From IMG/VR virus record IMGVR_UViG_3300045968_000312, positions 1-45,909 of that record: a DNA stretch of 45,909 nucleotides. One strand, given 5' to 3'. The notes beneath the pieces are model-generated. The model saw only the letters and a program-made list of their open reading frames with translations, was not told where the DNA came from and did not search any database. Positions 1-45,909 of this stretch are shown piece after piece. This stretch comes from a virus. The translations under genes were made by a program, and so were the position numbers. Each line of letters opens with the position of its first letter. Position 1 is the stretch's first letter.

Positions 1-224
1 TGCCACCCGTCGACGATCCCCATCGGCGGATCGCTGCCGTCGCCCTTCAGCCAGGTGCAGCAGATCCCTGTGGTGCCGTCAGGCCCGCGGCCCGGCGGCT
101 CGAACCACACTGGCGCCTGCCGGCTGGGACCCTCGCCGGCCAGGCCGGCCAGGCCGCAGGACGACAGGTGCTCGTCGCCGGCGGGAACGCCCCGCCGGCC
201 CGGGAAATACAAAATGAAGTGCAT
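1..224 (-). CDS. N-terminal fragment of the pre-tape-measure protein (runs off left edge)
   Basis: This is the first 74 codons of the gene that is complete at 45110-45880; the rest lies at the other end of the window because the contig is circular. The ATG at 224 follows the stop of the 140-residue gene by three bases. This copy carries Pro where the complete copy has His. It should not be counted as a separate gene. Confidence 0.9.
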   Translation of the reverse strand, partial: MHFILYFPGRRGVPAGDEHLSSCGLAGLAGEGPSRQAPVWFEPPGRGPDGTTGICCTWLKGDGSDPPMGIVDGW

Positions 225-253
225 CGCTCAGGGGGCCCCCACGGAGCCGCCCT
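1..253. repeat. Left copy of terminal direct repeat (circular overlap)
   Basis: These 253 bases match 45657-45909 at 252 positions. The one difference is G at 127 against T at 45783. Genes read continuously across the join, so this is best explained as an assembly overlap of a circular or terminally redundant molecule. The mismatch changes Pro to His in the gene that spans the join. Confidence 0.95.
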
Positions 254-650
254 GCTCGTCCAAGAAGTACAGTTCCCCGCGGCAGATAATCTTGTCCTGC
301 AGATGCGCGGCCTCGCTCACGTCCACGTGGATCAGTTCAAAATAGCGCTGGCCGAAGAGGCTGGCGGTGTCTCCGCGGGCCAGAATGATCGTGCCCGTGG
401 CCAGTGCCGAGCTGCTGCCGCGGCTGACGATCGTGCACGTTGATCCGTTGCTCGCCGTCCCGCCGCTCGACAGATCGAGCACCGGCGTCCCGTCGCGCGT
501 GGCCGCGATCTTGAACCGCACGTGATCGGCGACCGCCATCGCCTCCTGCGTCTTGCCGTCGCTACCGTTGATCCGCGCGCTCCAGGTCAACACCTCGGCC
601 CGCCCGGCGACGACGTCGACTCTCCCGTTATTAAGCGATAACGCTGTCAT
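228..650 (-). CDS. Small structural protein of the tail/fibre module, 140 aa
   Basis: I do not recognise a named family. The protein is rich in beta-prone residues, has no signal peptide or membrane segment, and lies between two structural genes on the same strand, 15 bases after the preceding stop. It reads like the small beta-sandwich proteins attached to fibres or baseplates: an N-terminal stretch resembling an Ig-like strand pattern (VLTWSARI), then a Ser/Thr/Gly-rich centre and the sequence YFELIHVDVS. Membership of the virion is inferred from position alone. The last 26 bases of the gene are repeated at the right end of the window. Confidence 0.7.
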   Translation of the reverse strand: MTALSLNNGRVDVVAGRAEVLTWSARINGSDGKTQEAMAVADHVRFKIAATRDGTPVLDLSSGGTASNGSTCTIVSRGSSSALATGTIILARGDTASLFGQRYFELIHVDVSEAAHLQDKIICRGELYFLDEQGGSVGAP

Positions 651-665
651 GCTTTCAGCCCACCG

Positions 666-1472
666 TTAATTCTTGACCAACCCCACGTGCCCGCCCCGCT
701 CGAGGATGCCGATTTGGCCGCCGCGCGCAAGCAACCCCACGTGCCCGCCCCGCTCGACGAGTCCGCCGGCGGGCCACTGGCCAGGTTCAGCCGGCGCCGA
801 CACCACAGGCCGCAGCACGTGAGCCTCCTCGGGCCGACGCCCGAGCAGTCGCCGCCGCTGGCCAAACGGCTCGGCATCCCAGCCGTTGACCAGCTCCCAG
901 CCGTTGATCAGTGGCACCGTGAGCCGATTCAAGACCAGTGCCGAATCGGGTTTGGCCGGCGCTGGCTGCCTGGCGGGCTTGCCTGTTACCAGTTCCCAGC
1001 CGTTGACCAGGCCGGCCACGGGGATGATCGTTGGCACCACCAGCAGCGTCTCGAGCTGCCGCGGTTTGGCGAGCTGTCGCGGGTATATCGGCTTTTCGTC
1101 CAGCAGGAAATCTGCCGGCAGGATAACCAGACCGCCGACCCTTGACGCGATGATCTGGCGCTGACGGGGCCGCGGCGGGGGAGCCGTAGCCAGCTCGCTG
1201 AATACGACGGCTTGAGCTGGGGCAGCGGGCGCAAACGGCAGGCCGTTTTCGATCATCGGCCGGCGGGTCACGATCCGCCGTGAAAGCTGCTCTTCGATCG
1301 GCAGGCTGTTTGGTGTCGCGGCCAGCGCTGCCATCGATGCCGCCTGTGAGACGATGATCTGGCGACGCCGCTTCGGTGGCGGCGGGCTGGTCACCACTTC
1401 GCCAACGATGAGCTGCTGCTGCGCTGCAGGCGCAAACGGCTCGGTGCTCTGCTTGTAGTAGATCGTGGCCAT
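666..1472 (-). CDS. Repeat-rich basic/proline protein of the structural operon, 268 aa
   Basis: No family recognised. The ATG overlaps the stop of the glycine-rich gene upstream (TGATG), so translation is probably coupled. The N-terminal 150 residues contain two related blocks: a proline run, then RRRQII or RQRQII and a hydrophobic stretch. The C-terminal half carries two NGWEL units and ends in three nine-residue repeats of the form ERGGHVGLL, ARGGQIGIL, ERGGHVGLV. Such short exact repeats suggest a fibrous or adapter protein that varies by recombination between repeats. No transmembrane segment or signal peptide is visible. Function unknown; a tail-fibre accessory or virion surface role is inferred from its place in the operon. 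Confidence 0.7.
   Translation of the reverse strand: MATIYYKQSTEPFAPAAQQQLIVGEVVTSPPPPKRRRQIIVSQAASMAALAATPNSLPIEEQLSRRIVTRRPMIENGLPFAPAAPAQAVVFSELATAPPPRPRQRQIIASRVGGLVILPADFLLDEKPIYPRQLAKPRQLETLLVVPTIIPVAGLVNGWELVTGKPARQPAPAKPDSALVLNRLTVPLINGWELVNGWDAEPFGQRRRLLGRRPEEAHVLRPVVSAPAEPGQWPAGGLVERGGHVGLLARGGQIGILERGGHVGLVKN
678..757 (-). repeat. Tandem 27-bp coding repeats (nine-residue units)
   Basis: The 26-bp sequences at 678-703 and 732-757 are identical and lie 54 bp apart, with a diverged unit between them. They encode the ERGGHVGL repeats. A second repeat family in the same gene, CCCAGCCGTTGAYCAG, occurs at 878-893, 896-911 and 995-1010 and encodes the NGWEL motif. Confidence 0.9.
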
Positions 1473-2419
1473 CAGCTTATGGGTATGAACTTGTTGCCGG
1501 CCGGGGTCATGGTCAGCCCGGTGTTACCGCCGCCTGCTAGCTCACCGTGCGTTAGGTAGCTCAGGACGACGCGGCCCGGCTCGCCGTTCGACCCCGCCCC
1601 GGTCCCGCCGTTACCCGCGGGCGACGCGTAGTGAATCGACCCGGTCCCGGCGGCCGTGGCCCCGCTGGCCTGCGTGCTGGTGGTCTCGGTGACGCCCGAC
1701 ACGTCGTTGCTGCCTCCGCCACCGCCGCCGGCGTTGCGGTTGCCCGAGCCACTCGACCCCTCGCCTCCGCCGCCCCCGTGGTGCCCGGCGCCGCCACCGC
1801 CCCCGCCGCCGTCGGAGTTCGCCGTCGAGCCGCCCGCGCCGCCCTGGTTCGCAGACTCGGCCGCGCCTCCCGCGAGCCCGCCACCAGTCGTGGCGTCCGT
1901 CGTCGCGTTGCCGCCGTCGCCGCCGAACCTTGTGCCGTCTGTGTCACCAGTCTCCCCGTCGCTGGCCGTGCTGCCTCCCGTGCCGCCCGCGCCTCCAGCG
2001 CCAGACTGACCACCCGATCCGCCGACACCCGGCCCGGTACCACCCGTGCCGTTGCTCCCGGTGCCGCCCGTGCTCCCGCCTCCCGCCCCTCCAGCGCCCC
2101 CAGTTCCGCCGCCGCCTGCACCGCCGCCCGCGCCGGCGATGAGCAGGTACGTCGAGCCGTTCTTGACGCAGCTGAACCCGCCGCCGCCCGCGCCCGCGCC
2201 GGTCGTGCCGCCCGTGCCGCCCGCGCCGACTATGACCGTCAGCGACGATATGCTCGTGACGTCCAGGTTGCCCTTGACGTACCCGCCACCGCCGCCGTCC
2301 GGTCCGTTAGTCGCGCCGCCGCCGGCCGCCCAGCACTCTATGGTCAGCGCGCTGCCGGCGAAGTTCTCCGGCTTGTTCCACGTCGTGCCTGTCGTCGCGC
2401 TGGAGTACACGTCTCTCAT
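1472..2419 (-). CDS. Glycine-rich adhesin-like protein, 315 aa
   Basis: The middle 200 residues consist mostly of GG, GGG and GAGG runs broken by Thr, Ser, Ala and Asp. Flanking blocks are ordinary: an N-terminal beta segment (IECWAAGGG) and the C-terminal sequence GRVVLSYLTHG. This matches the known architecture of phage tip adhesins whose glycine-rich motifs pack as polyglycine II helices (as in gp38 of S16-type phages) and of carbohydrate-binding glycine-rich surface proteins. I infer a receptor-binding or tail-tip role. The ATG overlaps the stop of the 556-residue gene (ATGA) and the stop overlaps the next start. Strong G/C asymmetry on this strand produces long shadow frames on the other, which are not genes. 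Confidence 0.75.
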   Translation of the reverse strand: MRDVYSSATTGTTWNKPENFAGSALTIECWAAGGGATNGPDGGGGGYVKGNLDVTSISSLTVIVGAGGTGGTTGAGAGGGGFSCVKNGSTYLLIAGAGGGAGGGGTGGAGGAGGGSTGGTGSNGTGGTGPGVGGSGGQSGAGGAGGTGGSTASDGETGDTDGTRFGGDGGNATTDATTGGGLAGGAAESANQGGAGGSTANSDGGGGGGGAGHHGGGGGEGSSGSGNRNAGGGGGGSNDVSGVTETTSTQASGATAAGTGSIHYASPAGNGGTGAGSNGEPGRVVLSYLTHGELAGGGNTGLTMTPAGNKFIPIS

Positions 2420-4086
2420 ACGATCAGCACGTCGCTCGACTCGAACAACACGACGGGATTAGCGGCCACACTCGCCTCAACGTAGAACTCTGTCCGCCAC
2501 TCCATCTGCTGAAATACCCAGGTATGCTGCTGGTTGAACTGCTTGCCGTCCTGTTCCCTGATGCAGAACGTGGAGCCGGCGAACATCACATCCGCCTTGT
2601 CCATGTAGGAAGAGTCGCCAGTCTGTAAAGCCACCCAGGCGTACATGCCGCCGATTAGGTTGTTCAGCACCGGCGAGCCAGTCAGGTTTAGGCCGGTCTG
2701 CGTCTCCGCCGGGTTGAGTTGGTAGCCCATGCCCATGTTGGCTGCATCCCAGGCGTTGTCCCACAAATAGTCGCAAGCTGTTTGCAGGGCCGGCAGGCAG
2801 CGTGAGTCGCCGGACGTCTCCCAGTCCTCGATCAGCGCGCGGGCCAGCAGGCCGATCATGAACGGCGAGAACTGCACGTCGACGCCGACCCAGTCCTCGT
2901 CCACGAAGAAGTAGTCCAGCATGGCATAGGCCCAGTCGCGGCACTGCGCCAGCCTCGCCGTGCGCGGCGTGAAGCCGGCCTTCGCGGCGTAGGTCAGTCC
3001 GTCGATGTGGTAGGCCAGCTCCCTGATCAGCGCGGGGTCCGACAGGTTGTCCCCGTCCTGCGACCAGACAGGCAAGTTGCAGAGGTCCTCGACCATGTCG
3101 AGGGAGGTCACTTCGGCCCGCACCTGATAGTCGCGGTAGGGGCCGCGCACGAAATACTTGTAGCCGGGGAGGTCGTCATAGGGGACGTAGTAGGCCGCGT
3201 CGAGGACCGTGAGCTGCTGCCAGGCCGCGGTGTTGTACGGCTCGGCCGCGCCCAGGTAGCCGCCGATCTCGTAGAACACCCAGGTGCCGTCGTAGTAGTA
3301 CGACCCGTCGTCGGCCTCGGATATGATGTTCTGCGCCCCGGCGCTGCCGTTGCCGTTGGCCTCCCAGTCAGCGTAGTAGGTGGCGATGTCGGCGACGTAT
3401 GGCGCGACGGCGTTGATCAGCCGCGAGTCGAACAGCACCTCGCACGGCAGGGGCTTGACGCCGGCGGTGCCGGCCGGGTGGACGGCCACGCCGAGCATGA
3501 CGCGGACGGCGGCCCCGGCGAAGGTCCACGAGAAATCGCCGTTGGTGCTGTTCGTGGAGACGTTGAGCGGCCCGAAGTTGAACCCCTCGGTTGTGATCTG
3601 TAGCACTTCCGTCTGGTCCCCGCCCACGCCAGACGGGTCGCCCTCGATGACCGTGATAGCAAAGTCGCCGCTAACGAAATCGACGCTCAATGACGGCGTG
3701 GTGGTGGACGCGCTGGATTCGGAAGCTGGGTCGCCGTAGGTCGCCACGTCCTCTGCACCGTTTAGGCAGAACGCCGCGCCGGCGACCTCGTAGCTGCCGG
3801 CCACCTTCGTGTAGGCAACCTCGACGGTCAGCGTGCCGACAGGTGGGTTCGGCATGTACCAGGCCATCAGGCCGTAGTCCTGCGCGGCGTAGTGGAGCGG
3901 GATCATCAGCTCGCCGTCGACGATGGCCGAGCGCGGGGCGTCGTTGTCGATCGCGGCATGGAAGAACACCAGCAGGACGCGGTTAGATCCGCTGACCTCG
4001 ATGTCCCACGACACGGGCGGGTCGGGGTTGTACGGCCCAGGGTCGGGCGGGACGTAGGTGCTGGTGTGCGCGATCGTGACGGGCAT
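2416..4086 (-). CDS. Large tail-associated protein with beta-sandwich and helical-toroid-like halves, 556 aa
   Basis: The start ATG at 4086 overlaps the upstream stop as TGATG. The longer reading frame upstream lies inside the beta-helix gene and is rejected. Residues 1-210 are beta-rich with a sequence like secreted planctomycete sandwich domains (SNRVLLVFFHAAI). Residues 220-520 are helical with repeated W/Y/D segments (ALIEDWETSGD, ACDYLWDNAWD, YAWVALQTGDSS) resembling alpha/alpha-toroid glycan-active enzymes. I cannot identify catalytic residues. It ends in VLFESSDVLIV, similar to the end of the next gene upstream. A receptor-degrading or receptor-binding tail protein is likely but inferred. 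Confidence 0.7.
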   Translation of the reverse strand: MPVTIAHTSTYVPPDPGPYNPDPPVSWDIEVSGSNRVLLVFFHAAIDNDAPRSAIVDGELMIPLHYAAQDYGLMAWYMPNPPVGTLTVEVAYTKVAGSYEVAGAAFCLNGAEDVATYGDPASESSASTTTPSLSVDFVSGDFAITVIEGDPSGVGGDQTEVLQITTEGFNFGPLNVSTNSTNGDFSWTFAGAAVRVMLGVAVHPAGTAGVKPLPCEVLFDSRLINAVAPYVADIATYYADWEANGNGSAGAQNIISEADDGSYYYDGTWVFYEIGGYLGAAEPYNTAAWQQLTVLDAAYYVPYDDLPGYKYFVRGPYRDYQVRAEVTSLDMVEDLCNLPVWSQDGDNLSDPALIRELAYHIDGLTYAAKAGFTPRTARLAQCRDWAYAMLDYFFVDEDWVGVDVQFSPFMIGLLARALIEDWETSGDSRCLPALQTACDYLWDNAWDAANMGMGYQLNPAETQTGLNLTGSPVLNNLIGGMYAWVALQTGDSSYMDKADVMFAGSTFCIREQDGKQFNQQHTWVFQQMEWRTEFYVEASVAANPVVLFESSDVLIV

Positions 4087-5882
4087 CAGATTACCAGGAT
4101 GTCGGTGGACTGGATCAGTACCGGCGTCGGCGCGTCCTCCGCGGCCTGAAACGCCAACGCCCCGACGGTCACGCCGTCGTGGCCGGCGTTCTGGAGCGTC
4201 GAGCCCGCCGCGCCCGTCACCTTGTGCCCCGCCCGCACCCAGGCCAGCAGCCCGGTCGTGGCATGAGTCGCCGCAGCCGGGTTGGCTATGGCGTAGGCGA
4301 CGCCAGCAGCCGAAGTCTCGGACTGGCCCTTGAACGCCGCCCACTTGGCAAATGTGCGCGTAACATCCACGAACGGGTCAGCGCTGATCGTCCCGTCGTT
4401 GGCTCCGACTTGCGCGTTCGGGTAGTCGTCGTTCAGGGAAATCTTTACGCCGTCGTAGCCGGCGACGCTCCCTTGCGACGTGGACGTGTTGTAGACACAA
4501 GTACCGAGTGACGCATTCCGGAAGTAGTTGTGAGTCGCCAGCGTCACGGCGTCCACGGCAGGCGTGCCCGCGCCGACATCCCTGATCGCGGCGATGTAGT
4601 TGCCGGTAGTCGATCCGTATATCAGGTTAGACCGGCAGGCTGTTAGCTGGCCGGCGTAGCTACTCTCCGTCTCGCTCATCCCGATCAGTCCCTGCTCCGA
4701 TGTGCCGACTATCGTGTTGTGGTTCACGGTGAAGCTGCCGGACGTTACTGCCGTGCAAGCCAGCAGCTTGCCGGCAGCGGCGTTGCTCTTGCCAAGGGAG
4801 ATGTTGCCGGTGAGCGTGCAAGTGCCGGAAGTGACGGGGTACGAAGCGATATCACCGCCGCCGTCGTGAGTATCCGCCTCGAACACCGAGTTCGTGACGC
4901 TGACGTTCGCCGCGCTTGGGTTGATGTAATGGACGTTGGAAGTTGTAAAGAGCGAGAAGAAGTAGCAGCCGGTCGTGGAACCCCACAGGCTCTGGTCCAC
5001 GCAGTCCCAGATGATGTTGCCGGTGAAGTCGCTCGCCGAGTCCCACGAGCTGCTGCCGGCGATGTAGGCGCGCGGGAGGACGTTGTTGCTGAACACCGTC
5101 CCGGCGTTGTAGATCTGCAAAGACACGTAGGCGTCGAAGCCGTTGGTGTCGATCAGCCAGTCCGACGCGGACGCGCCGAACAGCAGGTCGAACTCAGCGC
5201 AGCACGGGAAGCCGGCCACGTCGATGGTGACTGACGTGGCGAACACGTTGCCCTGGAAGGTGAAGTCGTGCTCATTCGTCCCGCGGTTCCTGTAGTTGCT
5301 GTCGGTGAACGTGCAGTTAGTGATCGACACGGGCGACCCGCTCCGCGTCCCTACTCCCCACTGGGTCGTCGTCCCCATGTCCTCGAAGTCGCAGTAGTCA
5401 ACCGTCTGGAACCCGCTGCCCACGAAGTTCGGCAACTCGGTGTGCGTGCCGAGTCCGCCGCTGCTCTTGTCCGTCCGCACCGCGCAGCGGGAGCCTGACG
5501 AGCCGGAGATATAGATCAGGCCGGAGCTGTCTGTGTTCTTGAACTTGTACTGCTGGCCGGAGGGCGGCAGGAACGTGAGCGACGAGCCGGCGTCGAGCTG
5601 CAAGTAGGTGGCGTCGCCGAAGGAAGGCCCGTCGAAGAACAAGTCGCCCTTGATGATCACGTCGATGCCGTCGTCTATCGTGAGCGTCTTGTCGGCGGCA
5701 CCGAACGCGAACGCCGCCGTGCCGTCAGTGCTGGGGCTGCTGCCGAATGTCGTGTTGGCGTCGAAGTTGTTGTTGTGGCTCCCGGTCAGCGTGTCGGTCG
5801 TTCCGAGCGCGGTCGAGCCGTCCAGGTTGGTCCCGGTGACGTTGGAGATCGCGCCGTCTGCGGTAGTTGTGCGTGCTGCCAT
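4086..5882 (-). CDS. Right-handed beta-helix tail protein (tailspike-like), 598 aa
   Basis: The start ATG at 5882 overlaps the preceding stop as TAATG. The protein is made of short N/G/S/T-rich turns alternating with V/I/F triplets (SITNCTFTDSN, FQGNVFATS, SVTNSVFEADT, LTGNISLGKS), the periodic pattern of parallel beta-helix proteins such as pectate-lyase-fold tailspikes. Length and composition fit a trimeric spike or fibre. It probably recognises or cleaves a host surface polysaccharide; no active site is assigned. Its C-terminus, VLIQSTDILVI, is shared in pattern with the next gene downstream, suggesting a common docking or trimerisation tag. Confidence 0.75.
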   Translation of the reverse strand: MAARTTTADGAISNVTGTNLDGSTALGTTDTLTGSHNNNFDANTTFGSSPSTDGTAAFAFGAADKTLTIDDGIDVIIKGDLFFDGPSFGDATYLQLDAGSSLTFLPPSGQQYKFKNTDSSGLIYISGSSGSRCAVRTDKSSGGLGTHTELPNFVGSGFQTVDYCDFEDMGTTTQWGVGTRSGSPVSITNCTFTDSNYRNRGTNEHDFTFQGNVFATSVTIDVAGFPCCAEFDLLFGASASDWLIDTNGFDAYVSLQIYNAGTVFSNNVLPRAYIAGSSSWDSASDFTGNIIWDCVDQSLWGSTTGCYFFSLFTTSNVHYINPSAANVSVTNSVFEADTHDGGGDIASYPVTSGTCTLTGNISLGKSNAAAGKLLACTAVTSGSFTVNHNTIVGTSEQGLIGMSETESSYAGQLTACRSNLIYGSTTGNYIAAIRDVGAGTPAVDAVTLATHNYFRNASLGTCVYNTSTSQGSVAGYDGVKISLNDDYPNAQVGANDGTISADPFVDVTRTFAKWAAFKGQSETSAAGVAYAIANPAAATHATTGLLAWVRAGHKVTGAAGSTLQNAGHDGVTVGALAFQAAEDAPTPVLIQSTDILVI

Positions 5883-6277
5883 TAGTCGGGGTACTTGATG
5901 AGGTTGCCGATCAGGTCGCCGTAGCCGTACTTGCCGAAGCCGGCGTGCATCCGTGGAGAATCTTCCAGGTAGCAGCCGACGACTTCGTAGCGCCCGGTCG
6001 GCGGCTCGATGTCGCAGTCGATGAACGCGCAGCCGGCGTAGCACTTGCCGGTCGTCGGGACCGTCTCGCGGTAGTAGATCGTGCCCCACTCGATGTCGAG
6101 CGTGGGGTCGGGGACGTGCCGCCACTGCCACATCCAGTCCACGACCCACAGCCGGGACGGCAGGTCTGGGCACTTGATGGTCGCGTGGCGCGGAGAAACG
6201 TCGCGGCGCAGCAGCTCGTCCAGCGGAGACCGCTCGACCGCCGGCACATACTCGAGTTGCCTGACTAGCTGCGGCAT
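5882..6277 (-). CDS. Conserved-looking tail module protein, 131 aa
   Basis: No family recognised. The ATG at 6277 overlaps the upstream stop (TGATG); an in-frame GTG lies one codon earlier. The protein is aromatic- and Cys-containing (LWVVDWMWQW, CYAGCAFIDCD, GCYLED) with no membrane segment. It sits directly before the beta-helix gene, with which it is translationally coupled, so an adapter linking the spike to the tail is a reasonable guess and no more. Confidence 0.65.
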   Translation of the reverse strand: MPQLVRQLEYVPAVERSPLDELLRRDVSPRHATIKCPDLPSRLWVVDWMWQWRHVPDPTLDIEWGTIYYRETVPTTGKCYAGCAFIDCDIEPPTGRYEVVGCYLEDSPRMHAGFGKYGYGDLIGNLIKYPD

Positions 6278-6585
6278 CACTTCCCTCTCAGCACGCAGTC
6301 CAGATCAGGCACTGACACCGCCGTCAGGCGCGGGGCCAGGAATAGTCGTCCCGCCTCGACGTTCTCGAGCCGCTGCTCCCACGGCACGCACTCGCCGCAC
6401 CGCGGGTCGCGGCAGATATAGCCACAGCACCGCCCGCAAAATCCGCCCGCCATCTCGCCGCCGAGCGACCTGGTGGGCGCCTCCCATACCCGCTGGCAGT
6501 GGCAGCAGGTGTAGAGATTCAGCTCGATGACCTGGCCGTCGGGCCAGCACTCGATCGAATATCCGTGAGGCGTCAGGAGTGACAT
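6277..6585 (-). CDS. Zinc-binding tail-region protein, 102 aa
   Basis: The ATG at 6585 overlaps the upstream stop (TAATG). Cysteine pairs occur in the order CCHC, then CGRCC, then CRDPRCGEC, followed by VPWEQRLE. I have seen this arrangement (two CxxC knuckles, a third Cys pair, then a PFEKxLE-like helix) in small proteins of siphovirus and Mu-like tail modules that lack a known function. The cysteines probably bind two zinc ions. The N-terminus, MSLLTPHGYSIECWPDGQ, also fits that family. Confidence 0.75.
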   Translation of the reverse strand: MSLLTPHGYSIECWPDGQVIELNLYTCCHCQRVWEAPTRSLGGEMAGGFCGRCCGYICRDPRCGECVPWEQRLENVEAGRLFLAPRLTAVSVPDLDCVLRGK

Positions 6586-6977
6586 TAGTTGAGCCCATCC
6601 GACAGGCAGCAGGTCAGGCCGACGGCGTTCAGGCCCAGCAGGTAGGCGGTCCACACCTGTTGGCTGATGCGCAGCTCTGCCGGCGGCTCGCCGACCACCC
6701 GTTTGATGCGGGCGATGGAGTAGGCGACAGCCGGCTCGCTGAGCGAGCGTTTTTGCCACGACGCATCGGTGCTCACGAGCTGCTGGAAATTCCGCAGCCC
6801 GTCGAACACGGCCACGACGCATGGCCCCACCAGCACGACCTCGTCGTCGCACAAAAACGCGATCGGCCGCTTGGAGAGGGCGCGGCCCGCGGCGGCTTCG
6901 GCTTTCCAATACGGGTCGTATTTTTCCTGGGCCGTATGTTCGGCCAGCAGCCTGTCGCGTTTTTCGAGCAGCGTCAT
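6585..6977 (-). CDS. Tail-region protein, 130 aa
   Basis: No family recognised. The N-terminal 35 residues are charged and helical (LLEKRDRLLAEHTAQEKYDPYWKAEAA). The centre is hydrophobic and beta-prone (IAFLCDDEVVLVGPCVVAVFDG), and the C-terminus is again helical. The stop overlaps the next start as TAATG, so it is coupled to the zinc-binding gene. It is 70 bases downstream of the 150-residue gene. Probably a small virion or assembly protein, by position. Confidence 0.6.
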   Translation of the reverse strand: MTLLEKRDRLLAEHTAQEKYDPYWKAEAAAGRALSKRPIAFLCDDEVVLVGPCVVAVFDGLRNFQQLVSTDASWQKRSLSEPAVAYSIARIKRVVGEPPAELRISQQVWTAYLLGLNAVGLTCCLSDGLN

Positions 6978-7047
6978 GGTTGAAACTCGGGTTGAGTGGG
7001 TGGGCTCATCACGCCGAGCGTGATGGCTACGGACTCAGGACTCCGGA

Positions 7048-7500
7048 CTATTCCCGCCACCGCACGACGGCCGATAACTGCAGTGCTGCGGTGACCGCCG
7101 CCATTTTGGCCGCAATGCCGTTGGACGCCGTCGCCGCGCCGGCCAGTTCGCGGCCGTCCTCGAAGTAAAAGTCTTTCGAGGCCCGCTGGTTGATGTCGGT
7201 GTCGATGAAAAACGTCGAGCCATACGTCGGCTCGGCGGAGTGCGTGATGCCGGCCGTGCAGACGGCGGCCACATCCTGCGGGTCGTCCGGCTTCGGAGTC
7301 GGTGAGCTGCCGGCGGTGCCGGCGGCCGTGGTATTGCCCACCTGCACCTGCACCTGCTGGTCGGTGCTGTTGGGGTTGGTGCGGCAGCCGAATGACAGCT
7401 TGTTGATCAGCGGCCGGATGGCCGTTGAGCCGATGATGTTGGCGGCGGTCTTGAGGGACGTGCCGCTGGCACTGAGGCCCTGGACAGAATAGGTCTTCAT
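7048..7500 (-). CDS. Tail-region structural protein, 150 aa
   Basis: No family recognised. The start ATG at 7500 is 35 bases after the previous stop. N-terminal beta-prone segment (MKTYSVQGLSASGTSLKTAANIIG), a Pro/Thr/Ser linker at about 65-80 (AGSSPTPKPDDPQD), then a helical Ala-rich C-terminus. Six genes of this size lie between the major tail protein candidate and the spike. The pattern suggests virion decoration proteins rather than enzymes. Confidence 0.6.
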   Translation of the reverse strand: MKTYSVQGLSASGTSLKTAANIIGSTAIRPLINKLSFGCRTNPNSTDQQVQVQVGNTTAAGTAGSSPTPKPDDPQDVAAVCTAGITHSAEPTYGSTFFIDTDINQRASKDFYFEDGRELAGAATASNGIAAKMAAVTAALQLSAVVRWRE

Positions 7501-7535
7501 GGTTTTTATCTCACATGTGAAATGGAAAAACTGGC

Positions 7536-7793
7536 TTACGAATCTTCGCCCACCGCGTGCTGCACCGTCGCCAGCAGCTGCCCGATCAGCTTGACCGCGT
7601 TGGCCAGGCCACCCCGCTTTCGCTCGTGGCTGGCCTTGAGCCTGGTGTGTTGATCTTGCAGGGCCGCTAGCTGAGCCTCGGCCACGTGCCGGGCCGCTCT
7701 CTCGTTGGCCGCCTGCTGGTTCACGAGGGCCAGCTCGCGGCGGGTGCCCTCCACGGCCGCGTTCACGGCCTCGGTAAGGGTGACGGTTTCCAT
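7536..7793 (-). CDS. Small coiled-coil protein, 85 aa
   Basis: Almost entirely predicted helix with heptad-like spacing (AVEGTRRELALVNQQAANERAARHVAEAQ and onward, quoted only in part). GGAG lies six bases before the ATG. No membrane segment. Possibly an assembly chaperone or a trimerising component encoded between two structural genes; function unknown. Confidence 0.65.
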   Translation of the reverse strand: METVTLTEAVNAAVEGTRRELALVNQQAANERAARHVAEAQLAALQDQHTRLKASHERKRGGLANAVKLIGQLLATVQHAVGEDS

Positions 7794-7809
7794 GTGTGGC
7801 TCCTCGCTC

Positions 7810-9084
7810 TTACGCCGCCCCGAGGGTGATGGCCCGGCCCTGCCTGAGCTGCCAGTCCCACTCGAACACGTCGCTGTTGTTGGTGGTAATTGCGTTGGTG
7901 ACAGTCAGCTTGCCGGCCGGGTCCTTGATCACCGGCGCGCCGCTGCCCGACAGCGTGGTGACCGTGAACGAGTTCAGGTTGTCGGCGGCATTGATGGTCG
8001 GTGAATCGACCAGCGTGAGCGTGCCGATCGTCCCGCTGCCCAGGTAAATGAGCGTCGCGTTGCTGCCGTAGAGCGTGATGGCGGTGATCGCGTTGTCCCC
8101 GCGGATGATCACGGTGGCGTTGTCGTAGATGTTGATCGCGGTAATGTCCGACAAAGCCGTGGCGCTTGTAATGTCTACGGTGGCGTTGCCCGAAGCGTTG
8201 ACCGTGCCCAGTGTGACGCCGCTGCTGGTCCTCACGTCGGCACTGCCACTGGCCGTGAGCGTCAGGATCGTGCTCGTTTCGCCGGCGAAGGGGGCCACGT
8301 CGACGCTGGCGTCCATCACCTTCAAAGTGTTCGAAGCATTTGTGCCCTTCAGCACGATCGGCTTGATGCCGTCGATCGCCCCGTCGCTCTGGCTCTTCAG
8401 GATCGTCCATCCACACAGCACGCTGCCGGAACTGTGCATGATCAGGTCGGAGCCGTCACCGTCCCCATCGCCGATCGTGCAGATGGTCGCCGGGGCCGTC
8501 AGGTACTGGACCCGGTAGTCGTCGTAGTTGATTGCGCCGTTCTCATTCACCGGCGGCAGGCCGACCTGGCCCTCCATCGTGGCCTCGATATAGAGGGCTG
8601 CCAGCGTGAGCCCGCTAAGCGCGTCGAGCGCGTACTTCAGGTCGCTGTCCAGAGACTCGATCGTAAACGTGTCGCTCGCGCTGGGCAGGGCCCGCGCGTC
8701 GCTCGACGCGTCCTTGACGTTATTGGCGGTCAGGGCCTCGGGTCCGTCGTTGCTTGTGGTATCGCTGGCCGCACCAATCGTGCCCGTGCCGCCGCTCACG
8801 CTGGTCGTAAAGGTGAATGGCACGCCGGGGTCGTCCATCGTCCCGGTGACAACGGCCCCGTTCGACGACCATGTCGCCTCGGCGAATTCCGGAATGGTCG
8901 ACGCATTCAGGGCGGTCGCAAAGGCCGTCGCGGTCGTCGTCGTAGTGCCGCCGGTGCCGATCTGCGACACCACCTTGCCGTTGATGGTGATGCGGTAGGT
9001 GGTCGCCGCGTCGTAGGCCGTGAGCGTGGCGCTACGGACCTGGGCGGTGGCGTGTGCGTCAGCAGATAGGAACTTGTCGGCCAT
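7810..9084 (-). CDS. Large beta-rich tail structural protein, 424 aa
   Basis: The N-terminal 110 residues have an Ig- or tail-tube-like pattern: TYRITINGKVVSQIG, then TTTTTATAFATALN, the latter recalling the ATAxxxAxALN segment found in phage tail sheath and tube proteins. Residues 240-400 form repeated short V/I/T/G/N strands (TILTLTASGSADV, NIYDNATVIIRGDNA) like a beta-solenoid. No signal peptide. It could be a virion surface protein or a second tail-tube-associated protein. The function is not determined by sequence alone. Confidence 0.65.
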   Translation of the reverse strand: MADKFLSADAHATAQVRSATLTAYDAATTYRITINGKVVSQIGTGGTTTTTATAFATALNASTIPEFAEATWSSNGAVVTGTMDDPGVPFTFTTSVSGGTGTIGAASDTTSNDGPEALTANNVKDASSDARALPSASDTFTIESLDSDLKYALDALSGLTLAALYIEATMEGQVGLPPVNENGAINYDDYRVQYLTAPATICTIGDGDGDGSDLIMHSSGSVLCGWTILKSQSDGAIDGIKPIVLKGTNASNTLKVMDASVDVAPFAGETSTILTLTASGSADVRTSSGVTLGTVNASGNATVDITSATALSDITAINIYDNATVIIRGDNAITAITLYGSNATLIYLGSGTIGTLTLVDSPTINAADNLNSFTVTTLSGSGAPVIKDPAGKLTVTNAITTNNSDVFEWDWQLRQGRAITLGAA

Positions 9085-9100
9085 TGCTCAGCTGGTGGTT

Positions 9101-9328
9101 TCAGGTGGTGATCGGTTCATCCGCCGGCGGGGCCGCTGGTTTCGGCAGCTCTTTGTGCCGGTGCATTTCGTCGTGCAGGGCCAGGGCCTCAGCGGACGGC
9201 AGCACGACGGTTTGACCGTGCCCGCAGGTGTGGCAGTTGACCTGCAAGGTCCCGCTGCCGTTCGCCAGCGACAGGCTGTGAACGAGTTTGCATTTCGACC
9301 GATCGTGGATCGGGCATTCAAAAGTCAT
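9101..9328 (-). CDS. Small Cys/His protein with zinc-ribbon pattern, 75 aa
   Basis: Residues 5-13 read CPIHDRSKC and residues 32-37 read CHTCGH, two knuckles separated by about 18 residues, consistent with one zinc site. The C-terminal 20 residues are proline-rich and disordered. It lies between the major tail protein candidate and the 424-residue gene, 11 bases from the former. Function unknown. Confidence 0.6.
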   Translation of the reverse strand: MTFECPIHDRSKCKLVHSLSLANGSGTLQVNCHTCGHGQTVVLPSAEALALHDEMHRHKELPKPAAPPADEPITT

Positions 9329-9339
9329 GGGGGGCCTCG

Positions 9340-10263
9340 CTACGGGATCGTGCTGGTCACGCTGTATGCCAGCGTCCCCACCGGCAGGATCGTGATCGTG
9401 GTGGTGCCGTCGTCGTTCTCGCTCACCGTCACGCTGTCATCCGAGAAAGCACTGGTAGCAGCGGTGATCTTCACGTGCACCGAGCTGCCGACGGCCACGC
9501 GGTCGCCGGCGTCCACGCCCTTCCAGTAGTAGACGGCCAGCGCTCCGCTGGCAGCCCGCAGGAAGTGGCTCACGGCCGCGTCGGTGTCGCACTTCAGCGT
9601 CGTGAGCTGAATCATCGGCGACCGCCGGGCGATGTAGCCCTGCCGCGCGTAGACGTTGCCCGAGGTTCTGAAGGGCGAGAAGAGCGTGTTGAACTGAACG
9701 CTGGTCGAAAGGATGCCCTCGACCTCGACCCCGTTGTGGTAAACAGGGCCCAGCCAAAACTCAGATGTGAACGCCGGCGATGGTGCACCCGCAAAGTCCA
9801 CTGCGGTCGTATGAACGATCGGGAGATTGGTTCCATCGTAGAGGGCATATAAGCGGAGCTGAGCGACCGCCCCGTCCTGATCATCCTGCGAGGCGCCGAT
9901 CGATTCGATGCAGACGTGCCCGCGGGTGGCGCTGTACGTCTCGTGCGTGGCGGTGCTGAGAAACACCGATTCAGCATCGTCGCGTTCTTGTAACCTGAAC
10001 GTGGCCGATCCGCCGTTGATCGACGTCCCTGTTAGCGGGCTCACGGCCCCCAGGAGCGTTGCCAGGTCGCGCGTTTGGAATGGAATCTGGGCGTCGGCCG
10101 TCACCAGGATGTGGGCCTTGGGATCGATCGCCCCACCCACAAACACCCGCTTCACGTTCGGCTGCGGCGCGACGTTGAAGCCCTGCACCTGGGCCAGGTT
10201 CAGCGTCCCGCCGGTGTGCACGAGCGTGAACGGGTAAATCGAAAAGCGCTTTGCGGAGGACAT
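9340..10263 (-). CDS. Candidate major tail (tube) protein, 307 aa
   Basis: Size, beta-rich composition and position (directly after two small connector or completion proteins) fit the major tail protein of a siphovirus. Recognisable features are the N-terminal YPFTLVHTGGTLNLAQVQGF, an acidic loop near residues 110-115, and a C-terminal Ig-like tail (DDSVTVSENDDGTTTITIL). No enzymatic motif. GGTT repeats (10270-10286) lie just upstream of the start. The assignment is positional; the 424-residue gene is the alternative. Confidence 0.55.
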   Translation of the reverse strand: MSSAKRFSIYPFTLVHTGGTLNLAQVQGFNVAPQPNVKRVFVGGAIDPKAHILVTADAQIPFQTRDLATLLGAVSPLTGTSINGGSATFRLQERDDAESVFLSTATHETYSATRGHVCIESIGASQDDQDGAVAQLRLYALYDGTNLPIVHTTAVDFAGAPSPAFTSEFWLGPVYHNGVEVEGILSTSVQFNTLFSPFRTSGNVYARQGYIARRSPMIQLTTLKCDTDAAVSHFLRAASGALAVYYWKGVDAGDRVAVGSSVHVKITAATSAFSDDSVTVSENDDGTTTITILPVGTLAYSVTSTIP

Positions 10264-10292
10264 GGCTCAGGTTGGTTGGTTGGTTGTTCGTC

Positions 10293-10907
10293 TCACCTCG
10301 CCGCGGTGACCCGTTTACGGATCCGCGGGGCCTTGGCCAGGCCGCGTCCCAGGTGCGTGCCGTAGCCCTTCAAGAATCGCCGGGCCGTGTCCTTGCCCTC
10401 GTCCTCGCGGATCGTCGCCACCTCGCGTCGCATTTGGGCGATCGTCACCCCCGTGCGTAGGCCGGCCATCCTGCGGATCCGCATGCTTCGCCGCGCGAGG
10501 GCCCGGTCGGCATAGCTCTGCTGGGCCTTTTGGCCGACGTGGAACGGCATCGTGAGCGACAGCTTCAGGGCACCCGTGTTGCCGTCGTCGTCGGCCGCCT
10601 TGCCGCCGACCCTGATCACCGGCGGCGTCTTCGTCATCTCGTCCCGCATGCGGCCGGTCTTCACGAGGTCGGTAACGGAGCGCCACCGCCTCGCTTTGAT
10701 TCGCATATAGCGGGGCACGCGGGGCATGTAGCCGTAGCGTTGGTGAGCTGAGCGGGTGAAGTGCTGCGGGATGCGGACCTTCCAGTGATGCAGTCCCTGC
10801 TCGCGAAGCGATTCCTTCGCGGAGCGATTGTGGAGCCGCAAGAACGACCGCTCCTTCAGCAGCGGCTCGGGCGCGACGAGCGTGGCACGGACCATCGGGA
10901 GCGGCAC
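10293..10907 (-). CDS. Tail completion/minor tail protein candidate (gp10- or gpZ-like position), 204 aa
   Basis: A highly basic protein with Arg-rich helices (ARRSMRIRRMAGLRTG; RKRVTAAR at the end). It starts at GTG 10907, three bases after the upstream stop; an in-frame ATG follows at 10895. Its place after the 178-residue gene and before the major tail protein is where HK97 gp10-like and lambda gpZ-like tail completion proteins lie. The sequence alone does not prove this. Confidence 0.55.
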   Translation of the reverse strand: MPLPMVRATLVAPEPLLKERSFLRLHNRSAKESLREQGLHHWKVRIPQHFTRSAHQRYGYMPRVPRYMRIKARRWRSVTDLVKTGRMRDEMTKTPPVIRVGGKAADDDGNTGALKLSLTMPFHVGQKAQQSYADRALARRSMRIRRMAGLRTGVTIAQMRREVATIREDEGKDTARRFLKGYGTHLGRGLAKAPRIRKRVTAAR

Positions 10908-10910
10908 GGT

Positions 10911-11447
10911 TCAATACTCGATTCGCAGCTGGCAGGCCCACAGGTTGCGAGGGAGCGCGTCCGCCTCGTCGCTCAGCTCCTCCCGCTCGGCCTCGCTCAC
11001 CAGGAATGGCTCGACCGACCAACTGATCTCCCGGATCTGAAAATGGCTCGTGCTGTAGGTCGTGGCGAACCCTGAGGGCGTGGCCCGTGAGCCGCTGAGC
11101 GTCCGCATTTGCTCGTCCAGCGTGCCCACCAGGTCGACGAACCAGGCCCGCTGGTCCTCGATCGTTGCCAACTCGTCCTCGGGGGGCTGGGCCTCCAGCG
11201 ACAGCAGCAGGGCCCCGCCGCCCCGCCAGGTCGCTGTGCCGGCCGCCGACTTGCGTTTCTCGACCCACTCGATCACGGCCCGCGGATAGCCCACCGCCTG
11301 ATCGCCGTCCTCGGGATCGGCGTCGTCGCTGGCCTGGTAGCCTTTGATCTGCTCCAGGGCCTCCTGAGCTGAGGCCGCACCGGTCTCGCTCTGCCACCTG
11401 GCAGTCGAGGCCAGGAGTACGCTCAGCATTTCCTCTTGGTTGATCAT
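10911..11447 (-). CDS. Head-tail or tail-terminator protein candidate, 178 aa
   Basis: Mixed alpha/beta protein with no signal peptide. Near the C-terminus it reads TTYSTSHFQIREISWSVEP, a beta-hairpin pattern seen in tail terminator (gpU-like) proteins. The gene lies between the connector genes and the major tail protein, as gpU does. A terminator-like hairpin precedes it. Assignment by position and size only. Confidence 0.5.
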   Translation of the reverse strand: MINQEEMLSVLLASTARWQSETGAASAQEALEQIKGYQASDDADPEDGDQAVGYPRAVIEWVEKRKSAAGTATWRGGGALLLSLEAQPPEDELATIEDQRAWFVDLVGTLDEQMRTLSGSRATPSGFATTYSTSHFQIREISWSVEPFLVSEAEREELSDEADALPRNLWACQLRIEY

Positions 11448-11460
11448 TCATCCGCAAACC

Positions 11461-11512
11461 CAAAAAGGCCCGCCTCACCCGGCCCGATGCCTTAACCCCT
11501 GTGGGGTGAGGC
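11461..11512 (-). terminator. Terminator-like hairpin within the head-tail operon
   Basis: On the minus strand a perfect 9-bp stem GCCTCACCC/GGGTGAGGC (11504-11512 with 11472-11480) encloses a 23-base loop and is followed by GGGCC and five T residues. It lies between the 72- and 178-residue genes, so it probably attenuates rather than stops the operon. Confidence 0.6.
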
Positions 11513-11519
11513 GAGCCGC

Positions 11520-11738
11520 TTATCTGACGACCAGCAGCTCGTTGCCGCACTCGAACAGGCCCTGACGTTGCCGCACGTGGCCCTCCAGGGCCGGCAGCTC
11601 GTGCAGGGCCAAGTGGTCCTCCCCGTCGATTTCGACGGGCATGATCACCAGGGCGCGGGCTGAGGCCCGCACCCACGCCTCCGATACGTGGAGGGCCGCG
11701 GCCACCTCTCGAATGCTCACGCGCTGTCGTTGGTTCAT
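11520..11738 (-). CDS. Small protein with HTH-like N-terminus, 72 aa
   Basis: Residues 8-30 (SIREVAAALHVSEAWVRASARAL, quoted in part: EVAAALHVSEAWVRA) fit a helix-turn-helix, and the C-terminal 40 residues are mixed. The ATG overlaps the stop of the 140-residue gene. An HTH protein in the connector region is odd. It may be a structural helix-turn-helix rather than a regulator. Confidence 0.55.
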   Translation of the reverse strand: MNQRQRVSIREVAAALHVSEAWVRASARALVIMPVEIDGEDHLALHELPALEGHVRQRQGLFECGNELLVVR

Positions 11739-12157
11739 TGCTTCACCCTGCGGCTGCTCAGCTTTTCGAGCCGCGTTACGCGGACGCTTTGAGCCCCCAC
11801 GTCTTTGCCGACCGGCCGCACGGCCCGCCAGCGGAATCCGTAAAAGTCGAACAGGCTCGGCCGTGCTGTGGCCTTGCCCGAGCGGTAAGTCACGGTAACT
11901 GCCAGCGGCAACTCCAGGATCGCGTTGCGGCGGATCTTCACGCCGGCCGCGGTGTCGATCATCGGCCCCTCGCCCTGTCCCACGCCGCCGGCGTCCTCGT
12001 CGTCCATGTCGATGACGGCCCGCACAGTCACCCCGGCCGACAACTGGCCGGCGGGGTAATGGGTGACGTCCTCGTCGAAGCCCGTCCCGCTACCTGGAAA
12101 GAACGCCCCGCCGCTGGCGGCGTCGGCGGCGATCTGCTGCTGCAGCGTGTTGGCCAT
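11735..12157 (-). CDS. Head-tail connector candidate, 140 aa
   Basis: Position directly after the capsid genes and before the tail completion genes fits a stopper or adaptor (gpFII-like) protein. The N-terminus is helical (ANTLQQQIAADAASGGAFFPG). The rest is beta-rich with a conserved-looking GFRWRAVRPVGKD segment. The stop overlaps the next start by four bases. No further recognition. Confidence 0.5.
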   Translation of the reverse strand: MANTLQQQIAADAASGGAFFPGSGTGFDEDVTHYPAGQLSAGVTVRAVIDMDDEDAGGVGQGEGPMIDTAAGVKIRRNAILELPLAVTVTYRSGKATARPSLFDFYGFRWRAVRPVGKDVGAQSVRVTRLEKLSSRRVKQ

Positions 12158-12181
12158 CGCGGGTCACCTCGTGGGCTGGGT

Positions 12182-12217
12182 CCCGCGGCCGCGGCGATTG
12201 CTCACCCCGGCCGCGGG
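12182..12217. repeat. Perfect 9-bp inverted repeat between structural genes
   Basis: CCCGCGGCC at 12182-12190 pairs with GGCCGCGGG at 12209-12217, enclosing 18 bases. It lies between the stop of the 225-residue gene and the next start. There is no T-run, so it may be a processing or attenuation hairpin. Confidence 0.6.
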
Positions 12218-12244
12218 CTCTCCTACCCTGATCGGTTACTTGCC

Positions 12245-12922
12245 TTAGGCCTGCTCGCGGTAGTCGACCGCAAAGTCGAGCAGGGTGACGCCGTCGAGTT
12301 GCGTGCCTGAGGCCTTCTGGTGCTGCAGGAACGGCTGCAGGCCCGACGCATATTGCGACATGTCGAACGTCGTTCCGAGGGCCACCGGCTCGCCGCCGAT
12401 GAAGAACCGCACGTCCGACTTCCCGCGCGCGAAGGAAATGCGAAAGTCCTTTGCGACGTTGATCAGCGTCTTGCCGGTGGCGATGTCGTCCTTGTCGGTC
12501 GTGCCGTCGTCGCTCTCCACCACCACGTTGGTCGTGCTGTCAGCACCGACCACGCGGAACAAAGCCGCGGCCGTGATCGAGTCGATCGTGTTGTTCTGGG
12601 CGCTGGCTAGGCCGAACGCGAGCATCGTCGGGCTCGTCAGTGCGGCCTGGTTCATAATCACCCGGATGCGGGCCTCGACGATGTCGTCGATGTCCAGCTG
12701 CAGCAGGTCAGCCCACGACCAGGTGACGATCTGGCTTTCGTTCGTGGCGTCGAAATCGATCTTCAGGCCGCGGCCGTTGCTGCCCGACGGCGGTGCGTAG
12801 GTCGGCGTGCCGGCGGCCGACGTGTCGGTGATCTTGCCGTTGTGGCCGACGTTCGACCCGGCCGTCGCCGAGTAGATGCGGTGACCAACGAAGTTGTCCC
12901 GCCAGGTGGTAATTTTTCGCAT
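12245..12922 (-). CDS. Capsid-associated protein with lectin/glucanase-like fold pattern, 225 aa
   Basis: It directly follows the major capsid gene. The protein opens with WRDNFVGHRIYSAT and continues with alternating strands and GLKIDFDATNESQIVTWSW, then DDIVEARIRVIM and FRISFARGKSDVRFFIGGEPV. This order resembles concanavalin-A-like jelly rolls. A capsid decoration or vertex protein is the natural guess by position. No Ca- or sugar-binding residues are assigned. Confidence 0.6.
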   Translation of the reverse strand: MRKITTWRDNFVGHRIYSATAGSNVGHNGKITDTSAAGTPTYAPPSGSNGRGLKIDFDATNESQIVTWSWADLLQLDIDDIVEARIRVIMNQAALTSPTMLAFGLASAQNNTIDSITAAALFRVVGADSTTNVVVESDDGTTDKDDIATGKTLINVAKDFRISFARGKSDVRFFIGGEPVALGTTFDMSQYASGLQPFLQHQKASGTQLDGVTLLDFAVDYREQA

Positions 12923-12968
12923 TGGTAAATCTCACTTCGGTACTGGTTCGGAAAAGCGGGAAAACGCC

Positions 12969-12987
12969 GGCGGGCCCTGAGCCCGCC
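12969..12987. terminator. Hairpin after the capsid gene
   Basis: Perfect 7-bp stem GGCGGGC/GCCCGCC with a 5-base loop, 29 bases past the capsid stop on the minus strand and followed there by GGCGTTTTCCC. Probably a weak terminator or mRNA 3'-end stabiliser for the highly expressed capsid gene. Confidence 0.5.
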
Positions 12988-13015
12988 AGCAAACGGTGGT
13001 GGTTGCTCAGGCGGA

Positions 13016-15601
13016 CTAGGCGCCGGCGTGCTTTTGGACGCCGTGGTAGTCCTCGGCGAACGCCACAAACGCCGTGTAGATTCGCCAGCGGAGGGCGAGC
13101 TGATTGAACGACTGCTCGGTTTCGATCGCCGGCGTCTCCAGGCCCTGCAGCCGCGCGTAGCTGATGTGGTCGCAGTCGTTGCTGTGCGTCGCCAAGTACC
13201 AGGCGACGTCGCTGCCGCCTGAGGCCGCCGCACCGAGCTCGCCTTCGATCACCGGCTCCAGGGCGTTTTCCCAGATGTTCTTCACGCCCGAGTTGCCGGC
13301 CGCGCTGCCGCCCACCGCGGGGTTGGCAAAGCTGCCCAGCAGCTCCAGAATCGTTCCCCGCAATGCCGGCGGTCCGATGATCCAGTGCGGCATGAGATTC
13401 AGGGCCGATCCATCCGTGGTGTTCAGGCCCCGCAGCTCCGTCATTTTCTTGGTCAACGTGTTCAGAGTCGCCACCGAGGGCGGGCCCGCACCCGTCGTCA
13501 GGTTGTTATGACCGCCGGCCGTCGTCTGGGCCGTGGTGTTGAACAGCAGGCCCGTGTCAGCCATCGCGGCGTTGTCCTTCAGCACGGAATACGCCAGCTT
13601 GTTCTCTCTGCGTCGCATCGAGCTGCCCAGCTTGGTGGGCACTTCGACGAACGCTCCGAGGGCGTCGTTGACCACGGACTGCCAGCTCAGGCTGAAGATC
13701 GAGCCCCACACCGTGAGCTGATAGCGCTCCTTGGCATCGCTGAACGTTGTCTCCTCGAACTCCGCTGCTTCGGGCACCGCCTTGGGGTCCCCTAATTCTC
13801 CGGACACCGCGCTGTGGTTGATTTTGAAGTCTTCGAGCGACGGCTTTTGCTTCATCCACGCCTGGTAGGTCGTGCGCGAATCGTCGTAGGAACGACGCAG
13901 GGTGACGTGAGCCGCGTCGAGCAGCACGTTGGCAAACATCCCGGTGACGTTGTAGGGCGGGCCGTCGGAGCTGGCCACGATCCCCAGGTCCCGCGGATTG
14001 CCGCCCATGATCAGGCGGGCCAGGTTGCCCTTGGGCAGGTCGCGGATCGCCTGCGCGTCGTAGCCGGCCTGCACGCATACCTGCTCAGCCAGGCCGAGCA
14101 GCGTCGCCAGCGAGCTGTGCCGGCGGTTGGGTTTCCACTCGACGTAAGCCCCGGTGCGGCGGTCGTAAATCTGCTTCGGCAGGCCCATTGGGCCGAACGT
14201 CCGCACGAGCAGGGCGTCCCGGGCCGCGGCCTCGAACTTGTCCCGCTCAGCGGCGCCGGTGCTGATCGACGTGGCACCCGCCTTGGGTGCGGCCTCGGCC
14301 TGCTCTTTTTGGATCCGACGCACCGCAGCGCCCACCGTGATCGGCTGACCCTCGGCGTCGGTCGCGGCCAGCAGCTCGGCCACCAGCTCCATTTGCCGTG
14401 CGGCGCTCAGCGTGGACAGGCGGACGGCCGCGGTAATCTCAGCGGCCCTGTCGCCGGCGAATCCGGCGACGCTGGATCCAGCGGCCGCGGCAGCCGCGGC
14501 CCGCGTAGGGGCCGCCGGCGGCTTGGCGATGTAGGCCTCGAGCGCCTTGAGCTGATCGTCCTCGGCGGCCGGCGTGTCGACACCCTGAGCGGCGAAGAAC
14601 CGGTCGAGGGCCGTGGTGGCCTCCTCGGTCGACGCCGTGATCTGGCACATGCCGATACGCACCAGCGCTCCAAAAATCTTCTTGTTCATGTCGTTGCCCT
14701 CAAAAGAAAAAGCCGGCTCGCTGGTTGCGTTGATCGCAGACTGAGCCTTGGCAGAAACACCTAATTCGCTGAGCAGCTGCTCCAGCGTCGCTATCCGATC
14801 GACCATCCGTGCGGCCAGCGCATCCTCGGCCAGCAGCATCCGACCCTGGCCGTAGCCCGCTTTGACGTCCGCCGGGCTGACGCCCCGGTTTCGCGCCACA
14901 GCGGCCACAAACTTTTCGTACACCTGGGCGACAATCCGCTCGCGGTCGGCCTTGGCCTCCGCGCTCAGCGCCTCACCGGCGGCCCCTTCGGCCTTCGTCG
15001 CGGGGACGCGCGTGATCGTGGTCTCGTAGCCCTGCTTTTCCTCCCAGCCGGCGCTCGAGGTGTGAATCATCATGGCCCCGATGGAGCCGACCAAGCCGTT
15101 GGGAGCGATCACCACCTCGCTGCAGGCCGTCAGCAGCCAGTACCCGGCGCTGGCCGCCTCGTGGTTGGCGACGCCGTAAATCTTCTTCTTGCCGCGGGCC
15201 GCGAAAATCTTGTCGGCCAGCTCCTCGATCCCGAAGATGCTGCCGCCGGGGGAGTCGATGTTGAGCACGATCGCCGTCACGCCGTCGTCGGCCGCGGCCG
15301 CGTCGATCGCCCGCCCCAGGGCCTCGCACGACACGCCCCCGCTGATGTCCTCCATGAGGCTCAGCCGCGGGCACAGCGTGCCGATCACGTTGATCAGGGC
15401 CACCTTCGCGCCTTCGCTCACCACGGCCGGCCGCGGCCGGCCTGACATGGCCGCTTTGATTTCCTCGCGCGTGAGCACGTCGCCGGCGGTGCGGCGGGCC
15501 AGGAACTCACGGATGGCCTGCAGCTTTTCCTCGCGGATTACCCAGGGAGTCTCGTAGACGGCCCGCACCACGGAGCGATAGCTGCGTTTGCGCTTAGCCA
15601 C
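13016..15601 (-). CDS. S49 (ClpP/SppA-like) prohead protease fused to major capsid protein, 861 aa
   Basis: Residues 60-280 are an S49 serine protease: the oxyanion region DSPGGS at about 116-121, nucleophile Ser151 in EAASAGYW, and candidate base Lys203 in PATKAEG. Residues 305-460 are helical and Ala/Glu/Lys-rich, like a scaffold. Residues 470-861 are the capsid subunit (NRRHSSLATLLGLAEQ, NHSAVSGELGDP, LMPHWIIGPPALRGTILELL). Start GTG 15601 overlaps the portal stop (GTGGCTAA) with GGAGG six bases before it; the frame extends 21 codons further into the portal gene but that is unlikely to be used. The protease should cleave the scaffold during head maturation. Fused protease-capsid proteins are known in some siphoviruses. 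Confidence 0.9.
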   Translation of the reverse strand: MAKRKRSYRSVVRAVYETPWVIREEKLQAIREFLARRTAGDVLTREEIKAAMSGRPRPAVVSEGAKVALINVIGTLCPRLSLMEDISGGVSCEALGRAIDAAAADDGVTAIVLNIDSPGGSIFGIEELADKIFAARGKKKIYGVANHEAASAGYWLLTACSEVVIAPNGLVGSIGAMMIHTSSAGWEEKQGYETTITRVPATKAEGAAGEALSAEAKADRERIVAQVYEKFVAAVARNRGVSPADVKAGYGQGRMLLAEDALAARMVDRIATLEQLLSELGVSAKAQSAINATSEPAFSFEGNDMNKKIFGALVRIGMCQITASTEEATTALDRFFAAQGVDTPAAEDDQLKALEAYIAKPPAAPTRAAAAAAAGSSVAGFAGDRAAEITAAVRLSTLSAARQMELVAELLAATDAEGQPITVGAAVRRIQKEQAEAAPKAGATSISTGAAERDKFEAAARDALLVRTFGPMGLPKQIYDRRTGAYVEWKPNRRHSSLATLLGLAEQVCVQAGYDAQAIRDLPKGNLARLIMGGNPRDLGIVASSDGPPYNVTGMFANVLLDAAHVTLRRSYDDSRTTYQAWMKQKPSLEDFKINHSAVSGELGDPKAVPEAAEFEETTFSDAKERYQLTVWGSIFSLSWQSVVNDALGAFVEVPTKLGSSMRRRENKLAYSVLKDNAAMADTGLLFNTTAQTTAGGHNNLTTGAGPPSVATLNTLTKKMTELRGLNTTDGSALNLMPHWIIGPPALRGTILELLGSFANPAVGGSAAGNSGVKNIWENALEPVIEGELGAAASGGSDVAWYLATHSNDCDHISYARLQGLETPAIETEQSFNQLALRWRIYTAFVAFAEDYHGVQKHAGA
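14687..14702 (-). promoter_or_regulatory. Putative internal ribosome binding site and start for scaffold-capsid product
   Basis: Inside the fusion gene, ATG 14689 (Met305) is preceded on the minus strand by GAGG, eight bases upstream. Initiation there would give a 557-residue protein with scaffold and capsid but no protease, similar in logic to lambda gpC/gpNu3. Met-Asn-Lys-Lys-Ile is a typical phage N-terminus and the upstream coding sequence (SEPAFSFEGND) looks like a linker. Confidence 0.5.
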
Positions 15602-17195
15602 CGAAGCCTCCGATCCGCCGCGCTGCGGGCGTCTGGTTTTGCTGTTGTTCCCGCTCGGCCTCACCTGGGCCGGCGGTGTCCACGCTGCCGGGCTTGCCGT
15701 AATTCAGGCCGCGGGTGCGTTCGCTGGCGGCCTCCCGCTCGCACTGCTCGTCGATTTCCTCCCAGTCGTCGCCCCGCTCAGCGGCGTACCGCTCACGGGT
15801 CGACAGGCCGTTGTCGATTTCCAGCACCGCGGATCTGCTGTCGTCGAAGGGGTTGACGCTGGCCCACCCCGGCGTCCGCCATTTGCACCGCAGCATTTCC
15901 TCGAGATTGCTGACGAGCTGGCTGGCCCGCGGGAATCCGTCGAGGCCGGCCATCGACGCGGCGTTTACAAACCGCGCGTAGGTCGGCCGGCAGAAGTGGT
16001 TGATCACGAACCGCTGCAGCGGCCGGTAGCGCATGCGGTCCTCGTTCATGCCGGCCCGCACTGAGCTGAAGCTGCCGCGTGAGTAGTCGCGGGTCAGGCC
16101 CTCGTAGCTCAGGCCCAAGCCGATGGCGATCGACCGCTCGATCAGCAGGATCCAGGCCTCCTGATCACTGCCCGGCGTGTTGGGGCCGACGCCGTGAATC
16201 TTCGAGTCCTTGCCCCGCAGCCGGAAAAATATGCCGGGCTCCAGCTTTTCGAGCGGGTTGCCGTTTACGTCGGTGACGACCGAGTCCGAGTCATCCGTCA
16301 GGCCGGCGAAGTCGTCGTCCTCACCGTCGGTCGTAATGCCGGCGGCGAAGCAGCTCTTAATGGCCGAGGCCATCATTTCGTTGTCGACATAAAACCCAAG
16401 TCGATGGAGCCAGATCACGGCCGTCTTGAGCAGCGACCAGCCCCGCCGCTGACCGCTGCGGCCCTTGAAGAATGAATAGCGGCACTGCTCGGCAGGCAGC
16501 CGGATCGGCTCGTAGGCTGAACCCCCGTCGCTGGGGTGGCCCGGTTTCACCCAGTAGGCCACCGCTCGGCCTGTGGCCGCGTCGAATTCCACGCCCCGCG
16601 TGATCGGATTCCCGCTCTTCTTCTTGCCCAAAAAGAACAGGAAGTCGTCCTGCTCGTCGGCGAACCGCTCCTCGGGCAGCAGGTCCAGGGCCAGCTTGAC
16701 CCGCTGATGGCGGTGCTGATCAGGGTCGAGCGGCTTGTAATGCACCAGGCAGCCGCCCCCGACGATTACCTCGGTGAGCCACAGGGCCATCAGCTCGTAA
16801 ATATGCTGGTCGCCGGTGACGTCGGCCTCGTTCTCGTACTCACCGCCCCACCAATTCCACGCGTCCACCCATTTGCGGCGTTGCTCAGCGTCGTCGAACA
16901 GCGGCTTGGGAGTGATGCCGCAGCCGACCACGTTGTGGGTGTAAGATTCGACCGCGCTGCGGGCGAAGGGGTTGTTTTCGACCAGGTCACGGGCCCGCCG
17001 CAGCAGCAGGTTGCCGTGCATGCGGTGAATCGACGTCGGCGACAAGCTGTTCGGCTGCCAGTCGTCCGTGAGGCGATCGCGTTTTCCGGCGGCCAGGCCG
17101 TCGCTGTAACCGGCGATGAACCCGTGCGTGCGGCCCCGCGCCTTCGGCGCCTGCTTGCCCCAGCTCAGCCACGACCACCAGTTGCGCTTCGTCAT
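15594..17195 (-). CDS. Portal protein, lambda gpB family, 533 aa
   Basis: Lambda-type portal signature: an early RARDLVENNPFARSAVESYTHNVVG block (quoted in part: NNPFARSAVE), then ITPKPLFDDAE, FDAATGRAVAYWVKPGHPSD, ILHLxR-like segments (IWLHRLGFYVDNEMMASAIK) and YEGLTRDYSRGSFSSVRAGM, which is diagnostic of the family. The length matches the roughly 530 residues of gpB. It forms the dodecameric ring at the head vertex through which DNA enters. It starts at ATG 17195, overlapping the gpW-like stop (ATGA), and its own stop overlaps the GTG start of the protease-capsid gene. Confidence 0.92.
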   Translation of the reverse strand: MTKRNWWSWLSWGKQAPKARGRTHGFIAGYSDGLAAGKRDRLTDDWQPNSLSPTSIHRMHGNLLLRRARDLVENNPFARSAVESYTHNVVGCGITPKPLFDDAEQRRKWVDAWNWWGGEYENEADVTGDQHIYELMALWLTEVIVGGGCLVHYKPLDPDQHRHQRVKLALDLLPEERFADEQDDFLFFLGKKKSGNPITRGVEFDAATGRAVAYWVKPGHPSDGGSAYEPIRLPAEQCRYSFFKGRSGQRRGWSLLKTAVIWLHRLGFYVDNEMMASAIKSCFAAGITTDGEDDDFAGLTDDSDSVVTDVNGNPLEKLEPGIFFRLRGKDSKIHGVGPNTPGSDQEAWILLIERSIAIGLGLSYEGLTRDYSRGSFSSVRAGMNEDRMRYRPLQRFVINHFCRPTYARFVNAASMAGLDGFPRASQLVSNLEEMLRCKWRTPGWASVNPFDDSRSAVLEIDNGLSTRERYAAERGDDWEEIDEQCEREAASERTRGLNYGKPGSVDTAGPGEAEREQQQNQTPAARRIGGFGG

Positions 17196-17443
17196 CCGTC
17201 CCTCCCGCGCGGCCCTTGTAGGCTCACCAGGCGGAACGTGCGTCGCGTGCTGCGGGCCTCTTTGCCCTCGTAGATCCGGATCGATTCTTCGATTTGCTTC
17301 AGGGCCTCGGTGGGCGATTCCACCGTGTGGCGCCGGCCGCGAATCATAATGTCGATCGTCAGCCGGCCCTCAGCGATCCCGGCGACGATGGCGTCGCGGG
17401 CCGTCTTCAAAGCTTCCAGGTGGGCCGAGTCAGAGTTTGCCAC
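17192..17443 (-). CDS. gpW-like head-tail joining protein, 83 aa
   Basis: The small helical protein begins LEALKTARDAIVAGIAEGRL, then a short hairpin (IDIMIRGRRHTVESP) and helix EALKQIEESIRIYEG, the layout of lambda gpW, which sits between large terminase and portal exactly as here. It stabilises packaged DNA and provides the tail-joining surface. I take GTG 17443 (MANSDSAHLEAL) as the start. A TTG at 17464 would add seven residues. It ends in an ATGA overlap with the portal gene. The terminase genes lie 2.3 kb away beyond a plus-strand insert. Confidence 0.75.
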   Translation of the reverse strand: MANSDSAHLEALKTARDAIVAGIAEGRLTIDIMIRGRRHTVESPTEALKQIEESIRIYEGKEARSTRRTFRLVSLQGPRGRDG

Positions 17444-17501
17444 TGAGCAGCTGCCGAGGTTCAAGAATCATCGGCAGCCCTGCCGCGCGCGTCAGCTCCG
17501 T

Positions 17502-17530
17502 TTCTATCTGAGGGTGGGGTCGCACGGCCG
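17502..17530. repeat. 29-bp repeat, copy A
   Basis: Matches 28230-28258 at 28 of 29 bases (17510 G, 28238 C). It lies 58 bases upstream of the gpW-like start. On the minus strand it contains GACCCCACCCT followed by AGATAGAA. It could be a phage promoter or operator for minus-strand transcription. Confidence 0.8.
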
Positions 17531-17618
17531 GCGGCTTTGTTACCAAGTTACCAGGCCGGCCGAACGCCCAGCGGACCCGTTTTGGGCCGAAATATTTTCC
17601 GGAATTTTTGCCACCCTC

Positions 17619-17646
17619 TTGCAATATATCCTACGTTATGTAGAAT
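17619..17646 (+). promoter_or_regulatory. Putative sigma-70-type promoter for the sigma-like gene
   Basis: TTGCAA at 17619-17624 and TAGAAT at 17641-17646 are 16 bases apart, in an AT-rich stretch that stands out from the GC-rich surroundings. Start of transcription would be near 17653, about 145 bases before the gene. Confidence 0.55.
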
Positions 17647-17667
17647 ACTATCTTAGTTGGTTCGCAC

Positions 17668-17680
17668 GTTCTTTGACAAT
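17668..17680 (+). promoter_or_regulatory. boxA-like antitermination element
   Basis: GTTCTTTGACAAT lies about 15 bases downstream of the predicted start of transcription. It resembles rRNA-operon boxA (TGCTCTTTAACA), which binds NusB/S10. A similar TTCTTTAACA is at 29330-29339. Confidence 0.4.
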
Positions 17681-17797
17681 TCGGCCGCAGTGGGAATGGC
17701 AGCGAGGCCCCGACGGGTTCCCTCCACCAGCGGAAAGCGGATCAGGCCGGCCGAAAGGTTCGGCCGGCAAAACTCACCCCTCTGGGAGATTTGCAAA

Positions 17798-18307
17798 ATG
17801 GATGATCCGACGCTCGACCCGGCCCCCTTTCTCGTGGCGGCAAGGCGCAGGGCACGGCTGGTCTTCGCCAAACGGCACGACCGGGCAGAGTTGATCGCCG
17901 ATGCGGTCAGCGTGGCCTGGGAACTTGTCCAGACGGCTCCGCCCCAAGCGACGCCCCAATCGGTTGCGTGGTACGCCACCAAGCGAGTGAAAGTGGGCCG
18001 GCAGTTTTCCGAGCGGCAGCGGTCAATCACCGGACCCAACCCGCGGCGGCTTAACAAGCCAGCGCGGGATGAGGAATGGCTGACCGACGTGCTCGACGAT
18101 TCTCAAAACCCGGCCGAATTGGCACAGGTCCACCTGGACTTTGTGGCTTGGCTGGACGTTCTGACCGACCGCGAGCGAGCGATGCTCGCGGCCTTCATGA
18201 ACGGGGAACGAACTAGCACGCTGGCGGCCCGGTACGGCATCTCACACGCCCGTGTGAGCCAGATTCGCCGCGAGTTGGTGGACCATTGGGCGGTGTTTAC
18301 CGAGTAA
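17798..18307 (+). CDS. Sigma-70-like (ECF-type) phage protein, 169 aa
   Basis: The N-terminal half (FLVAARRRARLVFAKRHDRAELIADAVSVAWELV) fits sigma region 2 and the C-terminal part (LTDRERAMLAAFMNGERTSTLAARYGISHARVSQIRRELVDHW, quoted in pieces: LAARYGISHARVSQIRREL) is a region 4 helix-turn-helix. GGGAG lies ten bases before ATG 17798; a longer frame from 17657 is not needed. It may redirect host RNA polymerase to phage promoters such as the 29-bp repeat, or be a degenerate regulator. A strong terminator follows the stop, so it is transcribed alone from the 17619 promoter. Confidence 0.7.
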   Translation: MDDPTLDPAPFLVAARRRARLVFAKRHDRAELIADAVSVAWELVQTAPPQATPQSVAWYATKRVKVGRQFSERQRSITGPNPRRLNKPARDEEWLTDVLDDSQNPAELAQVHLDFVAWLDVLTDRERAMLAAFMNGERTSTLAARYGISHARVSQIRRELVDHWAVFTE

Positions 18308-18317
18308 ACATGCCACA

Positions 18318-18344
18318 GCCCCGCAGGGAGGCGGGGCCTTTTTT
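18318..18344 (+). terminator. Intrinsic terminator after the sigma-like gene
   Basis: Perfect 7-bp stem GCCCCGC/GCGGGGC with a 6-base loop, followed by C and six T residues, 10 bases after the stop. Confidence 0.9.
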
Positions 18345-18452
18345 CTCCACGACGAGCTGAAGGTGCGCGCGGTGCGCGCTTAACGGTCCTGGATTCGGTG
18401 GCATAGTCACTTATAGCGGCCCGAATTATCACCCCGTTTTGGAGAAAATGTT

Positions 18453-18704
18453 ATGCTTTCAGCCACCACACTCACGCAGCAGCAGCTCGACGATGCGCTC
18501 GACAGCGTAGAGCGCCTGGAGCGCGTTGAGATCTCACTGGAAGGCAGCGGTTTCGCCTATCGGCTGTTCGGCGACGGCCGCCAGGTCCTGGCCGGCGTGG
18601 CCGATCGCGAGCAGCTCGCCCCGATGCTGCTGGTGACGGAGATTTTGCTCAACGCCGAGCTCGGCCTCCGCGGCGAGCGGCTGTGCCTTGCTGGATGTAA
18701 TTAG
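18453..18704 (+). CDS. Small acidic protein of unknown function, 83 aa
   Basis: No family recognised. GGAG nine bases before ATG 18453. N-terminal helix with many Asp/Glu (QQQLDDALDSVERLERVEISLEG, quoted in part), a beta core (FAYRLFGDGRQVLAG), and a helical C-terminus ending in CLAGCN. It is followed after 14 bases by the HTH regulator, so the two may be co-transcribed. An IR, GCGCGC-GGT-GCGCGC, lies in the leader. Confidence 0.6.
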   Translation: MLSATTLTQQQLDDALDSVERLERVEISLEGSGFAYRLFGDGRQVLAGVADREQLAPMLLVTEILLNAELGLRGERLCLAGCN

Positions 18705-18718
18705 CAGGAGACGCCACG

Positions 18719-18952
18719 ATGGCCCGCCCCAGAAAAAATGTCGACGACTCCACGTTCGTCGGCCAGATCGCCGCGGAGATACGCCGGCGTCGTGTGAAAA
18801 AATTCCCGCGCGCCGAGGACGCCGCAAATGCCGCCGGCGTGCCAGCGAAAACCTGGTACAGCTGGGAAACCGGTACGCGACTCCCGCTCAAGGCCCTGCC
18901 CGCGATCGCGGCCGCCCTCCGCTGCACCGTCCGCCAGCTCATACCGGCCTGA
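18719..18952 (+). CDS. XRE/Cro-type HTH regulator, 77 aa
   Basis: Residues 13-65 form a HTH_3 fold: an N-terminal helix, then RAEDAANAAGVPAKTWYSWETG, a helix-turn-helix with recognition helix ending in WE, and a closing helix (ALPAIAAALRCTVRQL). It lacks a dimerisation domain, so it is Cro-like in size. An ATG start with AGGAG upstream. It sits in the plus-strand insert between terminase and gpW. It may control the divergent promoter region around 17465-17797. Confidence 0.75.
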   Translation: MARPRKNVDDSTFVGQIAAEIRRRRVKKFPRAEDAANAAGVPAKTWYSWETGTRLPLKALPAIAAALRCTVRQLIPA

Positions 18953-19020
18953 AGTTTGCCTGATCCGCTTCCGCTCCGCTGCGCCCACGCTGCGCGCCCG
19001 CAAAACTGGAGGTTCACACG

Positions 19021-19764
19021 ATGCTATCTGCTCTTGAAAATCTGCCGCCACTGGTGCTGGCCACCGATTGGGACAGCCAGCAGGATGTCACCGGCTGGTG
19101 GATCAGCGAAAAGTACGACGGGTTCCGCTGCTATTGGGACGGGCAGCAACTACTGTCCCGCAACGGCCTGGTCTTCACGGCGCCCGGCTGGTTCACCCGC
19201 GATTTGCCGGACGTGCCGCTCGACGGCGAGCTGTGGTGCGGCCGCGGCAAGCTGCAACGCACTGCCCAGATCGTGCGCAGCAATTCGGCCAACGGCTCCG
19301 CCTGGCGCGAGGTGGCGTTCCTCGTGTTCGACGCCCCGGCCTGCCCTGGCCCGTTCGAGGCGCGGCACTGGCATTTGCACGATGCCCTCCCCCGCGCGTG
19401 CCCGCACGTGGCGCTGGTGTCGCAAACCTGCTGCCAGGGTTTGCCGCACTTGCGCGAGCAGCTCGCTGGCGTCCTGGCCGCCGGCGGCGAGGGCCTGATG
19501 CTCCGGGCCCCTCGCTCGTTCTACGAACCCGGCCGATCGGCCGGGCTGCTGCGCGTGATCAGCCTCGATGAGGCCGAGGGCTGCGTCGTTGAGCGGCGGC
19601 CCCGCTCGATCGTGCTGGAGGACGACGCTGGCGTCCGGGTGGGCGTGATCTGCCCGGCCCACGAGCAGCCGGCACTGGGCCAGGTCGTCACGTTCCAATT
19701 CAGCGGCCGCACGGGCGCGGGCGTTCCGCGCCGCGCCCGGCTCTTGGTGAGCGTCAGCTCTTAG
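19021..19764 (+). CDS. Small ATP-dependent DNA ligase, 247 aa
   Basis: It joins 3'-OH to 5'-phosphate DNA ends through ligase-AMP. Motif I is KYDGFR with nucleophile Lys31; motif III is LDGELW at 67-72; motif IIIa is FLVFDA around 100; motif IV is EGLMLR at 157-162; motif V is LLRVISLDEAEG where LLKxK is usual. A C-terminal OB-like segment follows (VGVICPAHEQPALGQVVTFQFSG). The length fits minimal bacterial and phage ligases. Start ATG 19021 follows 68 bases after the HTH gene, with GGAGG just upstream. The 3' end overlaps the convergent zinc-ribbon gene by 11 bases. The changed motif V Lys deserves notice. Confidence 0.85.
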   Translation: MLSALENLPPLVLATDWDSQQDVTGWWISEKYDGFRCYWDGQQLLSRNGLVFTAPGWFTRDLPDVPLDGELWCGRGKLQRTAQIVRSNSANGSAWREVAFLVFDAPACPGPFEARHWHLHDALPRACPHVALVSQTCCQGLPHLREQLAGVLAAGGEGLMLRAPRSFYEPGRSAGLLRVISLDEAEGCVVERRPRSIVLEDDAGVRVGVICPAHEQPALGQVVTFQFSGRTGAGVPRRARLLVSVSS

Positions 19765-20002
19765 CGCCGGCCTTCGCCGGCGCTGGTATTCCAGCCGGAG
19801 TACCCGCCCGCGGTCCCGTGCGTTTCCAGGTGTGGCCGCAGTCGTCGCACACACAGTAGCGCGTCTCACCGACCGTCCGATAGACGCGCGTGTTCTTGTG
19901 GTGCTCCGCACGCGGGCACGCCCCGGCCCGCACCAGCGGCGTCCGCACCTCCTCTGCCTGGTTCTTCGGTTCTTCGGATTTTTGGTTTTTCTCGTCGCTC
20001 AT
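19754..20002 (-). CDS. Small zinc-ribbon protein after large terminase, 82 aa
   Basis: A central ribbon reads CPRAEHHKNTRVYRT followed by RYCVCDDCGHTWK, i.e. an early Cys and His pair plus CxCxxCGH, between disordered Glu/Gln- and Pro/Ala-rich ends. Its start overlaps the large terminase stop (ATGA), so it is coupled to packaging genes. Such proteins are common in this phage type; the function is unknown. Confidence 0.7.
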   Translation of the reverse strand: MSDEKNQKSEEPKNQAEEVRTPLVRAGACPRAEHHKNTRVYRTVGETRYCVCDDCGHTWKRTGPRAGTPAGIPAPAKAGAKS

Positions 20003-21960
20003 GGCATGTTCAGCCAGCCGCCAGGCCGGCGCAAGGGTGACGTGGCATCGCGGCCCCGACGTTGGCGCCGCTTCGATTCGTCCTTTGGACTTTGGACTTT
20101 AGACTTTGGACTTTGGGCTTCGTCGCTGCGGATCTCCTTGCCCCGCGTCTTCAGCAGCATGGCCACGGCCGCGTACCGCTTGGCGTCGCGGTAATCGACG
20201 GGCACGTTCTCGTCGATCACGTGCCACGCTCCCTCCTCGGGGCCTTCGTTGAGCAGCTGCTCCAGATAGTCCTGCTGCTCTCCCAGCTCCGCCCGGAACA
20301 GGCTGGTCCCGCCAGGTTTTCCCGGGAAAAGCTCGTGCAGCTGCCGGTCGATCCAGTCCTGCGAGTTGGTCGTATCGACCAGCACGTACGGCGCGCCCGG
20401 CCTGGCCGTCTCCTTGCCCAGACGCTTTTTCTTGTAGAGCACGCCGGGGCCCAGCGAATGGGTCGAGCCGCGGCAGGGGATGATCGCGATGTTCCGCTTC
20501 TTGGCCCGATCGACGAGCGCCCACACCTCCTTGGGCCGAAAGCCGCTGTCCAGCAGCGTCAGGCAGATTTTCAGCTTCCGACCATCCGCCGACACATAAT
20601 CCTCCCCCAGCGCTGCGAGCAGCTCCTCTTCGTCGTCGCACTCGAAATAGTCGGCCGTGTGGCTCGTTTTCCCGGCCGCCCAGGCGTCGACGTTGACCAC
20701 GTAGCGGTCCTCCTGCTTGTCCACGCCGGCCGTCAGCAGCCGATAGCCCGGTGGCAGCACGCCGCGGGCGACCTCAAACGGCGCCATCAGGCGCTCGCCC
20801 AGCTGCTCCCACGTCTGCTCGCGGCGGGCGAACTCGAACGTCTCGGCCCACCAGCCGTTGATCGTGTTGCGTCGCGTCTCGGGCGACAACTCGGACCACA
20901 CAATCTGCTCGGCCAGCTTGCCCCAAGTCAGCGACAGGGCGTACAGGCTCGACAGGTGCGAGCTCCAGATCGACCCGTCCCGCGCCGGCGTTCCCACCAG
21001 CCACGGTGAGTCGTCCGAAAATCCGCCCCACCTCGGCCGCCCGCGCTGGCGGCTATTGGCCACGGCGGCGTCGGCCCGTTTGTCGTCCACCGTGCAGCCC
21101 TCGGGCACCCACACGCCGCCGCGCATCATCGGTCCGCGGTCCTCGTCGTAATTGTCTTTCTGGCAGTGGGGGCAGACGTAGCGGGCTGTGTTTTTCGCGA
21201 GCTCCGGATCCGGACGGCCTGGCGGCCGCTCAAACGCGATGCGCTGGCGCTCGAGCACCTGCCGCTTGCCGCACCTCTGGCATGGCACCCAGAGCCGGGC
21301 GTTCGTGCCCGCCACCAGCAGCCGCTCGAGCCGCGACTTGTGCTTCAGCCCCGGTGAGCCTTCCTTGATTCGCTTATAGGCAATCTTGTTCTTGAACCGC
21401 TCGTCGAACAATTCTCCCGGGTCGGCCTCGCCGCTGGTCCGCATGTGGACCCACTTGTCGAACTCGGCCGCGTGCCCGAGGCCGATCTCCTTGTCGGCCA
21501 GCGTGGCAGCGGACCTGGGCCAGCCCACGAACTGGCGGCAGTAGGCCAACTCGATGACTTTCTTGTTCGTCCGCGCTGGCAACTGGCCCCGCAGCACGTC
21601 GCAGTGGCCGATCATCCGCACGCTGCGATCGGAGATCTCCACCGCCAGCGGCCGATCGGGGGCCACCAGCAGCATCGGGCACGGGTCGCGGTCGGCCCAT
21701 TTCATCATCCCGATCTGCCCGCCGAATGTTTTTCCCAGCCGCGTGCCCCACTGCATGACGAGATCGAGGTACTTGCGGCAGTCGAGCGCGTCGAACAGGC
21801 CACCCGGGGCGCCGTGGTGCGGGTAAGCAAAGTCGTCGAACGGGTGACCGTCCTCGGTCGTGGCATGATCGCGCGCCCAGTCGAACGTGCGCACCGCCTC
21901 CCGCGGCTCGAACACAATCAGCGCATGGGCAAATGCGGAAGGCTCACAGATCATCGTCAT
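19999..21960 (-). CDS. Terminase large subunit, GpA family, 653 aa
   Basis: The packaging motor. An ATPase Walker A-like loop GTRLGKT is at residues 72-78. A Cys4 zinc knuckle (VPCQRCGK and VCPHCQK) follows in the middle, and the nuclease half has GVDKQEDRYVVNVDAW and LTLLDSGFRPKEVWALVDRAKKRN, diagnostic of GpA. The protein cleaves concatemers at cos or pac and pumps DNA through the portal. The chosen start ATG 21960 (MTMICEPSAF) lies inside the end of the small subunit, overlapping it by 17 bases; the longer frame to 22035 is unlikely. A zinc-ribbon gene follows in an ATGA overlap. Confidence 0.92.
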   Translation of the reverse strand: MTMICEPSAFAHALIVFEPREAVRTFDWARDHATTEDGHPFDDFAYPHHGAPGGLFDALDCRKYLDLVMQWGTRLGKTFGGQIGMMKWADRDPCPMLLVAPDRPLAVEISDRSVRMIGHCDVLRGQLPARTNKKVIELAYCRQFVGWPRSAATLADKEIGLGHAAEFDKWVHMRTSGEADPGELFDERFKNKIAYKRIKEGSPGLKHKSRLERLLVAGTNARLWVPCQRCGKRQVLERQRIAFERPPGRPDPELAKNTARYVCPHCQKDNYDEDRGPMMRGGVWVPEGCTVDDKRADAAVANSRQRGRPRWGGFSDDSPWLVGTPARDGSIWSSHLSSLYALSLTWGKLAEQIVWSELSPETRRNTINGWWAETFEFARREQTWEQLGERLMAPFEVARGVLPPGYRLLTAGVDKQEDRYVVNVDAWAAGKTSHTADYFECDDEEELLAALGEDYVSADGRKLKICLTLLDSGFRPKEVWALVDRAKKRNIAIIPCRGSTHSLGPGVLYKKKRLGKETARPGAPYVLVDTTNSQDWIDRQLHELFPGKPGGTSLFRAELGEQQDYLEQLLNEGPEEGAWHVIDENVPVDYRDAKRYAAVAMLLKTRGKEIRSDEAQSPKSKVQSPKDESKRRQRRGRDATSPLRRPGGWLNMP

Positions 21961-22471
21961 CAGCCCTACTGCCCACGGTATGAAGGCCAGCCAGCTTCTT
22001 GAGCGCGGCGGCGATCTTGTTGCGCTCCACGTCATAGACCCTCGTCTGAAACTGCTGCGGCACTTCCTTGGCGGCCGCGTCCGGGATCGACTCCAGGATC
22101 GCCCGGATCTCCGTGAAAATCTCCGCCGCCTCGCGCGTCACCTTCTCCCGCCGCCAGGTTTTTCCTTCCAGCTCGTCGGCCTTGAGCTGCTTGTACCGCG
22201 CATCCTCCTCCGCCTTCCGGGCATTGGCCAGGTTCACCCGCTCCTGCAGCGTGATGCCGGCCGAGCTGGCGTCGCGGTGCGTTTTGTCCTTCGTCCGTTG
22301 TCCCTCGTCCTTCTTCCTTGGACCGCCCAGCCTCGGCAGCACCTGCTGTTGATGCCACGTCTTCACTGCGCTCAGCGGTCCGCGGGGACAGCCGCGTTGG
22401 ATCCATGTGTTGACCGTTCGCTCGCTGACCTTCAGCGCTTTCGCGATCTGTTTGATCGTCAATTTGGCCAT
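21944..22471 (-). CDS. Terminase small subunit, Nu1-like, 175 aa
   Basis: N-terminal winged HTH (IAKALKVSERTVNTWIQRGCPRG, quoted in part: VSERTVNTWIQRG) as in lambda gpNu1, then a charged linker at 55-75 and a long helical oligomerisation region (ANARKAEEDARYKQLKADELEG). The C-terminus is acidic (RADDDDL). It recognises the packaging site and recruits the large subunit, which overlaps it by 17 bases. The packaging site is expected just upstream. Confidence 0.85.
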   Translation of the reverse strand: MAKLTIKQIAKALKVSERTVNTWIQRGCPRGPLSAVKTWHQQQVLPRLGGPRKKDEGQRTKDKTHRDASSAGITLQERVNLANARKAEEDARYKQLKADELEGKTWRREKVTREAAEIFTEIRAILESIPDAAAKEVPQQFQTRVYDVERNKIAAALKKLAGLHTVGSRADDDDL

Positions 22472-22717
22472 CAGTTTGCGTGCAGCGGGCCGCCTGCCGA
22501 CAGCGCACCGGGACCGGCCTCAAGTAAAATCGCGACCCAGCCCTTTTCCCACGCTTCCACAGGTCAAAATGAAGCGAAGTGAAGTGCCTAAAAAACCTTC
22601 AAACTCGCGAAAAATGCGCAGGGAAATCCCCGGAGGCCACCCCGGCCCCCCCTGGGAGGACCCGTCCCATTTTGGGACCAGATCGCGATGTAAACCCATA
22701 TGTGATCCAGATTTGCG
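22472..22717. promoter_or_regulatory. Intergenic region: probable cos/packaging site and late promoter
   Basis: This 246-base gene-free stretch sits directly upstream of the Nu1-like gene, where cos lies in lambda. It contains a perfect IR GTCCCATTTTGGGAC at 22664-22678, three tandem GAAGY units at 22571-22585, and a C-run CCGGCCCCCCCTGGGAGG. The exact nick site cannot be placed from sequence alone. Confidence 0.45.
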
Positions 22718-22897
22718 TCACGCCTTCACCTTTGCCGGTGCGGCCGGGATCTGCTCAGTGACGAGGAACGACCCCAGCGTCTCGCGCGGATAGCCACGCC
22801 ACGATTGGCGCCGCACCACGCTGGCGATCGTGCTGCCTGAACGCACGTATGCGACTGGCCGTGGGGGGCGTAGGGGTGGGGGCATGAAGCTCAGCAT
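22718..22897 (-). CDS. Small Arg/Pro-rich protein, 59 aa
   Basis: The ATG at 22897 overlaps the stop of the previous gene (TGATG). The protein begins MLSFMPPPLRPPRPVAYVRS and is basic. It has no membrane segment. Last gene of the cassette before the cos region. No function suggested. Confidence 0.5.
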   Translation of the reverse strand: MLSFMPPPLRPPRPVAYVRSGSTIASVVRRQSWRGYPRETLGSFLVTEQIPAAPAKVKA

Positions 22898-23112
22898 CAG
22901 CTGGCGATTAGCCGCGGCCGCCTTGCCCACTTTGGTGGAGCGGACAGGGCACGCTGCACCAACGTCCCGTCTCGCACTTCCTCCACGATGCGACGCTCGT
23001 GAGCGTCCACACATTCGACGTCGCCTCGGCACGGATGCTTGTGCTCGTCGATGACGTACCAGTCGGTGGTTACGTGTGGCAGCAGGCAATGGGTGCAGAT
23101 GCGCGGGGCCAT
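22897..23112 (-). CDS. Small Cys/His protein, 71 aa
   Basis: ATG 23112 overlaps the previous stop (TAATG). Begins MAPRICTHCLLPHVTTDW; the CxxC and CRGDVEC pairs and His residues suggest zinc binding. The C-terminus is basic. Coupled to both neighbours by stop-start overlaps. Function unknown. Confidence 0.6.
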   Translation of the reverse strand: MAPRICTHCLLPHVTTDWYVIDEHKHPCRGDVECVDAHERRIVEEVRDGTLVQRALSAPPKWARRPRLIAS

Positions 23113-23354
23113 TAGAAACCGAGGCAGGTGCGACCGGGGCAAGTGCCCTCGGGACCGCAGTGCGTGGCAGGCACAGACGACCCGGCCGGGCGGGCTTTGG
23201 CGAAACGTCGCCGCCATGTGCCGTCGCCCTCGCTGTAGCTGCCGATCGGGGCGAATGGATGCGTGAGCCGAAACGCGATGCGTCGCGGCGGGCCGGCCTC
23301 CGCCGACGTGGCGAACAGGGCAACCGCGGCCAGGCTTAGCAGAATCTTTTTCAT
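23112..23354 (-). CDS. Small secreted protein with signal peptide, 80 aa
   Basis: MKKILLSLAAVALFATSAEA is a clear signal peptide (cleavage after AEA). The mature part of about 60 residues is basic and ends in CGPEGTCPGRTCLGF, with three Cys. AAGGGA lies nine bases before ATG 23354. Position in the lysis-like cassette suggests an export-dependent role such as an outer spanin or envelope protein, but there is no lipobox. The Cys-rich end may be disulfide-bonded. Confidence 0.65.
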   Translation of the reverse strand: MKKILLSLAAVALFATSAEAGPPRRIAFRLTHPFAPIGSYSEGDGTWRRRFAKARPAGSSVPATHCGPEGTCPGRTCLGF

Positions 23355-23383
23355 CGGTTCTTTTCCCTTTTGTGAGAGAGCGT

Positions 23384-23572
23384 TCACTGTCGTTTCCACG
23401 TGATCATCAGCCGGGCCAACCCCAACAGCGTCGCCACTACCAGCCCGACGGCGATCCCCTCGACGATCCGCTGCGGCAGATTCTGCCAGTTGGTATCGGG
23501 CACTAGGTTGTGCGGAAACGGCTGCGGCTTCGGCTTCAGCCGGTCGATCAGTTGCTTGACCTGGTCCTTCAG
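23384..23572 (-). CDS. Single-TM membrane protein with unclear start, about 62 aa
   Basis: The frame ends LPQRIVEGIAVGLVVATLLGLARLMITWKRQ: one membrane span with positive charges after it, preceded by an amphipathic charged segment (LKDQVKQLIDRLKPKP). There is no ATG or GTG in this part; CTG at 23572-23570 overlaps the stop of the 330-residue gene (AACTGA). Either a CTG or other weak start with coupled translation, or a rare frameshift, would be needed. A class II/III holin-like or anti-holin role is possible by size and location. Confidence 0.45.
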   Translation of the reverse strand: MKDQVKQLIDRLKPKPQPFPHNLVPDTNWQNLPQRIVEGIAVGLVVATLLGLARLMITWKRQ

Positions 23573-24561
23573 TTTGCCGGCGGCTTGAGCTTGCCCAGCA
23601 GCTCCAGGATGAAGGCCATCGTCGCCTCGTCCACCAGCAGCGGGATCCCGGCCTTCTTCGCGATGTCGCGATATAGGAGCCAGATGTTCGACGCGGTCAA
23701 CAGGAACATCAGGATGCCCTGCAACGAGGGCAGCTTGATCGGTATGCTCAGCCCGCCACCCGGCGGCGTCGTAGGGTCCGCCGCGGGCCCTCCCGGGGGC
23801 CACTGTGGGTTGACCGGTGTCGGCGCCGGCGGGTTTGGTCCCCAGGGGGCTGTCTGCCCATGGGAGTCGCTGGCCCGAGCCATCCGTTCGTCTTCGTACC
23901 TGTGAACGACGCGGGCCGGCGGAACAAAGCCGCTCTTGGCCAGTTTCTCCGTCCACAGCCGAGTGCTCGCGGTGATTCGCCGCCGCAACACGGCGGGTCC
24001 ACCCAGCTCCTTGGCCTCAATACGATCGATTACCACGCTGCGCGTCGACTGCTTGCCATCTTTGCCCGCGACCTTCGTGATCCCACCAAAGCTGCCATCG
24101 CGCGGCGGCGTGATCGTCACGATCGGGAACGGACCAGCCAGCGGGATGGCGAACTCGGTGAAGCGCCACTTCTGCATGGTGTCGTCGGCCTTGTAGAAAT
24201 TGAAGTGAGCCCACGGCCGCTTGCCATCCCCTGGCGGCTGCGCGATGAACGGGGAAAGATTCGCGTCGTTCTCAAAGGATTTGACGAGCGCCAGGCTGGC
24301 CGCATCATCGCTCTTGCCCCAGACCGTGACGTACCACTGGTCGCTGTCGTCGGCCGGCGGCGCCATCGCCATCGTGAACAGCTTCTCGCCTGCATCGCGC
24401 GGGCCCTCACCGGTCACCACGACCAGGTCGCCTCGCCGCATGATCTCGGTATGGTCGACCTCGGGTGCGTTTTGAAGCGGCGGCGGCTTGGTAGGCGCAT
24501 CTTGGGCCCAGAGTGGGGACGCAGTCAGCAGCAAAATCAACAGCACGGAAAACAGTCTCAT
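23569..24561 (-). CDS. Secreted or membrane-anchored proline-rich protein, 330 aa
   Basis: An N-terminal signal peptide (MRLFSVLLILLLTASPLWAQ), a 200-residue extracytoplasmic domain (RGDLVVVTGEGPRDAGEKLF, WYVTVWGKSDDA, TEFAIPLAGPFPIVTITPPRDG), a Pro/Gly/Asn linker at 240-275 and a hydrophobic helix near 285-300 (GILMFLLTASNIWLLYRDI). The layout is of an exported domain tethered by a C-terminal span. No enzyme motif seen. Starts three bases after the desaturase stop. Probably an envelope-acting accessory of the lysis or exclusion type. Confidence 0.65.
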   Translation of the reverse strand: MRLFSVLLILLLTASPLWAQDAPTKPPPLQNAPEVDHTEIMRRGDLVVVTGEGPRDAGEKLFTMAMAPPADDSDQWYVTVWGKSDDAASLALVKSFENDANLSPFIAQPPGDGKRPWAHFNFYKADDTMQKWRFTEFAIPLAGPFPIVTITPPRDGSFGGITKVAGKDGKQSTRSVVIDRIEAKELGGPAVLRRRITASTRLWTEKLAKSGFVPPARVVHRYEDERMARASDSHGQTAPWGPNPPAPTPVNPQWPPGGPAADPTTPPGGGLSIPIKLPSLQGILMFLLTASNIWLLYRDIAKKAGIPLLVDEATMAFILELLGKLKPPAN

Positions 24562-24564
24562 TGC

Positions 24565-25041
24565 TCAATGTTCCTTGGAAAGGGCAGGCCGATCGAATAG
24601 CGCGATCAGCGGGTTCAGCCAGTAATTGTTCCAGCCCGATACGATGCAGAAGTTCCGGTTGAACTTCCCGTCGTGATGGGCGCGGTGGTGCTGCGGTGAA
24701 ATGATGATGCCGGTGAGCTGCAGGATACGAACGACGTGATGCACCAGGTCGCTGCGACTCCGGCGGTGGGCGTAATAGTGCGGGACCTGGCCGAGGATGC
24801 CGAAAGCTCCGGCGGCGACCAAGAACGGATTCAGTAACACCAGGCCCAGCAGCATCGCCGGCAAGCCGACCACTGATGGCTGCCAGTCAAACACTTCCAT
24901 CGTGTTGATCACGTGGTGCTCGGCGAAGATCTCTACCTGGCGGCGAAAGTTCAGGCCGTTGTCGGTGACCAGGTGGTAGAGGCCCGTTAGCAGATCCACC
25001 AGGATGTAGGCCGCGAGGACCTGCAGGGCAGCGCTGAGCAT
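24565..25041 (-). CDS. Plasmanyl-lipid desaturase homologue (CarF/TMEM189 type), 158 aa
   Basis: Matches the lipid-desaturase domain of CarF and TMEM189/Kua, which converts plasmanyl to plasmenyl (plasmalogen) lipids using a diiron site. Visible: TM helix 1 with DLLTGLYH (His23), EHH at 41-43, TM helices at about 57-83, QVPHYYAH (His88, His92), HH at 101-102, SPQHHRAHH at 115-123 and the signature FNRNFCIVSGWNNYWLNP. Family length is usually 200-250 residues; this is shorter, lacking an N-terminal extension. Start ATG 25041 two bases after the peptidase stop; GTG codons upstream are not favoured. It lies in the lysis-position cassette. Substrate in this host is unknown. Confidence 0.85.
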   Translation of the reverse strand: MLSAALQVLAAYILVDLLTGLYHLVTDNGLNFRRQVEIFAEHHVINTMEVFDWQPSVVGLPAMLLGLVLLNPFLVAAGAFGILGQVPHYYAHRRSRSDLVHHVVRILQLTGIIISPQHHRAHHDGKFNRNFCIVSGWNNYWLNPLIALFDRPALSKEH

Positions 25042-25043
25042 GG

Positions 25044-25622
25044 TCACCACCACTTAACGTAAATCGGCAGCATCGGTGGCGACGGCGACTTCAGCACCAC
25101 GACCCACTGCCCGCTGGCCAGGTGATGCCGGCGAAACTCAGACTCGGTCCACTCGTAGTAGGTGTGGGTTGTGCCGTGCCAGTTGTTCCGCACGAAATAC
25201 GGCTTCGCGACTCCGGGCGTCGGGTCGTAGTACAAGAACGTCTGAAAGTGCGAACCAAAGCAGCCGATCGCCGCCATGCGGCCCGTCTTGCTGGCCCACT
25301 TCATCCAGTCCCAAGTGTTGCTCCCCGTCACGTTGTAACAGGGGATGCCGCGTCGCTCGCTGTACGCCTCGACGCGGCCCGGCCCGCTGCCGCCGCGCAC
25401 GCGGGGACCATACGGCGAGTCAAACAGCAGCGTTGAGGCCCGCGGATCGTTTTGCCAAACGCCGCAGTTGCTGATCGAGCACTGGACGCACGAGCCGTCC
25501 TGGTTCACGAACCACTGGCTGATTTCACCGGGCAAAAGCAGCTGGTCCTGAGCGGCCGCCGGGGCGAAAAGCGCGAACAAAATTAGCGCGAACAACAATA
25601 GACGCAGCCGGCCCATTCTCAA
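25044..25622 (-). CDS. Secreted papain-like cysteine peptidase, candidate endolysin, 192 aa
   Basis: A signal peptide (LRLLLFALILFALFAPAAAQ) then SCVQCSISNCGVW: Cys45 or Cys48 as nucleophile; GSHFQTFLYYDP with His125; and RNNWHG with Asn147 next to Trp, the C-H-N order of papain-like and C39-like peptidases. A second conserved-looking block is GIPCYNVTGSNTWDWMKWA. Its export and position directly upstream of the membrane genes and terminase, where lambda carries its lysis genes, make envelope cleavage likely. The substrate is inferred. I recall similar secreted proteins from planctomycete genomes. Confidence 0.7.
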   Translation of the reverse strand: MRMGRLRLLLFALILFALFAPAAAQDQLLLPGEISQWFVNQDGSCVQCSISNCGVWQNDPRASTLLFDSPYGPRVRGGSGPGRVEAYSERRGIPCYNVTGSNTWDWMKWASKTGRMAAIGCFGSHFQTFLYYDPTPGVAKPYFVRNNWHGTTHTYYEWTESEFRRHHLASGQWVVVLKSPSPPMLPIYVKWW

Positions 25623-25628
25623 CTCCCG

Positions 25629-25883
25629 TCACGCCGCCTGGCGGGCCGCACAGACGCGGCAGGGCATCTTTTGCTTGCCGCCGCAGCCCGGGCATCGCCG
25701 ATGAATCTTGCCGAGCCGCCGACTGGTGTGCTCACCGCGGGCAACCTTTCGAACGACGTGCCGGCTCCTCTTCAGCTCACGGCAAATCCGCTTGATGGGC
25801 GTGCCGGCCGCGGCCAGGAACTCGATCTCGTCGACCTGGGCGGTGTCCAGCTCGTTGTGAACGACCCGCTTCCGAGACGTCAT
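25629..25883 (-). CDS. HTH plus zinc-ribbon protein, 84 aa
   Basis: Residues 12-50 look like a homeodomain-like helix-turn-helix (DEIEFLAAAGTPIKRICRELKRSRHVVRKV, quoted in part: GTPIKRICRELKRSRHVVRK), and residues 63-80 hold a ribbon CPGCGGKQKMPCRVC. The start ATG 25883 gives MTSRKRVVHNEL; frames extending upstream have no support. First gene of the minus-strand cassette, divergent from the CsrA operon. A late-gene activator is possible. Confidence 0.65.
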   Translation of the reverse strand: MTSRKRVVHNELDTAQVDEIEFLAAAGTPIKRICRELKRSRHVVRKVARGEHTSRRLGKIHRRCPGCGGKQKMPCRVCAARQAA

Positions 25884-25959
25884 AGCTAGCACGCCCTGAC
25901 TGCCGAGCGAGGTCCCTTTGCCCGGCCGTAACTTTCGCCCCTGAGATTTTATGGCCGTC

Positions 25960-25990
25960 GGGGGTCGCGCGTGCCGCTCGCGCGACCCCC
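25960..25990. promoter_or_regulatory. Perfect 12-bp inverted repeat between divergent operons
   Basis: GGGGGTCGCGCG at 25960-25971 pairs with CGCGCGACCCCC at 25979-25990, 7-base loop. No T-run on either side, so an operator for divergent promoters is more likely than a terminator. It shares GGGGTCGC with the 29-bp repeat. Confidence 0.5.
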
Positions 25991-26046
25991 TTCGCGTGTA
26001 ACGTGCGGGCCGGATTTGCTCTGTTCCCGGTGACGGAAGCTGTGAT

Positions 26047-26382
26047 ATGCCAAGGGAAAAGGAAAAGGCCCCGTATGTGACGCGGGCCGATATTGAGGAG
26101 TTTTTGGAGCTCGAAGAGGAGCGCAAAAGCCTGAACCGGCAGGCAGACGATTTGGCACGGAAGGCCGCCCCGCTGAAGGACAAGCTGAGCCAGTTTGTGG
26201 CTTTCGCGGCCGGGCCCAGCAAGTCGATTGAGCGCAGCGGCTACGTCCTGGCGATGCTCACGCGGGCCGGCCGGGTCGATTGGAAATCAGAATTCATCCA
26301 CGTCGCCGGCGAGACCGAAGCCGAGCGGCTGGTTCGTGAGTGCCCGAAGTCTGAATTCCTCTCGGTTGAAAAGGCCGGCTGA
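26047..26382 (+). CDS. Conserved-looking coiled-coil phage protein, 111 aa
   Basis: N-terminal helical segment (TRADIEEFLELEEERKSLNRQADDLARKAAPLKDKL, quoted in part: EEFLELEEERKSLNRQADD) followed by a short beta region (SGYVLAMLTRAGRVDWKSEF). No known family. First gene of the CsrA operon; stop overlaps the next start (TGATG). Confidence 0.65.
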   Translation: MPREKEKAPYVTRADIEEFLELEEERKSLNRQADDLARKAAPLKDKLSQFVAFAAGPSKSIERSGYVLAMLTRAGRVDWKSEFIHVAGETEAERLVRECPKSEFLSVEKAG

Positions 26383-26636
26383 TGGAGCTCGAGCGCGTCG
26401 ACGTGCCACCACCGCTGCCCGCGCCCTACCTGAACGCGGCCGATCAGCTCGCGGACGCCCTGGCTTACGACACCAAGGAGTCGCTCAGCGACAGCGAACT
26501 CGACGCCTCGCCGGCTCTCCGTCTTCAGATGCAGGCCGCTGTGCTGGAAATCAAACGCAGCATCCGCCGCTGGCGTCAGGCCTACGAGCTGAAGCACGGC
26601 GTGGTGATCATTCCGGAAATCCCGCTGGAGCCCTGA
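26382..26636 (+). CDS. Small helical protein, 84 aa
   Basis: ATG 26382 overlaps the previous stop. Pro-rich N-terminus (VPPPLPAPYLNAADQLADAL), then two helices (ALRLQMQAAVLEIKRSIRRWRQAYELKHG). No family recognised. Three bases before csrA. Confidence 0.6.
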   Translation: MELERVDVPPPLPAPYLNAADQLADALAYDTKESLSDSELDASPALRLQMQAAVLEIKRSIRRWRQAYELKHGVVIIPEIPLEP

Positions 26637-26639
26637 GCG

Positions 26640-26861
26640 ATGCTAGTGCTGACCCGCAAGAAAAACGAGACGATCGTTATTAACGACGACATCTCGATCG
26701 TGGTCGTGGAAATCAGGGGCGACAAAGTCCGCCTGGGGATCGAGGCACCGCGGGAGGTGACCGTCCACCGCCGCGAAGTGTACGACGCCATCCGGCGCGA
26801 GCAGGCCGCCCTCGGGCCCACGCCGCCGGAGGCCACGCCGGCGTCGACGCCTGAGTTATGA
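26640..26861 (+). CDS. csrA: Carbon storage regulator CsrA, phage-encoded, 73 aa
   Basis: MLVLTRKKNETIVINDDISIVVVEIRGDKVRLGIEAPREVTVHRREVYDAI (motifs MLVLTRK and APREVTVHRREVY) is a complete CsrA fold: five strands and a helix, with the conserved Arg of VHR that binds RNA. CsrA dimers bind A(N)GGA in 5' leaders and block or alter translation. A 16-residue Pro/Thr/Ala tail is the only extra. The gene lies three bases after its upstream neighbour and overlaps rimI (ATGA). Probably rewires host, or phage, translation during infection. Confidence 0.93.
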   Translation: MLVLTRKKNETIVINDDISIVVVEIRGDKVRLGIEAPREVTVHRREVYDAIRREQAALGPTPPEATPASTPEL

Positions 26862-27340
26862 ACCGCCTTGCTGCTTACATCCCGCCGCCCGAGCAAGTGC
26901 CCATCCATTTGCGGTGGATGATTCGCCGCGACATGCCCGAGGTCCTGACGATCGAGCAGGCCTCCTTCACTTTTCCCTGGTCAGAGGACGATTTCGTTCG
27001 CTGCCTGAGAGCCCGGAACTGCATCGGCTTCGTGGCCGAGTGTGCTGAGCGGGTCGTCGGCTACATGGTCTACGAGCTGCAAAAGCACCGGCTGCACCTG
27101 CTGAACTTGGCCGTGCACGAGTGCTACCGCCGGCGGGGTGTCGGCCACCAGTTGATCAGGAACCTGGTCGGCAAACTGTCGCACGATCGCCGCAGCCGGA
27201 TCTTGCTCGAGGTCCGCGACACCAACCTGCAGGCCCAGTTATTTTTTCGAGCCCAGGGCTTTCGCGCCGTGTCCGTGCTCAGGCGGTTGTACGACGACAC
27301 CGCCGAGGACGCCTTCCTCTTCCAGTACCCCGTCGCATGA
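26858..27340 (+). CDS. RimI-type GNAT N-acetyltransferase, 160 aa
   Basis: GNAT fold with IRRDMPEVLTIEQASFTFPWSEDDF at the N-terminus, the RimI signature, acetyl-CoA loop RRRGVGHQLIRNLV (Q/RxxGxG/A type), LEVRDTNLQAQLFFRAQGF (motif B, matching RimI LEVRxSNxxAxxLYxxxGF) and DDTAEDAFLFQY. RimI acetylates the N-terminal Ala of ribosomal protein S18. The N-terminal 20 residues are extra. ATGA overlap with csrA. I do not give the symbol because the substrate in the phage is unproven. Confidence 0.85.
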   Translation: MNRLAAYIPPPEQVPIHLRWMIRRDMPEVLTIEQASFTFPWSEDDFVRCLRARNCIGFVAECAERVVGYMVYELQKHRLHLLNLAVHECYRRRGVGHQLIRNLVGKLSHDRRSRILLEVRDTNLQAQLFFRAQGFRAVSVLRRLYDDTAEDAFLFQYPVA

Positions 27341-27588
27341 TTCGCGCCAATCCGATCGCCTGCTCGGTCGTTCGCCCAGGAATAGCGCCCGCGGTGCCCG
27401 TCCATCCCGAGCAGCTCCAGATCGTCCACCGCCTGCACCTGATTGCGAGCTCGGCCCGTCCCGGCCAGGCCGTCGCCGTGATGGCCCACGATCTGCTCGC
27501 CCTGCTCAACGGGTTCCAGCAGGAATCCCGCCGCGCCGACGTGGCCGAGGCCCAACTGGCAGCGTTCACGACCCGCGACGCGGCCTAA
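27337..27588 (+). CDS. Small helical protein, last gene of CsrA operon, 83 aa
   Basis: ATG 27337 overlaps the RimI stop (ATGA). Helical with Ala/Gln runs (AVAVMAHDLLALLNGFQQESRRADVAEAQLAAF quoted in part: ALLNGFQQESRRADVAEAQ). No family recognised. Followed by a perfect hairpin. Confidence 0.6.
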   Translation: MIRANPIACSVVRPGIAPAVPVHPEQLQIVHRLHLIASSARPGQAVAVMAHDLLALLNGFQQESRRADVAEAQLAAFTTRDAA

Positions 27589-27590
27589 GG

Positions 27591-27635
27591 GGCCAAATGG
27601 GTCATGCGTGATAATCACGCATGACCGGCCAAATG
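27591..27635. terminator. Perfect 11-bp hairpin flanked by 9-bp direct repeats
   Basis: GTCATGCGTGA (27601-27611) pairs with TCACGCATGAC (27615-27625), loop TAA. GGCCAAATG occurs on both sides, 27591-27599 and 27627-27635. It lies between the ends of convergent operons. With no T-run, it could be a bidirectional terminator, an operator or a small insertion remnant with target repeats. Confidence 0.55.
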
Positions 27636-27722
27636 AAAGCAATAGAACGTCTTTTCGAGCTATTCCTGTTGGTGTTCGGCCTGTTGGTCAACAAAAGCCA
27701 GACCGGAAAATGGCTTAGGTAA
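27621..27722 (+). CDS. Possible small membrane peptide, 33 aa
   Basis: The frame reads MTGQMKAIERLFELFLLVFGLLVNKSQTGKWLR (segments only: RLFELFLLVFGLLVN), one hydrophobic helix with charged ends, like a short toxin or holin. No Shine-Dalgarno. The start lies in the hairpin arm and the end overlaps the convergent gene by eight bases. Low confidence. Confidence 0.25.
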   Translation: MTGQMKAIERLFELFLLVFGLLVNKSQTGKWLR

Positions 27723-28221
27723 TGTTGACGAACACGCCGGCGACGCTGATCTGTTCCGGCAGGATGAGCTGCGACTCGACTTCGGGAGCCGCGTAGACCA
27801 GCGTGTTGTACAAGCCCATGTTGTGGGCGGACAGCTGCAGCTCGAACTCACCGGCGGCCTGGGCCAGGAACCGCACCCGTGCGAACTCAAACTCGTACGA
27901 GCCCAGCGGGCTGAAGGATCCGGCGAACGCTCCGCACTTCAGCAGACCGCCGTACACCTGCTGGTAGAAGCGGCCGTTAGGGTAGGGCGTGGCGTGCTGG
28001 ACCGACACCACGGTGGCAAGGGACTGGTCCCAGAACAGGTTTAGGTAGGCGGCGAAGACGCCGCGCGGGCGGGGCCGCTGAGCGTACGCGACGCCGTTGC
28101 GGATCGGAGAATAAACGCCGGGGGGCCGCAGGTCCTGAACCCGCAGAGCAACATCGAATGGCTGTCCGACGGCTGCCGGCGGCGGGGAAGCTAGCACAGC
28201 CCTGTAAGCCACATCGCTCAT
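27715..28221 (-). CDS. Cohesin-like beta-sandwich protein, 168 aa
   Basis: The pattern AVGQPFDVALRVQDLRPPGVYS, GVFAAYLNLFWDQSLATVVS, CGAFAGSFSPLGSYEFEFARVRFLAQAAGEFELQLS matches the cohesin-type domain (VGExFTVxVxVxDLR... GVFAAYLDVTYD... AGGLxPLGP..) of large secreted planctomycete proteins, which normally occurs as one module of thousand-residue surface proteins. Here it stands alone with no signal peptide. It is the only minus-strand gene of its region and has the 29-bp repeat nine bases upstream. A GGGGG lies directly before the ATG with almost no spacing. Possibly a lysogenic-conversion or virion surface gene. Confidence 0.75.
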   Translation of the reverse strand: MSDVAYRAVLASPPPAAVGQPFDVALRVQDLRPPGVYSPIRNGVAYAQRPRPRGVFAAYLNLFWDQSLATVVSVQHATPYPNGRFYQQVYGGLLKCGAFAGSFSPLGSYEFEFARVRFLAQAAGEFELQLSAHNMGLYNTLVYAAPEVESQLILPEQISVAGVFVNIT

Positions 28222-28229
28222 CCCCCAGG

Positions 28230-28258
28230 TTCTATCTCAGGGTGGGGTCGCACGGCCG
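28230..28258. repeat. 29-bp repeat, copy B
   Basis: One mismatch to 17502-17530. On the minus strand it is nine bases upstream of the cohesin-like gene. Downstream sequence of both copies (GTTACCAGGCCGGCCG and GTTCACCAGGCGGCCG) also aligns loosely, suggesting a larger shared element of about 75 bp. Confidence 0.8.
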
Positions 28259-28389
28259 GGGCGTTTATGCGGGCCGCGCCGGTTCACCAGGCGGCCGCCC
28301 GCCTTTGGAAAGGCAAAGGTTTTTCCTCGCCGCACTAAGACCTTTTCCACCACAAATTCGGCGTTCCAAAACTTTGCAAGGCTGGGGTT

Positions 28390-28414
28390 GAGGGTTCGAG
28401 CCCCTTCGTCTCCA
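28390..28414 (+). other. tRNA/tmRNA 3'-end-like sequence, candidate attP core
   Basis: A T-arm (stem GAGGG/CCCTT, loop TTCGAGC) is followed by a 7-base acceptor strand CGTCTCC and discriminator A (28414), then CA. No 5' half exists nearby, so it is not a whole tRNA. Integrases of temperate phages commonly recombine into such 3' ends. The tyrosine integrase lies 1.3 kb downstream. Confidence 0.6.
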
Positions 28415-28541
28415 CATCGAACGCAAGTTGCTGACAGCAAAGGCGCTTGCGGACGAAGTTTCACCAGCTAGCCCGGTTAGCGCGCCCAGACCACTAAGGT
28501 TTGTGCCCGACGACGGGGAAAAACACGGGAGACAGGCAAGG

Positions 28542-28817
28542 ATGTCACGAAGATCAGAACCACCGGACTACTGCGAGCCTCCGATCGGAAATTTTGTGCC
28601 GCGGAGTTTCCCGATGACGCTCAATGGGCCGCTGCAGCGCTACCTGGCGATCAGGAATTCCACACGCGAAAAGTTTGAAGCACTGCTCGAAAAGGGCGAC
28701 CAAGGGGCCCTCACACTCTTTGCGGCGGAGTGTTTGTTCGCCGAGCTGAATCGCTTGGCTGATGGCGTCGAGCGCCTGGTGGAATCGATCGACGATCAGC
28801 AACGGAGCAAGCTCTGA
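28542..28817 (+). CDS. Small protein next to the immunity region, 91 aa
   Basis: Contains FEALLEKGDQGALTLFAAECLFAELNRLADGVERLVESI (quoted partly: ALTLFAAECLFAEL), mostly helical. Start ATG 28542 has AAGG directly before it; ATG 28614 and TTG 28428 are alternatives. No family recognised. Confidence 0.5.
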   Translation: MSRRSEPPDYCEPPIGNFVPRSFPMTLNGPLQRYLAIRNSTREKFEALLEKGDQGALTLFAAECLFAELNRLADGVERLVESIDDQQRSKL

Positions 28818-28822
28818 TGGGA

Positions 28823-29002
28823 TCAAAGCCTGCTGCGATGCACGTCCACCAGCTCCATGACGAGGGCCCGCAGCTCGGTGATTTGCCGCTGCAAATCGTC
28901 AAGCGTCGGTTGGGCTGGCAGCTCGACACACAGGGCCTCCAGCAATTGGCCGCCAGCGGCGACCGGCTTCGTAGTTGTGCACGGATGGCGGTCGAATTCC
29001 AT
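28823..29002 (-). CDS. Small coiled-coil protein, 59 aa
   Basis: Below usual length cut-offs, but ATG 29002 is preceded by AGGAGGT with five bases of spacing. The product has an Ala/Gly-rich start and a leucine-heptad C-terminus (TLDDLQRQITELRALVMELV). It is convergent with the 91-residue gene and divergent from the repressor, the position of a Cro-like or antirepressor gene. No HTH. Confidence 0.6.
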   Translation of the reverse strand: MEFDRHPCTTTKPVAAGGQLLEALCVELPAQPTLDDLQRQITELRALVMELVDVHRSRL

Positions 29003-29025
29003 AAGGACCTCCTGACCAACGTGGT

Positions 29026-29053
29026 TTGACGGGTTTCAAAAAGACTTTAACAT
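29026..29053 (+). promoter_or_regulatory. Putative promoter of the repressor
   Basis: TTGACG (29026-29031) and TAACAT (29048-29053) are 16 bases apart. The expected start of transcription, about 29060, falls on the ATG of the repressor. A related TTGACG...TTTAACAT pair with 18-base spacing occurs at 29311-29340. Confidence 0.5.
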
Positions 29054-29059
29054 AGGGGC

Positions 29060-29314
29060 ATGACTGACATGCTCACGGACGAACAGGTGAAAGTCAACGT
29101 GGCCGCCAATCTGAGGCGACTGCTGGCCGATCGTGGCCTGTCGCAGAGACAGCTCGCGGTGCTAACCGGCGACAATGAAATGACGATTTCCAACGCTTGC
29201 CGGGGCGTTCACGTGCCAGGGGCGGGAATCATAACGCGGATCGCCGAAGCACTGGATGTGTCCACCGATCGGCTCACGGGCCCAGTTCCAAAAATTTCTC
29301 GCCAGGCCTCTTGA
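29060..29314 (+). CDS. XRE/CI-type HTH repressor, 84 aa
   Basis: A full HTH_3 domain: VAANLRRLLADRGLSQRQLAVLTGDNEMTISNACRGVHVPGAGIITRIAEALDVSTDRL (motif pieces: LSQRQLAVLTG and IAEALDVSTDRL). It has only a short N-terminal arm and no separate oligomerisation domain. Located beside the integrase and the att-like site, so it is the best candidate for the lysogeny repressor. The predicted promoter leaves almost no leader. Confidence 0.75.
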   Translation: MTDMLTDEQVKVNVAANLRRLLADRGLSQRQLAVLTGDNEMTISNACRGVHVPGAGIITRIAEALDVSTDRLTGPVPKISRQAS

Positions 29315-29747
29315 CGCGGCGCTATAGAATTCTTTAACATCACCCGCCGCTGATTGAGGTCAGCGGCGTCTAGCGCCGGTTCTCGGAGCCAGCCTGACGC
29401 ACCTACTGGATGCAACGGATTGGAACCGGCGGGCCCTACGCCGGGGTGAATCGGGCGGTACGGCGTCGGGGGACAGCCTCACCGAACATACGCGATTCAT
29501 TCCGGCGCGTGGCCTTCCGGCTCCTTGGCCGGAGGCCGTCCCCCCGTGAGAGTTTCTCTCGCTGATACCGTCGTCAAAGTCCCCGCCGCGGACCGCCACT
29601 TTTCGGCGGGTTTCGCGCTCCCCCGCAACGGCGCGTTGCCTATTGGCAGCGCAGAATTGTCGATCCTCACGGACGGCCGTAATTGCCGGCGGGATGACGA
29701 GGGATGTTTGGGGTTGGCCCGCCGCACAGACCAGCGGAGGCAACCCG
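29315..29747 (+). promoter_or_regulatory. 433-bp non-coding region before the integrase
   Basis: No convincing gene. It holds a boxA-like TTCTTTAACA at 29330-29339, a perfect 9-bp IR CGCCGCTGA/TCAGCGGCG (29345-29353 with 29360-29368) and a GGCC-rich IR near 29510-29535. It may carry integrase arm sites, a leader and attenuator. Confidence 0.4.
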
Positions 29748-30869
29748 ATGAGCGCGGAAAGCAGTCGCGGGACGGAGGCGAACCGCCCGCAACTAAAGAT
29801 CGTCTGGGGCGAGGATGCGGACACCTGGAGCGGCAGCGCATCGATCGACATGCGGCTGTCGGATTTCTTTCGAGAGTGGTTCGTGCCCAACGCTCTGGAA
29901 GGCGAGGGTCGGTCAGACGGGACGATCAGCCAGCACTGGTCCACCATTCATTACTGGGTGAAGCTGACGGGCGACCCTCCACTCAGAAAGATCGACGAGT
30001 TCACGATCAGCCAATTTGCCAAAGGCCTGCGATCGGAAGTCTACACCCGCTCGCGGACGCGCGATGGCCGGATTATGCCGGGCGCGAAGTTTTATCCGCT
30101 GGGTGTGGAGCGGGTCAGCGTCCATTTGAAGAATTTGCGGGCGATTCTCAATCGGGTAGGAGAGCAGCGGCAGGCGGGCAGACCCACGGCCAGGCTCTCG
30201 CTGCCGAGGTTTTTTGTGCCTTGCCCGACGCCCTACGCGGAGCCTGGGGATTGCTTCACGCTGCAAACCGCGCGGCAGATGATCCTCGCCAGTGCACAGT
30301 TTCAGCCGGCTCGGTCGCCGGATTTGAACTGGAGCAAATTCTGGAAAGGTTACCTGGGCGGCTTGTTGGTGGTCGGCGAGCGGCCAGGAACCATCCGCCT
30401 GATCGACCGTCAGATGTTCTTTCGAAAGCCCGACGGCTGGTGGCTCAAATTGCCCGCCGAGCTCGTGCCGAAAACCCACAAGGGGCGATGGATGGCGCTG
30501 CCCGATTGGTGCGCCGAAGCCATGCTGGGGGCCGGAAATGGAAACCTCATTTTGGACTGTGGGGTGCACCGCCGCACGCTGCACGACTATCACGAATGGC
30601 TGCAGCGTCTGGCTGGCGTCGGAGAGGCCGAGATATTGCCGCAGAAGGCGTGGCGCAGGACGCACGACGCCTTCATGCAGCGACTGGGTGCGGGCATAGC
30701 GCGCGACGTGGGCCAGCGCACGCTGAATCACTCGCATCACTCGACAACCACGGCACACTACTTCGACATCACCGAGGAGCTGCGGCGGCTGCTGCCGTGT
30801 ATCTGGGAAGAACCGCCGCCACCAATTACCACGCCCCAGTTGCTCGATCGTCAGCTGCGGCTGTTTTAG
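29748..30869 (+). CDS. Tyrosine integrase, divergent, 373 aa
   Basis: The N-terminal 110 residues form the SAM-like DNA-binding part (SDGTISQHWSTIHYWVKLTGDPPLRKID). The catalytic half has the box I Arg in VVGERPGTIRLID, the beta-hairpin Lys in KTHKGRWMALP, box II KAWRRTHDAFMQRLG and LNHSHHSTTTAHYFD, with His and the nucleophile Tyr. The first His of HxxR appears replaced (KAWR). GGAGG lies seven bases before ATG 29748. It catalyses integration at a tRNA-like att. Three terminator-type hairpins follow. Confidence 0.85.
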   Translation: MSAESSRGTEANRPQLKIVWGEDADTWSGSASIDMRLSDFFREWFVPNALEGEGRSDGTISQHWSTIHYWVKLTGDPPLRKIDEFTISQFAKGLRSEVYTRSRTRDGRIMPGAKFYPLGVERVSVHLKNLRAILNRVGEQRQAGRPTARLSLPRFFVPCPTPYAEPGDCFTLQTARQMILASAQFQPARSPDLNWSKFWKGYLGGLLVVGERPGTIRLIDRQMFFRKPDGWWLKLPAELVPKTHKGRWMALPDWCAEAMLGAGNGNLILDCGVHRRTLHDYHEWLQRLAGVGEAEILPQKAWRRTHDAFMQRLGAGIARDVGQRTLNHSHHSTTTAHYFDITEELRRLLPCIWEEPPPPITTPQLLDRQLRLF

Positions 30870-30991
30870 TTTTTTCTGAATCACTTCGTCTAGCGTGCGG
30901 CAGAGCGGGCTTTTGTGAATCCAGCCCGCAGCATGGATTGCGGCTGCCGCTCGTTTTTGTATTCGGGCCTGCCGGTAACGGCGCATGGGCG

Positions 30992-31035
30992 ACGGGCGGG
31001 GGCCGCTGCTACGCGCAGGTCGCCCGCCCGTTTTT
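30992..31035 (+). terminator. Intrinsic terminator after the integrase
   Basis: Perfect 9-bp stem ACGGGCGGG/CCCGCCCGT (30992-31000 with 31023-31031) and a T-run from 31031. A near-palindrome CGGCGGCAG-G-CTGCCGCCG follows at 31044-31062. Confidence 0.8.
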
Positions 31036-31098
31036 CTCGCATTCGGCGGCAGGCTGCCGCCGTATTCAAGAGGCAGGGAGGTTTTGCAATGGAGTGTG

Positions 31099-31150
31099 TG
31101 GGCGGGCCCGTAACTGGGGACCAGTTAGACAACGGGCCCGCCCATTTTTT
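31099..31150 (+). terminator. Second, forked intrinsic terminator
   Basis: Perfect 13-bp stem (TGGGCGGGCCCGT with ACGGGCCCGCCCA) enclosing an inner AACTGG/CCAGTT hairpin and followed by six T residues. It isolates the integrase unit from the early operon, which begins 16 bases later. Confidence 0.9.
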
Positions 31151-31165
31151 GAAGGGAGAATCGCC

Positions 31166-31684
31166 ATGATCAACGTCCGCGTCGAAATCGCCGTCTCGCC
31201 AAAACGCATCCTGGTCAGCGCGCCGATCCGCGACCCGCAGGCCCTGGCGGCCCTGCATACGCACTTCGGCAAAAAGTACCGCCGCAAAATCACGGTGTTC
31301 GACGATCCCCACAACGCCATCATCGCCGACCAGGCCCTGGCCATCGCCCGCCAAGAGGGGTCGATCGTCGAGCTGGTTTGGGGGCCGGGCGAGCGTTACG
31401 TCGTCGAGGTCGCCGGCCTGCCCGAGGCCAAAGGCGGGCTAATGCCGATCGTGGGCGGCTTCCCGCTGCTCGAGGACCGCCAGCGGGGCGAAGTCAGCCG
31501 CAGCGACGTGCTGGCCCGTCAGGCCGCCGAGGACGCCCAGATCGAGCAGCACGTGCCGGCCTGGCTGGTCCACCTGGTCGAGCTGGCCGGCCGCGTCCAC
31601 GGCTTCATGCTCGGCTGGTTTTACTGGCTCGTGCTCGCGCCCCCGCGCCTGCGCTTATTCGCCAACGAGGAAAGTGGCAAATGA
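31166..31684 (+). CDS. Early-region protein with C-terminal hydrophobic segment, 172 aa
   Basis: GAAGGGAGAATCGCC precedes ATG 31166. Residues 1-90 are alpha/beta (INVRVEIAVSPKRILVSAPI; HNAIIADQALAIARQ). Near 150-165 is GFMLGWFYWLVLAPPR, a single amphipathic or membrane helix. No family recognised. First gene of the early operon, ATGA-coupled to the next. Confidence 0.65.
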   Translation: MINVRVEIAVSPKRILVSAPIRDPQALAALHTHFGKKYRRKITVFDDPHNAIIADQALAIARQEGSIVELVWGPGERYVVEVAGLPEAKGGLMPIVGGFPLLEDRQRGEVSRSDVLARQAAEDAQIEQHVPAWLVHLVELAGRVHGFMLGWFYWLVLAPPRLRLFANEESGK

Positions 31685-31806
31685 ACAGCCAGGATTTCCG
31701 AAAACTGGTGGCCGACATGCGGCACGCTCAAAAAGAGTATTTCCGCACGCGCTCCAACACTAAGCAGCAGCTCCAGGGCATCGTGGATCGAAAGGCAGGC
31801 GCGTGA
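31681..31806 (+). CDS. Small basic helical protein, 41 aa
   Basis: ATGA overlap with the previous gene and GTGATG junction with the next. MNSQDFRKLVADMRHAQKEY start, basic end. Too short for assignment but the coupling on both sides supports it. Confidence 0.55.
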   Translation: MNSQDFRKLVADMRHAQKEYFRTRSNTKQQLQGIVDRKAGA

Positions 31807-32054
31807 TGGCAGGCCACAACGTGCAATCGTTCGGCTACCGCCTGCACGGGCGGGCAGAGCCGCCATGCAAGCGGGCCATCGAGCTCGATGGCATCCCGCA
31901 GATTCCCAAGGACGTTTTCGAGCTCATCGAGCGCGGCGGCGAGTGGGCGCTCAGCGGCGAGCAGATCGAGCGGTCCAACGCGGTTATTTGGGGCCAGGCC
32001 ACGAAAGTGATCCAGTCCCGCCACCGTTTTTTGAAGGAATGCCTGGATGACTAA
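31806..32054 (+). CDS. Early-region small protein, 82 aa
   Basis: The ATG shares its A with the preceding stop. Helical, charged (IPKDVFELIERGGEWALSGEQIERSNAVIW, quoted in part: ELIERGGEWALSGEQIE). No family recognised. Followed by the ParB-like gene after 24 bases. Confidence 0.6.
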   Translation: MAGHNVQSFGYRLHGRAEPPCKRAIELDGIPQIPKDVFELIERGGEWALSGEQIERSNAVIWGQATKVIQSRHRFLKECLDD

Positions 32055-32078
32055 TCCAGTGAAAGGAAGCACAAGGAC

Positions 32079-32579
32079 ATGAAGGAGCTGCAATATCATC
32101 CGATCGCCGAAGTATTCCCGCTGCTCGACGATGCAGAACTTAAAGCCCTTGCCGATGACATCGCCGCCAACGGGTGCAAGCTGCCGATTGTGCTTCACGA
32201 AGGAAAAATTCTTGACGGCCGCAACCGCTACCGGGCTTGTTTGTCAGTAGGCGTCGATCCGCCACTAAACGAATGGGACAAACGCGGCTCCCCGGTGGCG
32301 TTCGTCGTATCGACCAATCTGCATCGCCGCCACCTCAACAGCACGCAGAGGGCATTTGCGGCTCTGGAAATTGAGAAGCTCCTGGCGGTTGATGCAAAGC
32401 AACGCCAACGGGTTGCACTAAAGAACGGAAACCACAAGAGACACGGCAAGGCCGCGATTGTGCAAGAAATTGCACAATCGAGAGATCGCAGTCGCAACGA
32501 AGCTGCCACCCTGGCAAAAACCAATCACCAATACGTCAGCGACGCGAGGCGGAACGGTGGAGAGTGGCCAGGAATTTGA
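32079..32579 (+). CDS. ParB/Srx-type DNA-binding protein, 166 aa
   Basis: N-terminal ParB fold: ELQYHPIAEVFPLLDDAELKALADDIAANG and LPIVLHEGKILDGRNRYRAC, the ParB/Srx active-site loop, then VVSTNLHRRHLNSTQRAFAALEI as in phage ParB-like regulators. A basic C-terminal HTH-like part (QEIAQSRDRSRNEAATLA) binds DNA. The family includes partition proteins, nucleases and transcription regulators; lacking ParA, a regulator is most likely. Overlaps the next gene by 23 bases. Confidence 0.75.
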   Translation: MKELQYHPIAEVFPLLDDAELKALADDIAANGCKLPIVLHEGKILDGRNRYRACLSVGVDPPLNEWDKRGSPVAFVVSTNLHRRHLNSTQRAFAALEIEKLLAVDAKQRQRVALKNGNHKRHGKAAIVQEIAQSRDRSRNEAATLAKTNHQYVSDARRNGGEWPGI

Positions 32580-33069
32580 GGACTTTTGCCAAGTGATGCT
32601 ACCAACCGTTGGATGGCAGGTGTGCATTTACACGAGCAGAAAATTTCAGAGGAAATTTGGCGAAGGGCCAACCTGCATGGAAGTCAAGCTGGACCGAAAA
32701 TTCCGGAAGACAAAGAACTTCTATATAGAGGTTGCCGAGAAGGCCGAGCCGCGCCCCGGACCAATGGTTCCATCCGGTATTTTCCGCCGCGACAACACAA
32801 TCTTGTGGACGCAGGGCGACTTCAAGGGACTAGCGATTCTGTCCAAGCACCAGCTGGTATCGATCTATCAAACCGGCCTCGTGGAGGTCGTGGAAACGCC
32901 AACATCGCGCGCTTTTTTACTTCCGATGAAGGCGGTCCCTGGAATGGCCCTAGCTATGTACCAAGTGCTAAACGGCCGACTCGAGTTGATTCCGCGGAAC
33001 GGTGACCACGAGCGCACCGCAGCGCAATTTTTGGGAACGCTCGGGCTGACGTTCAAACGTCAGTTTTGA
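32557..33069 (+). CDS. PD-(D/E)XK-nuclease-like protein, 170 aa
   Basis: The start GTG 32557 (VESGQEFEDFCQVML) has GGCGG upstream. EVKLDRKFRKTKNFYIEVAEKAEPRPG contains ExK-type residues (EVK) after a Gly/Pro-containing turn, and a following strand-helix (YIEVAEK). Further on, PSGIFRRDNTILWTQGDFKGLAILSKHQL. This is the profile of phage nuclease-fold proteins, but I cannot confirm all catalytic residues. It overlaps the ParB-like gene. Confidence 0.5.
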   Translation: MESGQEFEDFCQVMLPTVGWQVCIYTSRKFQRKFGEGPTCMEVKLDRKFRKTKNFYIEVAEKAEPRPGPMVPSGIFRRDNTILWTQGDFKGLAILSKHQLVSIYQTGLVEVVETPTSRAFLLPMKAVPGMALAMYQVLNGRLELIPRNGDHERTAAQFLGTLGLTFKRQF

Positions 33070-33092
33070 ACCCAACCAAGGGAGGCTTTTTG

Positions 33093-33344
33093 ATGAAGAC
33101 GGCGAGTGAAGTTCTGGCCGAAATTGACCGCCGGCTCCTGGAGCTGGAGGAAGACGCGGCAGTGCCTTGCATTGAGGCCCTGCTGGAGCCCGTCGATGAG
33201 GAAATGTGGAAGGAGGCCCTGCGGCGCGGGATGGCCTACAAGGCCATCGTGGCGCTGCGGTCGGAGCTGGCCGAAAAGATGGCGGCGCCGCCCAGAAAAA
33301 TGCGGTCACGAAGACCGTTCCCAAAACCGACGCAGAAGGTCTAA
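33093..33344 (+). CDS. Small helical protein, 83 aa
   Basis: GGAGG six bases before ATG 33093. Acidic helix (SEVLAEIDRRLLELEEDAAVPCIEALLE, partly quoted: RLLELEEDAAVP) and a basic tail (RKMRSRRPFPKPTQKV). Sits before the replication initiator, so may be an accessory. Confidence 0.6.
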   Translation: MKTASEVLAEIDRRLLELEEDAAVPCIEALLEPVDEEMWKEALRRGMAYKAIVALRSELAEKMAAPPRKMRSRRPFPKPTQKV

Positions 33345-33371
33345 CACAACACGTAGCACGGCACGGACGAA

Positions 33372-34271
33372 ATGCGTGATCGGGATGGATCCGACAATCA
33401 GACCGAGTTTGTTTTTTCTCGCGAAGAGAAGCTAATGCTCATTGGGGCTGCCGAATTCGACCTCTCGCCGACGCTGACCCGCCGCTTGCGGGCCCTCGTC
33501 GAGCAGCTCGAGCTGGTCACCGGCAGCCGGGGGTGTTTTCCGAGCCAGGCCCTACTGGCTGGCCGCCTGGGAGTCACGGCGCGTTGCGTTCGCGAGTGGC
33601 TGCGCCTGGGCGAAAGGCTAAAGGTCATCGCGGCGCTTCCGCGGATGATCGCCGGCTACGGTCAGATCGAAAACACCTATCAAGTCGATTGGCAGCGGGT
33701 CCGCAGCTACGTGCCACAGCACGAGCTGACTCGCATTGACCATCGACTGGGCAGGCTCGAGGCCGCGGGGAAGGCCAACAAACCACGGGAAAAAATTTCC
33801 GGGGGTGTTAAAAAATTTCCGGGGCCCCCCGGAACCAGTTTCCGGGGCCCCCCGGAACCCAGTTCCGCCCGGCTGAATGAAGTGAATGAAGAGATAGCAG
33901 CGGCTGCGCGGCGGCTGATCGATTTTGTTTTTTCCTGCGGAGTGGACCGGGCCCAGGACGCTGTAAACGCTGCCATCGCCGGCGGTTGCACGCCCGCTGA
34001 AATCCAAGCTACGGCCGAGTGGTATAGCCAGCACCACAAGCGGCTGGTCGGGGGTCCAGGGGTGCTCTATATCCAACTGCTCCGCCTACGCCCAGGTCAG
34101 CCCGTCGATCGTGGCTGGCCAAAACTAATTGCCGAGCGGCCAACCGGCGTCAGCAAGAGCGCCCAGGCAACCCAAATAATTCGAATCGGTCGGCAGGCTC
34201 GCAAGAGTGACGACGAGATACGCGGCGAACTGGCAGCCGTGGGTCTGAATTGGGACGACCAGGATTGTTGA
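33372..34271 (+). CDS. Replication initiator-like protein with HTH, 299 aa
   Basis: Residues 30-130 are winged-helix (LSPTLTRRLRALVEQL, FPSQALLAGRLGVTARCVREWLRLGERLKV), like phage lambda O-type or DnaD-like initiators. A 28-residue Gly/Pro/Arg/Phe linker (KKFPGPPGTSFRGPPEP) follows, encoded by iteron DNA, and a helical C-terminal domain. It would bind the iterons and recruit the host helicase loader. No polymerase or helicase gene is visible, so replication uses host enzymes. Confidence 0.65.
   Translation: MRDRDGSDNQTEFVFSREEKLMLIGAAEFDLSPTLTRRLRALVEQLELVTGSRGCFPSQALLAGRLGVTARCVREWLRLGERLKVIAALPRMIAGYGQIENTYQVDWQRVRSYVPQHELTRIDHRLGRLEAAGKANKPREKISGGVKKFPGPPGTSFRGPPEPSSARLNEVNEEIAAAARRLIDFVFSCGVDRAQDAVNAAIAGGCTPAEIQATAEWYSQHHKRLVGGPGVLYIQLLRLRPGQPVDRGWPKLIAERPTGVSKSAQATQIIRIGRQARKSDDEIRGELAAVGLNWDDQDC
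33790..33859. repeat. Iteron-like repeats inside the initiator gene, probable origin
   Basis: TTTCCGGGG occurs at 33796-33804, 33816-33824 and 33839-33847. AAAAAATTTCCGGGG is present twice, 20 bp apart, and a 21-bp unit with the palindromic core TTCCGGGG/CCCCGGAA occurs at 33816-33836 and 33839-33859. The AT-tract next to the repeats may be an unwinding region. Confidence 0.7.
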
Positions 34272-34279
34272 GGATTTCC

Positions 34280-34585
34280 ATGACCAGCGCAACACCCAAA
34301 ACGCTCCCCGGCACGATCAGCGGCGCGACGGCCGAGGCGGCGGGCCGATTCATGGACGACCTGTTCGCCACCAGGCGAAGGCAGCGCCTGCCGCGCAAGG
34401 TCGATACCAGCAGCCTGCTCAAGCCCAGGAGGCTGGCCGACGGCTGGTGGCTCGACGCCGCATCGATCGGCTGCGACGAGCCGCTCTGGGGCCCCTACGA
34501 CACCAAGGCCGAGGCCCTCGAGGCCCGCCGCAGCTACCTGCGGAACGCGATCAGTAAGCCGTGGCTAAAGCGGGGTGCGCGTTGA
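34280..34585 (+). CDS. Early-region protein, 101 aa
   Basis: AGGA before ATG 34280. Begins MTSATPKTLPGTISGATAEA; contains LADGWWLDAASIGCDEPLWGPYDTKAEALEARRSYLRN, with a repeat-like WW/WG pattern. No family recognised. It ends just before the truncated methyltransferase. Confidence 0.6.
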   Translation: MTSATPKTLPGTISGATAEAAGRFMDDLFATRRRQRLPRKVDTSSLLKPRRLADGWWLDAASIGCDEPLWGPYDTKAEALEARRSYLRNAISKPWLKRGAR

Positions 34586-34735
34586 ATGTGGATTCTTCCG
34601 TCCTCAATATCGCAAGCCTTTGCACCGGGCTCGGGATGCTCGACGAAGCGGTCGCGCTCGGCTGCGAATACTTCGGCTGGCGAACCCGCCTTGCGCTGTG
34701 TGCTGAGTGGGAAGCCTACGCTGCGGTACTGGCAT
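34582..34735 (+). pseudogene. Truncated 5' end of a C5 cytosine DNA methyltransferase
   Basis: The frame reads NIASLCTGLGMLDEAVALG, the SAM-binding motif I of C5 methyltransferases, then EYFGWRTRLALCAEWEAYAAVLA, as seen in phage cytosine methyltransferases. After that the homology stops. The catalytic PC motif and target-recognition domain are absent, so the gene is inactive. TTG 34582 or GTG 34588 would be the start. Confidence 0.75.
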
Positions 34736-35017
34736 TCCGCCGTCGATCACCTGACCGGCTACGTCAAGGCGCGTGTTCACACGAATGGCCTTGAGAACTT
34801 CTGGTCGCTGCTCAAGCGAATGATCCACGGTAGCTACGTGTCGGTTGCCAGCTTCCACCTGTCGCGTTACGTCGATGAGGAGGCTTGGAGGTTTAACAAT
34901 CGCGACGTGGGCGACGGGCTGCGGTTCCAGCGTGTGCTGGGGGCCGTTGTCGGCAAGAGACTCACCTACCGCACGCTCACATGCCAGGGCGATGCGGGCT
35001 TTATGGGGATTCGATAG
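34727..35017 (+). pseudogene. 3' end of an IS1595/ISXO2-type transposase
   Basis: In another frame the sequence reads VKARVHTNGLENFWSLLKR, followed by RYVDEEAWRFNNR and VGKRLTYRTLT, the C-terminal part of the DDE domain with its last acidic residue in NGLE. The rest of the transposase and the left IS end are missing. It was probably joined to the methyltransferase fragment by a deletion. Confidence 0.75.
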
Positions 35018-35206
35018 ATGGACGCCTACGACTGCTATCGAATGTTTCACGGCGGCGGGGCTGAATACCTCGGCCAAGTCTTTGCCGAGAGCATGGATTC
35101 CGCTTGGGATGTCGCCCGCTTGCGGTATGGGTTTACGTCCGCTGGCGATCTCTACATCGAGAAGTCGAGCGGCATGTTCAAGTGGCCAATCAGGAGCAAC
35201 AAGTGA
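35018..35206 (+). CDS. Small protein, 62 aa
   Basis: ATG 35018 directly follows the preceding stop. MDAYDCYRMFHGGGAEYLGQ, then a short aromatic core ending in KSSGMFKWPIRSNK. No family recognised. AGGAG of the next gene overlaps its end. Confidence 0.5.
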   Translation: MDAYDCYRMFHGGGAEYLGQVFAESMDSAWDVARLRYGFTSAGDLYIEKSSGMFKWPIRSNK

Positions 35207-35340
35207 TGGTACGGAAACCTCCCGGCGTGGAAGCAAACGAGCGCCTGCTTGGCGTTTTGGTCCGCGTTCCCAAGGCCGAACTGGACAAGCAGTTGGCCAA
35301 ACGGAAAGCCAAAAAACGAGCAAAGAAGCGTAAAAAGTAA
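35206..35340 (+). CDS. Small Lys/Arg-tailed protein, 44 aa
   Basis: ATG 35206 shares its A with the previous stop; AGGAG upstream. The C-terminus is a run of basic residues (AKRKAKKRAKKRKK), suggesting nucleic-acid binding or a disordered nucleoid-like tail. Short but well-placed. Confidence 0.5.
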   Translation: MVRKPPGVEANERLLGVLVRVPKAELDKQLAKRKAKKRAKKRKK

Positions 35341-35346
35341 TCACCC

Positions 35347-35607
35347 ATGGACCTTCTGAGTCATGTATATAGTTGCCATTACAAGGCCAAGATCGGCGAC
35401 ACCGCTTGCATCCTCCAACGGCTTGAAAAGCTGGAGCAAATAACAAAGCGGATTTTGAGGTCGCAAAAGTGGTCGGAACCAATAGGCCGCCCGCACTTGG
35501 ACGATCGACACAGCGGCCAGCAGCTCATCGACCTGCTGCGGAAGGACGAAGAGGAACGGCAAAGGCTTGGGCTGGTCGCTGCAGTTAAAAACCCGTGGGG
35601 ATGCTGA
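35347..35607 (+). CDS. Small helical protein, 86 aa
   Basis: Charged coiled-coil core (ACILQRLEKLEQITKRILRS) and RKDEEERQRLG. No family recognised. The next start lies just after its stop. Confidence 0.5.
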   Translation: MDLLSHVYSCHYKAKIGDTACILQRLEKLEQITKRILRSQKWSEPIGRPHLDDRHSGQQLIDLLRKDEEERQRLGLVAAVKNPWGC

Positions 35608-35609
35608 TC

Positions 35610-35828
35610 ATGGACAAGCGGACGCAAACGAGCCGGGAGCTGACAGCGATCAAAAAGCGGAAGGCGGCAGCCGCCGCGATCGTCAAAGCGCTGTACACCG
35701 ACGCCTGGGGCCGCGAGGTCGATAGGCTCGTGCAGGAGCTGCCCGACAAGACGGAAAGCGGCGGCTATTGTCGAGAGGCACTAGAAAAACTGATCATCAA
35801 ACACCTGGCCGTGATCGGCCTGCAATGA
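35610..35828 (+). CDS. Small helical protein, 72 aa
   Basis: ATG 35610 with GTGGGG upstream (ATG 35601 is the alternative). RELTAIKKRKAAAAAIVKAL, then ELPDKTESGGYCREALEKLII. Four bases after its stop begins the first copy of the boundary hairpin. Confidence 0.5.
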   Translation: MDKRTQTSRELTAIKKRKAAAAAIVKALYTDAWGREVDRLVQELPDKTESGGYCREALEKLIIKHLAVIGLQ

Positions 35829-35832
35829 GGCA

Positions 35833-35849
35833 CTGGACTGTAAGTCCAG
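35833..35849 (+). repeat. Boundary stem-loop, copy 1
   Basis: CTGGAC-TGTAA-GTCCAG, 6-bp stem. GGAGG starts six bases later and the next ATG is at 35867. See copies at 36567, 36762 and 37071. Confidence 0.75.
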
Positions 35850-35866
35850 GTAATGGAGGGACTGAA

Positions 35867-36262
35867 ATGGTGCCAACCAGAACCGACGCCCCAAACGCTG
35901 AATGCCCGCACTGCGGCGAGCGGTTCACGAAGCTCAAGGAGGGCATGATCCCGACGCACGACTTCCCGAAGCCGTGCCGGATGGTCTGCCGAGGCTCTGG
36001 CAAGCCGCCACGCCGCAAGGATGCTCCGCTCTACAAGGACGATCCGACGCAGGAGGAACGCGACTGCTACGCTCAGGGACGGCAGGAATTGTTGATCTAT
36101 GGTTTCGCCCTGGTGAAGTTCATCGGTGAAATGCGCGGACACCCCAACGGCGAAATGCCGTGTCCGCTCTGTCAGAAGCCACTCAAGTATCGGATTGCAA
36201 AAGGCAATGGTCACTGTGCGGCGAAGTGTTCCACGCCTGAATGTCTCAACATGATCGAGTAG
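35867..36262 (+). CDS. Zinc-binding protein, 131 aa
   Basis: ATG 35867 eight bases after GGAGG. Two or three Cys clusters: CPHCGERFTKLKEG, FPKPCRMVC, MPCPLCQKPLKYR and CAAKCSTPEC. Predicted multi-zinc ribbon, perhaps DNA- or RNA-binding. Possibly an added cassette, as it is bounded by the repeat hairpin. Confidence 0.65.
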   Translation: MVPTRTDAPNAECPHCGERFTKLKEGMIPTHDFPKPCRMVCRGSGKPPRRKDAPLYKDDPTQEERDCYAQGRQELLIYGFALVKFIGEMRGHPNGEMPCPLCQKPLKYRIAKGNGHCAAKCSTPECLNMIE

Positions 36263-36266
36263 GACG

Positions 36267-36575
36267 ATGAGCAACGGATACGACGACTTCGACATCGTTC
36301 ATTGCAACCTCTGCGGCGCGCCGGTGGACCTATGCACTGAGTGCATTTTGGTCGAAGCACATCTGCCGGAAGGTCGGTGTTTCAACGACCCCGCTTTCAT
36401 GGGTTGCGGCCAGTTGAAGCTGTGCCCGACGTGCGCAGCGGTCTGCACAGAGGCGATTAGAAACCACTATCACGACGCGGGCGTTTGTGAGCACGGCGAG
36501 CGTGAGGGGGATTGGTGCCCGCAGTGCAATGCGGCTTACAAGATGGCCCGCGTCGAAAACTGCGCACTGGATTAA
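36267..36575 (+). CDS. Cys-rich zinc-binding protein, 102 aa
   Basis: Cys pairs CNLCGAPVDLCTEC, LCPTCAAVC and WCPQC give up to three zinc sites. Its stop TAA lies in the loop of the second boundary hairpin. Four bases after the previous gene. No DNA-binding family can be named. Confidence 0.65.
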   Translation: MSNGYDDFDIVHCNLCGAPVDLCTECILVEAHLPEGRCFNDPAFMGCGQLKLCPTCAAVCTEAIRNHYHDAGVCEHGEREGDWCPQCNAAYKMARVENCALD

Positions 36576-36583
36576 GCATCCAG
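36567..36583 (+). repeat. Boundary stem-loop, copy 2
   Basis: CTGGAT-TAAGC-ATCCAG. The loop contains the stop codon TAA of the preceding gene. The next ATG is at 36593 with only a weak GACG upstream. Confidence 0.75.
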
Positions 36584-36592
36584 CGCACGACG

Positions 36593-36769
36593 ATGAGCGA
36601 CTACAAGCAAGTCCCGATCCCCGAGCAGTTTGAAAAGCAGCAGGTGATCATCGCGACCAGGGATGATGACGACGCTCTGGTCCACATAACGACTTACGGC
36701 GCTACGGGTGCGGACTCCGCTACAACCACGGCCACGATCGTTGCCACTTTTAAGCGACACACTGGATAG
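36593..36769 (+). CDS. Small protein, 58 aa
   Basis: MSDYKQVPIPEQFEKQQVII, then a Thr/Ala-rich beta segment (YGATGADSATTTATIVATF). Stop TAG is in the third boundary hairpin. No family recognised. Confidence 0.5.
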   Translation: MSDYKQVPIPEQFEKQQVIIATRDDDDALVHITTYGATGADSATTTATIVATFKRHTG

Positions 36770-36778
36770 TTAGTCCAG
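36762..36778 (+). repeat. Boundary stem-loop, copy 3
   Basis: CTGGAT-AGTTA-GTCCAG (one G-T wobble). Stop TAG begins at its stem-loop junction; GGAGG begins six bases after it and ATG is at 36794. Confidence 0.75.
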
Positions 36779-36793
36779 GCACCGGAGGCGTGA

Positions 36794-37078
36794 ATGTTGA
36801 CCATCGTCGATCCCTTCGCCGCTGAAATCGCCCGCTGGCTCATGGCCGAGATAACGTCGCGGCGGAAGCCAACGCCTGCCCAGCTCATGTACCACGCTTT
36901 TCTGCAGGGGATGCACGCAGGCTGGGTTGGCTATGATCACCGCCGCGACTGCCCTTACGGCACGAACGATTACAGGATGTGGTGGATGCACGGCTGCATT
37001 GTCGGCGGTCACCGACGTGAGGCAAATTTGAGAATTCAGGAGCTAGAGGCGGCTTTAGACGAAGCACGCGCTGGATGA
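36794..37078 (+). CDS. Small protein with His/Trp-rich centre, 94 aa
   Basis: MYHAFLQGMHAGWVGYDHRR, DYRMWWMHGCIVGGHRR; helical. Stop TGA overlaps the fourth hairpin. No family recognised. GGAGG precedes ATG 36794. Confidence 0.55.
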   Translation: MLTIVDPFAAEIARWLMAEITSRRKPTPAQLMYHAFLQGMHAGWVGYDHRRDCPYGTNDYRMWWMHGCIVGGHRREANLRIQELEAALDEARAG

Positions 37079-37087
37079 AGAGTCCAG
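37071..37087 (+). repeat. Boundary stem-loop, copy 4
   Basis: CTGGAT-GAAGA-GTCCAG, extendable to nine pairs with GCG/CGC flanks. Stop TGA begins in the stem; GGAGGG begins six bases later and ATG is at 37103. Confidence 0.75.
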
Positions 37088-37102
37088 CGCACGGAGGGAC
37101 TG

Positions 37103-37360
37103 ATGAAGTGCCAACACGACGGATGCGAAAACGACGGCGAAGAGTGCTACTTGTCGTGTGTCGATCGTGACACCGAGCAGGACGTGCCTGACGGCTACTA
37201 CTGCGGCGATCACGCCGCCGACCACGGCTTTTGTCCATGTTGCGGCGAGTTTTGGGGCGGCATCGGCACGTTCGAGATGCGCGGCATTTGCGACCACTGC
37301 CACGACGAGCTAGAGGACGAGATCGACGAGCACCTTGAGTACATCGATTGGGAGGATTGA
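37103..37360 (+). CDS. Cys-rich zinc-binding protein, 85 aa
   Basis: Cys pattern CQHDGCENDGEECYLSC, YYCGDHAADHGFCPCCGEFW and CDHCHDELEDE gives at least two zinc sites plus an acidic tail. Found after hairpin copy 4. It may be a small regulator or an inhibitor of a host factor; nothing proves this. Confidence 0.65.
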   Translation: MKCQHDGCENDGEECYLSCVDRDTEQDVPDGYYCGDHAADHGFCPCCGEFWGGIGTFEMRGICDHCHDELEDEIDEHLEYIDWED

Positions 37361-37615
37361 ATGACGAAACGCCGACGACTGCCACCGATGGTGCACGGCG
37401 ATCGCGGCCTGGTGGGCGCGAGCGTGAAGAGCTTTACCGTCGGCAGCTGGGTGCCCAATCAGGACAGCAGCGGCATGGCCGTGGCCGTCGCGATCTCCAT
37501 TGAGACGGAGAGTCACGGCGACCTGGTGCTGCGGCTCAAGTCACCCAAGGCGGTCGACGACATGGTCCAGATGCTGCTCCGCCACAAGCGGGACGTTTGG
37601 CCGGGGGCTGGATAA
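37361..37615 (+). CDS. Small beta-rich protein, 84 aa
   Basis: GGAGG six bases upstream, inside the end of the previous gene. VKSFTVGSWVPNQDSSGMAV and VVLRLKSP-type strands (DLVLRLKSPKAVDDMVQML). No family recognised. After it, 131 bases contain no convincing gene apart from a 37-codon frame without a ribosome site. Confidence 0.5.
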   Translation: MTKRRRLPPMVHGDRGLVGASVKSFTVGSWVPNQDSSGMAVAVAISIETESHGDLVLRLKSPKAVDDMVQMLLRHKRDVWPGAG

Positions 37616-37746
37616 TTGCGATGAGGATGGCGCGGAACAGTTGCTTTTCGGCGGGCCGAATGCCGGATTTTCCAAGATTCCCGCTGGCCCTTCGAAGACC
37701 AGATTGCTTTTCTGGGTTGCCAGGTTCAGACTGACGGAGTTGGGGG

Positions 37747-37854
37747 ATGTACGCTTTTTGTCAGCAGTTCGTGTTTCCACTGCTCGCCACGATGGGCGTG
37801 GTGGGCGTTCTGACGGTGCTGTGGCGGGACGTCGTTGGAATGATGGGACCATGA
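37747..37854 (+). CDS. Small single-TM protein, 35 aa
   Basis: Frame MYAFCQQFVFPLLATMGVV and on to a Trp-Arg-Asp end, one clear hydrophobic helix (FPLLATMGVVGVLTVLW). ATGA overlap with the next gene; GGAG upstream. A holin-like or membrane-anchor peptide, too short for a standard gene caller. Confidence 0.5.
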   Translation: MYAFCQQFVFPLLATMGVVGVLTVLWRDVVGMMGP

Positions 37855-38060
37855 AGATCGGCGCTGGCTTGTTGCGGATGCTTTTGTTCGCCGCCGGCGT
37901 CGCATGCGGCGTCGTCGGCGCTCAATTGTGGGAGTCCGCGGACCGGGCCGAGCTGCGTCGCGAGCTGGCGAAGAGCCGCCAATACTGTGACGACTGGCGC
38001 GATCTGGCCGTGCTCCGGGATGAGGAGCTGCAGGCCGCGTATAAGGAGCTGGCAAAATGA
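37851..38060 (+). CDS. TM plus coiled-coil protein (spanin- or anchor-like), 69 aa
   Basis: MKIGAGLLRMLLFAAGVACG TM helix near the N-terminus, then a charged helical tail (ADRAELRRELAKSRQYCDDW). This layout fits inner-membrane spanins (Rz-like) or pilus-cassette anchor proteins. Overlaps both neighbours (ATGA each). Confidence 0.55.
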   Translation: MKIGAGLLRMLLFAAGVACGVVGAQLWESADRAELRRELAKSRQYCDDWRDLAVLRDEELQAAYKELAK

Positions 38061-38989
38061 GGCGCGGATTTACTTTGCCGGAAATGCTGATTGTGATCCT
38101 CATCGTCGGCATCATGTCTGGTCTCGTGCTGGCGGGATTAAGTGGGGCCGTGCAACTCGCCCGCGAGCAGCGGACACGAGCCATAATCGGCAAGCTGGAC
38201 TTGCTGATTGGCGAACGGTGGGACGGCTACAGCACGCGGGCCGTGCCGATGAGGATTCCTGCCGGGACCGTGCCCGTGGTCGCGGCCCGTGCGAGGCTCT
38301 ACGCGCTGCGCGAACTGCAGAGAATGGAAATGCCAGACCACGTTACGGATCTCATCGATGGTCCGGTGATTCTCTCCACGCAACCATCCGCCTGGAAAGG
38401 CTACCGCCGGAGGGCGCAACGAGAGTCAATTGCAAAATTCGGGGCCGGCGCAGATTGGACAACGACATGGACCGCACAGCACCAGGGCAGCGAATGCCTG
38501 TATTTGATCCTGTCCCAAATGCACGACGGCGACAAACAGGCTCTCGACTATTTCAGCCAGGATGAGATAGGGGACGTTGACGACGATGGGATGAAGGAGA
38601 TCCTCGACGGCTGGGGGCAGCCGATTGAGTTTCTGCGCTGGCCGGCTGGATTCACAACCGCCAATGGCGCTATAGGTCCGATGGATGCGGACTTCGCAAG
38701 CCATCCCGATCCGTTCGACCCGTTGAAATGCGACCCACGGTGGCTCGACGCGACGGCGACAATCAAGCCCTACATGCTGACGCCGCTACTTCTCTCCGCC
38801 GGCCGTGACAAGGCTTACGACATTTCGATCCTGAGCGGGTTCAAGTACAGCACCACGAACCCGGCCAATGACCCGTACTATGGCCTGAATTCTACGACGC
38901 AGGTTATGAACGGGACGCCTCGGGATAACGACGGCGACGGTTTGGTGTCGAGCGACAACATCACGAATCTGGCACCTGAGACACCTTAG
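38057..38989 (+). CDS. Prepilin-type (pseudopilin) protein, 310 aa
   Basis: MRRGFTLPEMLIVILIVGIM has the type IV prepilin cleavage site G4/F5 with Glu at mature position 5 and a 20-residue hydrophobic stem. The large soluble domain has a GspG-like motif area (DGWGQPIEFLRWPAGF) and DPFDPLKCDPRWLD, as in planctomycete type II secretion/pseudopilin proteins; it ends in an Asp/Gly/Asn-rich tail (DNDGDGLVSSDN). It needs a host prepilin peptidase. Three-gene ATGA-linked cassette with two small membrane proteins. Its 3' end overlaps the convergent structural gene by 29 bases. Confidence 0.8.
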   Translation: MRRGFTLPEMLIVILIVGIMSGLVLAGLSGAVQLAREQRTRAIIGKLDLLIGERWDGYSTRAVPMRIPAGTVPVVAARARLYALRELQRMEMPDHVTDLIDGPVILSTQPSAWKGYRRRAQRESIAKFGAGADWTTTWTAQHQGSECLYLILSQMHDGDKQALDYFSQDEIGDVDDDGMKEILDGWGQPIEFLRWPAGFTTANGAIGPMDADFASHPDPFDPLKCDPRWLDATATIKPYMLTPLLLSAGRDKAYDISILSGFKYSTTNPANDPYYGLNSTTQVMNGTPRDNDGDGLVSSDNITNLAPETP

Positions 38990-39383
38990 CGCGGCGCAGT
39001 GCTTCATCCAGGATGGAGTTGTAGGCGTCGCTCGACCGGAACCAAGATTTCGTCAGCAGCGCCGTGCCGGCCTTGGCTTTATCTATCCAGCCCTGTTCGG
39101 CGGCCGATTGCTGGAGCCATTCAATAATCGCGTCGCGGTTGGCCTCGCAGCCGTCGATCCCCCAAGCGTTCATTTCGGCGGCGCGTTCCGGGCATTTTTT
39201 GTTGGGGCAACCGCCAGCGAATTCGGAAATGACGAGCTGTAGCGCGGTTCCCGGCGGCAGCGCGGCCGGTCGCTGTGTTCCGCAGTTTTTTTGCGGCGGT
39301 CTATCGTAGGGCCGCTTCGTGGTATAGCCACACTGCGGACAGTGCCACCGCCCGTCTGGTAGCCTCTCAAATTGACAGCTCAT
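38961..39383 (-). CDS. Zinc-ribbon protein with CxxKxCxxRAxxMN motif, 140 aa
   Basis: The start ATG 39383 overlaps the upstream stop. MSCQFERLPDGRWHCPQCGY ribbon, then GCPNKKCPERAAEMNAWGIDGCEANRDAIIEWL. The CxxK-CxxRAxxMNxxGxxxCxxNxxxIxxWL pattern is one I know from planctomycete phage-like loci, next to surface-modifying genes. Last gene of the structural operon. Confidence 0.65.
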   Translation of the reverse strand: MSCQFERLPDGRWHCPQCGYTTKRPYDRPPQKNCGTQRPAALPPGTALQLVISEFAGGCPNKKCPERAAEMNAWGIDGCEANRDAIIEWLQQSAAEQGWIDKAKAGTALLTKSWFRSSDAYNSILDEALRRAKVSQVPDS

Positions 39384-40486
39384 AAGACCACTACCAAATC
39401 GTTCGGCGTCACGCTTGATATGCAGCCATCGCCCGTTGTGCAGCCTGGCATCGCGTTGACGTAGGGCAATTCCAGTTCGACGCCCGCGCACGCAAAAGGA
39501 TTGCTTACCGCCACTGCGAACAGATGCGCTGTTTCAAGGCCGCCAGGTCCATTTCCAACAACAACCCTTAGTGTTGTGCCAGTCGTGTCAAACCAAGCAT
39601 AGACCCTCAATGACCATGTTTGGGCGCAACCTTGGTCTGGACAGAATGGGCTTGGAGCGGTGTAGTTCCAGAAACAATTTCGGGACACGTCTGGCTTTTG
39701 ACACACCCCTGATAAGAACGTCGCAGTCGGATCTAGCGCAAGTACAACCGTTTGTCCGTTCTGGGTCAGGCAGCAGGCGGTGGTGACGCAATTGATGGGA
39801 TTGTTTTCACTGTCGTAAAGATTGCTTGGCAACGTCACTTCGATGGTTGCTGGCAGTCCATCGCTGCATGGATTGCAAGCCCGGTCACAGAATGCACACG
39901 TCGCGTTGTCAACGTCGTGCTGGGTAAAACTGAAATCGTCAAACGAGACCGATGAGCTGCCGGCCCCTGTCCCCAGTCCACATTGAGTCCCGGCGATCGT
40001 GATCGATGACGAAGTGGAGACGGTCGCCAGATTAGTTCCCGCGGTCGTTACCACCACTCCCGACGAGTAGCAAATCACAAGCTGCAACTGCTCGGTGGCC
40101 TGAAAGCCGGCAATGGTTTGTGTGTCGCCTTTCTGCGTGTTGACGCCACTACTTCGCTGAAACAATTTTAGTGTTCCATTGCTTGCCCCTGGCTGGACTT
40201 CCGCGAACCAATAGTTGTTGTCGTCCACGTAAGCGATGACAAGCCGTCCGATGTCGCTGGTCGTGGCACAGGTGATTTTGACCGCGGCAAACACGCCGTT
40301 TAGACCGGCCGTAACGTCTGCCGTCGTGACTATTAATGCCGACGCGCTTGTGCAATCCAGGTCGCCACCGGACACCGCCCACGATCCGCTTCTGTCATCC
40401 CAATCCGTCGCCAGATTATCGACGCTGAAATCGTCGGAGAAGATTTCGCAGTTGCCGCACCCGCAATTTGAGCAAGGCACACTCAT
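39380..40486 (-). CDS. Cys-rich lectin-like tail protein, 368 aa
   Basis: The start ATG 40486 overlaps the upstream stop (ATGA); it begins MSVPCSNCGCGNCEIF. Residues 17-195 follow the concanavalin/LamG-like order (FSDDFSVDNLATDWDDRSG, IGRLVIAYVDDNNYWF, VSFDDFSF), then a second Cys-rich part (ATCAFCDRACNPC, SNLYDSENNPINC, CFWNYTAPSPFC). Ca-binding residues are not assigned. Probably a tail-tip or receptor-binding domain. Confidence 0.65.
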   Translation of the reverse strand: MSVPCSNCGCGNCEIFSDDFSVDNLATDWDDRSGSWAVSGGDLDCTSASALIVTTADVTAGLNGVFAAVKITCATTSDIGRLVIAYVDDNNYWFAEVQPGASNGTLKLFQRSSGVNTQKGDTQTIAGFQATEQLQLVICYSSGVVVTTAGTNLATVSTSSSITIAGTQCGLGTGAGSSSVSFDDFSFTQHDVDNATCAFCDRACNPCSDGLPATIEVTLPSNLYDSENNPINCVTTACCLTQNGQTVVLALDPTATFLSGVCQKPDVSRNCFWNYTAPSPFCPDQGCAQTWSLRVYAWFDTTGTTLRVVVGNGPGGLETAHLFAVAVSNPFACAGVELELPYVNAMPGCTTGDGCISSVTPNDLVVVL

Positions 40487-40983
40487 TCCGTTGGGCACTC
40501 CACTGCGTAGACGAACAGGCCGTCGCCGTGTTGCTCGTAGTACACGACGATACCCGTGCCAATGTCGACCAGCTCGTTGGTCACCTCGTCGTTTTCCCCG
40601 CTGTCGTTCGTCGTGCCGGCGTCGTAGCGGCTCACGGTCGCGGTGTCGCCCTTATCGAGCGCCTCGTCGGTGATGCCGCGAAACCGGCCGCCGCTGCTGG
40701 ACCCGCACAGCTCCCACCGCCGGCTGCCGGCCATCCAGACGCACTGCACGAAGTCGTCCTCCGCCGCGCCCTCGCCGTCCTTGCGGTCATAAACCAGCCT
40801 GAGGCTGTCAGCTTCCTCCGCGGTCACCTCCTCACCCATCCGCACCCAGGTGCTGCCGTTGTAGCGGGCCGGATAAGCGCGGGCACTGCCGCCGGCTGAC
40901 ATCGCCTCGTACAGCTGGAAGTAGCGGACGCTCGTAGACGACGGCCGCGTATGCTCTTCGCGTTTTCGTTCGCGCTTCGACAT
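40483..40983 (-). CDS. Tail-tip module protein, 166 aa
   Basis: Start ATG 40983 gives MSKRERKREEHTRPS; the upstream stop is just five bases before it. Beta-rich with ARAYPARYNGSTWVRMGEEV and DIGTGIVVYYEQHGDGLFVYAV. Probably a baseplate or fibre-linked protein by position. No name. Confidence 0.6.
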   Translation of the reverse strand: MSKRERKREEHTRPSSTSVRYFQLYEAMSAGGSARAYPARYNGSTWVRMGEEVTAEEADSLRLVYDRKDGEGAAEDDFVQCVWMAGSRRWELCGSSSGGRFRGITDEALDKGDTATVSRYDAGTTNDSGENDEVTNELVDIGTGIVVYYEQHGDGLFVYAVECPTE

Positions 40984-40987
40984 GCGG

Positions 40988-43054
40988 TCACCCCATCGTC
41001 TCACCGCGGAAGGTGTCGAGCACCGCGGTCGTGGTTTGGGACGTGAAGTCGTATTTCATGCCGACGACGATCGGGTAGCGCTTGGTGGGGGCCGGGCCTG
41101 AGCTGGCGTCGTCGCTGGGATTGGCGTCGTCGCTGGGCGGCTTGCCCTGGTCGACCGTCGTCTGGAAGTCGATGCCCCGCCCATCGACGCCCAGGATCGG
41201 CCGGCCGAGGGCCCCGTTGGCCTTGTAGCCGCACCCGGTGAGCGTGATCGAACCGGCGACGCTGGCCTGGTTCCAATTCGCCAGCAGCTGCCGGGCAAAA
41301 CTCATCGCCGCCAGCAGGTCGTCCACCTGGCTGGCGCGCAGCTCCTTCCTGATCACCTTTGATTTGTAGATCGACGACTTGTGGATGAACCGCTTTTTAA
41401 AGCGTGAGCCGACGTCGAGCGTCTCCACGCGCGTCGCTGGGTCGAGCGGTGAGTCCTCCTGCACGAACGCCACCAGGCGCCGGTCGGCCTGAATGGAGGC
41501 CGTCACCCGCACCTTGCCAACCGGCAGGCCCGTCTCCTCGTCGATCCCCTGGTCCATCAGCTCGACCGGAGGCACCTCGCCGTCGAACCGGATCCCGCAC
41601 TCGTGCGAGAGAATGTTTACCTGCCGGCCCTCGGCCCCGATTTCCGTTAGCTTCTTCCACTCAGCGTCAGCGCTGTCCCACCACTCCACTTCGATCCCGC
41701 CGCAGGAGCCGATGGGGCTGCCGTCGGTGTTGAGCGTGATCGTCGGCTCAAACTTTCGCCGGCGGTTCACGCAGGGCCCGAGGAACGGGGCCAGATCGAA
41801 CGTCCCCTCGATCCCATCCCGCAGGTCGTTGTAGTCGCCGGCCTCGTTGAGCACCCAGTCCCGCCACACCCGCGAGGTATTTTCCGGATCCTTCAGCGAC
41901 CAGCTTTCGCTGGAATCGATCAGGTCCTCGTCGTCGGCCTCGTCGTGAGTGCTGTCCCACGCCGGGACCAGCTCCCAGGTCGCCTCGATCTGCACATAGT
42001 CACCGAGGACCCGGAACGCGTTGACGCAGCGGCTGCTCACGTCGGCCGTCAGGTCGAGGTCCTCGGCGTTGGTTTTATCCATGTCGAGGTCCTGACCGCT
42101 GGCCTGCATTTTGATGCGGCCGCCGGTCCCGCGGCCGCGGGCGAACACGCGGATCTGACGCTTGCCCGGTGACAGGTAGTCGATGCACCAATCGAACCCG
42201 TAAGGCCTCAGCAGGGCGTCCAGCTGCACGTTCAGGTATTGGCCCAGCGGCTGGCGGTGAGCCCGCAGCACGCGGTCGTCGGCCCCCATCATGTCCTTTA
42301 GCACCTTGGCGTCCGGGTTCTTAATGAACTCCTCGTCCCGGTTGCACTGATCGCAGAGCATGAGGACGGCCTGGCTGAGCGTCCAAAACTCCACCTCCTG
42401 GCCGTCGGCCGTCTTGGCCGTGGTGTCCCGCACCCGCTCGCTGCCGCTCACGGCCCCGGCCTGATCGGCAAACAGCAGCTGCTCAGGCGGCACGAATCCG
42501 GTCTTCTTCAAGTCGTTCGACTTCGACTTGTTGCCCACGCAGCGGCCGTCATATTCCGGGTTAAATACGACCTGCTCCTCGACGGTGATGAACCGCGGGT
42601 CCTCCTCCTCACCCTCCTGCTCGTCGCTTTCCTCCGCGGCCTCTTCCTCGACTTCCTCCTCGGCGTCAGCCGAGCCCTGGCTGGCAAAGCACCGCATGCC
42701 GTCGAGCGGCTTGCCGAAATGAAAACCCTCCACCCGGCTGACAAACCGGCGGGCCGCCCCGCCGGCCGCGATGCTGATCTGGTGGCCGCCGATCACGCCC
42801 CAGTGGATAACCTGCATCGACGTCGCCGCATTGGCCGCGGTGCCGTGCAGCGCCACGCTGATTTCGCACTCCTGACCGAGCCACGGGTGAGCGATCAGCC
42901 GCTCGGCTTTCTTTTCGACGAGCGGGAACTCTTCGATGATCGCCGTGTCCAGCTTGCCCCCGCCGGTCGACAGGTCGACCGTGAGCACGTGGGCTGTGTC
43001 CACCGCCTGGTTCTTGATCGTCACCTTGGTTTTTACGGCCGGCCGCTGCAGCAT
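40988..43054 (-). CDS. Baseplate hub-like tail protein, 688 aa
   Basis: The largest tail protein of the operon. Middle part (LRPYGFDWCIDYLSPGKRQIRVFARGRGTGG; VSSRCVNAFRVLGDYVQIEATWELVPAW) is the pattern of gpJ/gp27-type hub proteins. A 30-residue acidic run at about 135-160 (AEEEVEEEAAEESDEQEGEE) is unusual. C-terminal beta region reads ITLTGCGYKANGALGRPILGVDG. Start ATG 43054, GAGG upstream; GTG 43057 is the alternative. Forms the tail tip around the tape measure end. Confidence 0.6.
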   Translation of the reverse strand: MLQRPAVKTKVTIKNQAVDTAHVLTVDLSTGGGKLDTAIIEEFPLVEKKAERLIAHPWLGQECEISVALHGTAANAATSMQVIHWGVIGGHQISIAAGGAARRFVSRVEGFHFGKPLDGMRCFASQGSADAEEEVEEEAAEESDEQEGEEEDPRFITVEEQVVFNPEYDGRCVGNKSKSNDLKKTGFVPPEQLLFADQAGAVSGSERVRDTTAKTADGQEVEFWTLSQAVLMLCDQCNRDEEFIKNPDAKVLKDMMGADDRVLRAHRQPLGQYLNVQLDALLRPYGFDWCIDYLSPGKRQIRVFARGRGTGGRIKMQASGQDLDMDKTNAEDLDLTADVSSRCVNAFRVLGDYVQIEATWELVPAWDSTHDEADDEDLIDSSESWSLKDPENTSRVWRDWVLNEAGDYNDLRDGIEGTFDLAPFLGPCVNRRRKFEPTITLNTDGSPIGSCGGIEVEWWDSADAEWKKLTEIGAEGRQVNILSHECGIRFDGEVPPVELMDQGIDEETGLPVGKVRVTASIQADRRLVAFVQEDSPLDPATRVETLDVGSRFKKRFIHKSSIYKSKVIRKELRASQVDDLLAAMSFARQLLANWNQASVAGSITLTGCGYKANGALGRPILGVDGRGIDFQTTVDQGKPPSDDANPSDDASSGPAPTKRYPIVVGMKYDFTSQTTTAVLDTFRGETMG

Positions 43055-43063
43055 CACGCGCCT

Positions 43064-43501
43064 CTACTTGGTCTTCAGCTGCCGGAATTGCAGCCAGAAC
43101 AGTTGGAACCAACCGTTGTCGAGCGTGGTGCTGTCCGGCCTGAGCGTGAGCACGCCGACGTCCTGAATCGGCCCCGGCTGCTCCTGACCCTGCAGCGGCA
43201 TCGGCTCGAAGGACGCGAACGTCACGTTCTTGAATTCCTGGGCGACTTCGCCGCTCTCCTTCAGCGTCCCGTTTTTGCCCACCAGGTCGTCCAGCTCGGC
43301 GATCGCTTTGAGCAGCTGCTTTTGCGTGTAGCCGTTGTGCAGGATTATTTCGACGAACAGGTGGCGGCCGCCAGGCTCGTCGACGATTTCCCCCTCGCCC
43401 TTGAGACCCCAGTATTTCACCGTCCGCCGGGCCACCTCCGACGATCCGCGCACGATCGGGCCGTGGGTGTGGGTCAAACGCTTACCACTGAATTCAATCA
43501 T
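43064..43501 (-). CDS. Tail protein next to tape measure, 145 aa
   Basis: ATGA overlap with the tape measure gene. Beta-rich (RHLFVEIILHNGYTQKQLLKA) with ELDDLVGKNGTLKESGEVAQEFKNVTF. Small protein directly after a tape measure is usually a distal tail (gpL/gpM-like or Dit-like) protein. Not confirmed. Confidence 0.55.
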   Translation of the reverse strand: MIEFSGKRLTHTHGPIVRGSSEVARRTVKYWGLKGEGEIVDEPGGRHLFVEIILHNGYTQKQLLKAIAELDDLVGKNGTLKESGEVAQEFKNVTFASFEPMPLQGQEQPGPIQDVGVLTLRPDSTTLDNGWFQLFWLQFRQLKTK

Positions 43502-45024
43502 CGGTCGCTGAGCCCTCCCGCGGCCGCCGGCTGCGGCTGGTTGCTGGCCGGCAGGCTTGTCACCTTTACCTCGGTGGGAGTCTTCCCCGCCGCCTCCTGC
43601 AGCTCCACCAGCTTTTGGAGCTGCTCTTCGACGCCCTTCAGGATTTCGATGCTGCGTTGATCCTCAGCAGAGATCGTGCGCGTCGTCGACGTCATTGGGA
43701 CCGGGCCGAAGCCCACGCCACCCATCGCATAGGTCGAGTGCTCGGTGTTTTCGAGCACGCGCCTCCGGCGTTTCACGGACCCCATCAGGTCGCCCACCTT
43801 CCTCGACGGTGCGATCGTCTTCATGGCGTCCGAGTACTTTTGCTCGGTGGCGTAAACGCCGCTCTCCACCAGCAGCTCGCTCAGGCCCTGCTGCTCCAGG
43901 CCGGCCAGGGCCCGTGAAGGGTCCGAGCGGAAGCGCTCGAGGCCTTGCACCAGGCCGCGCTGCACTTCGGCAGTCTGCTGGCTGGGCATCGCTGCGATCC
44001 CCCCGGCCCGCGCCTCCTCGCGCGCCTGCACCTCCGCGTGATCGCCAGCCATCTCCCGCTTGAACTTTTCGAAGTCCTGAGCCACTTCGCCGCCGCCGGC
44101 CATCGACATGAGTGCCGGTTTGGCCTCCGGCATTCGCAATTGTCCAATAACTTTTTTTCCACGGTCACTGCCTGCAAACTTCAATATCTCGCTGAGCGAC
44201 GCATTTGGCTTGCCCATCGCTCGGCTGAGTCTGCTAAGGAACGTTTGACCTGCCCCCACCGCTGCGCCGATGTTGCCCTCATCCATTCCGCCCTGCAACG
44301 CCATGAAAAACGCGCTAATATCACCGGCCTCATCCTTGCCACCACTGCGCAGTCTCTCGCGGGCGACCGCGGGCACCAGGTCCTTGGAAATCTCACCGAT
44401 CGACGATTCGCTGAACCGCCGCATCTGGACGAGCTGAGCCACCGACTGCTGCGGGCTCAGGCCGGGCATCTGCTTTTGCATGTCGACGGCCCCGGCCGCC
44501 AGGTCAGGCAGCTCCTCCGCCAGGTGCGGAGCCAGCTTTTGCGCGTAGAGTCCCGTCTCGAGCGCCGCCCGATCGCTGCCGCCAGCGCCGCCTTCCTTTA
44601 GCGCCTTGGTGACCGTGGCCAGGCTCAGCTTCTGCTCGACGGTTGACCGCTCACCGACCGCCTTCACCAGCTCGTCGGCCGTCAGGTCGCTGCCGGGCCG
44701 CAGGGCGTCGATCGCCTTTCGCTGTGAGCCCGCCAGGTTCAGCTGCTGGTCCATCGCCGCCTTGTTTTTGCGGTTGATGTTGTCCAGCTCCTGACCGATC
44801 AGCTGCAGGCCCGTCTGCACGGTGAGGTAGGCGGACGCGGCCTTCAGCGCCGCCTTCGCCATTTCGTCGAAGCCGTCCTTCGACTTCTTGCTGGCTTTCT
44901 CGCTGGCCTTCTCGAGCGCCCGCAGGGCCTCCGCGTTCTGGACGATGGCCTGGTTGTTTTGCAGCCACGCGCGCACCGCCTGCGCCTGCTCCACCGTCAG
45001 CTCGATGCTTACCTTCTCACTCAC
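43498..45024 (-). CDS. Probable tape measure protein, 508 aa
   Basis: Mostly helical and Ala/Gln/Lys-rich, beginning VSIELTVEQAQAVRAWLQNNQAIVQ, then ALEKASEKASKKSKDGFDEM, and further long helices. No membrane segments. Length would give a tail of about 75 nm using the usual 0.15 nm per residue. Start GTG 45024 after GGAGG. Position, between the chaperone-position gene and the tail tip genes, supports the call. Confidence 0.65.
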   Translation of the reverse strand: MSEKVSIELTVEQAQAVRAWLQNNQAIVQNAEALRALEKASEKASKKSKDGFDEMAKAALKAASAYLTVQTGLQLIGQELDNINRKNKAAMDQQLNLAGSQRKAIDALRPGSDLTADELVKAVGERSTVEQKLSLATVTKALKEGGAGGSDRAALETGLYAQKLAPHLAEELPDLAAGAVDMQKQMPGLSPQQSVAQLVQMRRFSESSIGEISKDLVPAVARERLRSGGKDEAGDISAFFMALQGGMDEGNIGAAVGAGQTFLSRLSRAMGKPNASLSEILKFAGSDRGKKVIGQLRMPEAKPALMSMAGGGEVAQDFEKFKREMAGDHAEVQAREEARAGGIAAMPSQQTAEVQRGLVQGLERFRSDPSRALAGLEQQGLSELLVESGVYATEQKYSDAMKTIAPSRKVGDLMGSVKRRRRVLENTEHSTYAMGGVGFGPVPMTSTTRTISAEDQRSIEILKGVEEQLQKLVELQEAAGKTPTEVKVTSLPASNQPQPAAAGGLSDR

Positions 45025-45109
45025 TCAGGGGCCTCCATAGCGAGCCAGTAGCCGTCGGCCCACGTCAGCCGGTGACGTGGCAACAGGCCACGCCGCCAGG
45101 CCACGTGCG

Positions 45110-45880
45110 TCAGCCAACGGGGATGGAAACACGGGCCGTTTTTTTTTGATCGGTGACCGTGAGCAGCACGGGCAGGTCGACCGTGGCCTTGATCACCTGC
45201 TGCATGCCGCGGTCGTTCAGCAGGCCGAGCTGGGTGATCAGCTCAGCGTTCAGCCGATAGTTGAAGCTGAGGGCCTGCACGCAGTAGGCGAACGTCGCGG
45301 GCAGATCGAAGTCGGCGGCCAGCTTCTTGGTGCCCCGCGTGGCGTGCATCACGTGAAGCTGGGCCAGCTTCTCGAAGATGCCCTGAGCAAACACCTGGCT
45401 CGCCTCGTGAAAGGCCCGGTAGGCCTGATCGATCTGCCGGTCGTAAATGCCGTCGGGGCCCAGGCCGTGAACGTGGGGCATCAGGGGGGCCGCAGGGACG
45501 TGCCATTGCTGGCCGTCGCCCAAAGTCACCCAGTAGCCCGCGAGCGTCTCCTGCCGCTCCAGGTCGGCCGGCCTGACGCCGGCGGCCGGGTTCACCCCGA
45601 CCCAGTAGTCGCCCTTCTTGAGCGGCCCGCTGGGGCTCGGCCGGCAGGGCTGCCACTGCCACCCGTCGACGATCCCCATCGGCGGATCGCTGCCGTCGCC
45701 CTTCAGCCAGGTGCAGCAGATCCCTGTGGTGCCGTCAGGCCCGCGGCCCGGCGGCTCGAACCACACTGGCGCCTGCCGGCTGTGACCCTCGCCGGCCAGG
45801 CCGGCCAGGCCGCAGGACGACAGGTGCTCGTCGCCGGCGGGAACGCCCCGCCGGCCCGGGAAATACAAAATGAAGTGCAT
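45110..45880 (-). CDS. Pre-tape-measure protein, chaperone position, 256 aa
   Basis: Position is that of tail assembly chaperones, but the length is larger. N-terminus MHFILYFPGRRGVPAGDEHL, then CGLAGLAGEGHSRQAPVWFE and DGTTGICCTWL: the form of a small beta domain I associate with planctomycete phage-like loci. Later helices (IDQAYRAFHEASQVFAQGIF) and the C-terminal beta end (DLPVLLTVTDQKKTARVSIP). Function unknown. The first 74 codons are repeated at the left edge. Confidence 0.65.
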   Translation of the reverse strand: MHFILYFPGRRGVPAGDEHLSSCGLAGLAGEGHSRQAPVWFEPPGRGPDGTTGICCTWLKGDGSDPPMGIVDGWQWQPCRPSPSGPLKKGDYWVGVNPAAGVRPADLERQETLAGYWVTLGDGQQWHVPAAPLMPHVHGLGPDGIYDRQIDQAYRAFHEASQVFAQGIFEKLAQLHVMHATRGTKKLAADFDLPATFAYCVQALSFNYRLNAELITQLGLLNDRGMQQVIKATVDLPVLLTVTDQKKTARVSIPVG

Positions 45881-45909
45881 CGCTCAGGGGGCCCCCACGG
45901 AGCCGCCCT
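45657..45909. repeat. Right copy of terminal direct repeat
   Basis: 252 of 253 bases identical to 1-253. Marks the circular join; T at 45783 against G at 127. Confidence 0.95.
45884..45909 (-). CDS. 3' end of the 140-residue tail gene (second copy, partial)
   Basis: Duplicate of 228-253 from the circular overlap; not a separate gene. Confidence 0.9.

Follow-up and report, generated by a model that had tools for sequence, protein, structure and literature searches.

A 17-bp palindrome repeated at gene junctions of an uncultured phage and its possible role as an operator

The same short palindrome, CTGGAY-N5-RTCCAG, recurs between closely packed genes of the phage DNA described here, and the question it raises is whether it is recognized as a DNA sequence or as a hairpin in mRNA, and by which factor. 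The window (the whole stretch of DNA that was analysed, 45,909 nt) is IMG/VR virus record IMGVR_UViG_3300045968_000312, positions 1-45,909. Because a direct terminal repeat of 253 bp occupies both ends (1-253 and 45657-45909; one mismatch, 99.6% identity), the record is probably a complete genome and the count of palindromes is probably full. A terminase, a portal protein and a protease-major-capsid fusion were identified with PHROGs. Capsid-protein relatives were found in other IMG/VR contigs, with 57% identity for the closest distinct one and 41-47% for the others. A prophage-like region in a Planctomycetales MAG encodes a 46% identical capsid protein, so that the record likely represents an uncultured phage with a planctomycete host. 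A search of the genome collection with the portal protein returned no relative. The closest distinct relative (G020) has tandem repeats with a 24-bp unit (CGGCCGAATCGACGGCCGAACCGA) at either end of its contig (L112 1-240; L114 end).

Palindromes at the gene junctions

Five exact matches to CTGGAY-N5-RTCCAG are present in the 45,909-nt genome, whereas none appeared in 100 shuffled sequences. The first-pass annotation had listed four copies and held that an equal frequency in shuffled sequence would refute it; all four are exact and the comparison came out in their favor, while a fifth exact copy at 32043-32059 had been overlooked. The copies and their junctions are as follows.

32043..32059, + strand: copy 1, CTGGATGACTAATCCAG, exact match; stop codon TAA 32052-32054 (gene 31803-32054) inside the palindrome; GGAAG at 32065; ATG 32079 (ParB-like gene)
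35833..35849, + strand: copy 2, CTGGACTGTAAGTCCAG, exact match; stop codon TGA 35826-35828, with the palindrome 4 nt later; GGAGG 35855-35859; ATG 35867
36567..36583, + strand: copy 3, CTGGATTAAGCATCCAG, exact match; stop codon TAA 36573-36575 inside the palindrome; without Shine-Dalgarno; ATG 36593
36762..36778, + strand: copy 4, CTGGATAGTTAGTCCAG, exact match; stop codon TAG 36767-36769 inside the palindrome; GGAGG 36784-36788; ATG 36794
37071..37087, + strand: copy 5, CTGGATGAAGAGTCCAG, stem extended to 9 bp; stop codon TGA 37076-37078 inside the palindrome; GGAGG 37093-37097; ATG 37103

The palindrome comprises 17 bases with 6-bp arms, which are perfect except for a G-U pair in two copies, and a spacer of always 5. 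When CTGGAY and RTCCAG were paired throughout the window at spacings of 0-39, five pairs had spacing 5 and one had another spacing. In a search of all dyad families with 5-bp stems and interior lengths of 3-15, the palindrome family (5-bp stem, 7-nt interior) reached a Poisson p of 3.7e-8, while the best family in each of 150 simulated third-order Markov genomes was never better than 2e-6. With up to 2 mismatches allowed, just two more sites appeared, neither of them at a junction, and the total of 7 matches compares with 6 expected; near matches thus occur at chance level and were not counted as further copies. A REP element was considered on copy number only and set aside.

All five copies are on the coding strand, each where one rightward gene stops and the next starts, and they are confined to one rightward region at 32-37 kb, with a start codon 9-19 nt downstream of each. 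In agreement with the first-pass annotation, the upstream stop codon falls within the palindrome at 36567, 36762 and 37071, and the same holds at 32043. The stop codons sit at offsets 10, 7, 6 and 6 in differing frames; lacking a fixed register, their overlap is probably a consequence of tight gene packing. A GGARG Shine-Dalgarno motif begins exactly 5 nt downstream of four copies: the GGAGG followed by ATG that had been noticed after three of them (35833, 36762 and 37071), and GGAAG in the same place at 32043. No GGARG motif follows copy 3 (36567). The copies at 35833, 36762 and 37071 resemble one another from the palindrome down to the start codon.

The genes around copies 2-5 are listed below.

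35867..36262, + strand: gene A, 131 aa, Cys-rich and zinc-ribbon-like (weak Pfam and PHROG matches); behind copy 2
36267..36575, + strand: gene B, 102 aa with 13 Cys; no palindrome upstream, 3' end inside copy 3
36593..36769, + strand: gene C, 58 aa without Cys; between copies 3 and 4
36794..37078, + strand: gene D, 94 aa; between copies 4 and 5
37103..37360, + strand: gene E, 85 aa, Cys-rich; behind copy 5

These genes had been described as small and mostly Cys-rich. Among the five genes directly behind a copy, two (35867 and 37103) are Cys-rich, 36593 is without Cys, and 32079 and 36794 contain two each; the third Cys-rich gene (36267) directly follows no copy. Searches for relatives gave only one spurious match and one 8-aa match for genes D and E in viral contigs, and none for gene A among phages. 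Over 57 aa, gene E shares ~50% identity with a zinc-ribbon protein from an unrelated podovirus (MW202812.1). In that podovirus, the gene upstream of the homologue ends in a perfect 26-bp palindrome over its stop codon (L117 3895-3920), of which no second copy was found in the 8.2-kb stretch searched, and small genes at about 4610-4930 of L117 are separated by sequences that by eye are integron attC-like (GGCTAAC...GTTGGGC).

Three further features of the window were observed in this part of the genome. Three iteron-like repeats (TTTCCGGGGCCCCCCGGAACC) at 33783-33861 (+) lie inside gene 33372-34271, which has a weak HTH_36 match, and possibly mark an origin of replication within a replication gene, an arrangement known from lambdoid phages. 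At 34586-35017 (+), a remnant of an IS1595-type transposase (PF12762, C-terminal part) is fused to an unrelated N-terminal sequence. A protein with a prepilin N-terminal methylation motif (PF07963) is encoded at 38057-38989 (+), adjoining phage genes.

Conserved letters and a possible operator

Conservation is concentrated in the arms. Ten of the 12 stem letters are invariant in the five copies and the sixth letter of the half-site is always Y; mean pairwise identity is 0.93 and 0.90 in the two arms, 0.32 in the center, 0.36 in the 5-nt gap and 0.27 beyond the Shine-Dalgarno motif. Five of the six stem pairs are thus invariant and the sole variable one would be UA, CG or UG in RNA, always pairable. 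Covariation in the stem was not above that of shuffles, 312 of 500 of which scored as high with the five copies. Because the arm letters had served to find the copies, the starts tested in the window were also searched with the stem sequence left free, and none of the others had a hairpin with another stem 5 nt upstream of a Shine-Dalgarno motif. Taken together, the invariant pairs, the shuffle-level covariation and the lack of an alternative stem indicate that the letters themselves are conserved, beyond the pairing. The earlier argument that stems are kept while loops differ, and that the structure is therefore selected, does not hold on these grounds, and the compensatory changes sought by its covariance check were not found. 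With five copies, the Y at the sixth letter is compatible both with RNA pairing and with a DNA-binding protein that accepts two letters there.

The half-site centers are 11 bp apart, about one DNA turn, and the central 5-mers are all different. Recognition of letters in conserved half-sites about one helical turn apart, around a free center, fits best with a dimeric DNA-binding regulator, and missing covariation and alternative stems would be expected if letters rather than shape are recognized. Our leading, still tentative, interpretation is that the five palindromes are sequence-specific operators of a dimeric phage regulator; we infer the binding, the identity of the binder and its effect from sequence. 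The dimer would bind the 17-bp dyad through the half-site CTGGAY, leaving the 5-bp center free. Binding at the junctions would then regulate how the genes downstream of each site are transcribed, either by blocking the passing RNA polymerase, in a stoperator-like manner, or by blocking a junction promoter. A scan for sigma-70-type promoters over 31.6-38.2 kb counts against this reading, with one site where shuffles lead one to expect 1.5, although this sole promoter-like site (36741-36770) overlaps copy 4. Three phage proteins were considered as readers.

29060..29314, + strand: XRE-type helix-turn-helix regulator, 84 aa (phrog_8, 1.2e-11); candidate reader
32079..32579, + strand: ParB-like protein, 166 aa (phrog_21315, 3.6e-21, and ParB-like families), behind copy 1; candidate reader
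26640..26861, + strand: CsrA-family RNA-binding regulator, 73 aa (phrog_9500, 2.3e-22; PF02599, 2.5e-27)

The XRE-type and ParB-like proteins are candidates for the regulator of the operator reading, and copy 1 stands directly before the ParB-like gene. As a further point against this reading, no copy within 2 mismatches was found near the XRE gene. A DNA operator also leaves the fixed 5-nt distance to GGARG (4/4) unexplained, except if it was duplicated as one unit with the ribosome site; such joint copying could account for the spacing at 35833, 36762 and 37071, which are alike down to the start codon.

Hairpin, centromere, cassette and CsrA readings

The constant 5-nt gap to GGARG, kept in four copies despite differing gap letters, is the main argument for a second reading, possible but rather unlikely in our judgment, in which the palindrome acts in mRNA as a 6-bp hairpin bordering the ribosome-binding site on its upstream side. 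Bound by a protein, or serving as a standby site or roadblock, the hairpin would set downstream translation. It is present in the minimum-energy fold at all five junctions, with a pairing probability of 0.57-1.00, and the always pairable variable pair is in its favor. However, the stem letters are fixed without covariation above shuffles, the unrelated loops speak against a loop-recognizing protein, one copy lacks a Shine-Dalgarno motif, and the junction folds show no consistent gain in stability over shuffles (z +0.5 to -2.3). Furthermore, predicted exposure of the Shine-Dalgarno motif was nearly equal with the hairpin allowed and forbidden (0.37/0.35, 0.27/0.26, 0.21/0.21 and 0.58/0.51) in all copies that have this motif, the exception being 36567, which has none. 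The modeled folds, which speak to Shine-Dalgarno exposure rather than to ribosome docking or a bound protein, thus lend no support to insulation of translation, as the first-pass annotation had suggested, or to unmasking. An extension of the hairpin reading, a phage "RNA operon" in which one phage protein would read the hairpins on mRNA, always 5 nt before the Shine-Dalgarno motif, and switch the translation of unrelated small genes together, is improbable; if true, it would extend to several genes the RNA operators that known phages have at single sites.

Other RNA elements were tried and rejected. No copy appeared in a scan for intrinsic terminators (GC stem and U tract), and no Rfam family reached its gathering score anywhere in the window. 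The loop GAAGA of copy 5 (37071) resembles lambda boxB; the remaining loops are dissimilar, and a boxB/nut-like element was discarded.

The remaining readings are less likely than the operator and the mRNA element. The position of the ParB-like gene directly behind copy 1 would suit dispersed parS-type palindromes, centromere-like sites for the protein encoded at 32079-32579, which would stand at gene boundaries only through their exclusion from coding sequence, as in the phage-plasmid N15. This is quite improbable: a scan of the proteins of part of the ORFs identified no ParA, the copies are clustered within 5 kb, and a constant Shine-Dalgarno distance is unexpected for such sites. The upstream regions of 26 ParB-like homologues contained no CTGGAY hairpin.

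The copies are interspersed with small genes that have few relatives or none, and three copies are alike from palindrome to start codon, as might be seen if the palindromes were cassette boundaries, short shared sequences for the exchange of small accessory genes. We consider this very improbable in view of the distribution of the 27-nt module (hairpin, 5 nt, GGAGG). In IMG/VR it occurred in 40 contigs, once in each, and stood before a plausible start in 4 of the 40, compared with 11% for all GGAGG there; these occurrences therefore look like chance. The exact motif is absent from the relatives G001, G003-G007 and G020-G022, several of which are fragments, so that the search for it before the starts of related phages, proposed earlier, found nothing in relatives with a 41-57% identical capsid protein; these lack the small genes, and the same junctions are therefore not comparable. 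Two one-mismatch sites in G006 were rejected as copies since they apparently lie inside coding sequence, as were other repeated dyads, CGTGC-N4-GCACG (G007/G003) and TTCGC-N10-GCGAA (G020), whose junction arrangement is not comparable. The Planctomycetales MAG G019 has five exact copies in 7.4 Mb, and in 398 genomes of its planctomycete class the module with GGARG was found five times, always singly, which is no more than chance. Among the IMG/VR contigs, relatives and 398 planctomycete-class genomes searched, the element is private to this phage. The earlier suggestion of recombination or cassette boundaries thus finds no relative with the same boundary around different genes, and the center differs in every copy (five different 5-mers), unlike a recombinase core.

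Finally, it is highly improbable that the phage CsrA bridges the GGA of the palindrome and that of the Shine-Dalgarno motif, although they are a constant 20 nt apart in four copies and a CsrA-family protein is encoded by the phage and three relatives. The CsrA consensus is ANGGA in a hairpin loop, whereas the first GGA here is paired in the stem without an ANGGA core and no loop contains GGA. As the relatives with CsrA lack the motif and the palindrome GGA lies in the stem, CsrA is an unlikely reader. The CsrA-family genes of the relatives (G020 4928-5074, G007 32228-32371 and G001 42851-42988) are conserved, a sign that phages of this probably planctomycete-infecting group may regulate translation or intervene in host CsrA circuits.

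Related elements in other phages

The closest described elements are the start-associated sequences (SAS and ESAS) of Cluster K mycobacteriophages and the stoperators of Cluster A. The SAS is a 13-bp asymmetric sequence, GGGATAGGAGCCC, present 11-19 times, and the ESAS upstream of it has imperfect 17-bp inverted-repeat arms with a 4-13 bp spacer (PMC3203893, PMC12699233). For these inverted repeats ahead of starts, the describers favored DNA-protein sites over hairpins (PMC3203893), which, like the Cluster A stoperators (PMC6550527), is a precedent in favor of the operator reading. In both cases a repeated element of putative function, combining an inverted repeat with a Shine-Dalgarno core and sometimes enclosing the upstream stop codon, stands just before the starts of a subset of non-structural genes (5/5 here). 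The present palindrome differs in its arms of 6 bp (9 at one copy), perfect but for G-U in two, its constant spacer of 5, its five copies, its host group and the lack of shared sequence; read directly, the sequences downstream do not contain GGGATAGGAGCCC at these junctions, and the likeness ends at GGAGG. Cluster A stoperators (L5, Bxb1) are 13-bp asymmetric sites oriented with transcription; a genome has as many as about 30, and the monomeric phage repressor that binds them blocks elongation (PMC6550527, PMC9283540). They are likewise short conserved sites repeated along a phage genome, whereas the site here is symmetric, 17 bp long and present in five copies, with a putative binder; regulator binding is proposed only. 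As the defining features of SAS/ESAS and stoperators are not found, the palindrome is an analogue of these elements, as the first-pass annotation had proposed for Cluster K, and not a member.

More distant parallels also exist. The phiC31 repressor sites (CIBs) are conserved inverted repeats, dyad-symmetric operators that lie dispersed between the genes of a phage; sequence, host and repressor differ. Centromere sites of the phage-plasmid N15 are dispersed. The N15 IR and F sopC centromere palindromes are sites read by a ParB-type protein (PMC7205306). The present copies differ from them in sequence, in the fixed Shine-Dalgarno relation and in that ParA did not turn up in the scanned proteins. 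Integron attC sites are likewise hairpins between small genes, but by eye the five copies have no GTTRRRY/RYYYAAC core.

The palindrome is most likely bound by a phage regulator, as a site peculiar to this phage but of a kind known from others. Start-associated repeats have been described in mycobacteriophages, where their function is unproven (PMC3203893). A shorter and symmetric counterpart of independent origin, in a phage whose host group has received little study, would imply that the arrangement of a single regulatory site ahead of numerous small genes arose more than once. The compact form of the palindrome, with candidate readers encoded nearby, would make a direct binding test simple.
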